Positions 1-64,000 of a stretch of 64,000 bases of DNA are shown in pieces. Each line of letters opens with the position of its first letter. Position 1 is the first letter of the stretch. The notes under the pieces are model-generated. The model was not told the DNA's origin. It was given only the letters and a program-made list of their open reading frames with translations, and made no database searches. The translations under genes were made by a program, and so were the position numbers. The stretch is from positions 186,001-250,000 of the forward strand of contig MCGE01000044.1 of NCBI GenBank assembly GCA_002105175.1, written 5' to 3'. The DNA comes from Absidia repens (taxonomy: Eukaryota; Mucoromycota; Mucoromycetes; Mucorales; Cunninghamellaceae).

Positions 1-10
1 AATCCAAAGT

Positions 11-252
11 ATGTTGGCACCCTTGACAGCGACGATCGAACAGCTTCCTATCGTCGCCCCCCTTTTGGATACTTTCTTTAAATGCTTGTTCTTAATTGGC
101 TTCGTAGTGCTTCTGTTTTTTGAACAGTCCCTTCGTTCTCTATTAACTTGGTTCATTGGCAAACATCCCACAGGACATCCCATTTGTATGCAAACCAAAA
201 AAAAAAAAAAAAAAAGAAAGAAGCGGAGGGAAAGTATCAATCATATTAATGG

Positions 253-283
<31 letters not shown>

Positions 284-2152
284 GGGGGGGGTGTATATGG
301 TTTAGCTGTTGTCAATGCCATGGATCCAACGTTTGACTTTTTTGATCATACAATCCCACATACACGTTATTTAGAAAACAATGATCTATTTCAACAAAGA
401 GCGCAACAGGCTGCAGACAAGGCAAAACAACAGACCGGGGAAGTGCCTGATCCGATAAAGACGATGGTCCATCGCCCTGATTATTCATTATCTTTGGCTT
501 ACACTTTATCCGTGGCAAGTAAATTGGGATATGAAGATTTAAATGTCATCAAGCATGAATTGTATCGAGCTGGATTTAATGTCAAGGATACATTTCGTCC
601 CTTTGCTTACAAGGTAGATATATACCATAAAAGAAATTCAGTGAGAGGCTCCTATTGGTACTCCGATCAGTTTACCCCATACAATTTTTTTTTTTTTTTT
701 TTTTGGTACATGTCTAGAATATTTGTGCTTATGTAGTTGAAAAGGATGATATAATTTTTTTGGTGTTTAGAGGGTAAAAAAACAAAAAACACAAAAAAAA
801 TAAGAGCAAATTGGAATGAAGTTTGAAATTTTTTTCCAATGAATAGGTCCAATCCATTGAATATTCAAAATTATTTGACGAATATTGATATCCGTATGCG
901 AGATGTGTATGCACCGTGGGGATATATGGGCAGGGTTCATAAAGGTTATTTTGACGCCTTGGGAGATCCTCCATTACCAACATCTTCCTATCAAAAAGAG
1001 GAGCAAACAGCCTCAGCAGCAAACAGTCCAAGCTTGTGGCAATGGCTCTTCCAAAAAGGCATGGACCATGTGATTGGCCATTGGATGCATCAACTCATGG
1101 ATCCCGTTGATTATCGTTTTGTTGACCCAAAAAACTCTCAGCATCAACATCCTGAAGGTATTCGTGATACATCCATGTATATTCAAGCCGAATCGTATAT
1201 TTTGGAGCTAATGGAACGTCAGCAGCATAAAAAGCTTTATATTACTGGACATTCCCTTGGCGCAGCTCTTGGTACAAGTAAGTAAGAAAAAGCGTTACGA
1301 AGAATATATCTTAGCGACATGGAACTGACAAGTTTTTTTTTTTTTTTTTTTTTTTTTTTTGGGATCAAAAAATAGTGTTCCTGGCAAAAATGGTCCAATC
1401 CGATAGTCTTTTACTCCAGCATTTGGGCGGACTTTACACTTTTGGCCAACCTAAATTGGGCGATCATCAGTTTTCGAAAATATTTGATGCCAAATTATCC
1501 AGCAAGATTTTCCATCATACCTACAATAACGGTAAACTAGAAAAATATATATGCTATAAACTCGATCTATCGTTTTCATATTTTTTTTTTATCATGGTGG
1601 TAGATGTGTTTACTCGGCTACCCTCTTATTCTGAGTACGCGTAAGTGAAGTTAACCCACAATCCGACCTGTTTCGAATGGACAACTCATCTGTAGTGCTT
1701 TTTTTTTTCTTTTTTGTAGGGCTCCACCAGGGACACTTGTTTTCATTGACTCGGCTTATGAAATAACAATCTACCCTCCCGGTCCCAAGACCGGCACACC
1801 GGTGCCAGTGCGACCCATTTCACATCTTCACCTTTCTGGTTTATTGAATCGCCATGTCCTGCATCGTCTGGCCAACGAAAATTGGATCCGTATCCTGTTC
1901 CGCGTGTTGGCTCCTTATATGATCAATGATCATTTTGCTGCCGATTATCCAAAATGTTTGCAGCACGGTCATATCACCTGGGTCATCATGGAGGACGATG
2001 CGAATCAAAGACATCCTCCCCCTTCCCCTCACCGTTTTTTACTACCAAACAACATAATGACGCCAATGGGTGGAGATACTCAAAAAACACAAAGACCTTC
2101 GTTGATGAAACGACGATCAAGTAGAATTAATGTTGCTGAAATAGAGAGTTGA
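11..2152 (+). CDS. Class 3 lipase (alpha/beta hydrolase), 7 exons
   Basis: Predicted exons 11-185, 306-613, 718-773, 847-1277, 1376-1531, 1604-1640 and 1720-2152 join in phase to 531 residues. Upstream exons could lie left of the window, so the start is provisional. The product should hydrolyse acylglycerol or other lipid esters. The nucleophile elbow GHSLGAALG (Ser about 316) is clear. The oxyanion-side strand ending FLVFRG is encoded by the 56-nt exon 718-773. The likely Asp is in DVFTRLP (about 376) and the likely His in INDHFAADY (about 459), as in fungal lipase_3 proteins. An N-terminal hydrophobic stretch (about residues 25-45) suggests membrane anchoring. Several introns contain long poly-T runs. 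An AATAAA lies at 2170-2175, just after the stop. The family assignment is firm; the substrate is unknown. Confidence 0.85.
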
Positions 2153-2499
2153 TTGATGTGTTTTATTTAAATAAAAATAAGATAGACGATGTATATAATA
2201 AAGAATTTGAAATGGGGGAGGGTGCATTGAGAGAATCAAAGTCCAAGTTTGAGAGCGTAGACTTGAACACGCACAACAAGTTACCTTCAAAGAGGTTGAA
2301 TGTGGGACAAGACTTGCGCATATATATATATATATATATATTAGATAGGACTCTGAGCGCAATGGTTGGACAAAGTCGTCTAATGCCTGAACCCTTTCGT
2401 GCTTTTGTCGCATACATACAGACCAAACACGCACACACTTTTTTCCCTACAGGTTCAATCATTCTCAAAAAGACAAACTAAACACGTAAAAAAGGTATA

Positions 2500-2875
2500 T
2501 GGTAAAAAGTCAAGACTTGTTTAATTCGAATACAAATACAGTATAAACCAAAACAGCTAATACTAAGCTAAGCTATTGGCACTAATCTATATGATGGAGC
2601 CTAATCTAATGGTTGTCCGAAATCTGGAACCCAAAATGAAAGGGCTTCCCCATGATGTTTGCATTGCATTTTTTAAATGCCTCTGATTCGCAATTCTAAC
2701 ACTAATCCAAGATCACTAGTACCTCAATGAAGGAAGATGTTTTTTAGAAAAAGAGAAAGAATGCAAAAAAAGGGAAAAATAGAAATTTGATGTTGGCGGA
2801 GTGTGAATAAGCCGGCCTACAGAGGACAACGGTTAAACCCCAATGGGGCTGCCCACCATGGTGTGAAATGGTTAT
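2500..2875 (-). mobile_element. R1 SINE-like repeat, copy A (subfamily 2), with an R2 fragment at its 5' side
   Basis: Read on the minus strand, this copy has the R1 order: a B-box-like motif TTCACACTCCGCC (about 2793-2808), a pyrimidine tract, then the body with GGGGAAGCCCTTTCATTTTG. The subfamily 2 signature (GGCATTTAAAAAATGCAATG) is shared with copies at 28.5 and 59.4 kb. Immediately 5' (2815-2875) is a GGTGGGCAGCCCC segment shared with repeat R2 at 28.1 and 45.6 kb. It lies between the convergent lipase and fatty acid hydroxylase genes. No coding potential was recognised. Confidence 0.6.
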
Positions 2876-3140
2876 ATACAAATAATAATAGTCCATTTTT
2901 ATTGAATAAGAATAAATAAATAATGTAAGGGGAAGGGTGAAGAGGAAGCAAAGTGTATACATGTATAATATATAAAGAAGTATATATAAAAAGGAGAAAA
3001 GATATATAAATATGAATAAAAATAACAATATATGTAAAAAAAAAGTGGGGGCAAGTGGTATTGTAATCAGCAACTAAAACTAAGCTATACTATACTAAAA
3101 AGTAACCTATCGTTATCATTTCAATAATAAGGGATTGTGT

Positions 3141-4337
3141 CTACAGTGATGATGATGATGACGCACCTCCACCTTCATTGGGCAATTCCAATACTGTTCC
3201 AAATACGTGGTCCCATAATTTCGACGTGATACCAAAGCCACTTTCAAAGTTTTTGTAATGATGCGCCAGGTGGTATCGTTTCATTTCCTTGAAATGAAGT
3301 TTCATGACGTGGGCGTGATGAAGATAATAATGAACCATATCGTAGCAAACGTACCCAAAGAAGGCACCGCCCATAAACGCATGAGCTGTAGTGGCTGAGA
3401 AGAGTGTGTTGGCCAATTTGAAGATGGGGAAACTGATAACTATGGTCAATGCTGGAGGCATCACTAATCGCAATCTGTACATTCACACAATGAAATGTTA
3501 CACACAACAAAAAATGAGTTCGGTATATATATATATATATATATATAAAGTCCATCAAACTTACCGATCCATAGGCATATGATGATGAATCCCATGAAGG
3601 GTAAAATGCACCAACAAAGCAATAGGGTGGTCTGGTAAAAGATCGTCCAGATGGAACAAGAAACGGTGTAGAATGTATTCCAATAAAGTCCAAAAGAGCA
3701 CGCCAAGACCAAATCCTTGATATGTATTCTGAACTGAGCCAAAGGGAGCGTGGACGGATTGCCACAGTTGATAAGCAATAAAAGGAAGCCAAAGAAGAGG
3801 CACAGTGTACCAAGTGGTGCGTGACAAGAGATCCATGATAGGGTCGCTAAAGTAAGGCACATAGTGAGACGTGAATCGTGGACGATGGACTTGTTCGAGG
3901 TAAAATGCCTTGGAGTAGGTCGCGTTCCAAAGTTGAGGAAACAATGGTTGGTTGAGATTAAGGAAAAGTTGGTCCCTTTCATGGCCCATCTGTGCTGTTT
4001 GTTTTTGTATGCCCAGAGTTGCTGCTGCTGCTGATTGGTGGTGGTAGGGGTGTTCCTGTTGTGCATGTTCATCTTCAAGTGTGGTGGTAGTATTAGTTGA
4101 TAAGACGCCGATACAGTATTCATCAAGTAAATCATATGCTGAATCCGAATGGGTATGTACTGTTTCATCAGATAAGATGGAGGACACGTCGGTACCGGCA
4201 AATTGTAAAAAAATGTCTTGGCCTCCTGGATGATCAGTGGCAAAATCAGTGACGTTGTACACTTTGTTATCGTATATCATCCAACATGAGTCAATGGTGT
4301 TATGTTCCTCCACATCTTTGATCGTATACGTTTTCAT
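3141..4337 (-). CDS. SCS7: Fatty acid 2-hydroxylase with N-terminal cytochrome b5 domain (Scs7/FA2H)
   Basis: Exons 4337-3565 and 3474-3141 join in phase to 368 residues, close to yeast Scs7. The product is an ER di-iron enzyme that adds an alpha-hydroxyl to the very long acyl chains of sphingolipids. Residues 1-80 form a cytochrome b5 domain, with heme-ligand motif HPGG at 36-39 and a second His near 61-63. The hydroxylase part has membrane segments and the histidine boxes LEYILHRFLFH, HGIHHHMPMD, YYLHH and YHLAHHYKN that bind the iron pair. The tail is Ser-rich (GGGASSSSSL). A 5'UTR intron may end at 4370-4372, so the ATG at 4337 is preferred over upstream in-frame codons that precede a poly-T tract. 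Confidence 0.93.
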
Positions 4338-6262
4338 TGGGTGATAATGGATTGGGGATATAGGTCGACCTGAAAAAAAAAACGGGAAAAAAAAATAGAC
4401 TACCACATACACAAAAAAAAAGTGGCCTGTCGAAATTTTTACGCGACGCTGATTGGCCAGATACAAACTTTAAAAGCCATAGTATAGTGGCCAAACTGCC
4501 AATACGAACAACCCTCATCTAGACAAATGAGTGAAATAGATTAGAAATAATGATGTCAAAATACATGGGTGAGATTCTCCAACACATTTTATTTTATTTT
4601 ATCAAGGGCAAACCGGCTACAAACTGTATGTTACCATGGTTTATCATCCGTTCATTCTTTCATATTAATACTATCATGATATATAAATAAAGCTAATTTT
4701 TTTTATTCTCAGGACACGTATATGTTTACATCAGAGGATCCAAATGGCAGCAAAATACTCCCTCCAAAAAAACACAAAGAAACAGGCGGGCTTTCTCCCT
4801 CCATGGCCCAAAAAAGGATGTTATGTTTTCCTCGAAGAATGTGTTAAAGTGATGGGTGGCAATTAAATAAAAAATAAAAAATAGAAAAAGTCCACTTCCA
4901 TCAGGGGTAAAGGGGAGGTGATTTCCTGGGTTTCTAAAAAATGAACAACATTCAATGAAAAATGTAACAAAACTCCATTTTCTGAGAGAATGGAGACTAT
5001 CATATGTTTCTTTAACTACATAAAGGAATAGATCGACATTTTATGCATTTTCTTAAAAAAAGAGACACTTAGGCCGGCAACTTTTATTATCCACTCACCG
5101 CACATTACACTTTATTTATCAAAATTGACCGACCTTTCTTGTCAAAACAATCAATTCACCCCTGGCGCATTCATCATAAAACTAAAATAAAAAAGTCATG
5201 ATGAATGGAATCTCGATGTAGCATAAATTCCATCCACCTCTGATACATATGATTACATGCTTATTTCCATGATGGCGACTTTTATCCGACTTTTTTTTTT
5301 TTTTTTTTTTTTTGGATATCGATCAGATCATCTCGATCACTGGCTAGGATAGTCAAAAAAAAAATCAAACTTTTCGTTTTCCCTCCTTCCTCCATCCTCC
5401 CCCTTAAAAAGCATGATCGTAAACAAGGGAGGGAAAAAAAAGCATTATGATAGTATACATAAAAACTTAAATATGCATTATTCTATGCCTCTTGTCAAAA
5501 ATCCAATCATGCCATGTCAATTATTACTTGTTGCATCATACAGCATGTACTTTATTGCTGCTGCTGCTAATGTTGTTATTATCAATATGGCAGGTACAAT
5601 TTGAATGGTATGCATGCATAAAAAAACGATGGTGTTCATTTAAAAAAAAAAAAAAACATCAATCGATTTCATATAAGCAAATAAACCAAGAAACCCGCCA
5701 CTATCTTTATTTTTCTCGGTGATACCAAGATAAAATACAAAATTAAGCGCATCGGGATTTAAATAAATCTCAGGAACAGGAATGAGGAAAAATTAGACCC
5801 TGAGCGAAAAAAAGAACTCTAATAAGAGAGTGGGAAAAAAAAACAAAAACCAAAAACAAAGATACATGACATGTGCCTTCATATCAAACATAAGATGAAA
5901 AAGGGGGAGGGGATGGAGCATTCCGGTGTTTCCGTCCTCACTTGTCCATTTATGGCACATACTGGTATTTTGAAAAAAGCCATGACAGAAGAGGAACAAC
6001 TTTATATGATATGTGTATGTGATCATTTAATCATTCTATAGTCAATAAATCTACCTCCTGCTTGTGCCATCCACTATACATATGTCTCTTTTTTATTTAT
6101 GCAAAAAAAAAAAAAAAGCGTTTGCTGCTATAAGACTTGACATACTTCCTTCCATTCTCTCTCTTTTTTATTCTTTTTTTTTTTTTTGGACATTCTTCTT
6201 TAAATACATACAATTAAACACTTGGTTTCTTCTTCTTTTTTTTTCAATCATTCTCACTCTTG
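4338..6262. other. Intergenic region between divergent genes
   Basis: About 1.9 kb separates the divergent hydroxylase and anchor-A genes. It is AT-rich with many poly-A and poly-T runs (for example 5290-5313 and 5641-5656). The short open frames are low-complexity and show no recognisable domain, so I call no gene. Both promoters should lie here. A pyrimidine-rich stretch (6150-6245) directly precedes the ATG at 6263. Confidence 0.5.
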
Positions 6263-9200
6263 ATGTCGTTGTCACCCAAATCAGCGAAACTCATTGGTAC
6301 ATGCACATTACTTTTAATATGTTTGACCTACTCTTTGGTTTTTGCGTTCGATTATACAGATCACATTACCATTGGCGGTGATGCAACTGTGCGCCATTCA
6401 ACCAGCCCCCATTCTCTTTTGAAACGATATGAAGAGGATAACGACATGGAGGAAGAAGAGGACGACGATTTTTACTACTACTACGACGACAGTGATGATG
6501 ATAATGAAGGTGATGATGATAACGATGAACAAGAGAACGATGACGATGAAGATCACAACAGTAGCAGCTACCATGAAGAAGACGATCGTGTTAACCAATG
6601 GAAACCGCAGCCTCATTTGTATCATCATAAGCATTACCATCACAGTACAACCACATGCTACACCACCATGACTGGTAGTTGCATTCCCGGTGGTGATTAT
6701 TATTATACACAATACAACAACTTGCAAAAATATTTTCAACGAGGCATGTATGGTAGCGGCATGAACAGCGACGTCAGCTCGGAGTGTGAAAATCCCCAAG
6801 AATGGAAAACTACTGTAAAGCTGTCAAAAAAAAAAATTGCCAAAAAAAAAAAGACACCTGCTTCTGAAAAACAATCAAAAAAACAATCACAAAAACACAC
6901 GTCTAACCTATTGTTTATATTCTATGTATGTGTTTTATATTAATATATATATATATATATGTAGAGGGGTCACTGGTCAGGCATATTTTTTGGTGATTAC
7001 CATGTGGGTGGGTCCAAACAAATCATGGGTCCATTGGCTGTGCAAGGCAATTTTATTGGTCATCATTATGTGGTTAGCACCAACCAACCGCTACGATGCC
7101 ATCAAGGCATAAATGATCTGGATACGGCGGCTTTGGTGGTTGGAGGGTCGGTCAAGGGTGACGTGGTGGTCACTCGTGGAGCTGCTTACATTGGGAATCT
7201 TTTTCAAAGCTCACCGGTGCTTACTATCAAGGGTTGTGGCACACATATGGGTACGGGGCCTGTCCATTTCAATGAATATTATCACTATTGGACCACTTTA
7301 TCGCAATCCCTGGCGGCCAAAATGCCTACACATGTCCTCGATGCTTCCAAACATCTCCGTGCCATCCATCCAGACCCCAACAACATCAATGTGTTCACTT
7401 TTAACACTTGCAACAACTTTAAATGCGATCTCTGGCCAGGGCTTTTATCCACACCCGACAATATCTTCTCCGGGTATGGGTCCTGGAAAGGCCCCAAGGG
7501 TGGTTATCCCTCCACTGGCACACTCTTATTTAACGTAAGTGCTCTCTTTTTTTTTTTTTTTATAAAAAAAAAAAAAAAAACCGTCAAGCGACGGACTTTA
7601 AATTGTCATTTTTTTTTTTATGCATATAGATCCCTGTGGCGGATGGATGCACTTTTGCTATTGATACATTACAACCAAGCATTCATGCTGATTATTGCCG
7701 CACTATTTATAATGTCTATCCCAGTGATGCTGAAGGCAATTATCTTCCTGATGGGCGCATCATTGTCAGAAGAAATTCAGTGGATAAGGTCGGAGGTCTA
7801 TTTATAGCTCCACAAGGTACGTGGAATTCCCAAAAAAATAAAAACCAAACAAACAAACCCCAACTCAACTAATTATTTAATATTATTCCTTTTTCATTCT
7901 TTTCAATTTTTTTTTTTTTTTATATTATATCATGTAGCCGATATTCAAGATGGCGATACGGGAAGTTTTGGTGGCATGATCGTCGGCAACAATTACGCAT
8001 GGCAATCGGAGCACGGTCCGGATGTACAGGATTGGCCTACCGCTGCGAACGAAATGTACCATTGTCCCTCCTTCAACGGATGTGTCCCATCTTCCAACAA
8101 GCCTCCGCCTGCAGAGGTGACTCGACCGGGCCTCTGTCCTAGTAGTGCCGCTGCTACAAGTATCCGCATACGTACCGTGCAAATGCCTCCTGAAACCGTG
8201 ACCCGTCGAATGGCATGGACCGTGACCCAAGATCGCTGGCTGACCGCCACCGTCACCTCTCACCCACGGATCAGTACCATCAAACCCGTCGAACCCGACG
8301 TTGGTCCATCCACTTCCATCAAGACGGTGGTAATCGCGTCGGATCATACATCATTTGTCACCCATGTGCGTGCCGTCACTCATACACGCGATGTCATCCA
8401 CACGAAAACTGTCATTCGCGACCTGGGCTGTGAAAAACCACCTGTTGGCGAACATGGATCCGGTGGAGCAGGCGGAGCAGGTGGATCAGGTGGATCAGGT
8501 GGATCAGGTGGTGCAGGTGGAGCAGGTGGAGCAGGTGGAGCAGGTGGTAATGGCAGTAATGGCAGCAATGGCAACAATGGCAACAATGGCAACAATGGCA
8601 ACAATGGCAACAATGGCAACAATGGCAACAATGGCAACAATGGCAACAATGGCAACAATGGCAACAATGGCAACAATGGCAACAATGGAAACAATGGCAG
8701 TAATGGCAGCAATGGCAACAATGGCAACGATGGCAACGATGGCAACAATGGCAACAATGGCAACAATGGCAACAATGGCAACAATGGCAACAATGGCAAC
8801 AATGGCAACAATGGCAATAATGGCAGCAATGGAAACAATGGCAATAATGGCAGCAATGGAAACAATGGCAGCAATGGAAACAATGGCAGCAATGGCAATA
8901 ATGGCAGCAATGGAAACAATGGCAGCAATGGCGATGAAAATTCAAACGGCGATCATGGCGATTCTCATAATGATGAAGACTGGGAAGAAAATGAAGAAGA
9001 TGAAAGTTGGGAAGAAAACCATGAAGAATGGGAAGAAGAAAATCAAGACTGGGAAGACCATGGTGAAGATGAAAATGACGACGACTGGGAAGAAGATGAA
9101 AATGAAGGCTGGGATGAAGAAGACGAAAACGACAATGAATGTTGGACTCACCGTGGCGGCGACAACGACGATGATGATCGAATCGAATGCTTTAGAAATC

Positions 9201-9685
9201 ACGACGAAAATGAAGACGAAAATGAAGACGAAGACGAAGACGAAGACGAAGATGAAGACGAAGATGAAGACGAAGATGAAGACGAAGATGAAGACGAAGA
9301 TGAAGACGAAGATGAAGACGAAGATGAAGACGAAGATGAAGACGAAGATGAGGATGAAAGTTACGAAAAACATAAAAAATGGCACAAGAAAAAACACGAT
9401 TGGGATGAAGACGAGGACGATGAAGATGAAGATGATGGTAACGATGACGACGATGACAACGACGATGACGATGATGATAACGATAACGACTGGTCATGGA
9501 AAAAGAAGAAATATCGTCACAAACAGTATGAAGATAATGAAGATAACGACTGGTCATGGAAAAAGAAGAAATATCAGCATCACGAACAGCATAAAGATGA
9601 AGATAACATCGACTGGGCTTGGAAAAAGAAAAAATACCACCACAATCAACTATTGAAACGAGATGATTGGCTACCGAGGACATGA
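6263..9685 (+). CDS. Large secreted protein: choice-of-anchor-A-like domain, collagen-like tract, acidic and WKKKKY repeats
   Basis: Exons 6263-6814, 6965-7534, 7630-7816 and 7938-9685 give 1018 residues; the first intron is the least certain boundary. The start is ATG 6263, followed by a clear signal peptide (hydrophobic to about residue 30). Next come an acidic, Tyr- and His-rich segment and a domain beginning GIFFGDYHVGG...GPLAVQGNF, which fits the choice-of-anchor-A adhesin fold known from bacterial and fungal surface proteins. A Thr-rich spacer leads to a Gly-X-Y tract (8457-8932), mostly GNN and GSN with no Pro. Then follow Asp/Glu repeats (8940-9480) and three tandem motifs of the type DNDWSWKKKKY (9485-9640). 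Probably a wall, spore-coat or adhesive protein (inference). The nearest polyadenylation signal is AATAAA at 9756-9761. Confidence 0.8.
8457..8932 (+). repeat. Collagen-like Gly-X-Y coding minisatellite (9-bp units)
   Basis: Tandem 9-bp units of the type GGCAACAAT, with AGC, GAT and AGT variants, sit inside the anchor-A gene after a GGTGGAGCA-type stretch. In frame they encode Gly-Asn-Asn and Gly-Ser-Asn triplets, so Gly recurs every third residue. The array leaves long open frames on both strands, but only the plus frame is contiguous with a signal peptide and folded domain. Copy number is likely polymorphic through slippage (inference). Confidence 0.9.
9205..9360 (+). repeat. Acidic (Asp-Glu)n coding repeat
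   Basis: Near-perfect GAAGATGAAGAC-type 12-bp units encode an uninterrupted Asp-Glu run in the anchor-A protein. Alternating GAC/GAT codons show some decay from a pure repeat. It separates Trp-Glu-rich acidic repeats (8970-9130) from the basic WKKKKY repeats near the C terminus. Confidence 0.9.
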
Positions 9686-10172
9686 AAAAAACGTGCTAGT
9701 CATCGTTTTTATATATAAATCAAAACATATACGCATTATCAATATCAGCAAAACCAATAAAATACCATTTTTATGATCATTTATAGTTAAAAAAGGGGCT
9801 AATCTACAAGGGAGAGGTCTTTTTTTTTTGTTACCTGCTATATACATTTTTTTATCTGCTTTATCAAACTTATACCAGTATAATAAATAATAAATAATTC
9901 CCTCATTTGACACATATGGCCTCTTCTTGTATCATACGATCGAGACCATTTATCTTTTTCGTGCAACACCTCTATTCTTTTCTCGATTTCTGCTTTCATT
10001 CTCGATCTCATTGGTGCAGAATAATTCCCCTGGCGCTTTGATTGGCATGAATTTTTCTCCTCGAGAAACTCCGTTTCAAAAGTTTGTGAGAGAGGGGAAA
10101 ATGCGCTAAAAAACAAAAAGTAGGCCAGAGCTTAACTTTAAAAAAAAACATTTTTCTCGCTTCTTCTTTTTC

Positions 10173-10208
<36 letters not shown>

Positions 10209-10220
10209 CGAAGCGGCATC

Positions 10221-12841
10221 ATGTCGAACGATCCCAATGATCATATACCAGCACCAAAAATCACTTTACATCGACCATCTATTTCAGCTTCGCATTCTTG
10301 GCCCCGGCTACCAGCATTGGCCTTGACAGCACCAACCGAAGAAGAAGAGGAACAAAGCGATGGACAACGACTACGACCTAACAATCGACTTCACCCATTA
10401 GCAACTTTCCAGCTTGACCAAGACGACGAAGATGACGACAACGACGAATATTATGACGACCGATCAAGTGTCATTAGCAATACCAGCTCCACAGCGTCTA
10501 CTCCTGAAGGCCGCACGGTTAATGGGTATTCTGATGATGACGACGAACATAAACAACGACGTCCTTCAACAGCTCAACATACATCGGCGGATACTTTGGT
10601 AGAAGCGGCAATGGTGCAAGCTCAAGCAAAAGATCGGCATGTACGATTTCAAGACCACGTGGCTGCCTCTGCCGCCTTGGTTCAACAAATGCTTCGTCAA
10701 CCTAATGGTCCTGATACCACCACCGCCACTGCTGCTAACCCCACTATTGCCAATGATACGTTGTCAAGACGCACCAGCAACCCCATCGCTGACCATACAA
10801 GCAGCCATCGAAGCCACCATGACGACGTCGACAATGGTTCCCTGGAAGAGCTGACTCGCACCCCCTCACAAAACATGGAGAATTCCGGTAGTGTACTCGC
10901 TTCGTTGATGAAATTAGATGCCCAGCGACGTCATCGCCATGAAGAATATCTACTGCAACAAGAAAAAAAGAAGGCCAAAAAGGTAAACTGCTAAATCAGG
11001 TATATCTCACAACTAACTTGTTTTTTTTTTTTTTTTTTTTGAATTATCATTGTAGGGCGCCAAAAAGGCGAGAAAATCCACCAGCGCGACCACGACCAAG
11101 AAGAAAAAGAAGAAAGATCGACCGCTCTCCACACCTTCACCATTGAACTTGAACGACCTCCAGCAACCCGACAACAATGACAAAAAACCGACTCGACCCA
11201 AGCTGAACCGACCTGTCAGTTGGCTCTCGACCATGTCGACGGGGCACCACGTGGTTCCGAAACTGGACAAGCACCAACACCAGCGCAAATCGGCGGCCAT
11301 GTCACGACGCTCCAGCATGGATAGCATGTTTACGACGGCGTCGCAATTCGAGCCGATCACACTGGAGGACCGTGTGCGTATTACGTTTGAAATAGCCAAC
11401 ATTTTACAAAAACAGGACTTTCTCAAGAAATTGGCCAAATCACTCATGTTGTATGGTTGCCCTGCCCACCGACTGGAATATGCCATGCGTCAAGTCTCCA
11501 CCACCCTCGGCGTCGATGCGGAATACATCTATTTACCCAACGTCATGCTTATGTCATTCTTTGATGCCACCACCCACACCACTGAAACCCATTTCATTCG
11601 CCAAACACAAACCTTCGATATGGATCGCCTGGGTGAAATCTATCGTTTGGAAAAACTCGTATCCCATGGTGAAGTCTCGGTCGATGAAGCCCTGGCGTTC
11701 ATTGATCAGGTGTCGTCCAAACCGCCCCTGTACCCCCTCTGGCTCAATCCCTGGATCTATGCGCTCTGCTCGTTTTCCGGCTGTGTCATGTTTTTTGGTG
11801 GGCGATGGAAAGAAGGTGGCGTGGCAGCTGCTTTGGCGAGTAAGTTCCCAAAAAAGTAATTTCTCATGTTGCGTACTTAGTCTTTTTTTTTTTCTTTTCT
11901 TTTTGTGATCGGATAGTGGTTTTTGCTGGTTATGAAGTCATGTCAGGGCGAATCCAAAGTTTCCAACCAATTTGGGAAATTACTGTGTGTATTGTGATCG
12001 GGATTGTATCGCAGGGGTTGATCAAGTACGATTTTTGTTTTACACCGGTCGCGTTCTCTGCGTTTATTGTGGTGCTGCCGGGGTATGGGATGGCGATTGC
12101 GATCCAAGAATTGGTCTCCAGGCAACTAGTCAGTGGTGTCGTGCGGATGGTGTATGCGATCATTTACTCGTTCCTATTGGGGTATGGTGTCTCGATGGGC
12201 AGTGAACTTTACCAAACAATCGATAATACACCCTATGAAGCAAGTGAGCACTGCAAACAAGCCGCTTCTTCCTCCACACCCATGGCGTCCCAATCACAAT
12301 GGTTCAATTTCTTGACCGTCCCGCTCTTTGCTCTTGGTTACTGCTTGTTTGTGCGTGCCAAGCCCCATCGTTGGCCTACCATGACGTTTGTTGCTGCCTG
12401 TGGCTTTGTCGTCAATTATGCTCTCAATCGCTGGGCGCACGCTCCTTCCCAGGTCTTGCAGGTTGCTCCCTCGTTTGTCTTGGGGATGTTGGGTCATACG
12501 TTGACAAAATTGACCGGCAAAATGTCTTTTGATGCCGTGCTGTTAGGGGTAAGGATGGATTTTGTGTGTGATTTTTGCTGGTTTTTGGAAGAAATGAACT
12601 GACCGTCTTTGTTTAACTCGGGGGGCGGGACGGATAGATCTTTTACTTGGTGCCTTCCAGCTTGGGTGTCAAAGCGGCTTTGGGGTTATTCGGTAACTCG
12701 TCCAGTGAAGTGGGAACCCAAGGTGCTGGGTTTGCTTTGGCCATGATTGAATCCTCCATTGGGATCACTGTGGGCTTGTTTTTGGCAACATTGATTGTTT
12801 ACCCTAGAGGAACGCAACACACTCCCCTGATGACCTTCTGA
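10221..12841 (+). CDS. Prm10/ThrE-type multi-pass membrane transporter
   Basis: Exons 10221-10982, 11056-11839, 11917-12548 and 12638-12841 join in phase to 793 residues. The N-terminal 300 residues are low-complexity, with acidic and Ser/Thr runs and a Lys-rich cluster (KKKKKK) near residue 275. The ThrE domain follows: the cytosolic part LMLYGCPAHRLEYAMRQV...LGVDAEYIYLP is diagnostic, then about ten membrane segments, ending in a ThrE_2-like half. Bacterial relatives export threonine and serine. Yeast Prm10 is a pheromone-regulated member of unknown substrate. The N-terminal tail suggests phospho-regulation (inference). A poly-T tract precedes the ATG. AATAAA lies at 13022-13027. Confidence 0.88.
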
Positions 12842-13159
12842 AACAAACAAACGAAATCTGTATTTAGTACTCGTTGTGCTCCCCCCCCTATTTTTTAAAT
12901 TTATGTCATTCCCATTTTCTTTTTATATATTCATACCACACTTCCCAGTTAGTACCTTTACCCCCCCAATGTCTCTTTTATATATATTTATTCTTTTGTA
13001 CAATTTGTTTTGCTTTTCTATAATAAATAAAAAAATGAATTCACTAAAAAAAACATTTACCTTCATACATATGTGTCTATTTTGTCTGTTTGTTCTTTGA
13101 TTTTATTTTAGTAGGTTTTCGTCTCTAGCTCACTTATTATTTGTACGTATTTAAAAAGT

Positions 13160-13950
13160 CAATGATTTGAAGTTGGTCAGTTTTGGCTGAGTGGTTGAGA
13201 CGTTTACCACCGCCCAATATTTCAAATGCCGACCACGTGTATTTTCTTTCAAGTGGACCCAATTTTTTCCCCCCTCTCTTTCTTTTCTTTTTCCTTCCTT
13301 CATCTTTTTTTTTCTTCAACATTTTGACTTCTTTGAGGACATGTTGGACTTAGATTAGTATTAGGTCTAGTTTAGAAGGGGTTTCAGCTCAGGGATTACA
13401 AGATACATGGGGAAACCCTTTCATTTTGGATTCAGGATTTAGGGCCACCATTAGTTGGTGTTTTTAAGCCTTCATTAGCTTAGTTTAGACTTCATTTGTC
13501 CATAGTCTGTCTCTACATCTCAATAAATTTGTCTCTTTTGACTTGTTTCAATGAAATATGTCCCATTAGTCTCTCTCATGTTTTGTATAGGAGATCCCCC
13601 GTCCTTTTTTTTTTTTTCTTCTTACTACCATCGTTCCTTTTGATTAGTGTTGACAGATTGCTGATTGCTATACTTTGATGACAATCTTAGTCTTTCTCGT
13701 ACCTTGTATAGTATACCAACTCCCATTTTATAACTGAGACGTTTAGATTAGCGTTGGCCATTTTTCAAATCTCACATTAGTCTCCTTCATGCTTCCTCCA
13801 ATAGATCAATTCATTCAGTCCCTCGCTACAATGAACTTCTCTCCTTTAGTTTTAGTATATACCAATATGCTTTAAATAAAACATGCCTTTTTATTTATAA
13901 TTCTATAAATCATTATATAGTAGCAAATGTTGCTATTGTAACTGCGTTGT
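13160..13950 (+). mobile_element. R1 SINE-like repeat, copy G (best preserved 5' head)
   Basis: This copy keeps the clearest tRNA-like head. TTGGCTGAGTGGTTGAGACG (about 13184-13203) matches a pol III A box, and ATTTCAAATGCCG (about 13218-13230) resembles a B box. A pyrimidine-rich tract follows (13260-13320). The R1 body (13340-13520) contains GGGGTTTCAGCTCAGGG and GGGGAAACCCTTTCATTTTG. The 3' modules contain AATAAA and a recurring GTCCCATTAGTCTCTCTCAT motif. Shared sequence continues to about 13.95 kb when compared with copy H at 37.8 kb. No protein is encoded. Confidence 0.7.
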
Positions 13951-14512
13951 GAATATCCTACCAAATGCTTGCACCCTTCACTCCCCATTAAGACGACTTG
14001 TCCGTCCGTGCCATGTAGCCAACTTTAACCTTCACTAGAGACTGAAGATACTATATACATCAAGCCCGTTATTTTTGTTTTTACTTCTTTATTTTTGCAT
14101 GTGGTATAATAGAAAATAATTGAAGCCCAATTAAAACTGGCTGGGCCTTATGAAGGTGCAAATTGCGGTGGTGTCGTAAAAACCCACACTTCACCTCTCC
14201 TCTACCCTTGAGCAGTAGGTCCATTTTTTCTTGTGTAAAAATGGCCTTGAACTTGAATAAAAAAATTGCAACAAGGAGAGGCTTATTTTACGCTCGTGCT
14301 ATGATAGCTATGATAAATCAAAATGTCTTTTTGTTTTGCTTGAAGAAAATATGATTATATAGTATGAGGACGTCAAAGAAAGACACCATTTATTTAAATG
14401 AACAAAATGGCAATAAAAAAAATTCATTTTTTCTTAACATAAACAGAAATAAAGTAAAGAAAGTGAAGGAGAATGGGGTATTCACAACATGATGATCCCA
14501 GATGCCATGCTT

Positions 14513-14581
14513 TTAGCAACGCTTGGGTGTAGGCTTGGGAGGCTTGGGAAGAATAGGTCTGGGACGAACTGGAGGAGCCAT
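14513..14581 (-). CDS. Possible 22-residue proline-rich basic peptide
   Basis: A 69-nt minus-strand frame encodes MAPPVRPRPILPKPPKPTPK followed by Arg-Cys and stop. Seven or more prolines and six basic residues with no acidic residue make a regular, non-random composition. TATAAAA (14675-14681 on the plus strand, reverse complement) lies about 95 nt upstream of the ATG. An AATAAA (14389-14394) lies about 120 nt downstream of the stop, giving a compact transcription-unit layout. There is no signal peptide and no homologue that I recognise. It could be a short bioactive or regulatory peptide, a leader frame, or chance. Confidence 0.35.
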   Translation of the reverse strand: MAPPVRPRPILPKPPKPTPKRC

Positions 14582-14674
14582 GGTTTAGCTTGATATTCTT
14601 AAAGAGTTTAAAAGAAATAGATTTGTATGAGAACGAGAAAGAATGAGAAAACGTGCGTCATGCTTATCTCCGTG

Positions 14675-14681
14675 TTTTATA
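14675..14681 (-). promoter_or_regulatory. TATA box upstream of the 22-residue frame
   Basis: Minus-strand TATAAAA flanked by GTATAAAACACGG, about 95 nt before the ATG at 14581. Its spacing would allow a 5' UTR of about 60-65 nt. It is the main reason to take the tiny frame seriously. Confidence 0.4.
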
Positions 14682-15501
14682 CTTTTCATAAAATAAACGA
14701 TGCTGTTGAATTGACAACAGTTAGTATTGAAGCGACTGATACTTGTTGTACAGTACTATACATATCTAGCTGACCACTTTTTCTTTTCTCCTCCACATGA
14801 ATTGCACTGATCACATTGCATGTCGATCGCCAATAAACCGACCATCCACTTTCTCAAACGTTTTTGATTCAAAAAATTAAAAAAATTGAAAAGACACTTA
14901 CTATAACAGTTGATGAAGTAGTGCAGCGTGCCCAGAACGGATGTTTCTTTTTAGATAAAAGTATTCTATGTCATAGGTATCAATAGCAATACCAATAGAA
15001 ACAAATAGAGTATAAGGGTCAAGGTTAAACCAATATTGTGTTCATTTCCAGATAAACTATCGGTCCATGTGACTTGACACGAATGGAAATCCTGCGCCTC
15101 AAATCACCGTAAAGACCTCTCTCAATCCCACACATACGCACCTTGTTCATCTTTCCCTTTGCCGAATGATTATATAAGTGTTCCTTCCTTTCTCTCTTGG
15201 TGATGAGTTTGTTGTTTCACTAGAATACCATCTTTTTTGGATTTTTTTCTATAAACAAGTGGGACGGCATGTTTCTTTATTAACAACAAATATGTGATAG
15301 GTCACATTTTATCCATGATATTCCTTTTAAGGGACCTGACATGTTATATAATCCCGCCCCTCTTCCCAAAATGCTTCAGAGTAATGAAAGGCCACGATTT
15401 ACAGGAAATGCATATAACACACAGAGCATTTAATAGTGTGTACTCAACATCTTACATAATACTGATATCAATTCACACAGCCCCATTTCATTCATAACGT
15501 A

Positions 15502-15508
15502 TATAAAA
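15502..15508 (+). promoter_or_regulatory. TATA box of the small secreted protein gene
   Basis: TATAAAA, 87 nt upstream of the ATG at 15595, followed by a pyrimidine-rich leader (15545-15590). This is the layout expected of a strongly expressed small fungal gene. Confidence 0.5.
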
Positions 15509-15594
15509 AAGGGATGGAGATATTTCCTAGCAGCTGTGTTTCTTTTATCAGTCCACACACGCACACTCTTTCTCTCTTTTATCACCTTTATAGC

Positions 15595-15843
15595 ATGGCC
15601 AAGCTCATTCTTCTCACCCTTCTATCTATGCTCGCTCTTGTTTATAGTCTTTCTGTTGAAGTCAATATTACTGCAGGAAACAGCAAAAAGTCCACCTGCC
15701 GTGGTATCATTACGTTTGTCGCCCTTGATTCCGATTGTGGTGATTGTTTGTATGGCGTCAAAAGTTTCAAGTATGCCGGTGTCCAATGCCGAACCCCTGA
15801 AGCTGCAGCGCAATGCTGTAAAACAGTAGTGAAAAAATGGTGA
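15595..15843 (+). CDS. Small secreted cysteine-rich protein
   Basis: A single exon of 82 residues. The first 19 or so residues (MAKLILLTLLSMLALVYSLS) form a textbook signal peptide. The mature part of about 63 residues has six cysteines (TCRG, DCGDC, VQCR, QCCK), which suggests three disulfides in a compact extracellular fold. The ATG at 15595 is chosen over an upstream in-frame codon because the signal peptide begins there and a TATA box sits 87 nt upstream. I do not recognise the family. Candidate roles include an effector, antimicrobial or wall-associated protein (inference only). An AATAAA near 15900 follows the stop. Confidence 0.75.
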   Translation: MAKLILLTLLSMLALVYSLSVEVNITAGNSKKSTCRGIITFVALDSDCGDCLYGVKSFKYAGVQCRTPEAAAQCCKTVVKKW

Positions 15844-16059
15844 GAGGAGGCTTCTTTATCGTATGATACAAGCGTTGTCTAGATATATCTATATATTTTA
15901 AATAAAAAATAAATGATTTGGGACACGTAAACGCCCACCGCTTAACACTGTAAAAAAACAAAAAAAAAAAATAACAACAAAAGAATAAAAAAAAACTATT
16001 GTAAATGGTATAAGAGAGGGAAGGGCATCTTTTATTAAAAGCGTAAAGAATGTTCAACA

Positions 16060-16545
16060 ACTAATCTAAAGGAGGACGATGGTAAAGAGGGACAAGTATA
16101 TGGTACAAAAGGATGCGTATTTTTTTGATTGGTGCATACAAACGGAATCTCTTGTAACAAGCATAAAAAGGAGCTGAATGGGTCTTTTTTCAGTGAAGCA
16201 AGTAAAAAAGAAACAAATTTTACTGAACAGTATTAATTCAGATGTAAATACAAACTATGGACAAACTAACACAAAGCTAAGCTAATGGAGTCATCCAATG
16301 GTGGTTCTAAATCCTAGATCCAAAATGAAAGGGTTTCCCCATGCATCTTGTAATCCCTGAGCTGAAAACGCTTCTAAACTAGTCCTAACACTAATCTAAA
16401 TCCATAATGACTCTATAAAAGTTGAATGGGGAAAAAAAACAGAGGTGAATGAAGGAAAAAAAAAAAGAAAAATGGGACCCAGCAAATCAGATTACACGTG
16501 GACGGAATTTAAAATTTTCCCTCTGGTCTTTCTCTGCGTTGCGCT
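16060..16545 (-). mobile_element. R1 SINE-like repeat, copy B (subfamily 1)
   Basis: Antisense to the plus strand. Reading minus: a B-box-like ATTTTAAATTCCGTCCACGTG (about 16494-16514), a pyrimidine tract (16430-16475), then the body with TTCAGCTCAGGGATTACAAG and GGGGAAACCCTTTCATTTTG (about 16323-16385). The 3' side carries degenerate modules to about 16060. It lies between the small secreted protein gene and the 3' end of ERO1. Confidence 0.65.
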
Positions 16546-16856
16546 ATCAATTTTTTTTGCCGCGAGAGCCTCGCCTCTCCCCCCACTTTCCCTTTTCACA
16601 GTAAACCCAGGTTTACACTAATATTTGTATTTCATTTCCGTTTCCATCCTCCATCACCAATAACACACAACTTTTGTTTGTTCCATCAGAGACTGAGGGA
16701 GTATTTATTGGTGAATTTAAAATGAATAACAAATGACGATAAACTACAACTAGTCTAAATAAAATAGAATAAAGGCAAGTAATCTAAGTCTAAATAAAAT
16801 AGAATAAAAGCAAATAATCTAGTCTAAACTAATACTACTACTGACTACTACCAATG

Positions 16857-19258
16857 TTACAGCGGCCCAACCAGATTGTGTATAAAAGACGGAAGCGCCA
16901 ATCCCCATTCATTTGTCAGTTTATCAACAATTACTTTGATTCCATGATGACATTGTGATTTGACTTTCTCCAATTGAGCCATGACCTATCAAAAAAAAGG
17001 GGGGTCGAGGGTGAGTTTGATCTGTCACATAGAAAAAAAAGAGGTCATTTTATCTCTTACCTTTTGCATGATCGACATAGGAGGATGAAGTCGTTCATAA
17101 TACATTTTTCTAAACTTTTGAATGGCTTCCAGACTTTCTGATAATCGATTCAATGTATTGAATAAAGCGACAATTTCGTTATGGTTCAGCAAATTGGGAT
17201 TACTGGGATAGCTATGAGGGAATACAAGTCGAGTTAAAAAGAAACCGTATTCGTCTTTGCTTTTCTTCTTTCATTCTTACCTAAGACTCTTGTCTTCATA
17301 GGCAAACAAGACCTTCAAGGCGGTACCTAATCCAGTGGTTTGTAACTTGCCCCACAATCGACATTTTTCGCATCCAACACAGTCCATGATACGAGATACG
17401 TTACGGAAGTGGTCCCTGAATTCGACATAGAGTGACTAAACCAAAAAAAAAAAAAAGTTTCAATCATTCTGAACAACAAATCATCCTTTCTTAACTTACC
17501 CTAGCATCGGCGCCCTTAAACATGGTGTTTTCGTCAAACGTAGCAGGACATTCTTTGGTACTTGTGATTAAATCATGAATCAACCCCTACATAAAATAAT
17601 TGTGTGAGTATGTATACCTTATCCTCCCTCTTTTTTTTTTTTTTTTTTTCGTCTGTCTGAGCTTACACGAGTATGTTCGTCTTCGGCCACATCACCCGTT
17701 TGGAAAGGATATTGAGCAAGGTAATCATCCAATTTCGTCACTGCACGAAGAACCAATGCATAAGTAAAGTAAATGTTTTGTAATCTTTCAGGATGAACGC
17801 CAATACGATTGACAAAACATTCCAGGTTGGGACCCTGCCAAAACAAATAAAAATAAAACAGATCGCATGAGTTTTTTTCCTTTTTTTTTATATCATATTT
17901 CATACCCATTTTCCAGTGGTACGATCAAAGTATTCGTCACAAATATGAATCGAGATAGATGAATGTAATCCAGAAATCAATCGATAGTATACTCGTTTTT
18001 CCAAACACACTTCATCATTGTCGGTATCGTCGGGCGTGTCTGCCAAAGTATGTAAAAGAGCACTGAGTTGCGCCTTGTTAGAAGGAATCGATGCTAATTG
18101 TCCTGCTGTTGTTGATGACGATAAAAAGGGTGCTGATGATGATGATTTTGATGCTGGTGCTGCTACGGCAGGAGTGGAGCAAGTGGGACATCCTTCCGCC
18201 ATTTTGTGTACAATGTTGAAACAATTTTCTTCGTAAATGGCTTTCCATACATTGGCTGCCGAAGGACCTGTGTAGCCTGTAAATCGTTCGGGATTATCCA
18301 ATAAATTGACATACACCACATCTTGAAGTAAGAAAAAACAAAACAAAATCAATCAATCAATCTATGCGTCATGCGCTCCTCCCTCGCCCCTCCCAAAAAG
18401 GTTCATTTGGGAATATTGATGATGATGGTGATGATTTTTACCTTTGTCAGTTGGATCATCTGCCACACAAAAATCTTGATCCTTATAAGTACACACTTTG
18501 AATGGTTGAAATGCCTATAGAAAAAATAAAAATGCATGATGAGCTCTCCACAGCGAAGCTTTTGATATATTTTTTCATCAATGAATAAAGTAGTCCTTAC
18601 CGATCCTCTTGGTGACATTTGAATAGCACCCAAGGCCTCTTGTCTCCATTCTTCCGGTAATAAAGACTATACAAAAAAGAACGAGTTGTTGAGTCATTTC
18701 ATTTGGTATTATCTGATAGCTTTGTTGTTTTACCTCGTCGGTTGTTTCTACTGAGCAATCCCGATTCATACATAATCCGTCGTCATTCCAAAACGGGCAT
18801 TCACGCCACAAATTCAACTGAGTACAGAAAAAAAAAGATGGTTCAGTAAAGAAAAAAAAAATAACCCTTCCACGTCATTTATTGATTGTTACCTTGTAAT
18901 ATTTGAAAAACTTGCTTTTCACCAACGCTTCCACCTTGGGAAAGGTATCACCTTGAATACTTTCCACGCTTTGGTAGTCACAACAGGTATCTCGTATTTG
19001 ACCGTAAGGCTATCGGTGGGAGAAGAAGAAACAAATAGGTGTATTATTATTAGTATAAGATATGTGTGTATGACATAGTTTTAGTCTTGATTGGGGGGGG
19101 TTTACCTTGCAATAATCTTTTCCATCGGATTCTAAAACATCTTGTACAAAGTGTTGACTGTCTTCTGAAGAGAACTGTGATGGTGATGAAGAACAACTGA
19201 CAAGTACTGAATAACAAAAAAGTGATAATAGTGTGTATAAACCAACTCCAGTCTTCAT
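16857..19258 (-). CDS. ERO1: ER oxidoreductin Ero1, 11 exons
   Basis: Exons from 5' to 3': 19258-19106, 19009-18893, 18817-18734, 18666-18601, 18514-18442, 18321-17906, 17834-17667, 17586-17500, 17435-17281, 17211-17061 and 16985-16857. All phases close, giving 532 residues. Ero1 is the FAD-dependent ER-lumen thiol oxidase that reoxidises protein disulfide isomerase. It has an N-terminal signal peptide. The shuttle pair is in LCMNRDC (Cys 106/111), after the conserved LWRECPFW. The FAD-proximal active site CVGCEKC (Cys 407, 410, 413) is followed by [28 protein letters not shown] is also typical of the family. A Ser/Ala/Asp-rich loop (about residues 225-270) is an expansion. An R1 head lies about 110-190 nt upstream of the ATG. 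Confidence 0.95.
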
Positions 19259-19359
19259 GATGATGAGTATGTACAAAAAAAAATAATTGAAAAAAAAGAG
19301 GATTGGAGAAAGAGAAGACACTAACAACAAAAGAAAGTGGTGAAATGATTTTTTTTTCC

Positions 19360-19450
19360 AATGCCAGCGGAGTGTGAATACGTGTCAATCACCTACTGCT
19401 TCCTTACCATTTGTAAGCCATTGGTTCGCTGACCAACCAGCCCCTTACAC
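19360..19450 (-). mobile_element. Solo R1 tRNA-like head upstream of ERO1
   Basis: On the minus strand this stretch begins GGTTGGTCAGCGAACCAATGG and ends GTATTCACACTCCGCTGGC, corresponding to the 5' head and B-box-like motif of R1 copies A and G. No R1 body follows. A short poly-T and the ERO1 leader come next. It is either a 5' fragment or a relic now inside the ERO1 promoter. Confidence 0.45.
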
Positions 19451-19856
19451 AAAATAATTGCTTGGTTCTAGTATTAAAAAAATAATCATGCAATAGTTTT
19501 TTAAAACCTTATTGGGTTGAGTCTACATTGCAGCACAGAAAATCCGTCAATGGTGTGCTACTGTACTATTGATGAACAGAGTTCTCTCCTCTGGTAAATA
19601 AGTGAGTTATTCAGCAAAAAATGAACTTTCTCTTCCTACTTGTTATTTGATTATCTCAAAGTTTATCTATACTGGTCACAGTAGGTATGGTGAGATAAAC
19701 ACAGTATCCATAGCTACTTGTGTCAAATTACTGTCATCAAGCGGGAATTAAAAATATCCGAAAATGTTATTTTTTTTTCAGTTGATGACTGATCATTGAG
19801 TAAGGCAGGGAGAGAGATGGGAGGGGATTGTAGAGGCGATGTGGGGGGGACGGGAG

Positions 19857-19888
<32 letters not shown>

Positions 19889-19981
19889 GTCGTTAGTCAT
19901 ACTTTATTTCCCTTCTTTTTTATTAAAAAAAAAAAACCACCTATTCCAACACACACAATACACATACAACGAACAACAACT

Positions 19982-21273
19982 ATGGCTACAGCGTTTACAC
20001 TTTTTGGTATGAATGTGGTTCATGACCGAGCACCTACCAATACTGAAGGTGGACCTACGAGTTATCAAGAGTACATTGACTTTTTAAAAGAACAAGTACA
20101 TCAGCCCAGTGCTGTCACACCGAGTCTTCAACCTTGCGCGACTTCATCACCTTCCCTATTGCAACAACAACCTCACACCAAGGATAAAGATATTCGGATT
20201 CAATGTCAAGTGCGTGCCCGGATTCCTACCAATGAAGGCGGCGAAATGTATTTGCACTTGTACAAGAACAATCAAGACACAAAAGAACATTTGGCAATTG
20301 TATATGGCGATCTTCGGTCAAGGTCGTTGGATGATGCGTGGGCCAATGAAACCATCTTAAATCGAGTGGTGCGCGGGGCCTATTATGGGAAATTGGAGGA
20401 AATTGTGGCTGTCAATGACATGGATATTATTAGTAAGCTTACCCCGGACCAAATGAAGTTTTTGGAGCAACAGCAAGCCAAGGCTAAACATCAATGGGAA
20501 AGCAACCACAACAGCAACCATCAGCAAGAACAAATGATTCCTTTGGTGCGGGTCCATTCGGAGTGCTTTACAGGCGAAACGGTACACTCAGGCCGGTGTG
20601 ATTGTGGCGAACAATTGGATGAAGCCATGCGACAAATGCAACTGGCGGGTCGTGGTGTGATTGTATATTTACGTCAAGAAGGGCGTGGGATTGGCTTGTT
20701 GGAAAAATTAAAGTAAGTAGATGACAATGGTGATGATGATGAAATAATAATAGCATAAGGCTCACCACACATCAATCAATCAATAGGGCTTATAATTTAC
20801 AGGATCTTGGACATGATACAGTAGCCGCCAACGTCTTGTTGAATCACCCAGCCGATGGACGTACATATGGGATCGCCAATGCTATTTTGAAGGATTTACA
20901 GGTGTCTCAAGTACATCTACTGACTAACAATCCAGACAAGATCCAACAATTAGAATCGTATGGTGATATCAAGGTATTAGAACGTCATGAGATGATTCCT
21001 CGATCTTGGACCTGTACACCTTCCTCTGATGATACACAGCAACAACAGCAACAACTACATCAACCAACCGCAAGCGCTCATCATCATCCAGCTAGTGCTG
21101 CTGCTTTCTTATTGGACCGTACACCTTCCTCATCTCCTGCTTTGGGCTCACCTTCTGTGTTTGATTTACCTAAAAAGGAACTGGACCGTTATTTGGCTGT
21201 CAAAGTCAAAAAGATGGGTCATATTTTAGATCTCCCCGATTCATTGAACAATTCCCATCCTACTGCAAAATAG
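19982..21273 (+). CDS. RIB1: GTP cyclohydrolase II (riboflavin biosynthesis)
   Basis: Exons 19982-20712 and 20787-21273 give 405 residues. The enzyme opens and deformylates the GTP ring, the first committed step of riboflavin synthesis. The zinc site is [19 protein letters not shown], with the Cys-x10-Cys-x-Cys spacing of the family. [20 protein letters not shown] contains the catalytic Arg/Tyr region. [23 protein letters not shown] and the later TNNP segment follow. A low-complexity Gln/Ser insert (about residues 325-365) precedes the C terminus. The start is ATG 19982; the upstream in-frame extension is translated poly-T and is rejected. AATAAA lies at 21404-21409. Confidence 0.95.
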
Positions 21274-21598
21274 AATATCTTATCATCCTTTTGTTTCTTT
21301 TGTTATTATTATTAGTATAATATCATTCTTTCTTATTTATATATTTATTATTACTATTATTTTACACACTCAACCATCCCTTCAACAAACAACACATACA
21401 CACAATAAAGATCACTGTTTTATGATATCATGTCTTTGTCAACTATTTTTTTTTTTATTGGATGCAACAAAAAAGGGAGAGGGTAGGCAGGGGAGGGGGA
21501 ATGACTATTTTACTATAGTATAAATAATAGGGGAATTGATATAAGGGAAAAAGGGAAGGGCGAGGGGCGGGTCAATGAGAATAAAATGGACAGTGAGA

Positions 21599-21942
21599 CT
21601 AGCCACCACTGACAGGAGGAATAATAGCCATTTCTTGACCAGGGCCTAAAGGATGAGACCGAGACACATATTCCATATCCACCGCAAACATACAAATATC
21701 AAGTAGTTTTGCAAAGTCCGAGTCATACTTCTTCAATAGGACGCCAAGAACATCTTCCACCGTCTCAAGTGACGGATCGAGTTCCACTTGTTCGGACGCA
21801 ATCTTGGTGATATCCGCCATACGTGCAAAATAAAGAACCTGTTTTTTTTATTGTATCATATATGATTAGGGTTGGTTGGTTGGTTTTGCTTTCTTTGCTT
21901 GCTATGTTTTTTATTGTCACCGTTTACCTTTACGGAGCCCAT
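21599..21942 (-). CDS. Molybdopterin synthase small subunit (MoaD/MOCS2A type)
   Basis: Exon 1 is only 15 nt (21942-21928, MGSVK). Exon 2 is 21838-21599. Together they encode 84 residues starting MGSVKVLYFARMADITK, the usual MoaD start. The C terminus is PPVSGG; the terminal Gly-Gly is thiocarboxylated and donates sulfur to cyclic pyranopterin monophosphate in molybdenum cofactor synthesis. The fold is ubiquitin-like. Splice evidence is GTAAAC after AAG and a poly-T acceptor ending CAG at 21839-21841. Without exon 1 the protein would lose its first beta strand, so the mini-exon is well supported. It is convergent with RIB1. Confidence 0.9.
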
Positions 21943-23289
21943 AGTGCTTCAAATATTAAAAAAGAAAAAAAGGAGAGTGAGAGTGAGAAAACCCAAAGAA
22001 AAAAGGACCCAGTTCTCTCTTTCTCGACATAATTTCCCAAGCAACATATTCGATGTCCGCTTCGGACCGCGGATCAGGATTGCTCTTGTTCTTCTTCAAT
22101 ACACAGTTACCAATGCCATCAATTTTTGATATTACTGGTAATCACACGAGAACAAAACGTACCACGGATAGACTGCAATGTAGCTGTAGCATATTTTGCT
22201 TATAAGTTTTTTTTTTTTTAAAAAATACTAAAGTCACTGACAAAACTCCTCACGTGGCCAAATAGGAAACGGGGAAGAGTTTGGAAAGGGCAATCATCTT
22301 TCCTTAGCAGTGAAAAAATAACTGGCTATCAGAATACTGAAGCCCATACTGTATGCTTACAAAGAAAGGGAAACAAACAAATAAATAAATAAAAACTTCT
22401 ACAAGTAGTAGTGACATGTTGATATTTTGTATAGGGTCGTGCTTACTTTCCTTCTCAGGTTTGACGTCTGCTGGAATAAAATATTACTTGATCTTCCTCT
22501 TTACGAAAAAGGTGCTCTTATCGTCTTATCACCATAAACACATGAACTGGATTTCCTTGGTCACGTAACTATTGTTAGCATTCCTTTGACTCCCCGATAC
22601 TCTCCTCTGGCATACGATCTTGTATGATACGGTTGACTCTATAATTACTACGTCGGTAGTTATTTCAAACTGAAAATGGCTTTAATACTCGATAGATGAA
22701 AAGTAGAAAGACAGATGCATTTGAGAACACAATGAATGGTTGTCAAGACAACTACGAATCGGTGGTTTATTTTTCCATGACCTGGATTGATTTATTATTT
22801 TCATTGGCCGCTATTTTCAAACTTATTTTTTTCCCTCGATTTCTTTTTTCGTTTTCTTTTTTTTTTTGTTGCTATACTATAAAAAAAAAACCGCACATCA
22901 ACTCAGCGTGTGTTTGTTTAAAACGTTTCTTCTTCCCATCTTAACGTTTTTTTTTTCTCTTTTCAACGCTTGACCTTTCTCTCTTTGTTCCCACTCACAA
23001 CCTAGGTAAGGACAAAACCGAATTTTGTGTTTTGGAGGGTGTTGAAAAAGTCATACGATGGGCCCATCATTATTTTATCATCATCATTTTCGGCGGTGTA
23101 GCTCTTTCGTTAAATTAAGTGACTGATCTTTTTTTCTTCGTCTTCTTCTTCTTTATCAAAGCGTAGGAACAAACAAGTGGTTATTTTGCATCCCCTTTAT
23201 TACTTGTCTTCATCACCCACTCCATCTTTTTTTTACTTTTACTTGTACTTTTGGACCTGAAACGGAGCAGTCCCTTCCTCTAAAATACA
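21943..23289. other. Intergenic region between divergent MOCS2A and PKC1
   Basis: No credible gene was seen in about 1.35 kb. Open frames here are short and low-complexity. Pyrimidine-rich stretches at 22845-22990 and 23120-23260 approach the PKC1 start and are likely promoter and leader. AGGTAAGG at about 23004 could be the donor of a 5'UTR intron of PKC1, but I could not fix an acceptor. Confidence 0.4.
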
Positions 23290-27553
<4,264 letters not shown>

Positions 27554-28009
27554 TTTGATTTATTTTTATTTTCTATTTTCTCTTTTTAGTTGTTTTGTAG
27601 TCTAGAATCTCATTATTTTTTCTCTCTCTTATTTTCCCTTTATTCTTCTTTTATTTTTTTCCTCTTTATTATTATCATTTTTTCTCTCTCTCTCTTCTTA
27701 CTCTTGTGTTAGTTTATATTCTCTCTCCCTCTTTATCAGCGACTTATTATTCTTATCTCCTTTTCTCTCTCTCTTTTATGTATGTAATGTGTTGAATAAA
27801 ATTTTTTTGTTTGGTGTGATTCTGTTTTATGGTTTCCCCCCCCCCTTTTTTTTTCATTCTTTGCGTCACTAGGCAGACTGTCTCGTTGCCCCTCCTGTGT
27901 TCAAACTACATTTGTCCACCACTACGTTGTTCCCCAGAGGCAAATAAAACCACGCACAGCCATTTCAAAGCATTTTATGTTGTATCCACTCCATTATTCC
28001 TTTTTTTGA

Positions 28010-28205
28010 GTTAACGCTCTGGCGCTCCGCTGGAGCTACTGGAAATCTTTCGATTTATTGGGTGTCATAGTTTTTTATTAAAGTGTGGGTTTCGATGGGA
28101 TAGGATTAAAGTCTCCCCATTTCGCACTTTGGCGGGCACGCTCTTGGGGCCTGACCGTCGTGCTCAGCGCATCGTCAACGGGTTTTTTGTGTGCTGAAAT
28201 AATAG
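28010..28205 (+). repeat. Repeat R2, copy 1
   Basis: The sequence from ACGCTCTGGCGCTCCGCTGG through AGTGTGGGTTTCGATGGGAT to about 28205 matches, in inverted orientation, the region 45510-45695 over nearly its whole length. It contains the imperfect palindrome GGCGCTCCGCTGGAGC near its left end. Divergent fragments lie at 28965-29090 and 2812-2875. No coding capacity was recognised. GGTTTCGATGGGA loosely resembles a B box, but I saw no A box. Confidence 0.65.
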
Positions 28206-28364
28206 CTTACTTGAAATGCGTCGGAGAGATTAGAGTTTGATTATGTAGGGGTTGCAACTGCCTTTCCACTGGAAGATAAAACGAAATATGCGAATTATGT
28301 TGGACTACGGAGCACTATAGTAATTATGGGCGATCGCCCCTTCATTTAATTTTTATTAAAAAAA

Positions 28365-28700
28365 AAGGCTGGATGATTCAGGCTCCGCGTTTTGCTTTCT
28401 ATTTTTTTGTGTCCTTTTTTTCCCTCTCTTTTTCTTTCTTTTGTATTTTTTTTTCCTTCATGAAAGTGTGAATGATATGATGACAAGGCTCATTGGGGAA
28501 CTGGTGATCTAGGATTAGTGTTAGAACTTGAATTAGGGGCGTTTTAAAAAACGCAAAACAAACATCATGGGGAAACGCTTTCATTTTGGATGAAGGATTT
28601 GGGAACGACAGTAGATTAGCACTCATTAGTTTAGTAATAGTTTGTCATCGTTTATATCTACGTCTGAATAAATATTCTTTTTATTATAATTAGTATCTCT
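28365..28700 (+). mobile_element. R1 SINE-like repeat, copy I (subfamily 2)
   Basis: B-box-like GATTCAGGCTCCGCG (28375-28389), a pyrimidine tract (28397-28458), then the subfamily 2 body with GAATTAGGGGCGTTTTAAAA and GGGGAAACGCTTTCATTTTG. It ends with CTACGTCTGAATAAATATTC near 28675. It sits just after R2 copy 1. Confidence 0.65.
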
Positions 28701-28964
28701 GTTGTACGTTTACATGATGAGCTTCATCGAATGTGTATTACATATGCATAGAAAAAAAAGGTGCGTCTATACATATATGAAAAAGGAACGGATAGGGTAT
28801 TATGGAGGCTTCTTCTACCAAGTCTATAAGTTTGTGCGTAGAAAAGAAAACAGGGATGTGTTTGTGTGGAAAAACAGCTATTACAGTGTATTTTGTTGTG
28901 GTGGGGTATATTGAAGGGCAAAATTGAGAATAGTATTAATTATGTAGCTACTAGGTAGCAGGGG

Positions 28965-29090
28965 GTTTCTGAAGCGTGGGTTTTGCTGGGATGGGATGGA
29001 ATACTCTGTGATTTGACACTATGGGTGGGCAGCATTGAGACAAAAGGATGGACGCCTTGGGGCCCAACTGTCGTGCTGAGAAAAAAAAAT
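28965..29090 (+). repeat. Repeat R2, divergent copy
   Basis: GCGTGGGTTTTGCTGGGATG, then GGTGGGCAGCATTGAG and CCTTGGGGCCCAACTGTCGT, follow the same order as the right half of R2 at 28090-28190 and the reverse complement of 45530-45610. The palindromic left end is absent, so this is a truncated, older copy. Confidence 0.5.
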
Positions 29091-29759
29091 GGGTAAGGGA
29101 TTAGATACGGTGATGTGAATGGAGAAATGGTAGGAAATTTTAAAGTCATAAATGGTTATCTTAGATGGTTATTTTAGAGAAGTTGACACCTTGCTCTTTT
29201 TAATATATTAACTAATTAATAAAAACCGATTATTTCCATTCCTCATTTGCCTTTGTCTTTGTTTATTTTAACTATATATGTATATTTGATAAAAGTCGGA
29301 AAAATAAGACACACCATCATAGGTGATCGCCGCCCAAAAAAAATAATGTTGCCTCTTATTGTCGACATAACCCCACCCCCCAATCATAGGCATTCTCGCA
29401 TACACACACACAAACCAGCTATTGGTATAATTTTGAAATCCGTAGATGGTTGGGCATTTTGGCTGAAGAGCCTTGAAATTGAAATGATTCCTCTACTGCC
29501 ACAATGTGGTGAGAGAATACACTGATCCCGTTTATTAGCTGAACAATACAACTTATTTCTTATTTCTAATTCTCCTGTCATTGAACTGTCACACATTTTC
29601 GTTGGAGGTTAATATTGAAACAATAGTCGTAAAGAGCAACAATTAACAAAGGGAGGGTGATAGTTGTTCAGAAACTCTGATAGAAATCATCATTCGTCCA
29701 TGACATCGTGTTTAATTCATATCTTAGCATACACTGGAAAACAGAGAGATCTATTATAT

Positions 29760-30190
29760 GAGTCTTGAGAGCGACTAATGGGACATTTTTCATTGAAGTA
29801 TATACAAAGATACATGTTTTATTTCGCAGTAGGTATAAACTATGGACAGGCTAAAATTAAACTAGACTAATCAAGACTCTAAAAAGCCAACAAATGGTGA
29901 TCCCAAATCCTAAATTCAAAATGAAAGGGAGTCCCCATGCATCTTGTCATCCCTGATCTGAAAACGCCTTTAAACTAGACCTGAACCTAATCTAAGATTG
30001 CCATAGCCTCAATGAAGTTGAATGGCGAACGAAAGAAAGAAAAAAAAAAGAAGGAAAGAAAAGAAAGACGCAAAGAAAGATGGGGGAGAAAAGAAAAATC
30101 ACATGGGCGGCATTTGAAACCTGGCAGAAGTTTATCGCATGTGAGAATAGGTTAGAAAAATTCTTTGGTTCAACGATTCTTCCAAGTGAA
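29760..30190 (-). mobile_element. R1 SINE-like repeat, copy C (subfamily 1)
   Basis: Minus strand: B-box-like GGTTTCAAATGCCGCCCATG (about 30103-30122) preceded by an R1-like head (30123-30190). A pyrimidine tract (30030-30095) and the body with CATGGGGACTCCCTTTCATT follow. An ATAAAACATG-type module (about 29815) and a GTCCCATTAGTCG module (about 29778) form the 3' side. It lies just downstream of the hydrolase gene. Confidence 0.65.
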
Positions 30191-30279
30191 ATGTACCACA
30201 TTAATTAAAAAAAAGAGCGATTTGTTTTTATTAGGATGTCTTTCAACAACAACAACAACAAACCCCCCATATACAAAAT

Positions 30280-31619
30280 TTAGTAAACATCACTTTGTTT
30301 GATACGTTGTGAGCACCAATCAGCCACTCGACTAGCATCGCTGGCCCATGCACGGAGCGACGATGCCAATAAGGGGGTAACGACGTAGACGTGGGGTTCG
30401 CTATGGCGACTGATGACCTGTACATCCACACCTTGCTTGGTCACATGAGCGACGTAGCGCTCGACATCATTGGCAAATCGTTCACGTTGACCATAGGTCA
30501 CTAACAAAGGTGGGGTATGGGTCATATCTGCATGAAGTGGACTCACTTGGCCTAAGCATTGCTGGCGCCACATCACATCGTCGTTGGGTCGGTCGTTCAG
30601 TTCAGGGAAGAGCTGGGACAAGTCTTGCTGAAGCAGAGAGTCGGGTAAACAGTCAAAGCCGGCGTGTTTGGTATAACTGGCAGACGTTTTTTCAAATGTC
30701 ACCAAAGGAGATACCATGATCCCGCCCAATGGCATTGGATGACCTTTGGTTTTTAGGCGTGACATCAACATGCCTGTGATGAATCCACCGGCACTATCAC
30801 CCCCTATATTAAAAAAAAAAATTAGAAGGGAGGAACATGTTTCATACGCCGCTAGAAAAAAGGTTTTGCATTCATTACCGACGATGATTTTGGAAGAAGG
30901 CACACCCAAAGCCATTAAATAAAGGTAAGCCTGTTCGACTTGCTCCATGATACGATACCAGTTCACCTCAGGCGCCAAATCGTAGTGTAAGGAAAGCACA
31001 GAAGTTTTGACATCATGGTGTTTTTCGAGGCGTTCAATCCAATGGATATACGTATCCGAATACATGGTACTGCTACCCACACGGAACCCGCCGCCATGGA
31101 TATAGAGCAGGACTAAATCAGAGGTGGCATCGAGGGTGCGTTCAACATAGGCATGTGCACCGCGGCCATAAGGATGATGACCTTGGTGGCGGTAAATGTT
31201 CTTGATATACCAGTGGCCAGCAACTGTCATTGACTTGTTGATACCAGTGTTTTCAAGCGGCGCAATATAATTCCACTGCGACCCATGAGGTAAAGTGGTG
31301 TTGTGCAGCAATTTCCGTGATTGTTTGGTGGGTTTATTTAAAATATATTTCACCACTTGATTACGGCGCACATGGGGTAAAGACATCAATAGCCGTCGAA
31401 TGGTTTTGAAAAAAAGATCCACCGCTGGTTGTCACAAGCCAAAACGAAAAAAAAAAATTCAGGGGGTGGAATGAATAATCATAGCAATAGGAAAAAAGCA
31501 AGTCCTTTTTTTTAGATTTTTTTTTCTTTTTTACCGAGGTTTCGAGTCTTGCGATATGTCCAAAAGGAGGTCACTAGGGCAATCACCCACGTCTTTCTTC
31601 CAGGAAAACTTTCAGCCAT
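30280..31619 (-). CDS. HSL-family alpha/beta hydrolase (esterase/deacetylase type)
   Basis: Exons 31619-31535, 31424-30879 and 30803-30280 join in phase to 384 residues. The family includes hormone-sensitive lipase-like and arylacetamide deacetylase-like esterases. LLYIHGGGFRVGS carries the HGG oxyanion motif. IIVGGDSAGGFITG is the nucleophile elbow, and it reads correctly only when the second intron is removed. The likely acid and His lie in the C-terminal part (YGQRERFANDVE and SEPHVY). The N-terminal 28 residues, from a separate exon, contain a hydrophobic stretch (TWVIALVTSFW) that may be a membrane anchor. The physiological substrate cannot be inferred. Confidence 0.88.
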
Positions 31620-32100
31620 ATCGTTTCTTTTGACGGGAAAAAGAAAAGAAATTGAAAAAGAGAGAAAAAAAAAACTTGATTATGTGTGGGGTTCCTTTTT
31701 AAGTCAATTAGTGTTTTGTGTTCCCATATGATTTTTTAATGATGATGAATGATGAAAGGTGGCTGAGATTATAAAAAAATTGCCCCCTTGACTGGAATAC
31801 TTGGTCATCAGGCCTTTCCCGCTCGAGCCTTTGATGATATTCAACTCCCGCTACTTTCTTTTTTTCTTTTTATTTCTCGGGTGTGTGTATCCTATCTCTC
31901 TATTTTTTTTTTTTTACTTTTTTTTCATTCACCATCTCGATTCGATCTTTTGCTTCCTCTTTATCATTCGTTCATCTTGCCCTTTCTCAACATACACCAA
32001 CCACCCATCAATAATAAACGATCACCCTTTACCCCCTCATTCTACCCTCTCGCGGCAAGACATACCGACTGTACAGTATATAATATTCTCTCTTGCCACC

Positions 32101-33797
32101 ATGGGACTATGCCAATCCACTTCTCAACGGCACACAGCGGAATACAAACGAAGCCACGATATTGATAAGGAATTAGAAAAAGAACGGAAACAGCAAAACA
32201 AGCATTGTAAAGTACTATTACTAGGTAAGGCAACCGTCTCCCGTCGCTCAAGGGAAAAAAAAAAAAAAAAAAAAAGGGCGGAAATATGGTCGCCACTGCT
32301 TACTCGGGCAAACTCGCGCGCGCTCACACATAAACTATAATATATATATTATATAGTTAAATTAATCATTATTATTATTACTCTTATTTTTATTTTTATT
32401 ATTATTATTATTATAGGCAGTGGTGAATCAGGAAAGTCAACAATAAGAAAACAACTGAAAATCATCAACCAAAATGGCTTTAGTCACGAGGAACTAGGTG
32501 GTTGGCGAACTATTGTGTATCGTAACTTGATGGATTCTTCACAAGCCATCGTTAACGCCATGCGACAATGTGGATATGATGATATGGATGAAAAGATACA
32601 GGTAGAGCAAAAAAGAAAAAGTGACATAACCTGAAAACAAATACTCACCCAACTTTTGTCTAATAGGCAGCATCATCGAAATTGTTACAAGAAGTAGATC
32701 CCAATATGACTCGATTGGACAAGGATATTCTTCAAAGCATGCGAGTGATATGGCAAAATCCCGACATACAACTTTTTTTGGATGAAAAGCAAAGCGAATT
32801 TTATCTTATGGATAATGCAGCCTAGTAAGTAGTAGTCGTTAACAAAACAAGCCAACAACCAGCTAAGCAATTTTTTTTTTCTTGATCTAGCTTTTTTGAC
32901 GATCTGGATCGCATTGGCCACCCAGATTATGTCCCTACGGAACAAGACGTCTTGCGGGCAAGACTGAAATCCACTGGTATCACGGAAATCACCTTCCAAT
33001 TGGATCGATTGACTATTCAGTAAGTGATTGACACACAAACACACATATATAAGCAAAAAAAAAAAAAAAAAAAAAAAAAAAGACTCTAAACATTTTCTCT
33101 GTAGTATGTTTGATGTAGGTGGCCAACGGTCCGAACGGAAAAAATGGATCCATTGTTTTGAATCTGTCATGTCGATTATCTTTTGTGTTGCACTCAGCGA
33201 ATACGACCAAGTCTTGTTGGAAGATACAACGGAAAATCGACTGGTGGAAAGTATCCGGCTGTTTGAATCCATAGTCAACAGTCGCTGGTTTCTTCATACG
33301 TCCATCATGCTGTTTTTGAATAAGGTCGATCTCTTTAAAATCAAGGTGGAACAAGTCCCGCTCGATCGCTATTTTCCGGATTACAAAGGTAATATATATA
33401 TATATATGTATAGAGAGAGAGAGAGAGAGAGAGGAAATATATGTGTACTGATGATTACAATATGTTGCGCTAGGTGGCAATGATCCAAACAAGGCGGCAA
33501 AATATATTTTATGGCGATTTTTACAAACGAATCGTGCCAAACTCCATATTTATCCACAGTAAGTAGAAAAGAAAAAAAAGGAACAGTGTGAATGTGCTAC
33601 ATATATCTTTTATATACTCACATACATATGTGCTTATAGTTTGACTCAAGCTACGGATACGACTAATGTAAGTGTTTTTTAAGCAAGTGGATGACCATGT
33701 ATACTAAAATTTCATTTTTTTATAGATTCGATTTGTATTTGCTGCTGTGAATGAAACCATTTTACAAAATGCGTTAAGAGACTCTGGTATGTTATAA
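32101..33797 (+). CDS. Heterotrimeric G-protein alpha subunit
   Basis: Eight exons (32101-32224, 32417-32601, 32667-32824, 32891-33019, 33105-33388, 33474-33558, 33640-33667, 33726-33797) join in phase to exactly 354 residues, the usual G-alpha size. MGLCQS is a myristoylation plus palmitoylation signal. The P loop is GSGESGKST. Switch I contains [14 protein letters not shown] with the catalytic Arg. Switch II is [12 protein letters not shown] with the catalytic Gln. The guanine motif is FLNKVDLF, followed by TQATDT where TCATDT is usual. The C terminus RDSGML lacks the Cys at -4 that pertussis toxin modifies in Gi. It would couple a seven-transmembrane receptor to cAMP or MAPK signalling; fungal genomes of this group carry many such paralogues. 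Confidence 0.95.
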
Positions 33798-34140
33798 ACC
33801 CGTCCTCCACATTCATACCACTTGTTTTTTGTTTTGTTTTTTTACTATTTACTACCCTATTCCATCCATCGTCATTCCAACACATTTGTTTATTTGTTAT
33901 TATTACTATATTATTTATTTATTTCTGTTGTTATTATTTACCATTTATTATATTTATTATCTCTTATTTCCTACTTACCACTTCTCCATTCAAGCATGCT
34001 ATTACTTTTTACCCTCACAAATTCGCTCTCTTCCCTCTAATTTCAATCCCCGGCCAATAAAAAAAATAATCCTCTGTTTTTTTCTTTTTTTTTTCTCTGC
34101 AGCACGCAAAAAAAAAAAAAAAAACACGACTTGGCTGACC

Positions 34141-34265
34141 ATGGCCTCTGACTCGGATAGTGATTATATTGAGGAAACCTCCTATGTCATTATGGATCTA
34201 TCTGCCGATCTTACTGAAGAAGCCATCCGGACCTTGACAGAAAAAAGGGATGGTATGGCATTGAC

Positions 34266-34300
<35 letters not shown>

Positions 34301-34776
34301 GAGAAGCAGTGGATGAAACAAATGAGGTTTGCCTAATTATTTACTCTCGGCACATGTAGGATTTGACAGAGTCGCCCATCTATGCACAACTAGGGACGCA
34401 AACATTTTGTGGCGAATTAGACGATCCTGTTGGTTCCTATCTACTTTTTGAAATGGAAGAAAAGAAAACAGACGCATCAGGTAATGTAAAACAACTACTT
34501 GTGGTTTTGTTTTATTTCCTAATTCTTTTTGTCTGCGTATGTATATGTATAGGTTTATTACCCATGCTCTCATCTATGCGACAAACTGAAAACGGCATTG
34601 TTCAAGAGGAAAAGCAAACGAAATGGCAGGCAAAATACCGACATCAAGTGGATAAAGTGATCAAGGCCAAACAGGTGGAAATCGCTCTCAAATCGCAGGA
34701 TGTCGAGGCAACCAACAAGATGAACACGGACACCGACAAAGAAGACCAGGCAGCTGCAGAAGCTGCAGGATCTTGA
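34141..34776 (+). CDS. TFIIIC subunit 6 (triple-barrel domain) homologue
   Basis: Exons 34141-34266, 34360-34480 and 34553-34776 give 156 residues. An acidic start (MASDSDSDYIEET) leads into YVIMDLSADL, then SPIYAQLGTQTFCGELDDPVG and LLFEME. This is the pattern of the TFIIIC_sub6 triple-barrel domain (Tfc7/GTF3C6), which pairs with the tau95-type subunit in the pol III factor that binds tRNA gene A boxes. The C-terminal 70 residues are charged and helical, ending in Ala/Gly. The first intron holds a poly-A tract of more than 25 nt. AATAAA lies at 34901-34906. The assignment is by motif; the fold is short, so some doubt remains. Confidence 0.75.
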
Positions 34777-36380
34777 ATGTAGTTTCCTCTTTTCAACCCT
34801 CCCCTCATATCATTATTGTAGATAGTATACACACCTTCTTTTTATATATTCATATTTGATACACCAATATCTCTCCCCCTCACCCTCACCTCACAATGTT
34901 AATAAAGAAATCGTTTTTATCATCCATCAATCTATAGTATATAGTACATGTTTATTTTATATAATTCGTATTATGAATGACCTCCTTTTCTTCATTTTAC
35001 TCAGCGTGTATTGTAGATAAAAGTACTAAGTTATTCATCATTTCAATAAAGCAATCCTATGTTTACCACTATTATCATAGAGCAGTTTACAATCTCTACA
35101 AGACTTTTATTCCTGTCTCATCCATCACCATCTATCATCATATAGATTTTGACGTTGACATCTACTTCTTTATCAACAAAAAATGGATATATTCAAAAGT
35201 AGTATTTTTCATTTTCATTTATATAATTAAAAAAAAATTGGGGTAGATGATACACCCGAAATTGCAAATACTGTCATCAGCCGGGACGAAACCCAAAGCT
35301 TCATCAGTCGTTGCACCCATTTCGTGTGTAAGGAAGCTTATTCTGCAATTGCTTGACGATTTCAATGTATCTTCGATAAACTATCGAAATAGTCATCTCA
35401 CATGAACGCTTTTATTGCAATCGGTATTATTTTGCGTTGTAAGGAAAAAAAAAAATTCTTGGCTGAAAAACTCGCCTTTTTATAGTTAAAAAAATTGTTT
35501 TTTTTTGTATACCCGCAATGAAAATTTTTTTTTCGAAATCAGCGCCGACAAAATGGGACGGCGTTTCTTTAGGGTATAGTCCACTTGCCCTGTTTCTTTT
35601 GGGAAGGGTTCGTTCTGATATGTATTATTTAGTATCAAATGGACTTGTGTTCTTGTCTATTCTAATAAAAGAAAGAAAGTTGTTAGACAAATGGACGGTG
35701 GTGTCCTCCTGGAGTTTTCTTCATACAGTAGTGAGAAGGGAAAAGAAGTCAATTGAAGTCCCGACCTCCCTTATTGTTTAAATCAACATCAAAAATGCTT
35801 GTCAGTGAACATGGCTTGGGTCACTCCCGTATGGGCGGGATTTAAAACACTCACGACATGTCTCTCAAAAAAACCTAGGATGGACGCTTATCGACGACTA
35901 CCCTATGTTAGCGATCAGCCAAACTCCCCGTCTCCCTCCTCCCCCTTTTGGGTTCAACTGGCTTTCATGGAAATAAAACCTATTATATCATACGTAATGG
36001 AAATCATGCGCTGAATATATACAGTATTTCTACTCTAGTGAAGACCATGCTCTTTTCTAGGGACGGTTACGCTGGGGTCTTCATGGAAAAAATTGTTGAT
36101 GGATATGAAAGGTAGACCGGGAATAGAGCCACGTTTCATGTAAAGTGGCCAAGATATGTTAAACTAGTCTCTGGGATTCTTGAGAAGGGGAAGGTGGGAC
36201 GTGGGTAGTAGTCATAAAAGTAGGGTGGGAGGCTATGGTTTTGGGAGTGCAGGGAAAGTCTTTCAATCTTACATTTCATTATAAAGAAAAGCTAGGCATA
36301 CCACCCCAATGGCTGAGACACACTAGAAGGACAATTCAATGCTATTAAATATAGCCACCATAACGGATTTTCTCATTATA
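34777..36380. other. Intergenic region, no gene recognised
   Basis: About 1.6 kb of AT-rich DNA with short, non-conserved frames (for example 35518-35781). It marks the transition from genic DNA to the repeat-rich island. I see no RNA gene or clear repeat match within it. Confidence 0.4.
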
Positions 36381-36389
36381 TAATAGGTC

Positions 36390-36940
36390 AGACGATGGTT
36401 AATTACAATAAAAAGAAAGACATGTTTTATTGAAGTGTATTAGTTATATGCTAAATTGAAGGCCACGGAGATCACTGTAACAAGGGATCCATTGGACTTA
36501 GTAATGGAAAATGTGGGGAATGATCTGCACTAATCTAAAGGAGAGGACGACAAAAAAAATAAAAAGGAGAGGGGATATCTTGTACAAAACATGGAAGAGA
36601 CTAATGAGACATTTTCATTAAAGAATACAAAAAGAGACATATTTTATTCAAGTATAGATTCAAACTAGTATTAAACTGAACTAATAACGGCTTCAAAAAG
36701 TCAACTAATGGTGGTTCCCAAATCCTGAATCCAATATAAAAGGGTTCCCCTTGAAACTTGTCATCCCTCAGCTGAAATCTCTTCTAAGCCAGTCCTAACA
36801 CTGATCAAAGTCCATTATGACCTCAATGAAGTTATAATGAAGAAAAAAAAAGAGAAAGAGCGCGAAATAAAATTAAAATGAGGGCAAATAAAAATTCACG
36901 CGGACGGCATTTAAAATATTTTCTGGTAATATGATTTATC
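36390..36940 (-). mobile_element. R1 SINE-like repeat, copy D (subfamily 1, with extended 3' modules)
   Basis: Minus strand: B-box-like ATTTTAAATGCCGTCCGCGTG (about 36896-36916), a pyrimidine tract, then a body with TTCAGCTGAGGGATGACAAG. Three AATAAA-type 3' modules follow (36655, 36610 and about 36425), separated by GTCTCATTAGTCTCTTCCATG. The module nearest 36425 corresponds to one in copy E near 38835. Confidence 0.6.
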
Positions 36941-36984
36941 GTACACTATACTTATTCCACAAACAAAACACCTCATATCATTAC

Positions 36985-37520
36985 ATTCGATTTTCTCCCT
37001 CAATATGATAACCTCATAGTAAAATATGTGTCATAGAACTTTTAATCGCTTCTCTTAGTGTTACTGCAGTCATCATCGTTTAAGCTGTATGAGATTCAAC
37101 CAGTTTAAATTCGTCTATCTTATGATTTCTACCGTACGATACTCCAACTACCAAGGCTGAAATGGCATTCATTGCACGCAAGTCAAAACCTAATACAATG
37201 TTAAATGAACACTGTTGTAAGCAAGTCTTGAATTCCTCATGGCATATCACTAACAAATGAAAAAAGTTACTGAAATAGGAAATTCAATTCACGCATGAAT
37301 TTATTTTCAGGTACGACTTCTTTGGGTTTTACAAGATTCATTGAAACCATGCCCCCCCCCCCCCTCCACAAAAAAGATATTCTACTGATATTGCGGGAAG
37401 ATACAAGCTATTGAGTAATACCTGGGTCAGGTTATATTTCCATTAGTATAAGTGAATTCAAAAGTTCTTTGGAAGAATGTGGGCATTTAAATCACCGCCA
37501 ACTCTTTGAGTTTGGGGGAG
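36985..37520 (+). repeat. Repeat R3, left copy
   Basis: This region matches 45945-46615 in the same orientation through several collinear blocks. These are TCCCTCAATATGATAACCTC (36995), GAATTCCTCATGGCATATCA (37228), GAAATAGGAAATTCAATTCA (about 37275), TGAATTTATTTTCAGGTACG and TTTAAATCACCGCCAACTCT (37485). It carries no recognisable coding region. The two copies flank the Fanzor region as direct repeats about 8.9 kb apart. Confidence 0.6.
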
Positions 37521-37739
37521 TGATAAGTGAGGCGATAGTTACCCTGAAGTCTTTAGCCACGCACACGACTGGATACATCCGTGTTTAGATTGGTTGTCCG
37601 GTGCCATGTATATTCAGCGAATTTGAAGTTAAAGAATCAAGAGGTTAATAGTTTCATTATTTATACTATTGAAAAAAAAATAAGAAAAAGAATATAGGAA
37701 ATGTTCTACATAGTGTTTCATTGGAACTCTGAAAAATCA

Positions 37740-38420
37740 TAAAATCGCAGCAAACTGTCTCTCAGAAAACGACAGAAAGATTTCAAATTCCGCACACGTG
37801 AATATTTACTTGGTGTCAATTTTTATTTTTTTTCCTCTTTCTTTTCTTTTTCCTTTTTTTCTTTCTTTGATTCTTCACAATTGTGGCTCCTATGGAGTAA
37901 CGGTGAACTTAGATTAGTGTCAGGACTAGTTTAGAAGGGATTTCAGCTCAGGGATAACAGGATGCATGGGGAAACCCTTCCACCATTTTGGATCCAGGAT
38001 TTAGAACCACCCATTAGTTTATCTTTTGGAGCCTTCCTTAGTTTAGTTTGCATATAGTTTGTATCTACATCTGAATAAAATATGACTCTCTTTATATATT
38101 TAAATGAAAAATGTCCCAAACGTCTTTCTCATTCATTGTACAAGAGATCGCTTTCAAAATCGCATCCTTTTAGATCTATAGTAGTTGCTTCAAGTAACAG
38201 TATCCCAGTCATCTTTCGCAATTCTCTTGTACTATACAATAATTTAGATCCATTTTTACATTCGCCCCTTTAAATTAGTATTGTCCCAACTTCATATTTT
38301 CTCATGCTACCTTCAAGAGATCCCATTGTGACAATATGAGCGTCATGACTTTAGTGTCAATATATACCAAGGTGTTTCAATAAGATATGTATGAACGTAT
38401 ATATATACTTTCTACTAATC
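37740..38420 (+). mobile_element. R1 SINE-like repeat, copy H (subfamily 1)
   Basis: B-box-like ATTTCAAATTCCGCACACGTG (about 37780-37800), a pyrimidine tract (37818-37870), and a body with GATTTCAGCTCAGGGATAAC and GGGGAAACCCTTCCACCATT. CTACATCTGAATAAAATATG ends the core near 38082. The 3' modules repeat the layout of copy G, including the motif TGTCCCAAACGTCTTTCTCA and a TTTCAATAAGATATG module at about 38375. Confidence 0.65.
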
Positions 38421-38799
38421 ATTTTATGACCAACCAAACAGAGAGTAATTCCTTTTGTGATAATGTTCTATCAAATGCTTGTACATCGTGACGCATTTTC
38501 TTGTTCAAAGTCCCTCCCCCTCCCTGTTAAATTTATCAGCTGCCCTAAAGGTGTTACTTCATATCACAGCTGTCTGCTCAAACCATTCATATGAATGAAC
38601 CAAAGTAGTGTCATGAGTATACATAGCTGGTGTTTTAAATTGTTTCTCTTCCAAAATCCCAGCGCGATTTAGGATTGCCAGATTGTCCGTTGTGTTTCCC
38701 AAGAGGAAAGTGGACATAGTCCGAGAGCTAGAAAGCAGATGCATGGTAGGACACTCACAAAAACAGTTAAATAGCGACATTATTCAATATATACTTGGA

Positions 38800-39500
38800 C
38801 AAAGTATGGTTTATAAAAAAAGAAAAATAATTTATTGAAGCATATTGGTAAATACTGATCCTAAAGACGACGGGTTCATTGCAACAAGGGGATTGAATTG
38901 ACGTAGCATGACGAAGACTAATGTGATATTTGATGAATGGTCAACACTAATCTATAGTGCCACTGGTTAAAATAGAATAAATATACTGTACTGTACAGCA
39001 GAGTGCAAGGCATGAAGAAGACCAACGGGATCTATTTTATTAAAGTATAACATCAATGATCAACACTAATCAAGGCGGGGTTGGTAGTATTAAAAAAAGG
39101 ATCAATTGTACAAGACTATTAAGACATTTATGTATTGGAGCAAGTAAAGGAGACGTATTTTATTCAGATGTAGACACAAAACTAGTACTAAACTAAAACT
39201 AAATTAAGCTAATGAAGGCTCCAAAAGGCCAACTAATGGGGGGTTTGTAAATCTTGAATCCAAAATGAAAGGGTTTCGCCATGCATGTTGCCAACCCTGA
39301 GCCGAAACCCCTTCTAAACTAGCCTTGATACTAATCTAAGTCCATCATGACCTCAAAAAGGTCGAATGGCGAACAGTTGAAAGAAAAAAAAAAGAAAAAG
39401 GAAGAGGCAAAAAGGAAAATGGGAGAAAATAAAAATGCGTGAGCGGAATGTGAAAAATCTTCGGGGAGATGGTTTGCCAGGCGTTACAGCTTTTCAACTT
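38800..39500 (-). mobile_element. R1 SINE-like repeat, copy E (subfamily 1), adjacent to the Fanzor 3' end
   Basis: Minus strand: B-box-like TTTTTCACATTCCGCTCACGC (about 39436-39456), a pyrimidine tract (39376-39420), and a body with GGTTTCGGCTCAGGGTTGGC and GGCGAAACCCTTTCATTTTG. TTTATT-type modules lie on the plus strand near 39160, 39035 and 38830. Its 5' end is only about 230 nt from the Fanzor stop codon. It is in inverted orientation relative to copy H. Confidence 0.6.
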
Positions 39501-39732
39501 GAATTTGAGAGGGAGTGTAAATGGTTTTAGACGATGGCAAATAAAGTTGGGAAGGGAAGTAAAATAAATTGGGATGAAGGGAAAAGGTAATTGGGACAGG
39601 AGGCAAAAGTAGGTGAGACAAACAGGTGAGCCAAGATGAGAGTAAAGGAAAGTGTGAGTCCAAACGAAATATCTTTGTGTTTCATTTTCTTGTAACTTAC
39701 GTGTATACATCAACACATATTTGTTATGTGGA
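39480..39732 (-). other. Fanzor 3' flank: candidate guide-RNA / element-end region
   Basis: These 250 nt separate the Fanzor stop from R1 copy E. On the minus strand the segment is pyrimidine-rich (39530-39650) and contains no other gene. In characterised TnpB and Fanzor elements the guide RNA (omega RNA) is transcribed from the 3' end of the gene and the adjacent terminal sequence, so this is the place to look. I could not define a stem-loop or terminal inverted repeat by eye. The assignment is positional inference only. Confidence 0.25.
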
Positions 39733-40658
39733 TTATTGTTCAGTGGTCGGTCTTGCCAACAGCCCAGGGCGTCTTCCAGCAGTGACAAGGTTCATAAAAG
39801 CGGCGCGCAAATTCCGAGATGCATTGGTGTCCCGTTGCCACACAGTGTTACAGCGACGACACGCTAACACTGCGTACATACGTTTCGCCTGTTCACCAGG
39901 TCGGGTAATCACCGCGTTCGTGAGCTTTCTGTGACCACATTTTGAGCATACTTGCGACGTACGATGTTCATCCATATTCACAAAAACAAGTTTCCCAGAC
40001 TTGTCCGCCTTTGACAAAAGATGTCGACACTTGTCAGCAAGGGATCCTTCGCCTTTTTTGTTTCTGCCGAACTTTGCGTCGCCGAAAACCACAATCGGTA
40101 CCTTGTCTTTGTCATTGTTTATGGGAGCCTTTTTCCATTTCCTATGTATCAGAAATATGTACAACAGATGTTATTATGCCTTGCATATACATTTTTAAAT
40201 CAAATAAACTTGCCTAAGCTTCGGCGGCGGCGGAGGAAGAGGAGGTGGATCGTCAGTATCGTCAGACCTTGTTCGTCGTCGTCTTCTTTGTCGTGTCTGG
40301 CCAATATTTGATGATCTTTCCATGGCACCTGGTGGAGGTCTGTACTTGTAGCCGCCATCAATCAACACATTCACCAATTCGGCGTCCATCTTTTGTCTTC
40401 CTTGGTAATTGGCGAACTGCAGACCGAGAATAGCCTCTTGCCCATAAAATTCAGTCAAAGGACCTAGCGCTTGTAATGATGATTGAATGTATGCCTGTAT
40501 CCCTTCCAAATCAGTGGTTTTGTTTGTCGTTATTTGCGCCTCCACAGTACGAATTGCATCAGTTTTCAACATGTTGATTTTGTTGGACGTTTGTCTGAAG
40601 CCTGCACGAGTATAATATTCGATAGAGGATATACGTCGAATTTCATGACCTTAACACA

Positions 40659-40695
<37 letters not shown>

Positions 40696-43600
40696 TTAGA
40701 ATGTCGTCTGTCTGCCATTAGATGTCCTTTTCAATTACTCTCTTGTTCGTGGTCAGTATCGACTTGAGCATCAGCATCAGCGTGGGCGGCATCATCAGCG
40801 TGGGCGGCAACATCAGCGTGGGCGGCATCATCATCTTGGGCGGCATCATCATCTTGGGCGGCATCATCATCTTGGGCGGCATCATCATCTTGGGCGGCAT
40901 CATCATCTTGGGCAGCTCCTAGCACCGATATTAGTAAATAAACAAAAGAAAAAAAGAAAAAGTCAATACATAAACAATAGTTCTTGTAGAAAACCACCAT
41001 AGCCACTTACCCTCCTGTTCCACTGCGTAATTGTAAACGTCATCACTTGAACCATTGCTAGCCACATAGATTGAATTCATACCAGGATCTACACCCCACA
41101 CATTCAAATACGGGAATTCCCACGCTTGGAAGTCTTCAGGTTGCAAATCAGGAAGAGCAGCATCATTTCGAATCGGCTTGTCGAAAGGGATTGATACAGA
41201 AAATCCGTTCGTCACGATGTACTTCGCAAATATCATCCCATTCCCTTTTCTGATTTTGTCAACGTTGAGAATGTTCGTCAATGTTTCATCGCCATGGATA
41301 TATTGTGTGAGGCCCACTGATCGAAGGATTTGCCCCATGGATGTATTGTCGATTTTGATGCATTTCTTTGTGTAGGACGGTTTCGGCACCAAGTTGTAAA
41401 CTTGTTGCTTTTTCATCAAGTGATCGACTCCAGGTGTGAAGCATCTTGGTAACAAATCCTGGTGGTGTTCAGGGTCCTGTAAGTATTCAACAGAATGAAG
41501 AATTTGCTGGCGAGTGTTGGCGATGGTGTTTTGTAAGGATGTAAATGACAAGTCCGACAGGTACGATAATTGTTGGCGGTCAAGGTTGTCGTTTGTCGGT
41601 ATAATTTGTTGTATTGTTTTTGCCAATTTTGACCGTCGGCGTCGACCTATTCTTGAGTTTTCATCAAGTCCACGTACTACTTCAAAGCACCAAGTGCGAG
41701 GAACTACGGTCTGTACTGGGTTTACTGCATTTGCGGTGTCGATATTGTGTTGGTCAAAAGCGCGGACAATGTTATAACCATACTTCGTGAAGATATCGCA
41801 ATGGCGAGAAATATATGCAGTTGACAGTTGCGTAGTCGAATTGTCTAGCAATGTTGCCGGTGCCCCCGCCTGTTGACAATAGTTGATCAAATTATTCAGC
41901 AAATGACGATTTCCAAGTTGATCGTTGTCGAAGTATTGTCGTTGAGCTTCCAAAAATTGGCGATGTGGGTTGGTGTATGTATCCTGACGAGCGCCGAGAT
42001 CATCAAGTAAGGGCCGTACCTCCATAATAGCAAGATCCAAGGAGTCAAGAAGTTCTTGCGTTTCCTGGTTGATGTTATCTGCGCCATCCACTTGCTGTTC
42101 CATCATCGTTTGCAAAGATGTCATCACACCGTTCACCATGCTGTCATTCCATCGTTCGTCGTTTAGCTGGTGTTGGAAACCGAAGTGATTTGAGATATTC
42201 AATAGCAATTGGGTTGAAGCTTGGTACAGACGAAGCAGTTCGTGGAGTCTGGTGGATAATTGGATCAAAGAGGCAACAATCGTGGGATCCATGGCTTCCG
42301 CTACTTCGGTTGACATTGTTCCAATTCTTGAGATAGTGATTGTGATGACTGACCGAAGGCCGGTTTCCCTGTTCATGATACGTCCATGAAGAACACCGTA
42401 TGCATTTTCAACTTCTTTTCCAAGTGAATCAGTTTGTTCTTGTAGAGCAGCCATATTATAAACACACAAAAGGTCCACTTTCCCATCATCTAGTACAGCA
42501 TTTACATCGTCTTTTATTTCGTCAGTAATGCCAGGTTGAGACAAAGCATCAGAAGACTCGATTGCAATATCCGCATTGTTGACCAGACTTGCTAGGATGT
42601 GAAGCCCCAATACGTTGCAAGTTTTTTCAATCGAATCCTATAATACAATACATGGCGGTAAGTATCAAACATTGACCTCTGTATACTTTTATTGTATTGT
42701 ATTACTTACCTTTTGTTGTTCCTGTTCTAATATTTGTTCTTCAGGATCCTGCTGCTGGAGAAGTTGCTGTTGCTGTTGTTGTTGATGCTGTTGGTTCTGG
42801 CGTTGCACCATTCGCTGACGAAGACGTAAAGAAAATAAATTTGACATCCACTGCGTAAAGTCCTCAACAATTCGATTTGTAAATTTGGTCGCATATTGGG
42901 CCAACATTGGAGTCAGAATATTCGTATACGCTTTTCCATGAATTTTTTGTACAAGAAAAGCTTGTCGGGACGCTTCTGATGGATTCAGTTGCTGATACAC
43001 ATTGTCGATATTTGTCGCCAAATCCATGCTGATTGAATTGTTGATGGTGATGTTGCTGCCAGTGACTTTTTGAAAGACAGCATAAAAAAAACTCATCGTA
43101 AAGAGCTGTTTTGGTATGGGTTGGTGGTTCGTCAAAGAGTGATATAGATAAAATGTAATAAATAGGTGCACTTTTATGACTGTATCCCGAGTGTACGAAA
43201 CAACGTCGCTGATTCCCTGTAGAATTTGTTGGTGATGATCCTGGTTTTCAATCCGCAGCAATGATTTCAGTCCCTGTTTCCGGCAAACCGTCGTCGTTTT
43301 ACCCAATTCTTGTTGTACTTGTTGTAGTCGAGTCTGTTTTCGGAAGGGGCATTTTCGACTTGTTGATCGTGAATGAGTGGTTGCTGTTTCAGAGCTACCA
43401 TGTTTAAGGCAAACCGGGCAAGGACGGACTGATTTCTTTTGACCAAGTTTTTTTCGCATTAAAGAGCCACCCCGTTTGGCCACCTTTTCGAGAGTACCTT
43501 GTTTGCGCTTACGCTTGGACCCAGCCAACTGTCTTGAAGTTGAGCCGCGAGTTGATAATGAGGAGGCATCACCGTCGCTGTTATCACTGTCGGTGTCATC

Positions 43601-43864
43601 ATCGTTTTCCGCACGTCTTTGTTCATCTTCAGCTTTTTGTGTAAAAAAAGAAAGATTAGTAAGATTACCTTGTTTCTCATACTAATTTGTTTAGCACTTA
43701 CCATGACGCAGGTTCGCTTGCTGTCGTTTCCACCGTTTTTTGTACATAATGATATCAAAAACTGTCATTCCTTCATAAGTTGTTAGGGGTTGAATAACAT
43801 CATCCTGTGTCATATCCATCAATCTAAGCAAGTCTTCCTCGATAATCAATTGATTGGCGGCCAT
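39733..43864 (-). CDS. Fanzor: eukaryotic TnpB-family RNA-guided nuclease, 6 exons
   Basis: Exons 43864-43702, 43632-42710, 42637-41011, 40918-40739, 40649-40214 and 40141-39733 close in phase to 1245 residues. Fanzors are eukaryotic TnpB relatives that cut DNA under RNA guidance. The RuvC-like nuclease is C-terminal. WGVDPGMNS holds the first Asp (879). VNMDEHRTSQVCSKCG holds the Glu (1168) and first zinc pair (Cys 1175, 1178). CRRC (1204, 1207) completes the ribbon, and QRDTNASRNL holds the last Asp (1214). The usual TnpB Glu position reads VVFGDAKFG, without Glu, as described for the rearranged Fanzor site. An N-terminal CPVC...H...C finger (126-149) and basic clusters could bind nucleic acid. 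Exon 4 encodes AAQDDD repeats. Intron 5 is GC-AG. No frame break was seen. Confidence 0.9.
40636..40738 (-). other. Fanzor intron 4 with long poly-T tract
   Basis: The donor GTAATT at 40738 follows GAG-A, and the acceptor TTAAG lies at 40654-40650. Both splice in phase 1, giving a Ser codon that joins the acidic repeat exon to HEIRRISSIEYY. On the coding strand the intron carries more than 30 consecutive T (plus strand A, 40660-40693). The exact acceptor is supported by the conserved reading frame immediately downstream. Confidence 0.7.
40757..40917 (-). repeat. 15-bp coding minisatellite inside the Fanzor gene
   Basis: Tandem GCCCAAGATGATGAT units, about five exact copies then degenerate GCCCACGCTGATGTT-type units, make up most of exon 4. 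They encode Ala-Gln-Asp-Asp-Asp followed by Ala-His-Ala-Asp variants. The repeat interrupts the nuclease between the first RuvC strand and the conserved RRISSIEYY segment, so it should form a flexible acidic loop. Length polymorphism is expected from its structure (inference). Confidence 0.9.
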
Positions 43865-44424
43865 ACTGATGATAGGGACCTGGAGGTATTGGTGTTTGTT
43901 AAAAAGAAAAGAAAACAAAACGCTGTTGCGGCTAAATTTGTGATTTTAGTCCAACTGGATTGTTCCTTGGGCGGAATTTGAAATGACTTGTTCCTGAATC
44001 GGACAAAAATAGAATTGAGAGTAGTGAGCACCAGAACTTTTGTAGATAAAGTCCAACTGTAGAGAAAGTTTATAAAAAATAAACTTGAAAGAGTAAATAA
44101 AATAAAAAAGAAAAGTATTGACCTTTGTTGGTTCAATAAAAATAAGTGTATAACACACAGTAAAAATAAAAAAGAGGACTTGTAGTCACAAAAAATAAAA
44201 GAAAGTTTCTATATAGACGATAGAAACAAAATAAAAATAAGACAGTGGTTTGGTGGTTAAAAGCCTTTGTACTGAATTTTATAAAAAAGATTGAGATAAA
44301 TATATGATAATAGATAGCTTAAGAAAAAAGAGAATTGGCGGGGGAAAGGTGGGGTATTTATACTAAAAAATAAAGTGGCGGCGAGTGCCGAACGTGATAA
44401 AAAAATATAAAAATAAAAATGATG

Positions 44425-44680
44425 ATCGACCAGTATCCTAGACCGGATAGGAAATCAGCGGCTTCCTGTTTTCGTCCAGTTCGATACTTGATTTCAAAGT
44501 CATATTCAGCCAAGTATTGGATCCATCTTGCTACAATGCCAGATACTTTGGGTGATTGTACCAACCATCGTAAAGGTGAGTGGTCTGATATGACAGTGAA
44601 TTTTTTGCCAAGTAAATAAGGCCTGAATAGTTGCAGGCTCCATACTAGGGCGAGACATTCCAATTTAGTAGCACCGTAGT
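44425..44680 (-). pseudogene. Ty3/gypsy retrotransposon RNase H fragment
   Basis: The frame encodes NYGATKLECLALVWSLQLFR, then FTVISDHSPLRWLVQSPKV and YDFEIKYRTGRKQEAADFLS. This is the RNase H part of a Ty3/gypsy polymerase, including the conserved TD-like (SDH) and ADxLS motifs. A stop lies just upstream in frame, and the tail runs into low-complexity sequence. No integrase, protease or reverse transcriptase palm is seen nearby, so it is a small relic. It lies about 560 nt upstream of the Fanzor ATG. Confidence 0.8.
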
Positions 44681-44869
44681 TTTGTTGTCAATGGAAGATT
44701 CAGTTGATTTATATTTTTACAAATATACCCCAATCAGCTAATAGAGGAAGATATTGTATGAGTCATCTTTTTACAAACACCCCATTTCCCCTCCTCCCCG
44801 TTCATACGAGTATTCACAAATACAACATGTCTACTGTGAGTATTTCTCTTCCACAACACAACGCTACTA

Positions 44870-45035
44870 TACCCTACAAAGCAATATAATACATACTCTA
44901 CAAAAACAAATCAACACATACCCTACAAACAACACAACATATACCCTACAATATATAACAACACATATCCCTCAAAGAATAGTATATTTAACACGAAAAC
45001 AACACACGTATTCCACAAAAACAGCGTACACAAAT
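44870..45035 (+). repeat. Degenerate tandem repeat of an ACACATACCCTACAAAACA type
   Basis: Motifs such as ATACCCTACAAAGCA, ACATACTCTACAAAAACA, ACACATACCCTACAAACAAC, ATATACCCTACAATAT and ACACATATCCCTCAAAG recur every 22-30 nt. The unit is AC-rich and C-poor on the complementary strand. The array is short and imperfect, and no gene overlaps it. Confidence 0.5.
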
Positions 45036-45464
45036 ATTTTTTTCAAATGTGATTTTCTTTATTGCAGTGATATGATAAAATAGACGGTAATAGTGAAATA
45101 AGAGACAATATACTGTATAGTAACATAAGAGTTGAAGAGGATACTAACATTGCCTTCAACAAAACAGTACACTCATACTATTCTCTTATAGCACAACCTC
45201 CCCTGCTTCATACTGAAATGCTGCTGCGTCCGAGGTGATAATGGCATATCTTCGCTTCAGGAAGCTCCCCAGAAGCTATTTAGTGGTAGTAGTTTTTTTT
45301 TTTTTTTTTTTTTTTTCTGAAGTAAAAATGTGGAGGTGTTTCGAATGTTGCGTACAAAAAAAGAGACAGGTAACATCATCATCATCAAACAAAAAAGTCA
45401 TTTGGTTGGTTTCAATAGAAGATAGATTTTATTTATTTGTAATACCACAAGAGTACATACCAGC

Positions 45465-45507
<43 letters not shown>

Positions 45508-45509
45508 AA

Positions 45510-45695
45510 AGTCCTGACTGAGCGCTGAACAACGACGGATGGGCCCCAAGGGGCTGCCCACCAAAGTGCGAAAGGGCGGAGGCTTTAATCCTATCCCATC
45601 AAAACCCACACTTTAATAAAAAAAACTGTGACACCCTGTAAATCGAAAGATTTCCAAAAGCTCCAGCGGAGCGCCAGAGCGTTTATTAATTTAAT
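45510..45695 (-). repeat. Repeat R2, copy 2 (inverted)
   Basis: The reverse complement reads ACGCTCTGGCGCTCCGCTGG, then TCGATTTACAGGGTGTCACA, AGTGTGGGTTTTGATGGGAT and GGTGGGCAGCCCCTTGGGGC. It is collinear with 28010-28205. A poly-A tract of more than 35 nt (45466-45506) abuts one end, which may be a retroposition tail or a local expansion. Confidence 0.65.
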
Positions 45696-45944
45696 ATACT
45701 TAAAGAAAGAGGGGTAAACCATTAGGCACGTAAAAACATATTGGGAGAGGTGTCTTCAAAAAGAGATCGGTTTAAAATAAAATATACGATTGTCTAAACC
45801 ATATTATCATTTAGTCTAAACTATGTTGAATAAAATGTCCAAAATTGAAAGCTAAATCGTCTCGAGCGGAGTTTATTCTCGTCTAAAAAAAAAAAAAAAA
45901 AACGTCTCAAGTTCAACCGGAAAACCTGTATTCTTCAAACCCTC

Positions 45945-46615
45945 CCTCAATATGATGACCTCATCATCATATATGTGTTATGGAGCTTTTAAATCTTATT
46001 TTGGTGTTTATTTTAGTTGTGATTATTTATCCTGTATCCACATATGAATAAAATATGCTGTACCTTTTCACTAACATTCTTAGTGTCTTTTTTCCTATGT
46101 TTGAAAGAGATATGGATATAATTATGTACCCACACTGTAGTGAAAAAAGGCATGTGTGTGCAAGAAAAAGTATGCAGATTGGATGAGACTTACCCAATTT
46201 AATTTCGTGGAACCGTTTTTATTTTTATTTTTTTTACCATATGTATGATACTGCAACAACAGGAAAAAGCTGGAAATGTCATTCATTACACACAAAAGAA
46301 ATGACTACACACTGTGTTGTGGCCATGTTTTTGAATTCCTCATGGTATATCGCCAACAAAATGAAAAAAAGTGACTGAAATAGGAAATTCAATTCATGCA
46401 TGAATTTATTTTCAGGTACTACTTCTTTGAATTCTTACAAGATTCATTTAAACTATGATTCAAAAAAAAAGGAAACATTATATGGATAATGCATGGAGGA
46501 AAGATTGAGCGATTGCAAGTTATATTCCAATGATAAAGTAAAATCAAGTTCATTGGAAAAGGTAGAAGTTTTTAAATCACCGCAAAACTTTGGAAGTGGG
46601 AAAGTGGTGAGTTTG
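45945..46615 (+). repeat. Repeat R3, right copy
   Basis: Collinear blocks with the left copy: TCCCTCAATATGATGACCTC (45950), GAATTCCTCATGGTATATCG (46334), GAAATAGGAAATTCAATTCA (46378), TGAATTTATTTTCAGGTACT and TTTAAATCACCGCAAAACTT (46571). Small insertions, one carrying an AATAAAATATG motif (46047), separate the blocks. It encodes no recognisable protein. Confidence 0.6.
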
Positions 46616-47931
46616 CCCTTTTTCGGTTGTCTGTCCCTCCCCGTTTTTTTTTTGAACGGAACGTCAAAAAAAAAACGCCCAACCAATCAAAACGCCACAA
46701 AAAGATGACAGCTTTGTCTTCCAAAGTTACATAAAGTTGCATTGGAAGCTTTTTTTCTTTCGTTCACAAAAGATAGCCAAGTAGTTATAACAATCTCTCT
46801 TTTACGAATATGTTACTTGTTTTTATATAGCATCATCTAAGCAAAACGATAGTTTGACGAAAGACTACTTACTAAAATGTTCGTTGATTGAAAACACCAT
46901 GTGGCCCACGTAAAATTCGGAGGTTCAATTGATCTTTGATTTTTGTTATATTGGACCTTGCTGCAAACATAATCAAACAACAGGTTCTTTCCGCTATTAA
47001 AAAATAGAAAATGTAGAAAAACAAAGCACATAGATTAGGATGCCGGTCAAGCGATTATTATATGCATATGGAAGAGGAAAAAAAATAGGGGGGAGAGAGG
47101 CAATAGAGTACAGGATATTTTTTTTTAAAAAAAAAAGAAAGTAAAGGTCCATTACTGATTATAGACTTGCGGCACGTGCATGATTCAAGCATCCTCCCCG
47201 TCTTTTATTTATACCTGCTGGATAGCAAACCTGTCACATGGAATATACAAATCAGGTCTTTTTTATCTTTTGAAAGCGGGTGTTTGGGAATCAATGGATG
47301 TATTCTATATGTTGGGTGATAATGTCTGTGTGTGACATTTGAAAATTTCAGTGATTCTTTTAAGGCGACTTCCTCGGGAGGAAATGGATGGAATAGACAA
47401 AGTAAATGAAGTAAATTAATATGTCAATATATACTGATCATTAACACTCCCTTCGTTCTATATGTACAACACAAAGTACCACGCATACACGGTCCAGTAC
47501 TTTTTGTCCTGCCCTGTAGTATAGTATGTAGTATACGAACACGCTGTGTCTGGATTTCACAATATATACAAAAATATTTAAATTTAGAAGATATATAATA
47601 TGAGTTTGGATTATATAAAGTTTAAGCATCCGACCATTCTTTTTTTTTTTGTTTTATGTACCACAACAAGTCCCTGTCCTTATAGTGTTAGTGACCATAT
47701 AGGCTTCTTTGTACAACTTTTTTCAACGTCCACCCTTGCTAATATTAAAAAAATGAAAAAAGAAAAAAAAAAGTTTTTTAGCTCACACCATCTCCAATTA
47801 TCCCTAATTTTCCTTCTTGTTCTTCTTCTCCTTTCACTCTTATTTAAACCACCCGTCTTGTTCTTTTTTCCTCTTTCTTCTTCTTCAATTTTTCCTCATT
47901 CTCACTCCCCCATTACTTTCCTTTTGATAAA
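46616..47931. other. Intergenic region, no gene recognised
   Basis: About 1.3 kb separates R3 from the GPI-protein gene. Frames are short and AT-rich. The last 200 nt (47740-47930) are strongly pyrimidine-rich and read directly into the ATG at 47932, as expected for the promoter and leader of an expressed fungal gene. Confidence 0.4.
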
Positions 47932-49109
47932 ATGAAGTTCGCTGCCATTACCACTACCACTCTTGCTGCTGCCTCTGTTGCCCAAGCTGCTATCACTGTA
48001 AGAGAGGAACAGTTGACATTAAAATACGCAATTGTGTTGATATCTTTTATTATTATTGTCACTATTATAGATTGTCACTCCATGGGCTGACACTACCTGG
48101 GTAAGCTTCTAGCAAAAAATGTCACTATCATTTATAGTCATATCATCCACTGTCTATACACATGCTTACTTTATTTTCCACAATCAATGTAATAGAACTC
48201 TGGCGCCCACGGTAACATTACCTGGAAAGCTGCTGGTACCGACGCCAACCAAAAGTGTGAAATTCAACTTTTGAACGGTAACAGCTCAAACGCAAAGTAA
48301 ATACACATACCTGATAAAAAAAAAAAGGGAGACAGTTTCGACCGAGTTCCGCCGTAGAAAAAGGGGACAGGGGAAAAACATGTAAAATCTCGATGGATTT
48401 TTTTTAATTCATTATTATTTTTCCTCTGTGATGTATTTTAGCTTGGTTGCCTACGTTACCGATCCTAAATTGCCTGTCGACTGTACCTCTGGCTCTTTCG
48501 ATGTAAGATTAAATGATAATGATGATGATGATTTAGTAGCCCCAAGAAAAAAAAAGAGTGGACTAGACATGTACCTCTTGATGATCGGAGAAAAATTGGC
48601 TTTTACTCACTCCTTTTTTTTTTATTGCTATACTTTATTGGGATTAGATCTATCCTTTGAATGACTTTGCTGCTGGTAAATACTCTATTCGTATTGGTCA
48701 ATCTGCCTCCTCCACTTGGGCCTACTCTGGTGTCTTTAACTTCGTTGGTAAAGGCGCTGCTAAACCTCTTCAAGTGGCCTGTAAGTTTTTTTGTTTTTTT
48801 TTTCTTTAATTTATGGATTGAAATCCCGACCTAGCAAAACTAAATTGGATATTTCCCTTTTTTTTTAAAAAAATTATAGCTGGTGCTGCCCCTGCTAGCT
48901 CTGGTGCTAGTGCCGCCGCTTCTTCTGGCGCTGCTGCCAACGGTACTTCATCAAGCTCAGCTTCCGCTACCGGCAAGACCAACTCCACCAGTGCTTCCGC
49001 TGCTAACGCTTCTTCCAGCTCTACCAACGGTGCTTCTTCCGATGCTACCTTCAGCATGGCGGCTGTCGCTGCTGCTGCTGGTTTGTCTGCTTTGGCCATG
49101 GCTTTGTAA
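47932..49109 (+). CDS. GPI-anchored Kre9/Knh1-like cell wall protein
   Basis: Six exons (47932-47997, 48071-48100, 48196-48296, 48442-48502, 48648-48780, 48880-49109) join in phase to 206 residues. A signal peptide ends near residue 19 (AQA). The N-terminal domain reads ITIVTPWADTTWNSGAHGNI, then TWKAAG and YSIRIGQS, matching the beta-sandwich of the Kre9/Knh1 family, linked in yeast to beta-1,6-glucan. The last 75 residues are Ser/Ala/Thr-rich and end in a hydrophobic MAAVAAAAGLSALAMAL tail, typical of GPI attachment. It should be exported to the plasma membrane or wall. The second exon is only 30 nt. AATAAA lies at 49223-49228. Confidence 0.85.
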
Positions 49110-50046
49110 ACGACATTTTCCCCTCCATCTAATACAACATGATTCCTCTTATACTTTTATGACCTTCCCACTCCTATAGCCTCTATACACTCATCTTCTT
49201 AATTTATTTATATATTCATAAGAATAAACACACACACGCACACAAAATCCACGCGCGTTACATTAAAATTCACTGACTGACTGATTAAGTGCATGCATTT
49301 TCATTTCCCAAACAATGGGATCATCTGCTGCTGCTGCTGCTGTTGATGATGTGTATGGATGGACGATTTGTTTGAATATATGCATCGGATAAACAAAGAA
49401 AGTGCCTCATTGTGAAAACGAAGGTTACACCAATCACTCGGAAAGTGAGGAAAAAAAAGGGCGGAAAGGGAAAATCTTGTGATGATTTTCATTTTACAAA
49501 TAAAGAGAAATCAAGTCTTCTCTTTTTCTTTTTTGAGGATAAAAAAAAAAAGGATCCACCACGATTTATTTAAAATAGAGGGTGTGTTTTTGTGTGTTTC
49601 ATATAATGAAAGATCATCTTGTCTTTGCCACGTGAAGTGATGATAGAAAAGAATGCCTCTTTTTTTCTAAACAGAACACTGATGATATGTGATTGGCTGA
49701 TATTTGATAGGGAAATAGGATTGGAGTTGCATTAAAAAAACATTCTCTAGTGTTTTTTTCTTATTTTTTTTGCACAGGATCCTAGTGTTTATATTTGTGT
49801 GTGTGTGTCGATGTTTTTCTCGGAATCAATCGAGGAGATTAAGGGGTTCTATTATTGTGGCAAAATCGATATGATAACAAGTGCCCATGTTTTTTTTACT
49901 TGGGTGCATATAAAACACCAAAAAAAAAAAAGTATTCTTTTCTCTCCTTTTTTTTTTTATTTGTTCCATCTTATATTTTTTTTTCTTTCTTTTCTAATTT
50001 TTTTTTCTCTGTCCGATATACATATATATAGATATATACACATCTC
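49110..50046. other. Intergenic region between GPI protein and kinase genes
   Basis: About 0.9 kb without a credible gene. It holds a CTG trinucleotide run (49326-49342), the GPI-protein 3' end, and a pyrimidine-rich tract (49930-50015) leading to the kinase ATG at 50047. Confidence 0.4.
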
Positions 50047-52947
50047 ATGAAGGCATTGTCATTATCATTAAAACATCCCTTTTCGAAATCATCTTCGTCA
50101 ACTTCTACGGTAGTCAACGGTAGTCATAGCAAGAAAAAGCAAAGACCACCTTTAGCAACAACACCCGCCCATAATGGAACCTCTCAAGACATTACCACTA
50201 AAAATGGTGGTGTAACCTCGGTGAGGACAGCAACGCCAACGCCCAACAAACCTCCTTCTTCAAAATCAGCCTCATCAAAACCTGCTGCCAACACCGCCAC
50301 CACCACCACCACTACTAAACATACCAATCACGACTTGTTACTGAAAGGGATTGGATTGTATCAGTTTCTGCATACTCTTGGAAATGGCAAATTCAGTAAA
50401 GTGGTCCTAGCAAAGCATCGAGAGTCAAGTCAATTGGTGGCTATCAAGGTATATCACCCTACAACAGGAACAGCGGGATTTCAATTTACTCACCGCTTTT
50501 TTTTTAGATCATCGACAAACAAGCCCACGATTATAGAGTCATGTCAAGACTCGTACGGGAAATTCATCTCATGGAACTCCTTGATCATCCCAATATCGTA
50601 AAACTGTACGAAACATTTGAAACATGCGACTCGCTCTTTTTGGTGATGGAATATGTATCAGGCTATAACTTGGACGAATATTTACAACAACGTGGTGGTG
50701 TTCTTTCGGAAACGGAGGCAAGGTATTTGTTTCGACAACTGGTTCAGGCGGTCCATGTATGCCATCGAAATTGGGTGGTGCATCGGGATTTGAAGACGCC
50801 CAACATCATGATCTCCAAGGAACAGCGTAGGAAGGTCCGTGGCAAGGATGGCGTCGAAGTGGAAGTGCCCTTATTGAAATTAGCTGACTTTGGCTTGGGA
50901 AATCGGTTTGGTCTGCAACGGTTACGCACCATCTGTGGGTCCATGCTCTACTATAGTCCGGAGATTATCAGTAATCAGAAATATTATGGTCCCGAAGTCG
51001 ATTGCTGGTGCCTTGGTATCGCCTTATTTAGAATGACCGCAGGCTTTGAACCGTTTGCTCATGCTCATAGTAAGTGAGGCGTGGATCTGGTCCCATTAAA
51101 ATACACATTGACCCCTGACTGACAACCTCTTTTTTTTTTTTTTTTTTTTTTTAATAGCTGTGGGAGAACTGAAACGAGATGTATGTAGTTGCAATTTTCC
51201 CATGCCGGCATCACTTGGTCCAGAACTACAAAATACGATTCTCAAATGTCTTCAAGTAGATCGCCGAAGAAGAATGACGGTACGGCATGCGTTACACAAT
51301 GATCCTTGGCTTACAAAAAATGGCGAACTCTCTTGTCCTTTAGACACACCCACGATTTATGACGATCTGATCCAAACGCAACAACAAGAGGGCGGGGAAT
51401 TGACTGCCAAGGATAAAGAACGACGAACAAGGCGGCAACTGATGAAAGCCCTGGAACAAGAACAGCCACGCGTCAAGCGAACCATCATTTACCATCCCAT
51501 CAACCCATCGACTTATTTCACCACCGTCACTCTTGATCCTTCATCATCATCATCGTCTTCTTTACTTGCCTCTGCCAAGCAATCCACATCTTTGGAAGTA
51601 CCAACGACTGCGACGGAGACATCCAATGGATCCAATACCAACAACACAAGCACCACCGTCCATCGTTACGACAGACATACCGACAATGTGGATTCTTATC
51701 GATCTGAACTTTTACAATGCATTCGACAAAAAACCAATCGCCTAGGGATGCGATCAGCAGAGAAATGGCAGAAAATGATGTTAGTACGGCCACAATTAAT
51801 CCTGAATCTGAAATCGACCGCAAATACCGACGACACATCTACCTCACAACAACAACAATCCGCCAAATCTTTTTCTTGGTCCCACATGATGCAGCGTATG
51901 CAAGATCAGGTGTATTATTTTCATGTGGACGCTTCATCTACCTCGCCAGCAGCAAGCACCGAATCCTCCTCCGCCTCCCTACCTCGACATCATCCACTTC
52001 ACCATCCTTCCGATCATGAAGAACTTGTTGGCGGCGGCAATGTGGGGGTGGGACAAGACCCCGCCGGGGTTCCGTCGTTAACGTTGTCAAGCATCACGAC
52101 CTCTGGATCCATCGACGAACCCTTGGACTCGTCGTCGTCGTCATGCAACCACCATGCGCAGCCGTTGCCATCATCTCACCAGCAACAACAAAAAAAGCAA
52201 CACAGTCCACACGGGGAAATCGCAACTCACTACGGGAATGGGCAGCTTGAAAAGGAATGCATGGAATTATTGAAACAAACATGTCAACTGATGGGTATGA
52301 CCTATTATCAAGAGGGACCAAGACAACTTGTGTGTGTGTTAACCTTACGTGACTCGCCTGCGTCGCCGAGTTCCTCCCATGATCGTCCAACCTCCACCAA
52401 ACAACAACAGCAACAAGCATTACAGCGTCGTTCCAGCAAACATTCCTCCACGTCCACACAACGCTCCTTTACATCATCCTCCACCAATCGGTCACATGGC
52501 TCCAAACGAAGCAGTAGTTATGAAGAATTGATTTTAGGCGGCGGCGGCACGTACCCTAGCAATACATCGTCTTCGACGCGTTTCGCATTGCCTTTGATTT
52601 CCCATCTCACGTCGTCCATGACCACTTCCTTCTTTGCTCGAAGTCTTTCTTCGGCGGCAAAACAACAAACATCTTCGGCCTCTTTGGATACCACCACCAC
52701 CAGTGGTGATGCGGATCCTCTCCACAACAAGAAAAAGGATGGCGTGGCTGTCTTTACCATGACCTTGGAAACAAAACCCGTCAGCAGCCAGAAACAAACA
52801 GCAGCGTCCCATCAACAGCAGCAACACCGTGTGGTGGCATTACGGTTTTCCAAACGACAAGGGTCGTCGATGGTGTTCAAAATGGCAGGCGGATGGATCA
52901 CAGGCGTCTTGGGATTGGATGGCAAACTTTCCTCTAGTGCGAACTAG
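50047..52947 (+). CDS. CAMK-like Ser/Thr protein kinase with KA1-like C terminus
   Basis: Exons 50047-50448, 50508-51069 and 51158-52947 give 917 residues. A basic, Ser/Thr-rich N terminus (about 100 residues) precedes the kinase domain: GNGKFSKVVLAKH, VAIK, VREIHLMELLDHPNIVKLYE, HRDLKTPN, DFGLGNRFG and CGSMLYYSPEII. These are CAMK/AMPK-related features (CGS, SPE, PEVDCWCLGIALF). The catalytic loop has TPN where relatives have LEN, though the Asp and Asn are kept. A long low-complexity linker follows. The C-terminal segments CMELLKQTCQLMGMTYYQ and VVALRFSKRQGSSMVFKMAG resemble a KA1 domain, which binds acidic lipids in MARK/Kin1 kinases. The exact orthologue is unknown. AATAAA lies at 53065-53070. 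Confidence 0.88.
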
Positions 52948-53324
52948 TTTTGTAAAAGGGGGGGGGCGTTTAGTACACTATCTAGTGATGATCATGATGG
53001 TTGTTCTTGTAGTTTTTTTTTTTTTTGTATGTTTATACATTTTATCATTTATATTTATCATATCAATAAAAATTGAAAAATTTTGTTTTTTTAGAATGAT
53101 GAAAACCAATGAATATCTTTTGTTGCTGTTCCCTGTAGATTTGAAAACATTGCAAATTGTATTTTAACATGATGTTTATTTCAATAGCAAATGGCGGCTG
53201 GTTGAAGCGCATGCTATCCTGACTCTTCTTTTTTTTTTTTTCTTCTGACAATACCCATGCCCTGAGACATCTGCTTACACAGAGAAAAATATAAAATATA
53301 TTATTGCATAAGAAAATGAAAGTG

Positions 53325-53690
53325 ATGCATGGGACTTTTTTTTTTCATTGAAGTAGAAAATGAGAGAGATTTTATTCAGATGGAGATAACAAAACTATGG
53401 ACAGAACTAAAACTAAGCTAAGCTAATGACAGCCCATAAATGATCTGATCGTTCTAAATCCTAGTACCAAAATGAAAGGGTTTCCCCATGCATGTTGTCA
53501 TCCCTGAGCTGAAACCCCTTCTAAACTAGTCCTAATACTAAGCCAAGTCCATCATGACCTCAAAGAAGTTGAATGATGAAAAAAAAAAAAAAAAAAAAGG
53601 AAATGGAAAGAAAGAGAGAGAGGGAAAAAAAGGGGGTGGGGGGGGGAAATAAAAAATCTCGCGTGCGGGAATTGAAATCTTTTGATGCTG
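53325..53690 (-). mobile_element. R1 SINE-like repeat, copy F (subfamily 1)
   Basis: Minus strand: B-box-like ATTTCAATTCCCGCACGCG (about 53661-53679), a pyrimidine tract (53581-53640), then one of the best preserved bodies with GGTTTCAGCTCAGGGATGAC and GGGGAAACCCTTTCATTTTG (about 53470-53520). TCCATCTGAATAAAATCTC ends the core near 53365. It is located between the convergent kinase and O-fucosyltransferase-like genes. Confidence 0.7.
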
Positions 53691-53699
53691 GATTTAGCA

Positions 53700-53729
53700 C
53701 ACTTCAGAAAAACCGATACTACCCACAAT

Positions 53730-53761
<32 letters not shown>

Positions 53762-54357
53762 GCTCAAACTCGTATATGGTCTTGTTTTTAATTAAAAAAA
53801 AAAAAAAGCTTAATAATCCAGTTTTTAACTTGAAACGCATGAATGTTCTTTTTGGATGAAACACCTATCCTTGAGGTGTCTCCAAGAACACCTTTAGCGA
53901 CCATATATCTTTTTTCCCCTGATTTTGACAAGATATGAACTATTTTTTTTTTCAAAAAATTGGAGTTAGACAAGCTTGATGCCGAACCTCACATCCCTTT
54001 TTCTGCATCCCTTCCACAGATGATATCATTTTTTTTTTCATTATTTATGCACAATGATAAAAAAAAACATCCAAGTGTCATCGATTTTGTTTTTTCGACG
54101 AGTCATACTAAAACAACCCCTCAACATTTTTGGGTGTGATGACTCCTTGAGGTTTAATGCCCTTCTGCCCTCATCATCCCTTGATTAAATGTTGTCAGAT
54201 TCGCATCATTACATCATCATCATCCAGGAACCCCCCTCCCACACTCACAAACCAAAATGGACAAAAGCAAAAAAAAAAAAAAAAAAAAAAAAGCATGATA
54301 ATTTTTGTTTTATTGATAAAAAAAATCAACTAAAAAACTAAACTAAACTAAACTAAA
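53700..54357. other. 3' intergenic region with long homopolymer tracts
   Basis: No gene was recognised. It holds poly-T at 53731-53760 and poly-A at 54271-54292, and a short AACTAAACTAAACTAAACTA tandem (54333-54360) directly beside the stop of the O-fucosyltransferase-like gene. Confidence 0.4.
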
Positions 54358-55986
54358 CTAGTGAATCACAGGCGGTCCAGCAAGTTTGACGGGTTTGTGG
54401 GTATAGACAGGATGGAGCTGGCGTTCGATATAGCTTGTAAAGGTACTATCCTTGGTACCGAAGAAATGCTCGCCCTGGGCTGCGATGATGGCGTCCAGCA
54501 TCGGGATCAAGTAATCATCCAAACGCACACGTTCGTCGGCGACCACCACCTGGCGCAACGCATCAAAGGCAAAGCTGAAATCGGACAAATCAAACACGCA
54601 TGGGAAGGTGTCGTAGATTTTGCGGAGCAACGGGTTGTGTGCCGGGTTGGGAGCATCGGTGGCTATGTAAATGACGGTGCGACTGAACCGCGCGGTGCCA
54701 CCAGCACCACCATCTTGATGCGAGGGGCGACATTTCAGACCCAGGGAGGCGGGCGGTGTGGTGCCGATCCGTTGTTGTTCTTCGTACCCCGTATGGTTGA
54801 CGGTCAGCGGCACATCAGCTGTTGTGATATTGGTGACCACACGTAACGTTTTGACTTCATAATCGGTGCGTTCTTTGCGATCTTCGTGGTGCTGCGGATC
54901 CAGCGATTGGAGTTCGTCGAGAGTGAGGTCGGTGAATTGGTTGACAAGCGCATGGTAGATATCGTCAATGTTGATGGAGGCACGTACCTTGAACAAACCG
55001 TCGCCCACACGGAGATGCACCCCCACAAACGAGCCCACGCCACCCAATTGCTCCACCACTTGCCGCGCCGTCTCGACCAACACTGGCGTTTTGAAAATCA
55101 AATGCGTACGGATCTGTTGGAGCCACGCTGCATGGCTTGCCTGTTGCGCTAACACCCGGTGCGTGCCAAACACAGAACCAAAATGAAGCAAGGTCTCGTC
55201 CATGGCCTGTAACGTGCCGACATCGTAACGGTGCATGAATTTTGACAAGGGTGTTTTGGAGGCCATGTGGTCGTAGACACGGAATTCGTAAGGTGACATG
55301 TCTTTGAGGAACCGGATCGACGATTTTGATTTCGAAGAAGTGGTGTTGATGCCGAGGGTGGATTCCAGCCATTGCAAACTCAGGTCCGGGCGCAAAACAA
55401 GGCGTACTTGGTCGGTCAGTGGTGTCAAGTCGTAAAAGAATGTCCAGGGCACTTTGGTCCATCGATCGTAATTGAGACATTCCATAGGGTAAGGCGCTCC
55501 CATCGGGATCTGTGGACAATGATCAAGACCACGTTTGGTTTGTAGTAAAATACGTTCGTACATTTTGTCGAACCGTAGCCATGGCATGGCTGGATTGCCG
55601 AGATAAACATCGGGAATGAGGAGGGTGCGGTTCAAGTAGAAGGCGAGCAACAGGGCATTTTCGAGCTCGATACGCTGGTTGTGGAAGCCCGAGTGAGGCA
55701 GATAGGTGAGGAATTTTTCATCCGCGGTGGGTGTATGGAAAGTAAATGGATCAGGGAATTCTACAGGAATGACATCTGATGATGAAGGTGATGAAGAAGA
55801 CGATGTTGAATGATGTGTAATGGGAGGAGGGGGAGGAGGAGGATTGTTGGTAGCTGACTTTTGTGATGATATTAAGGGAAGTTGAGGTAGAGTGGGTGAC
55901 TTGAAAAATAAAAATAGTGATAATGATAATATACAAGCTACCACGAGTAAAGACGTATGTCTCCGTGGGAGAAAGGTGGGAAACAT
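54358..55986 (-). CDS. Type II membrane glycosyltransferase, O-fucosyltransferase-like
   Basis: A single exon of 542 residues. A short cytosolic N terminus is followed by one membrane anchor (SLLVVACILSLSLFLFF, about residues 12-28), a Pro/Ser stem (to about 75), then a luminal catalytic domain. SGFHNQRIELENALLLAFYL and the later FVGVHLRVGDGLF follow the pattern of the GDP-fucose protein O-fucosyltransferase superfamily, where the HxR motif contacts the donor. GTKDSTFTSYIERQL near the C terminus matches the family's (S/T)SSTF segment. It should act in the Golgi or ER on proteins or wall glycans; donor and acceptor are unproven. The coding strand is GC-richer than its surroundings, giving long antisense frames. 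Confidence 0.8.
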   Translation of the reverse strand: MFPTFLPRRHTSLLVVACILSLSLFLFFKSPTLPQLPLISSQKSATNNPPPPPPPITHHSTSSSSSPSSSDVIPVEFPDPFTFHTPTADEKFLTYLPHSGFHNQRIELENALLLAFYLNRTLLIPDVYLGNPAMPWLRFDKMYERILLQTKRGLDHCPQIPMGAPYPMECLNYDRWTKVPWTFFYDLTPLTDQVRLVLRPDLSLQWLESTLGINTTSSKSKSSIRFLKDMSPYEFRVYDHMASKTPLSKFMHRYDVGTLQAMDETLLHFGSVFGTHRVLAQQASHAAWLQQIRTHLIFKTPVLVETARQVVEQLGGVGSFVGVHLRVGDGLFKVRASINIDDIYHALVNQFTDLTLDELQSLDPQHHEDRKERTDYEVKTLRVVTNITTADVPLTVNHTGYEEQQRIGTTPPASLGLKCRPSHQDGGAGGTARFSRTVIYIATDAPNPAHNPLLRKIYDTFPCVFDLSDFSFAFDALRQVVVADERVRLDDYLIPMLDAIIAAQGEHFFGTKDSTFTSYIERQLHPVYTHKPVKLAGPPVIH

Positions 55987-56323
55987 ACTTTGTGGTAATT
56001 ACTGAAGAGCAGTCAATGAGGGAGGGGAAAGGGGAAGAGAGCTTTTGGTTAAAGGAATACCCCGTCACTGAATTCTCATCCAATGACATGCTGGCAACCC
56101 TAAGCCAGGTAGGAGATTCCCTTTTTCTTCACTTTTGAGCGCACTCATTGCCATATTTGGGTAGTCTTTGAACATATTTTTTTTTTATTCCTTTTTATTC
56201 TGTACTATTCCATTCATCCTCTAGAAACAAACGTGCAATTTCGATATAAAAACCTGCCCTGCAAATGTCATTTGGTTCCCTCCTTTTTCTCCAATTGCCT
56301 TCATCGTTCAGTATATCAAATCA

Positions 56324-56795
56324 ATGGTACGTAAAAAATTTCTAGACCATTATGATAAATTAATAATATATTAACCTCTTTTTCTTGTATTAATATTTTA
56401 ATTGCAGCATAATAAAAAAGTAGAATTCAACAGATTGAAAAGAAAATTAGATCATCTCACAGTTGAGCATAGGTAATACAATAAAATATCTTCCGTCCCC
56501 TTTTTTTTGATTTTTTTTTTTTTTTTTTATAAATGTATGTAGAATGCTTACCGACTATCTCTCCATTGTCGAAGACGCAATCATTCAAGAATTCCGTCAG
56601 TATATCCATCCAAAATGTGGTCAAAGACATGCTCGAAAACGACCATACTGTCCACCTTTACGAACGGATCCATCCATATCGTCATCATCGTCACCGCCTT
56701 TATTATCACGATCTTCGTCCACCACCAATTTATCCCCGATATCAACACCTTTACATGAGAAACATCATATCTCCTTCATTACCCACACCCATTAG
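56324..56795 (+). CDS. Small coiled-coil protein; first coding exon is only ATG
   Basis: Exons 56324-56326 (ATG alone, followed by donor GTACGT), 56408-56472 and 56543-56795 give 106 residues. The middle part (FNRLKRKLDHLTVEHR, then MLTDYLSIVEDAIIQEFR) has a heptad-like Leu spacing of a short coiled coil. The C-terminal half is basic, Pro/Ser-rich and probably disordered. The pattern faintly recalls INO80F/TFPT-type chromatin subunits, but that is only a suggestion. Splice phases close, the acceptors end in TTGCAG and TATGTAG, and the ATG is preceded by a pyrimidine-rich leader. Confidence 0.6.
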
Positions 56796-56921
56796 TATAA
56801 TATAGTATAGTATAATATAATATAATATAATTATTGCCCCTCGTCGCCCCTCTTCCCCTTCCTTTTTCAGTATATACCATTTGAAATAAAAAAAAATATC
56901 GATGATTATTTATTTAATACA

Positions 56922-57202
56922 TTATTGGTTAAATACTAAACGAGAGGAACCAGCATAGGAAAACAATTTAATTTGATGTTCTCTTGTCCCTCTTCCTCGG
57001 CGTCCTTGCTTGATGGATTTTCCATCCACATCCAATTTAATTTGCTCTGGTTGTGAGTCTTCGATGTCAGCCTTGCTAAGAGAAGATTGGATATCGAACA
57101 ATCCATCAAAAGCTTGTGTCTATATATACAAAACAACAATGGGGAAAATAAATAAATAAATAAATAAATAAAGATCAGCTGATGGACTGACTCTGGAACA
57201 CC

Positions 57203-57244
<42 letters not shown>

Positions 57245-58841
57245 TACCGCATGCATTGTGATGGAGCCTAAATTGGAAGTGATGGAGGACCTTTTGATGA
57301 GCATCTTTGTGGTGACATGAATGGCTGAATTTTCAGATTGAACATCCAACCGATCCAAGTCCATGGCGGGAGTAGAATGTTGTAGGGTGACATCGATATT
57401 GCCATTCTTGGTGCGTAGGGTACATGCATGGCGAGCTTGGATGGATGGGACGAGAATTTTACTATTGGTGGTGGTCAATTCAATGGTATCGGCAGTCATG
57501 GTAGCGCCAGGCTTGTTGGTCATGACAATACTTCCATTCCGTGATGTGAGTTTGATCGTTTTGGCCACGATGGCTTCTTGCAAGATCAAGTCGCCCCCGG
57601 CCATACCGGTCAGTTCCAAGGCAATGGTTCCCGAAGCCTCTAAACGAGACACCCCAAACGAGCCGTTATTGCCTTCCAATTTCACCCGCAAATTTTTGCC
57701 TTTCCAGCCACGCCCCTCGGGAAGCCTCAGCTGCAACCAAACACCCTTAAGGGTCACATCCAGATCTTGAATCATATCCGCAGGGTCCTTGGTGATCGCA
57801 TACACCATCATCGTGTCCACCTTGATCTTAAGCCGTGCATGCTGGCGATCGTTCGGACTGACGTGAAGCACAGCAATCAGTCGTCCCTGAGACGGCGAGC
57901 GGTGGATGACCACTTGGAGCGAGCTGGCGTTAGGTACGGTAAAATCGGTATCCAATAAAAAGGAGTTTGATGGTGGTCCGATGGTGTACCCCTCAGAGGA
58001 TGAAAACGAAAGCCATGACACTGGGTCATCCGTAGGAACAAGGTGAAGCTCGCCGGTGTGTGAAGTGAAATCAACAGCAAGTGTGGATAACGTGGACCTG
58101 GGAAGATCCGTCATTTCTTTGGTGTCATTATTGGCGTATGTTTTGTGAAATGGGCTGAGTGGATAAGGGCTCGTCATCACGACTTTGGTAGGGTGCCTCC
58201 GATCCGTCGGCGGAGATCGAATCCCGTCGTCGTCCCTGGCTGCTATCGCAATCAAAAAGAAAAGAGAAACGAACGCAAGGAGTATTCCTTTTTTGGTCCA
58301 ATGTGTTTTTATATAATTGATGTAGTAATTTTTTCTATACCAATTGCATATTATTTTGAAAGGCTTTTTATACATTGTTTGGAGTCTTTGGGATGCTTGT
58401 GGAGTGGGTGATGGGGGTAAAAGTGGTTGTTGTTGCTGCTGTATAGAATTAGGTGCTGCGTTGTTGTCGGTATAATCATCAGCATCAGGAACATGACGAG
58501 CTGAGGCATCTACAGCACCGTAGGTGGGGTAAGCCGGGTTGGTATGTGGGGTGGGCATTGGATAATGAGACGGACCATCTTCGGGTGCCCTTAACAGCGA
58601 GGCAGGAGGCGCAGTAGGTGTTCGTTCATGGTATCCACTGCCGTATCCGGAAGAACTATATTCAGAATAAGGTGGTGGTGGTGGATGGTTTTCGATATTC
58701 TCGTTATCGTTATTGGACGGAGGTTCTTTTTTTTTTTTTTTTTGAGGAAAAAAAAAATTTGAGTTAGGAGATATGAATACTACGTTGATTTTTTCCAAAC
58801 CTACTTTTATCGTTCCCGTATAACGATTTTGATGGGAGCAT
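56922..58841 (-). CDS. Single-pass membrane protein with DUF4097-like beta ectodomain
   Basis: Exons 58841-58805, 58725-57248 and 57119-56922 close in phase to 570 residues. The cytosolic N terminus (about 165 residues) is Pro/Tyr/Ser-rich, with PPPPPYSEY and poly-Gln. A membrane segment (GILLAFVSLFFLIAIAA, about 190-206) follows. The outer part has repeating short strands such as GTIALELTGMAGGDLILQEA, TIKLTSRNGSIVMTN and TLRTKNGNIDVTLQH, the right-handed beta-solenoid style of DUF4097/adhesin-like proteins. Function is unknown. The last exon has two possible acceptors; TATATAG at 57126-57120 continues the beta-repeat character. The first exon is inferred from phase and a GTAGGT donor. Confidence 0.7.
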
Positions 58842-59219
58842 AGCTTGCAAAAGGCAAAGACAATTGTAAAACAAAGAAAAGAGAAAAAAAGCCAAGGACC
58901 AAGAGATTGCAAACGACCAAAAAAAAAAAAAAAAAAAAAAAAACCACGACGGGCACTCAACCTTATTTAGGTTGTAGAAAAAAAAATTCATCATAACGAT
59001 GATCATTGGTTTGAAATGTTGGCTCAGGACCATTTTGAAAAGAAACTGGAGTACAAACTATTGTTTCTTAATTGCTAGCAATGAGGCTTTTCTATTTACA
59101 AACAATAACATTTTTACTGCACCTTACCCACGTTTTATTTCCCTGGTATAGCATTTCAAAATCAAACAGACTTCTTTAGCAAGACCTCCACTTCAGAAAA
59201 TAAAATCAGGGGTAAATTA

Positions 59220-59770
59220 AATGCCGGAGGAGGCAGCAGTTTGGCTCAGAGGAGATGGATCGAAAGTGGTTAAATGGCATATTCAAACGCCGCCGCATGG
59301 TTTCTTGTGTATTTGTTTTTCCTCTTTTTTCTTTCTTTCTGTCTTTCTTTCTCTCTCTTTTTTTTTTTTTTTTCTTCACGGGCAAGCTTAATGAAGTACT
59401 GGGGATCTTGGATTAGTAGTTGGAACTTGAATTAGGGGCATTTAGAAAATGCAAAACAAACATCCAAGGGATACCCTTTCATTTTGGATGTAGGATTTAT
59501 TATTGCTATGACGATGTCATTCCACTAGTTTAATATTAGTTTTGTCATAGTTTATGTCTTGATCTGAATAAAATATGTCTTGTATTTTTACCCTTAATCT
59601 CTACCGCATACGTTTAGTTTGTCGTCTACAGTGAATCTCTTTACTATTGCCATCCCTCCCCATCATCCATTAAATACGATATTTCAATCTATGCATATGA
59701 TCATGCTTCAATAAATATGTCCTCTTTTTAGAATCATTAACATTAGTGTCTTTTTCTGTGTACCAGAACG
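59220..59770 (+). mobile_element. R1 SINE-like repeat, copy J (subfamily 2, head preserved)
   Basis: The head includes CAGTTTGGCTCAGAGGAGAT (A-box-like, about 59239) and ATATTCAAACGCCGCCGCATG (B-box-like, about 59279). A pyrimidine tract (59320-59375) and the subfamily 2 body with GAATTAGGGGCATTTAGAAA and ATACCCTTTCATTTTGGATG follow. It then has TCTGAATAAAATATGTCTTG (59560) and a second module with CATGCTTCAATAAATATGTC (about 59702). The order of parts is the same as in copy G. Confidence 0.65.
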
Positions 59771-60313
59771 TTCATATTTTTTTAGTCATGCTTTATAATC
59801 AATTCTCTGCTTGAATGGATTGTGAAGTACGACCTATGCGCTTTTTTTTTTTTTTTCCTCTGGCAAATCGTTTTTGAAGATGGTACTGGTAGAGCTCAAT
59901 CTCGCTTAGCAATGGTTTTAAAAAAAGATACCGATCGGTTGAAATGCATTGCTGCATTGCATTTTGTATAGCAAAGAAATGTTCATAGAGAAATATAATA
60001 CTGATTACATCGCTGCGAGATAATGCCACATAGTAGATTGTGATACAGTCAGGCATTTATATTTCTTCTGACATTCATTTGATTGGAGGACATTGAGCAA
60101 AATTTTTAGTCTTTCGAGTTGCTTTCTGTAGTCTGAATAGAATACATCATACTCTATCAGTCTTTTCAAAAAATGTTATCAACAAGAATGAAGCACCATC
60201 ATTATTAAAAACATACTGTATTGTTTCAAAAACACGATAAAGACTTCCAAAACTTTATTTCAACGATTTCACCAAAAACCGCAATTTATTACTAATTTGG
60301 ATTCGGCTAACAA

Positions 60314-62506
60314 TTAAGCTCTAACAAATTCGATCATCAGCTCAGCATGGTCGGTATGTGGGAACAGATCGATGGTCACAGCCCGTTGGGGTTTGAATGG
60401 GATACCTTGATATCTATTTGATGTGGGGCGGCATAGACTAGGGATAGATGAGCGTGTTAGTCATTATTTCCACAATATGGATGTCGTTTTAATTTATTTA
60501 TTTTTTACCCGATAAAATTTTGCATTGCCTGCTTGGCATCACAACTGATAAAAACGACCTTTTTAATTTGAGATGCCTCTCTGACGGCGCGAATCACGTT
60601 ATTGTGTACGCCACTCCTACCCGAAAAAAAAGAGATGAGTGATTAGATTGCTATTTTGTTAAAAAATAAAATGAGTTTACCTTGGAGGGTCAAGGACAGC
60701 CACTACATTTTCGTTTTGTTCATTGGTCACCACATGAATTTTTTCTTCTACCTTGCCAGCATAGTAGTGAGCATTTGTAATATCTACGTGCACATAAAAG
60801 AAGTAAAGAAAGAATGAGATAAGATAATGACGGGGGGATGATTTTGGGGTTTCAGGTTACTATTTAATTCGGCATTGAAACGCGCATCATCAATTGCTTC
60901 TGAGATCATTTCGATGCCCACAACACGATCCATCAAATGAGCCATGGTAATCCCAATCGAACCAGCACCACAGCATAAATCTAAAAGCGTTGTTTTCCTT
61001 GGCTGCATGTTTTCATTTGTAGTACACCAATCCGCACAGGTGCGTAACATTTGCTCAGTGGCTTTTGTGTTGACTTGAAAGAAAGCTTTGCTGGAGATCC
61101 GGAATCGGTGATCTAAAAGCTGCTCGTACACATACCCATCCCCTGCTAAGATTTCTGTCTTGCCCTGATCCCTGATACCATTACTGTCTCCATCCCATTG
61201 TTGCAATATCAATGTTTTGATTTTTCGTCCAGCATCATCATCATTGCTGTTGTTGTTGTTGTTGCACCAGTAATCCACAAGTTTCTTCTTTTCTTTCTGT
61301 AATTGATCTTCACTCAATTCAGACGTTCTCAACTGTATCAAAACCATCACTAAGAAAAAAAAAAAGGTAAGGCCATTGGTTATCTCACTAATTTTTTTTA
61401 AATTACCATCGCCAGTATGCTGTGCTTTGACCATCAAAGATCGCCATACACCAGTTTTCAAAACACGATCGTAAACAGGATAATCGGATGATTGAATATA
61501 TTGTTCCATTGTTTTGGCGATTTGTTTTGATATTTGGGGTACATGAATGGATGCGCTGGGTTCCAATACACTGGTTAGGCCATCTCGATATAATCCTTGC
61601 AAGAAACCTACAGTAGGCTTGCCAGATGGATCCTTTCCGATGGAAAATTCACATTTCGTCCGATACCCTTCAATGTCAGGCGATGCAATGGGGTCTAATA
61701 CCTGACAAGGAGGTTCCTCCACACTAACCAAAAAAAAAAAAAAAAAAGGAGAAGGTGAGTTCCATTGTGGTGACAGGAGAAAATCAATCCGGCATTTTTA
61801 CTTTTCATAGATCCATGCTAGTTGTGCTTTACGCTCTTCACTAAGATCGGCTAAAGGAAGAAGCTTTTTCCTCAGATTTCTTATTTGTCTTACACCCAAT
61901 TTGTGTTTCTTCGCCACCTGGTCCTCATACGGCACTCTACAATTATTATTTTTAGAAGGAAAAAATAATAGGCATGAGTTAGTTGATCAATGATTTTTTT
62001 TTTGGATTGATTTACTTATAAAGGGGGGTTACTTGATCAGCCAACTGTTCTGCGAAAGTTTTATTGTCCGATGCTGATAGCGGTGGTGTTGTGTTTGGCA
62101 GGCTGGAAACTTCAGGTCGTTTTGGTTGTGGTCGAAAACGTTGGCGAAAGATTTCTTCTGATATGGGAGTATACTCTGTTGACAAAATCCGTTTTTTAAA
62201 GCTGACACCATTCAGAGTGGTCATAGCTTCCTTTGCCGCTTGCTCTGACTATATGTAACACACCCGCCCCCACGAAAAAGAAGGTGTCTCGGTAAGTACT
62301 GTACAGTATGCGAACTCCCCAGCAAGCTTTTTTTTAAAAAAATATATTACTTCAAAATTGATATAAGCATAGGTCCACTGTGGCGCTTTTTTGTATTTCA
62401 AGATCCCGTGTGAGTTAAGAAACCTTTTGACCTGAGGTGTTTCTTTGATAGGTAGATTCTGTACTTTGACTCGATGAACGATCTTTTCCTCGGTGGCTGT
62501 AGCCAT
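60314..62506 (-). CDS. TRM2: tRNA (uracil-5-)-methyltransferase, Trm2/TRMT2A type
   Basis: Eight exons (62506-62351, 62248-62016, 61936-61802, 61723-61407, 61349-60861, 60783-60681, 60616-60509, 60437-60314) close in phase to 554 residues. The enzyme makes 5-methyluridine at tRNA position 54. An RRM-like N terminus (VQNLPIKETPQVKRFLNSHG) is followed by the TRAM-less core of TRMT2A. Methyltransferase motifs are TTLLDLCCGAGSIGITMAHL (SAM binding), VVGIEMISEAIDDARFNAEL, the catalytic region VLDPPRSGVH, and FISCDAKQAM with the nucleophilic Cys. The C terminus reads VTIDLFPHTDHAELM, as expected for RlmD/TrmA relatives. Phase joins reconstruct the DPPRSG motif exactly across intron 6. Confidence 0.95.
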
Positions 62507-62953
62507 GTTCCCTTTGATTGCGTTCTCTAAAAATAAATAAAAATAAACATATACGTTTTTACTTCAGCTCTTCTTTCCTCCCCCGTCTGGCAGAGAGTGT
62601 CTTTATTTTTTTACGTAGGAAGGTCCGAATAGAGTTCAACATAAAGGGATATATTCATATATGAGCGCAAAAACAAAAAACAACGCACTAGCTAGTACTA
62701 CTGGCAAAGTCCACCCATCAAATTTCTCTCCTGATCAGGTATTTCCCGTCCCGGTGTTTCCTTTTTTTTTGTGACCATTGGGTTGTACCAAAACTCAGCA
62801 GTATTTATCCGAACCCTCTCTTGCATGTTTTTTTCCAATGCATCTTTCCCTAGACATTTTTCAATGCAATTTCTTATTCAAATCATGTCATTTTATTCAT
62901 TCAATCAAATATATAATGTCAAAAAAAAAATTACACACTAAACTAATCGATAA

Positions 62954-63929
62954 CTATTCTAAAGTAGATACTTTGGCAACACGTTGATGATCAGCCGCTT
63001 CCAAAGCAGCAACCACAAAGGCCAAATGATGATACCCTTCGTCGACGGTGACACCCAGAGGCGCGTCTTGTCGAATGGCTTGATACAGATTGTCCAATTC
63101 ACCTTCTACATCCTCTAACGCCCCAGGACGGTCAAACGTCGACACATCTTGAGGTTTACCTTCGACATCCAATAATTCCACTTGAGTATCATTGACCAAA
63201 CGAAGGGTTCCTTTTGTTCCATGGACTTCCAGACGCATTTGTTTGACGCCAGCCGAGCACTAGAAAAAAAAAAGCAAGGTGAGCAACACTGACACAGAAA
63301 GGGCCAATGTTCATTCCTGTCTTTTCAACTTACAAAAGTAAAATTGGCCACGCCCACGCCGCCAGTGACCAATCGGATCGTGGTCGCCAAGGTATCTTCG
63401 ACCACATGGATTTTATGTGTTTTGGTTGTGAATGCACTGACCGCATCGAAGCGGCCCAGAATAGGTACCAAATGGCCCATATCATGGACACATCCGTCAC
63501 TCAGGTAGCCACTGTTGGAGAGATTCCAATGGGGTGTGCGTTGTTTAGTTCCATCAAGTCATCATTTTTTTTTTTTTTTGTCTATCTAATGTTGATTTTT
63601 ACTTACCCTGGATGTTCTGGGTTTTGACGCCATTGGGTGCCATGGTAAGGACTGTTTGGATTATAGGGTCTTGCAGAATCATAAGTAAAATTAATGATCT
63701 ATAAATATAAGGGACCCGGGGTAAGAATGAGAATCAACAAAAGGATGATGATGATGTTGTTAGAGAAAAAAAAAAAAACGTTTACTTACTTCACCAATGC
63801 CACCATTTCTAACAAACTCTCCCACGGCTTGCACCTTGGGATGGTAGGACCAGTTTTCAGCAATAGCAACAACGGATTTGGATTGACGGGCCGCCAAGAC
63901 AATGTCGCGGGCATCCTTCAAATTGGCAG
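62954..63929 (-). CDS. Gfo/Idh/MocA-family NAD(P) oxidoreductase, 3' part
   Basis: Visible exons 63929-63790, 63698-63607, 63511-63334 and 63259-62954; the 5' exons lie beyond the right edge. The frame begins AANLKDARDIVLAARQS, the stretch that follows the EKP motif in this family. VAIAENWSYHPKVQAVGEFV, NPEHPGGYLSDGCVHDMGHL (with the catalytic His-Asp-x-x-His pattern) and the C-terminal beta-sheet domain follow. Members oxidise or reduce sugars, inositols or dihydrodiols; the substrate cannot be told. The PGGYLSDG junction is recovered only by the acceptor at 63514-63512 (CAG), which supports this splice choice. Confidence 0.85.
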
Positions 63930-64000
63930 CTACCAGATGATATCAAAAGAATGGTGAGCATCTAATGTTTCACAAAGGTGGAGAGTGAGAGAGGGGCTAT

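Follow-up and report, generated by a model that had tools for sequence, protein, structure and literature searches.

A probable enlarged Fanzor1 gene as cargo of a non-autonomous Tc1/mariner-type transposon in Absidia repens

In this study, we analyzed a 64,000-nucleotide stretch of the Absidia repens genome (contig MCGE01000044.1, positions 186,001 to 250,000; hereafter the window), in which a gene for a Fanzor protein runs on the minus strand from 43864 to 39733. Re-splicing of that strand bore out the preliminary description, which had proposed six exons joined in phase with no stop or frameshift: the spliced reading frame of 3738 nt encodes 1245 residues followed by the terminal stop, with no internal stop. 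Exon 1 (43702..43864, minus strand like all the others) carries the start codon at 43864-43862, and exon 2 (42710..43632) encodes a CPxC...C finger and the first portion of a long N-terminal region. The remainder of this region is encoded by exon 3 (41011..42637), together with the YIVTNGFSVSIPFD segment that aligns with SpuFz1, the Fanzor1 of Spizellomyces punctatus, and the RuvC-I motif DPG containing D879. Exon 4 (40739..40918) is an acidic linker, (AAQDDD)n, built from an 18-bp tandem repeat and variable in length; exon 5 (40214..40649) covers the region between RuvC-I and the zinc ribbon, with an Arg- and Pro-rich linker; and exon 6 (39733..40141) holds E1168, the zinc ribbon (PF07282, E 5.9e-10), D1214 and the stop. 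The catalytic residues D879 (VDPG), E1168 (DEHRTS) and D1214 (RDTNA), the ribbon cysteines C1175/C1178 and C1204/C1207, and the CPVC finger, from residue 126 onward in the N-terminal region, were all located as previously described.

Four of the introns have GT-AG ends and the last is of the GC-AG type (GCAAGT...TAG). All five introns kept their terminal dinucleotides in each of the 11 genomic copies that span the entire gene, and the last intron did so also in a twelfth, internally deleted copy, a conservation that is more than chance; none of the 12 copies examined lacked an intron in sequence that it still covered. Moreover, two annotated proteins of Cunninghamella blakesleeana (1037 and 1211 aa) align over most of the 1245 residues: one (P0001) begins near residue 160 of the window protein, and the other (P0002) extends to the N-terminus and retains the CPxC...CPF finger. 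A protein of Halteromyces radiatus showed 62% identity over 53% of a 509-residue query, and its C-terminal end, HEGKWLSWFF, matches QEGKWLWWFS in the unspliced exon 3 of the window, so the donor of intron 3 seems to be conserved between genera. The predicted 1245-residue gene model is thus supported independently by the Cunninghamella proteins and by intron conservation among the copies.

With respect to protein family, the zinc ribbon scored 39.6 bits against a cut-off of 26.3, and a full-length profile ranked SpuFz1 first in a search of the PDB (E 1.6e-5). A profile built from the sequence that precedes the ribbon (A4) again placed SpuFz1 (8gkh) first, at E 0.0014 with the next match at 0.4 among 177635 distinct PDB sequences; the likeness therefore extends beyond the ribbon, whereas a likeness confined to it was what the preliminary description had named as counting against a Fanzor. 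Used as a single query against the solved structures in the PDB, the window protein found no Fanzor, which the profiles did find. Fanzors are defined in the published text by a DPG motif and a repositioned Glu that lies six residues ahead of the first Cys of the ribbon (PMC10711439), and the window protein has D879-P880-G881 at RuvC-I and E1168 at this position, close before C1175. The RuvC set was rightly called complete in the preliminary description, with the refinement that E1168 is the repositioned Fanzor Glu and not a residue at the usual TnpB RuvC-II position. All parts of the consensus published in 2013, D-X(125,275)-[TS][TS]-X-X-[C4]-X(5,50)-RD (as given in PMC3627910), were found except the first spacing, which amounts to 291 residues from D879 to T1171 in the window copy and which we treated as descriptive, not as defining Fanzor membership. 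This over-long stretch includes the variable exon-4 linker. NCBIfam placed TnpB families below their cut-offs on P0002 and P0005, over the ribbon portion only. No match at E <= 0.01 was obtained in a protein search with a three-sequence alignment among 7999 candidates scored, probably because low-complexity stretches filled the candidate list, as we would guess, and no relative was present among 106 pattern matches in viral contigs. On the evidence of its sequence, the gene is a Fanzor1, of the eukaryotic class of RNA-guided DNA nucleases, and it appears to belong to an enlarged type with relatives identified here in the Mucorales genera Cunninghamella, Halteromyces and Absidia.

The preliminary description dealt with the gene alone, and the surrounding transposon was absent from it. 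Comparison of copy borders and a genome search for the terminal inverted repeat (TIR) pattern placed this element at 39485..45930 (about 6.4 kb), with 28-bp TIRs and TA at both ends. The left TIR (39485..39512, plus strand; TACAG...TTGAGA) adjoins the 3' end of the Fanzor gene, and the right TIR lies at 45903..45930 on the minus strand; inside the TA, both start with CAG. The copies align between these borders, some of them truncated, interrupted or with additional internal sequence. The TIR pattern occurred 52 times in the genome, compared with once for the reversed control. Within the fetched stretches, the left TIR was present in all 12 copies and the right TIR in eight, and all eight copies in which both were found had the TIRs with a TA target duplication. 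When the joined flanks of one copy were used as a query, 20 of the 41 matches listed extended at least 29 nt beyond the joint. Near the right end, a relic at 45718..45777 (plus strand) corresponds to the last ~20 codons and the stop of a DDE_3 transposase (20 residues, E 8.9e-4), a family that we take to be of Tc1/mariner (IS630) type. At three places, similar transposase C-termini lie next to DDE_3 matches, and a 757-bp TIR element contains a 133-aa reading frame that matches the window relic as well as the C-terminal ends of DDE_3 genes; Pfam gave no family above cut-off for this frame, so its identity rests on those matches. The search for transposase genes found no intact one that shares these TIRs (TACAGGTTTTC ends), and a search with PF03184 (DDE_1) gave no match, its controls being equally silent. 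The Fanzor1 gene thus appears to be the cargo of a non-autonomous Tc1/mariner-type transposon, of whose transposase only the tail is left. A Fanzor2 identity was rejected: Fanzor2 proteins are described as close to TnpB, about 500 aa long and carried by IS607-type elements (PMC3627910, PMC10711439), whereas here a 1245-aa protein lies in a TIR/TA element with a DDE_3 tail.

The genome contains 12 dispersed Fanzor copies, of which four have an uninterrupted reading frame, seven are frameshifted and one is internally deleted. Across the length of the gene, the 11 full-gene copies share 97.9-99.9% identity, and two sets of them (C25, C12 and C56; C8 and C26) are 99.8-99.9% identical and differ in their flanks, which indicates very recent movement. 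Constraint was weak, since pN/pS was 0.40-0.86 among the four open copies and averaged 0.62 over all 55 pairs (range 0.29-1.91). Such values, up to 0.86 between open copies, and the lack of an open frame in seven of the 11 full-gene copies, with the twelfth copy internally deleted, would suit a decaying passenger, i.e. a former Fanzor1 whose family is inactive, the window copy being open through chance or recency. On the other hand, near-identical copies at differently flanked sites, retained splice sites and exon-4 lengths that are multiples of 18 bp in all four open copies argue against such decay, which we regard as a possible but rather unlikely account. The window copy may still be functional, which is compatible with its open frame and the recent spread.

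Upstream of the gene, a long terminal repeat (LTR) at 43925..44413 is oriented toward it on the minus strand, about 97 bp short of the full LTR and with a TATA box (TATAAATA) at 44362, and farther upstream lies a relic RNase H fragment of a retroelement (44437..44687, minus strand; PF17917, E 5.5e-19). Both lie inside the transposon, where a Fanzor promoter would be expected. Among 40 candidates scored, at least 32 further LTR matches reached at least 94%, several of them in same-orientation pairs separated by 5-7 kb. Of 11 copies inspected, nine had both anchors in close proximity, and the leader of these nine was free of ATG, a feature not significant by itself (109 of 2000 shuffles); the full LTR carries one ATG, within the segment missing from the window LTR. 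We infer that the captured LTR acts as the Fanzor promoter. The LTR stands directly upstream of the gene in all 11 full-gene copies, as would be expected if an LTR retrotransposon, not a DNA transposon, had carried the Fanzor; however, these copies keep their introns, the shared unit extends beyond the LTR as far as the TA-bordered TIRs at either end, and the further LTR matches listed from the 40 candidates do not reach into the Fanzor, so this improbable reading was rejected on the kept introns and shared TIRs. The large size, the five introns and further long, unannotated reading frames nearby might suggest a domesticated host gene merely near transposon debris, a notion with almost no probability left and refuted for the Fanzor family by its copy number and common ends.

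Outside the element, the insertion is flanked by a high-copy interspersed repeat with a tail motif (39112..39456, plus strand), the motif having over 2000 copies. The two bases outside the TA were A or T in 20 of 20 cases on the predicted TAM side versus 12 of 22 guide-side cases (Fisher p 0.0006, with the positions picked after inspection); two of the ten right ends were not linked to a gene copy, and with the eight linked ones only, p was 0.0019. This asymmetry suggests WWTA as the predicted TAM. Guide-directed homing to one fixed repeat site was dropped, because the left-TIR flanks differ between copies (with the exception of C32 and C34a). A candidate omega-RNA scaffold occupies 39487..39600 (minus strand), between the stop codon and the left end, and its guide would come from the flank below 39485. 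The fold of the 116-nt candidate had a z of -2.06 (eight of 200 shuffles equally good), and that of a longer 276-nt 3' stretch was not above chance (z 0.66). An old relic end at C78 shares 75% identity over 91 bp with the candidate region, and Rfam gave no match within the window at gathering scores. An omega-RNA and guided cleavage by the window Fanzor are put forward as predictions.

Our results are best explained, very probably, by an enlarged Fanzor1 that is cargo of a non-autonomous Tc1/mariner-type element, transcribed from an LTR and guided by an omega-RNA. Mobilisation would most likely depend on a transposase produced elsewhere in the genome. Transcription probably begins in the captured LTR and passes the ATG-free leader, and five splicing events would yield the 1245-residue protein. 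The 250 nt between the stop codon and the left TIR would supply the omega-RNA, either as the transcript's 3' end or as a separate RNA, with a terminal guide that copies the flank. The resulting ribonucleoprotein may then cut the empty site beside the WWTA TAM, with repair from the filled copy keeping or spreading the element. A more speculative extension, which we think doubtful, is that a Tc1/mariner element lost its transposase and gained an oversized, LTR-driven Fanzor1, its insertions being kept only where a WWTA TAM lay on the correct side, and that the flank asymmetry records a Fanzor acting in its native host. If so, insertion in the repeat tails would offer many equivalent, harmless targets.

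A conserved group of ~1,000-1,250 residues whose additional sequence precedes the RuvC core would indicate how much enlargement the N-terminal half of a Fanzor tolerates, and that enlarged half may bear partner-binding or targeting functions. The near-identical, partly open copies also offer a natural system in which to study what use a Fanzor is to its transposon within the native host, with TAM and guide concretely predictable for each insertion.

Among known systems, SpuFz1 was the best PDB match with and without the zinc ribbon and shares the Glu spacing (DExxTSxVC). In its published account, it is likewise a multicopy element with inverted repeats, its omega-RNA lies between stop codon and inverted repeat as does the candidate here, and Gypsy/Ty3 is present in some loci (PMC10432273). 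It is given as 638 aa in a roughly 2.1-kb single-ORF locus, compared here with 1245 aa, five introns and an element of 6.4 kb. The large N-terminal expansion noted in the preliminary description stands, but Fanzor1 is a fitter yardstick than the minimal TnpB used there, the RuvC-I Asp being residue 383 in SpuFz1 (PMC11423790) and 879 here. PpFz1 of Parasitella parasitica, also a Mucorales Fanzor1, is described as having, like the window protein, additional sequence within RuvC (PMC11423790), its FRI being a folded segment of ~100 residues inserted there, which binds cyclophilin, in contrast with the acidic repeat and Arg/Pro-rich linkers here; the N-terminal region is far longer here, a distinction drawn from the descriptions and not residue by residue. 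Two elements of Bao and Jurka (2013) are also similar. PUl-4 is Fanzor-only and transposase-less, with Mariner TIRs and TA duplications, and the available part of its description makes no mention of a transposase tail or LTR capture, both present here (PMC3627910). MCi-2 of Mucor circinelloides has 11 Fanzor copies nearly identical across 6 kb in a Mucorales genome but is described as lacking recognizable TIRs and having 11-12 bp duplications and a partial Crypton transposase. Published Fanzor1 proteins, as reported in PMC11423790 and PMC10711439, are mostly 600-700 residues long, with lengths of up to about 800 in some; about twice the usual length, together with an LTR-derived leader, is what sets the window gene apart.

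We found that spliced translation of the gene on the minus strand (43864 to 39733) placed six exons, 1245 residues and every listed catalytic and zinc residue where the preliminary description had claimed them, and that the copy was open throughout, as it had also claimed, with neither stop nor frameshift. The introns measured 69, 72, 92, 89 and 72 nt in order, with GT-AG borders in four of five and GC-AG in the last. The ribbon family PF07282 occurred 13 times in the genome (47.4 Mb, 79 contigs), and 12 of these loci, including the window copy, were near-identical copies of a single element; the 13th (C34:1923424) was a divergent relic with 46% identity across 124 positions and an in-frame TAG. 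The whole gene region was retained in 11 of the 12 copies, all with identical splice dinucleotides, and the twelfth (C15b) carried an internal deletion of about 40480-44020 in window coordinates. Four whole-gene copies could be read from the start codon to the stop without a break (window, 1245 residues; C25, 1251; C8, 1233; C56, 1245), and the other seven had frameshifts and were not open when the window exon borders were applied. Coding exon 4 (40739-40918) contained an 18-bp tandem repeat, and its length varied from 144 to 252 nt among copies, being a multiple of 18 bp in all four open ones. The whole-gene copies showed 97.9-99.9% identity over the gene, and pN/pS was 0.40-0.86 among open copies (small counts) and averaged 0.62 over 55 pairs (range 0.29-1.91), values that fit a recent spread under weak constraint.

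The common unit of the aligned copies corresponded to window 39485-45930, being truncated, interrupted or longer in some of them. Alignment revealed 28-bp terminal inverted repeats (TIRs), TACAGCTTTTCAACTTGAATTTGAGA(CG) on the left and TACAGGTTTTCCGGTTGAACTTGAGACG on the right, and the TIR-end pattern had 52 genomic matches (at most three mismatches) compared with one for the reversed control. The left TIR was present in all 12 copies, with small indels near the tip in five. The indels (C15a, C25, C79, C8 and C12) fell at one shared spot inside the end, after TACAG, equivalent to about 39490-39496 in the window. Within the fetched stretches, the right TIR was found in eight of 12 copies; C25 ends with its contig, C3 lies near a contig end, the nearest right TIR of C32 was about 22 kb off, and C56 had none within 20 kb. 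TA was present at both ends in 8/8 copies. When the flanks of copy C34a were joined, they matched repeat copies elsewhere, and among the matches listed 20 of 41 crossed the joint by at least 29 nt, the pattern expected of empty sites.

An interspersed repeat whose tail carries a conserved motif lay at window 39112-39456, with others at about 16322-16515, 29918-30120, 37780-37986, 53469-53678 and further places. The 21-nt tail motif, near CACGTGGGCGGAATTTGAAAT, had 2321 genomic matches (at most three mismatches) versus one in the control. Most Fanzor copies were inserted in or beside the repeat tail, in either orientation. With C32 and C34a entered separately despite their common left flank, eight of 12 copies had the repeat core no more than 200 bp from the insertion and ten had it within 233 bp, compared with a background of 1.6% (flank) and 5.3% (window) of positions within 200 bp. 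The motif was within 60 bp in seven of 12 (background 0.8-1.8%). These target-site counts were made on the same copies in which the pattern had been spotted, with a right flank available for eight of the 12.

Two Fanzor-less TIR elements, C63:42091-42847 (757 bp) and C67:486391-487158 (768 bp), matched the Fanzor element at its right end and had that right-end sequence on both sides. Their contents resembled a transposase gene of which just the two ends are left, with the frame open in C63 and broken in C67. The end of the C63 reading frame was 50% identical to the C-terminus of a frame containing YMPPYSPFLNPIEECWAKIK, a stretch typical of DDE_3 transposases, and C-termini of that type adjoined DDE_3 matches at three genomic places. 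The same C-terminal relic, about 20 codons plus a stop, occurred at 45718-45777 on the plus strand of the window; eight other right ends also had it, including one (C5) that lacks Fanzor. Such a tail within the Fanzor element argues that this is a Tc1/mariner-type element deprived of nearly all its transposase. We found no intact transposase bearing the Fanzor-element TIRs in the genome; PF13358 occurred 41 times, so that supply in trans from elsewhere in the genome is plausible.

As for a candidate omega-RNA, the element's final 116 nt, taken on the Fanzor strand, folded better than 192 of 200 shuffles, and a 276-nt stretch showed no fold above chance (143 of 200 shuffles folded equally well). 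An old Fanzor-less left end (C78:72564-72654), adjoining the same interspersed repeat as the Fanzor insertions, retained part of the candidate region, and a stretch near it appeared better conserved than its surroundings. The two bases outside TA were A/T in 20/20 on the predicted TAM side (ten right ends, including the C32 far end and C47, neither linked here to a gene copy) and in 12/22 on the guide side, where C32 and C34a together made up one of 11 sites. For TAM-side positions picked post hoc with the data already seen, this asymmetry gave p 0.0006, or p 0.0019 with the eight gene-linked ends. The Fanzor-less C5 end, excluded from the count, had AT, consistent with the asymmetry; the C63 element had CT on one side.

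Upstream of the gene, the sequence at 43925-44413 had at least 32 further matches at 94% or more, several in same-orientation pairs 5-7 kb apart (C1, C8, C56 and C45), which is LTR-like behavior. Beyond it lay a fragment of RNase H (PF17917, E 5.5e-19), a domain that makes a Ty3/gypsy type probable for the retroelement. On the Fanzor strand, the LTR contained TATAAATA at 44362, followed by 498 ATG-free nt up to the Fanzor start. This arrangement was present in nine of 11 copies looked at; the search located no exact TATA string close by in C32 and no start anchor in C3. As 109 of 2000 shuffles were also ATG-free, the leader is weak evidence taken alone. The full LTR in C5 had one ATG, inside a segment of about 97 bp absent from the Fanzor-linked LTR. 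Gypsy/Ty3 insertions are known in SpuFz1 (Spizellomyces punctatus Fanzor1) loci, one kind being read as chance transposition (PMC10432273), and the portions of the literature compared name no LTR acting as a Fanzor promoter.

A search with residues 640-1245 (7999 candidates scored) returned, at E <= 0.001, only two Cunninghamella blakesleeana proteins (P0001 and P0002; 1037 and 1211 aa), which covered the full query at 39-40% identity. Both shared D879, E1168, D1214 and the four cysteines with the window protein, and P0002, the relative spanning the N-terminus, also had the CPxC...CPF finger. A linker-free query added three relatives, from Halteromyces radiatus (62% identity over 53% of the query), a nameless fragment and Absidia cylindrospora; Halteromyces and Cunninghamella are both Cunninghamellaceae (Mucorales), so that the window probably derives from this family or a neighboring one. 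As a single sequence, the window protein matched no Fanzor in the PDB. The three-protein profile placed SpuFz1 top (E 1.6e-5) in four pieces in the same order, among which the ribbon alone scored well by itself (15.7 bits). A ribbon-less profile again placed SpuFz1 top (E 0.0014, columns 149-364; runner-up 0.4), which upheld the proposed Fanzor match outside the zinc ribbon.

Both marks by which Fanzors are described (PMC10711439) were present: DPG at RuvC-I, and a Glu six positions ahead of the ribbon's first cysteine. The motif of Bao and Jurka (2013) allows a first spacing of at most 275 residues, and the window protein matched every part except this one (291 residues). No Pfam family scored above cut-off over the extra region before the core; PF26935, one further family on P0001 and P0002 in precomputed annotation, was unreported by our Pfam search. 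The literature portions compared name no Fanzor of comparable length. RuvC-I lies at residue 879, compared with 383 in SpuFz1 (PMC11423790), and thus about 500 extra residues precede the core. Our analysis confirmed an enlarged Fanzor1 in a multicopy fungal transposon of Tc1/mariner type, which is new in detail and of a kind already known.
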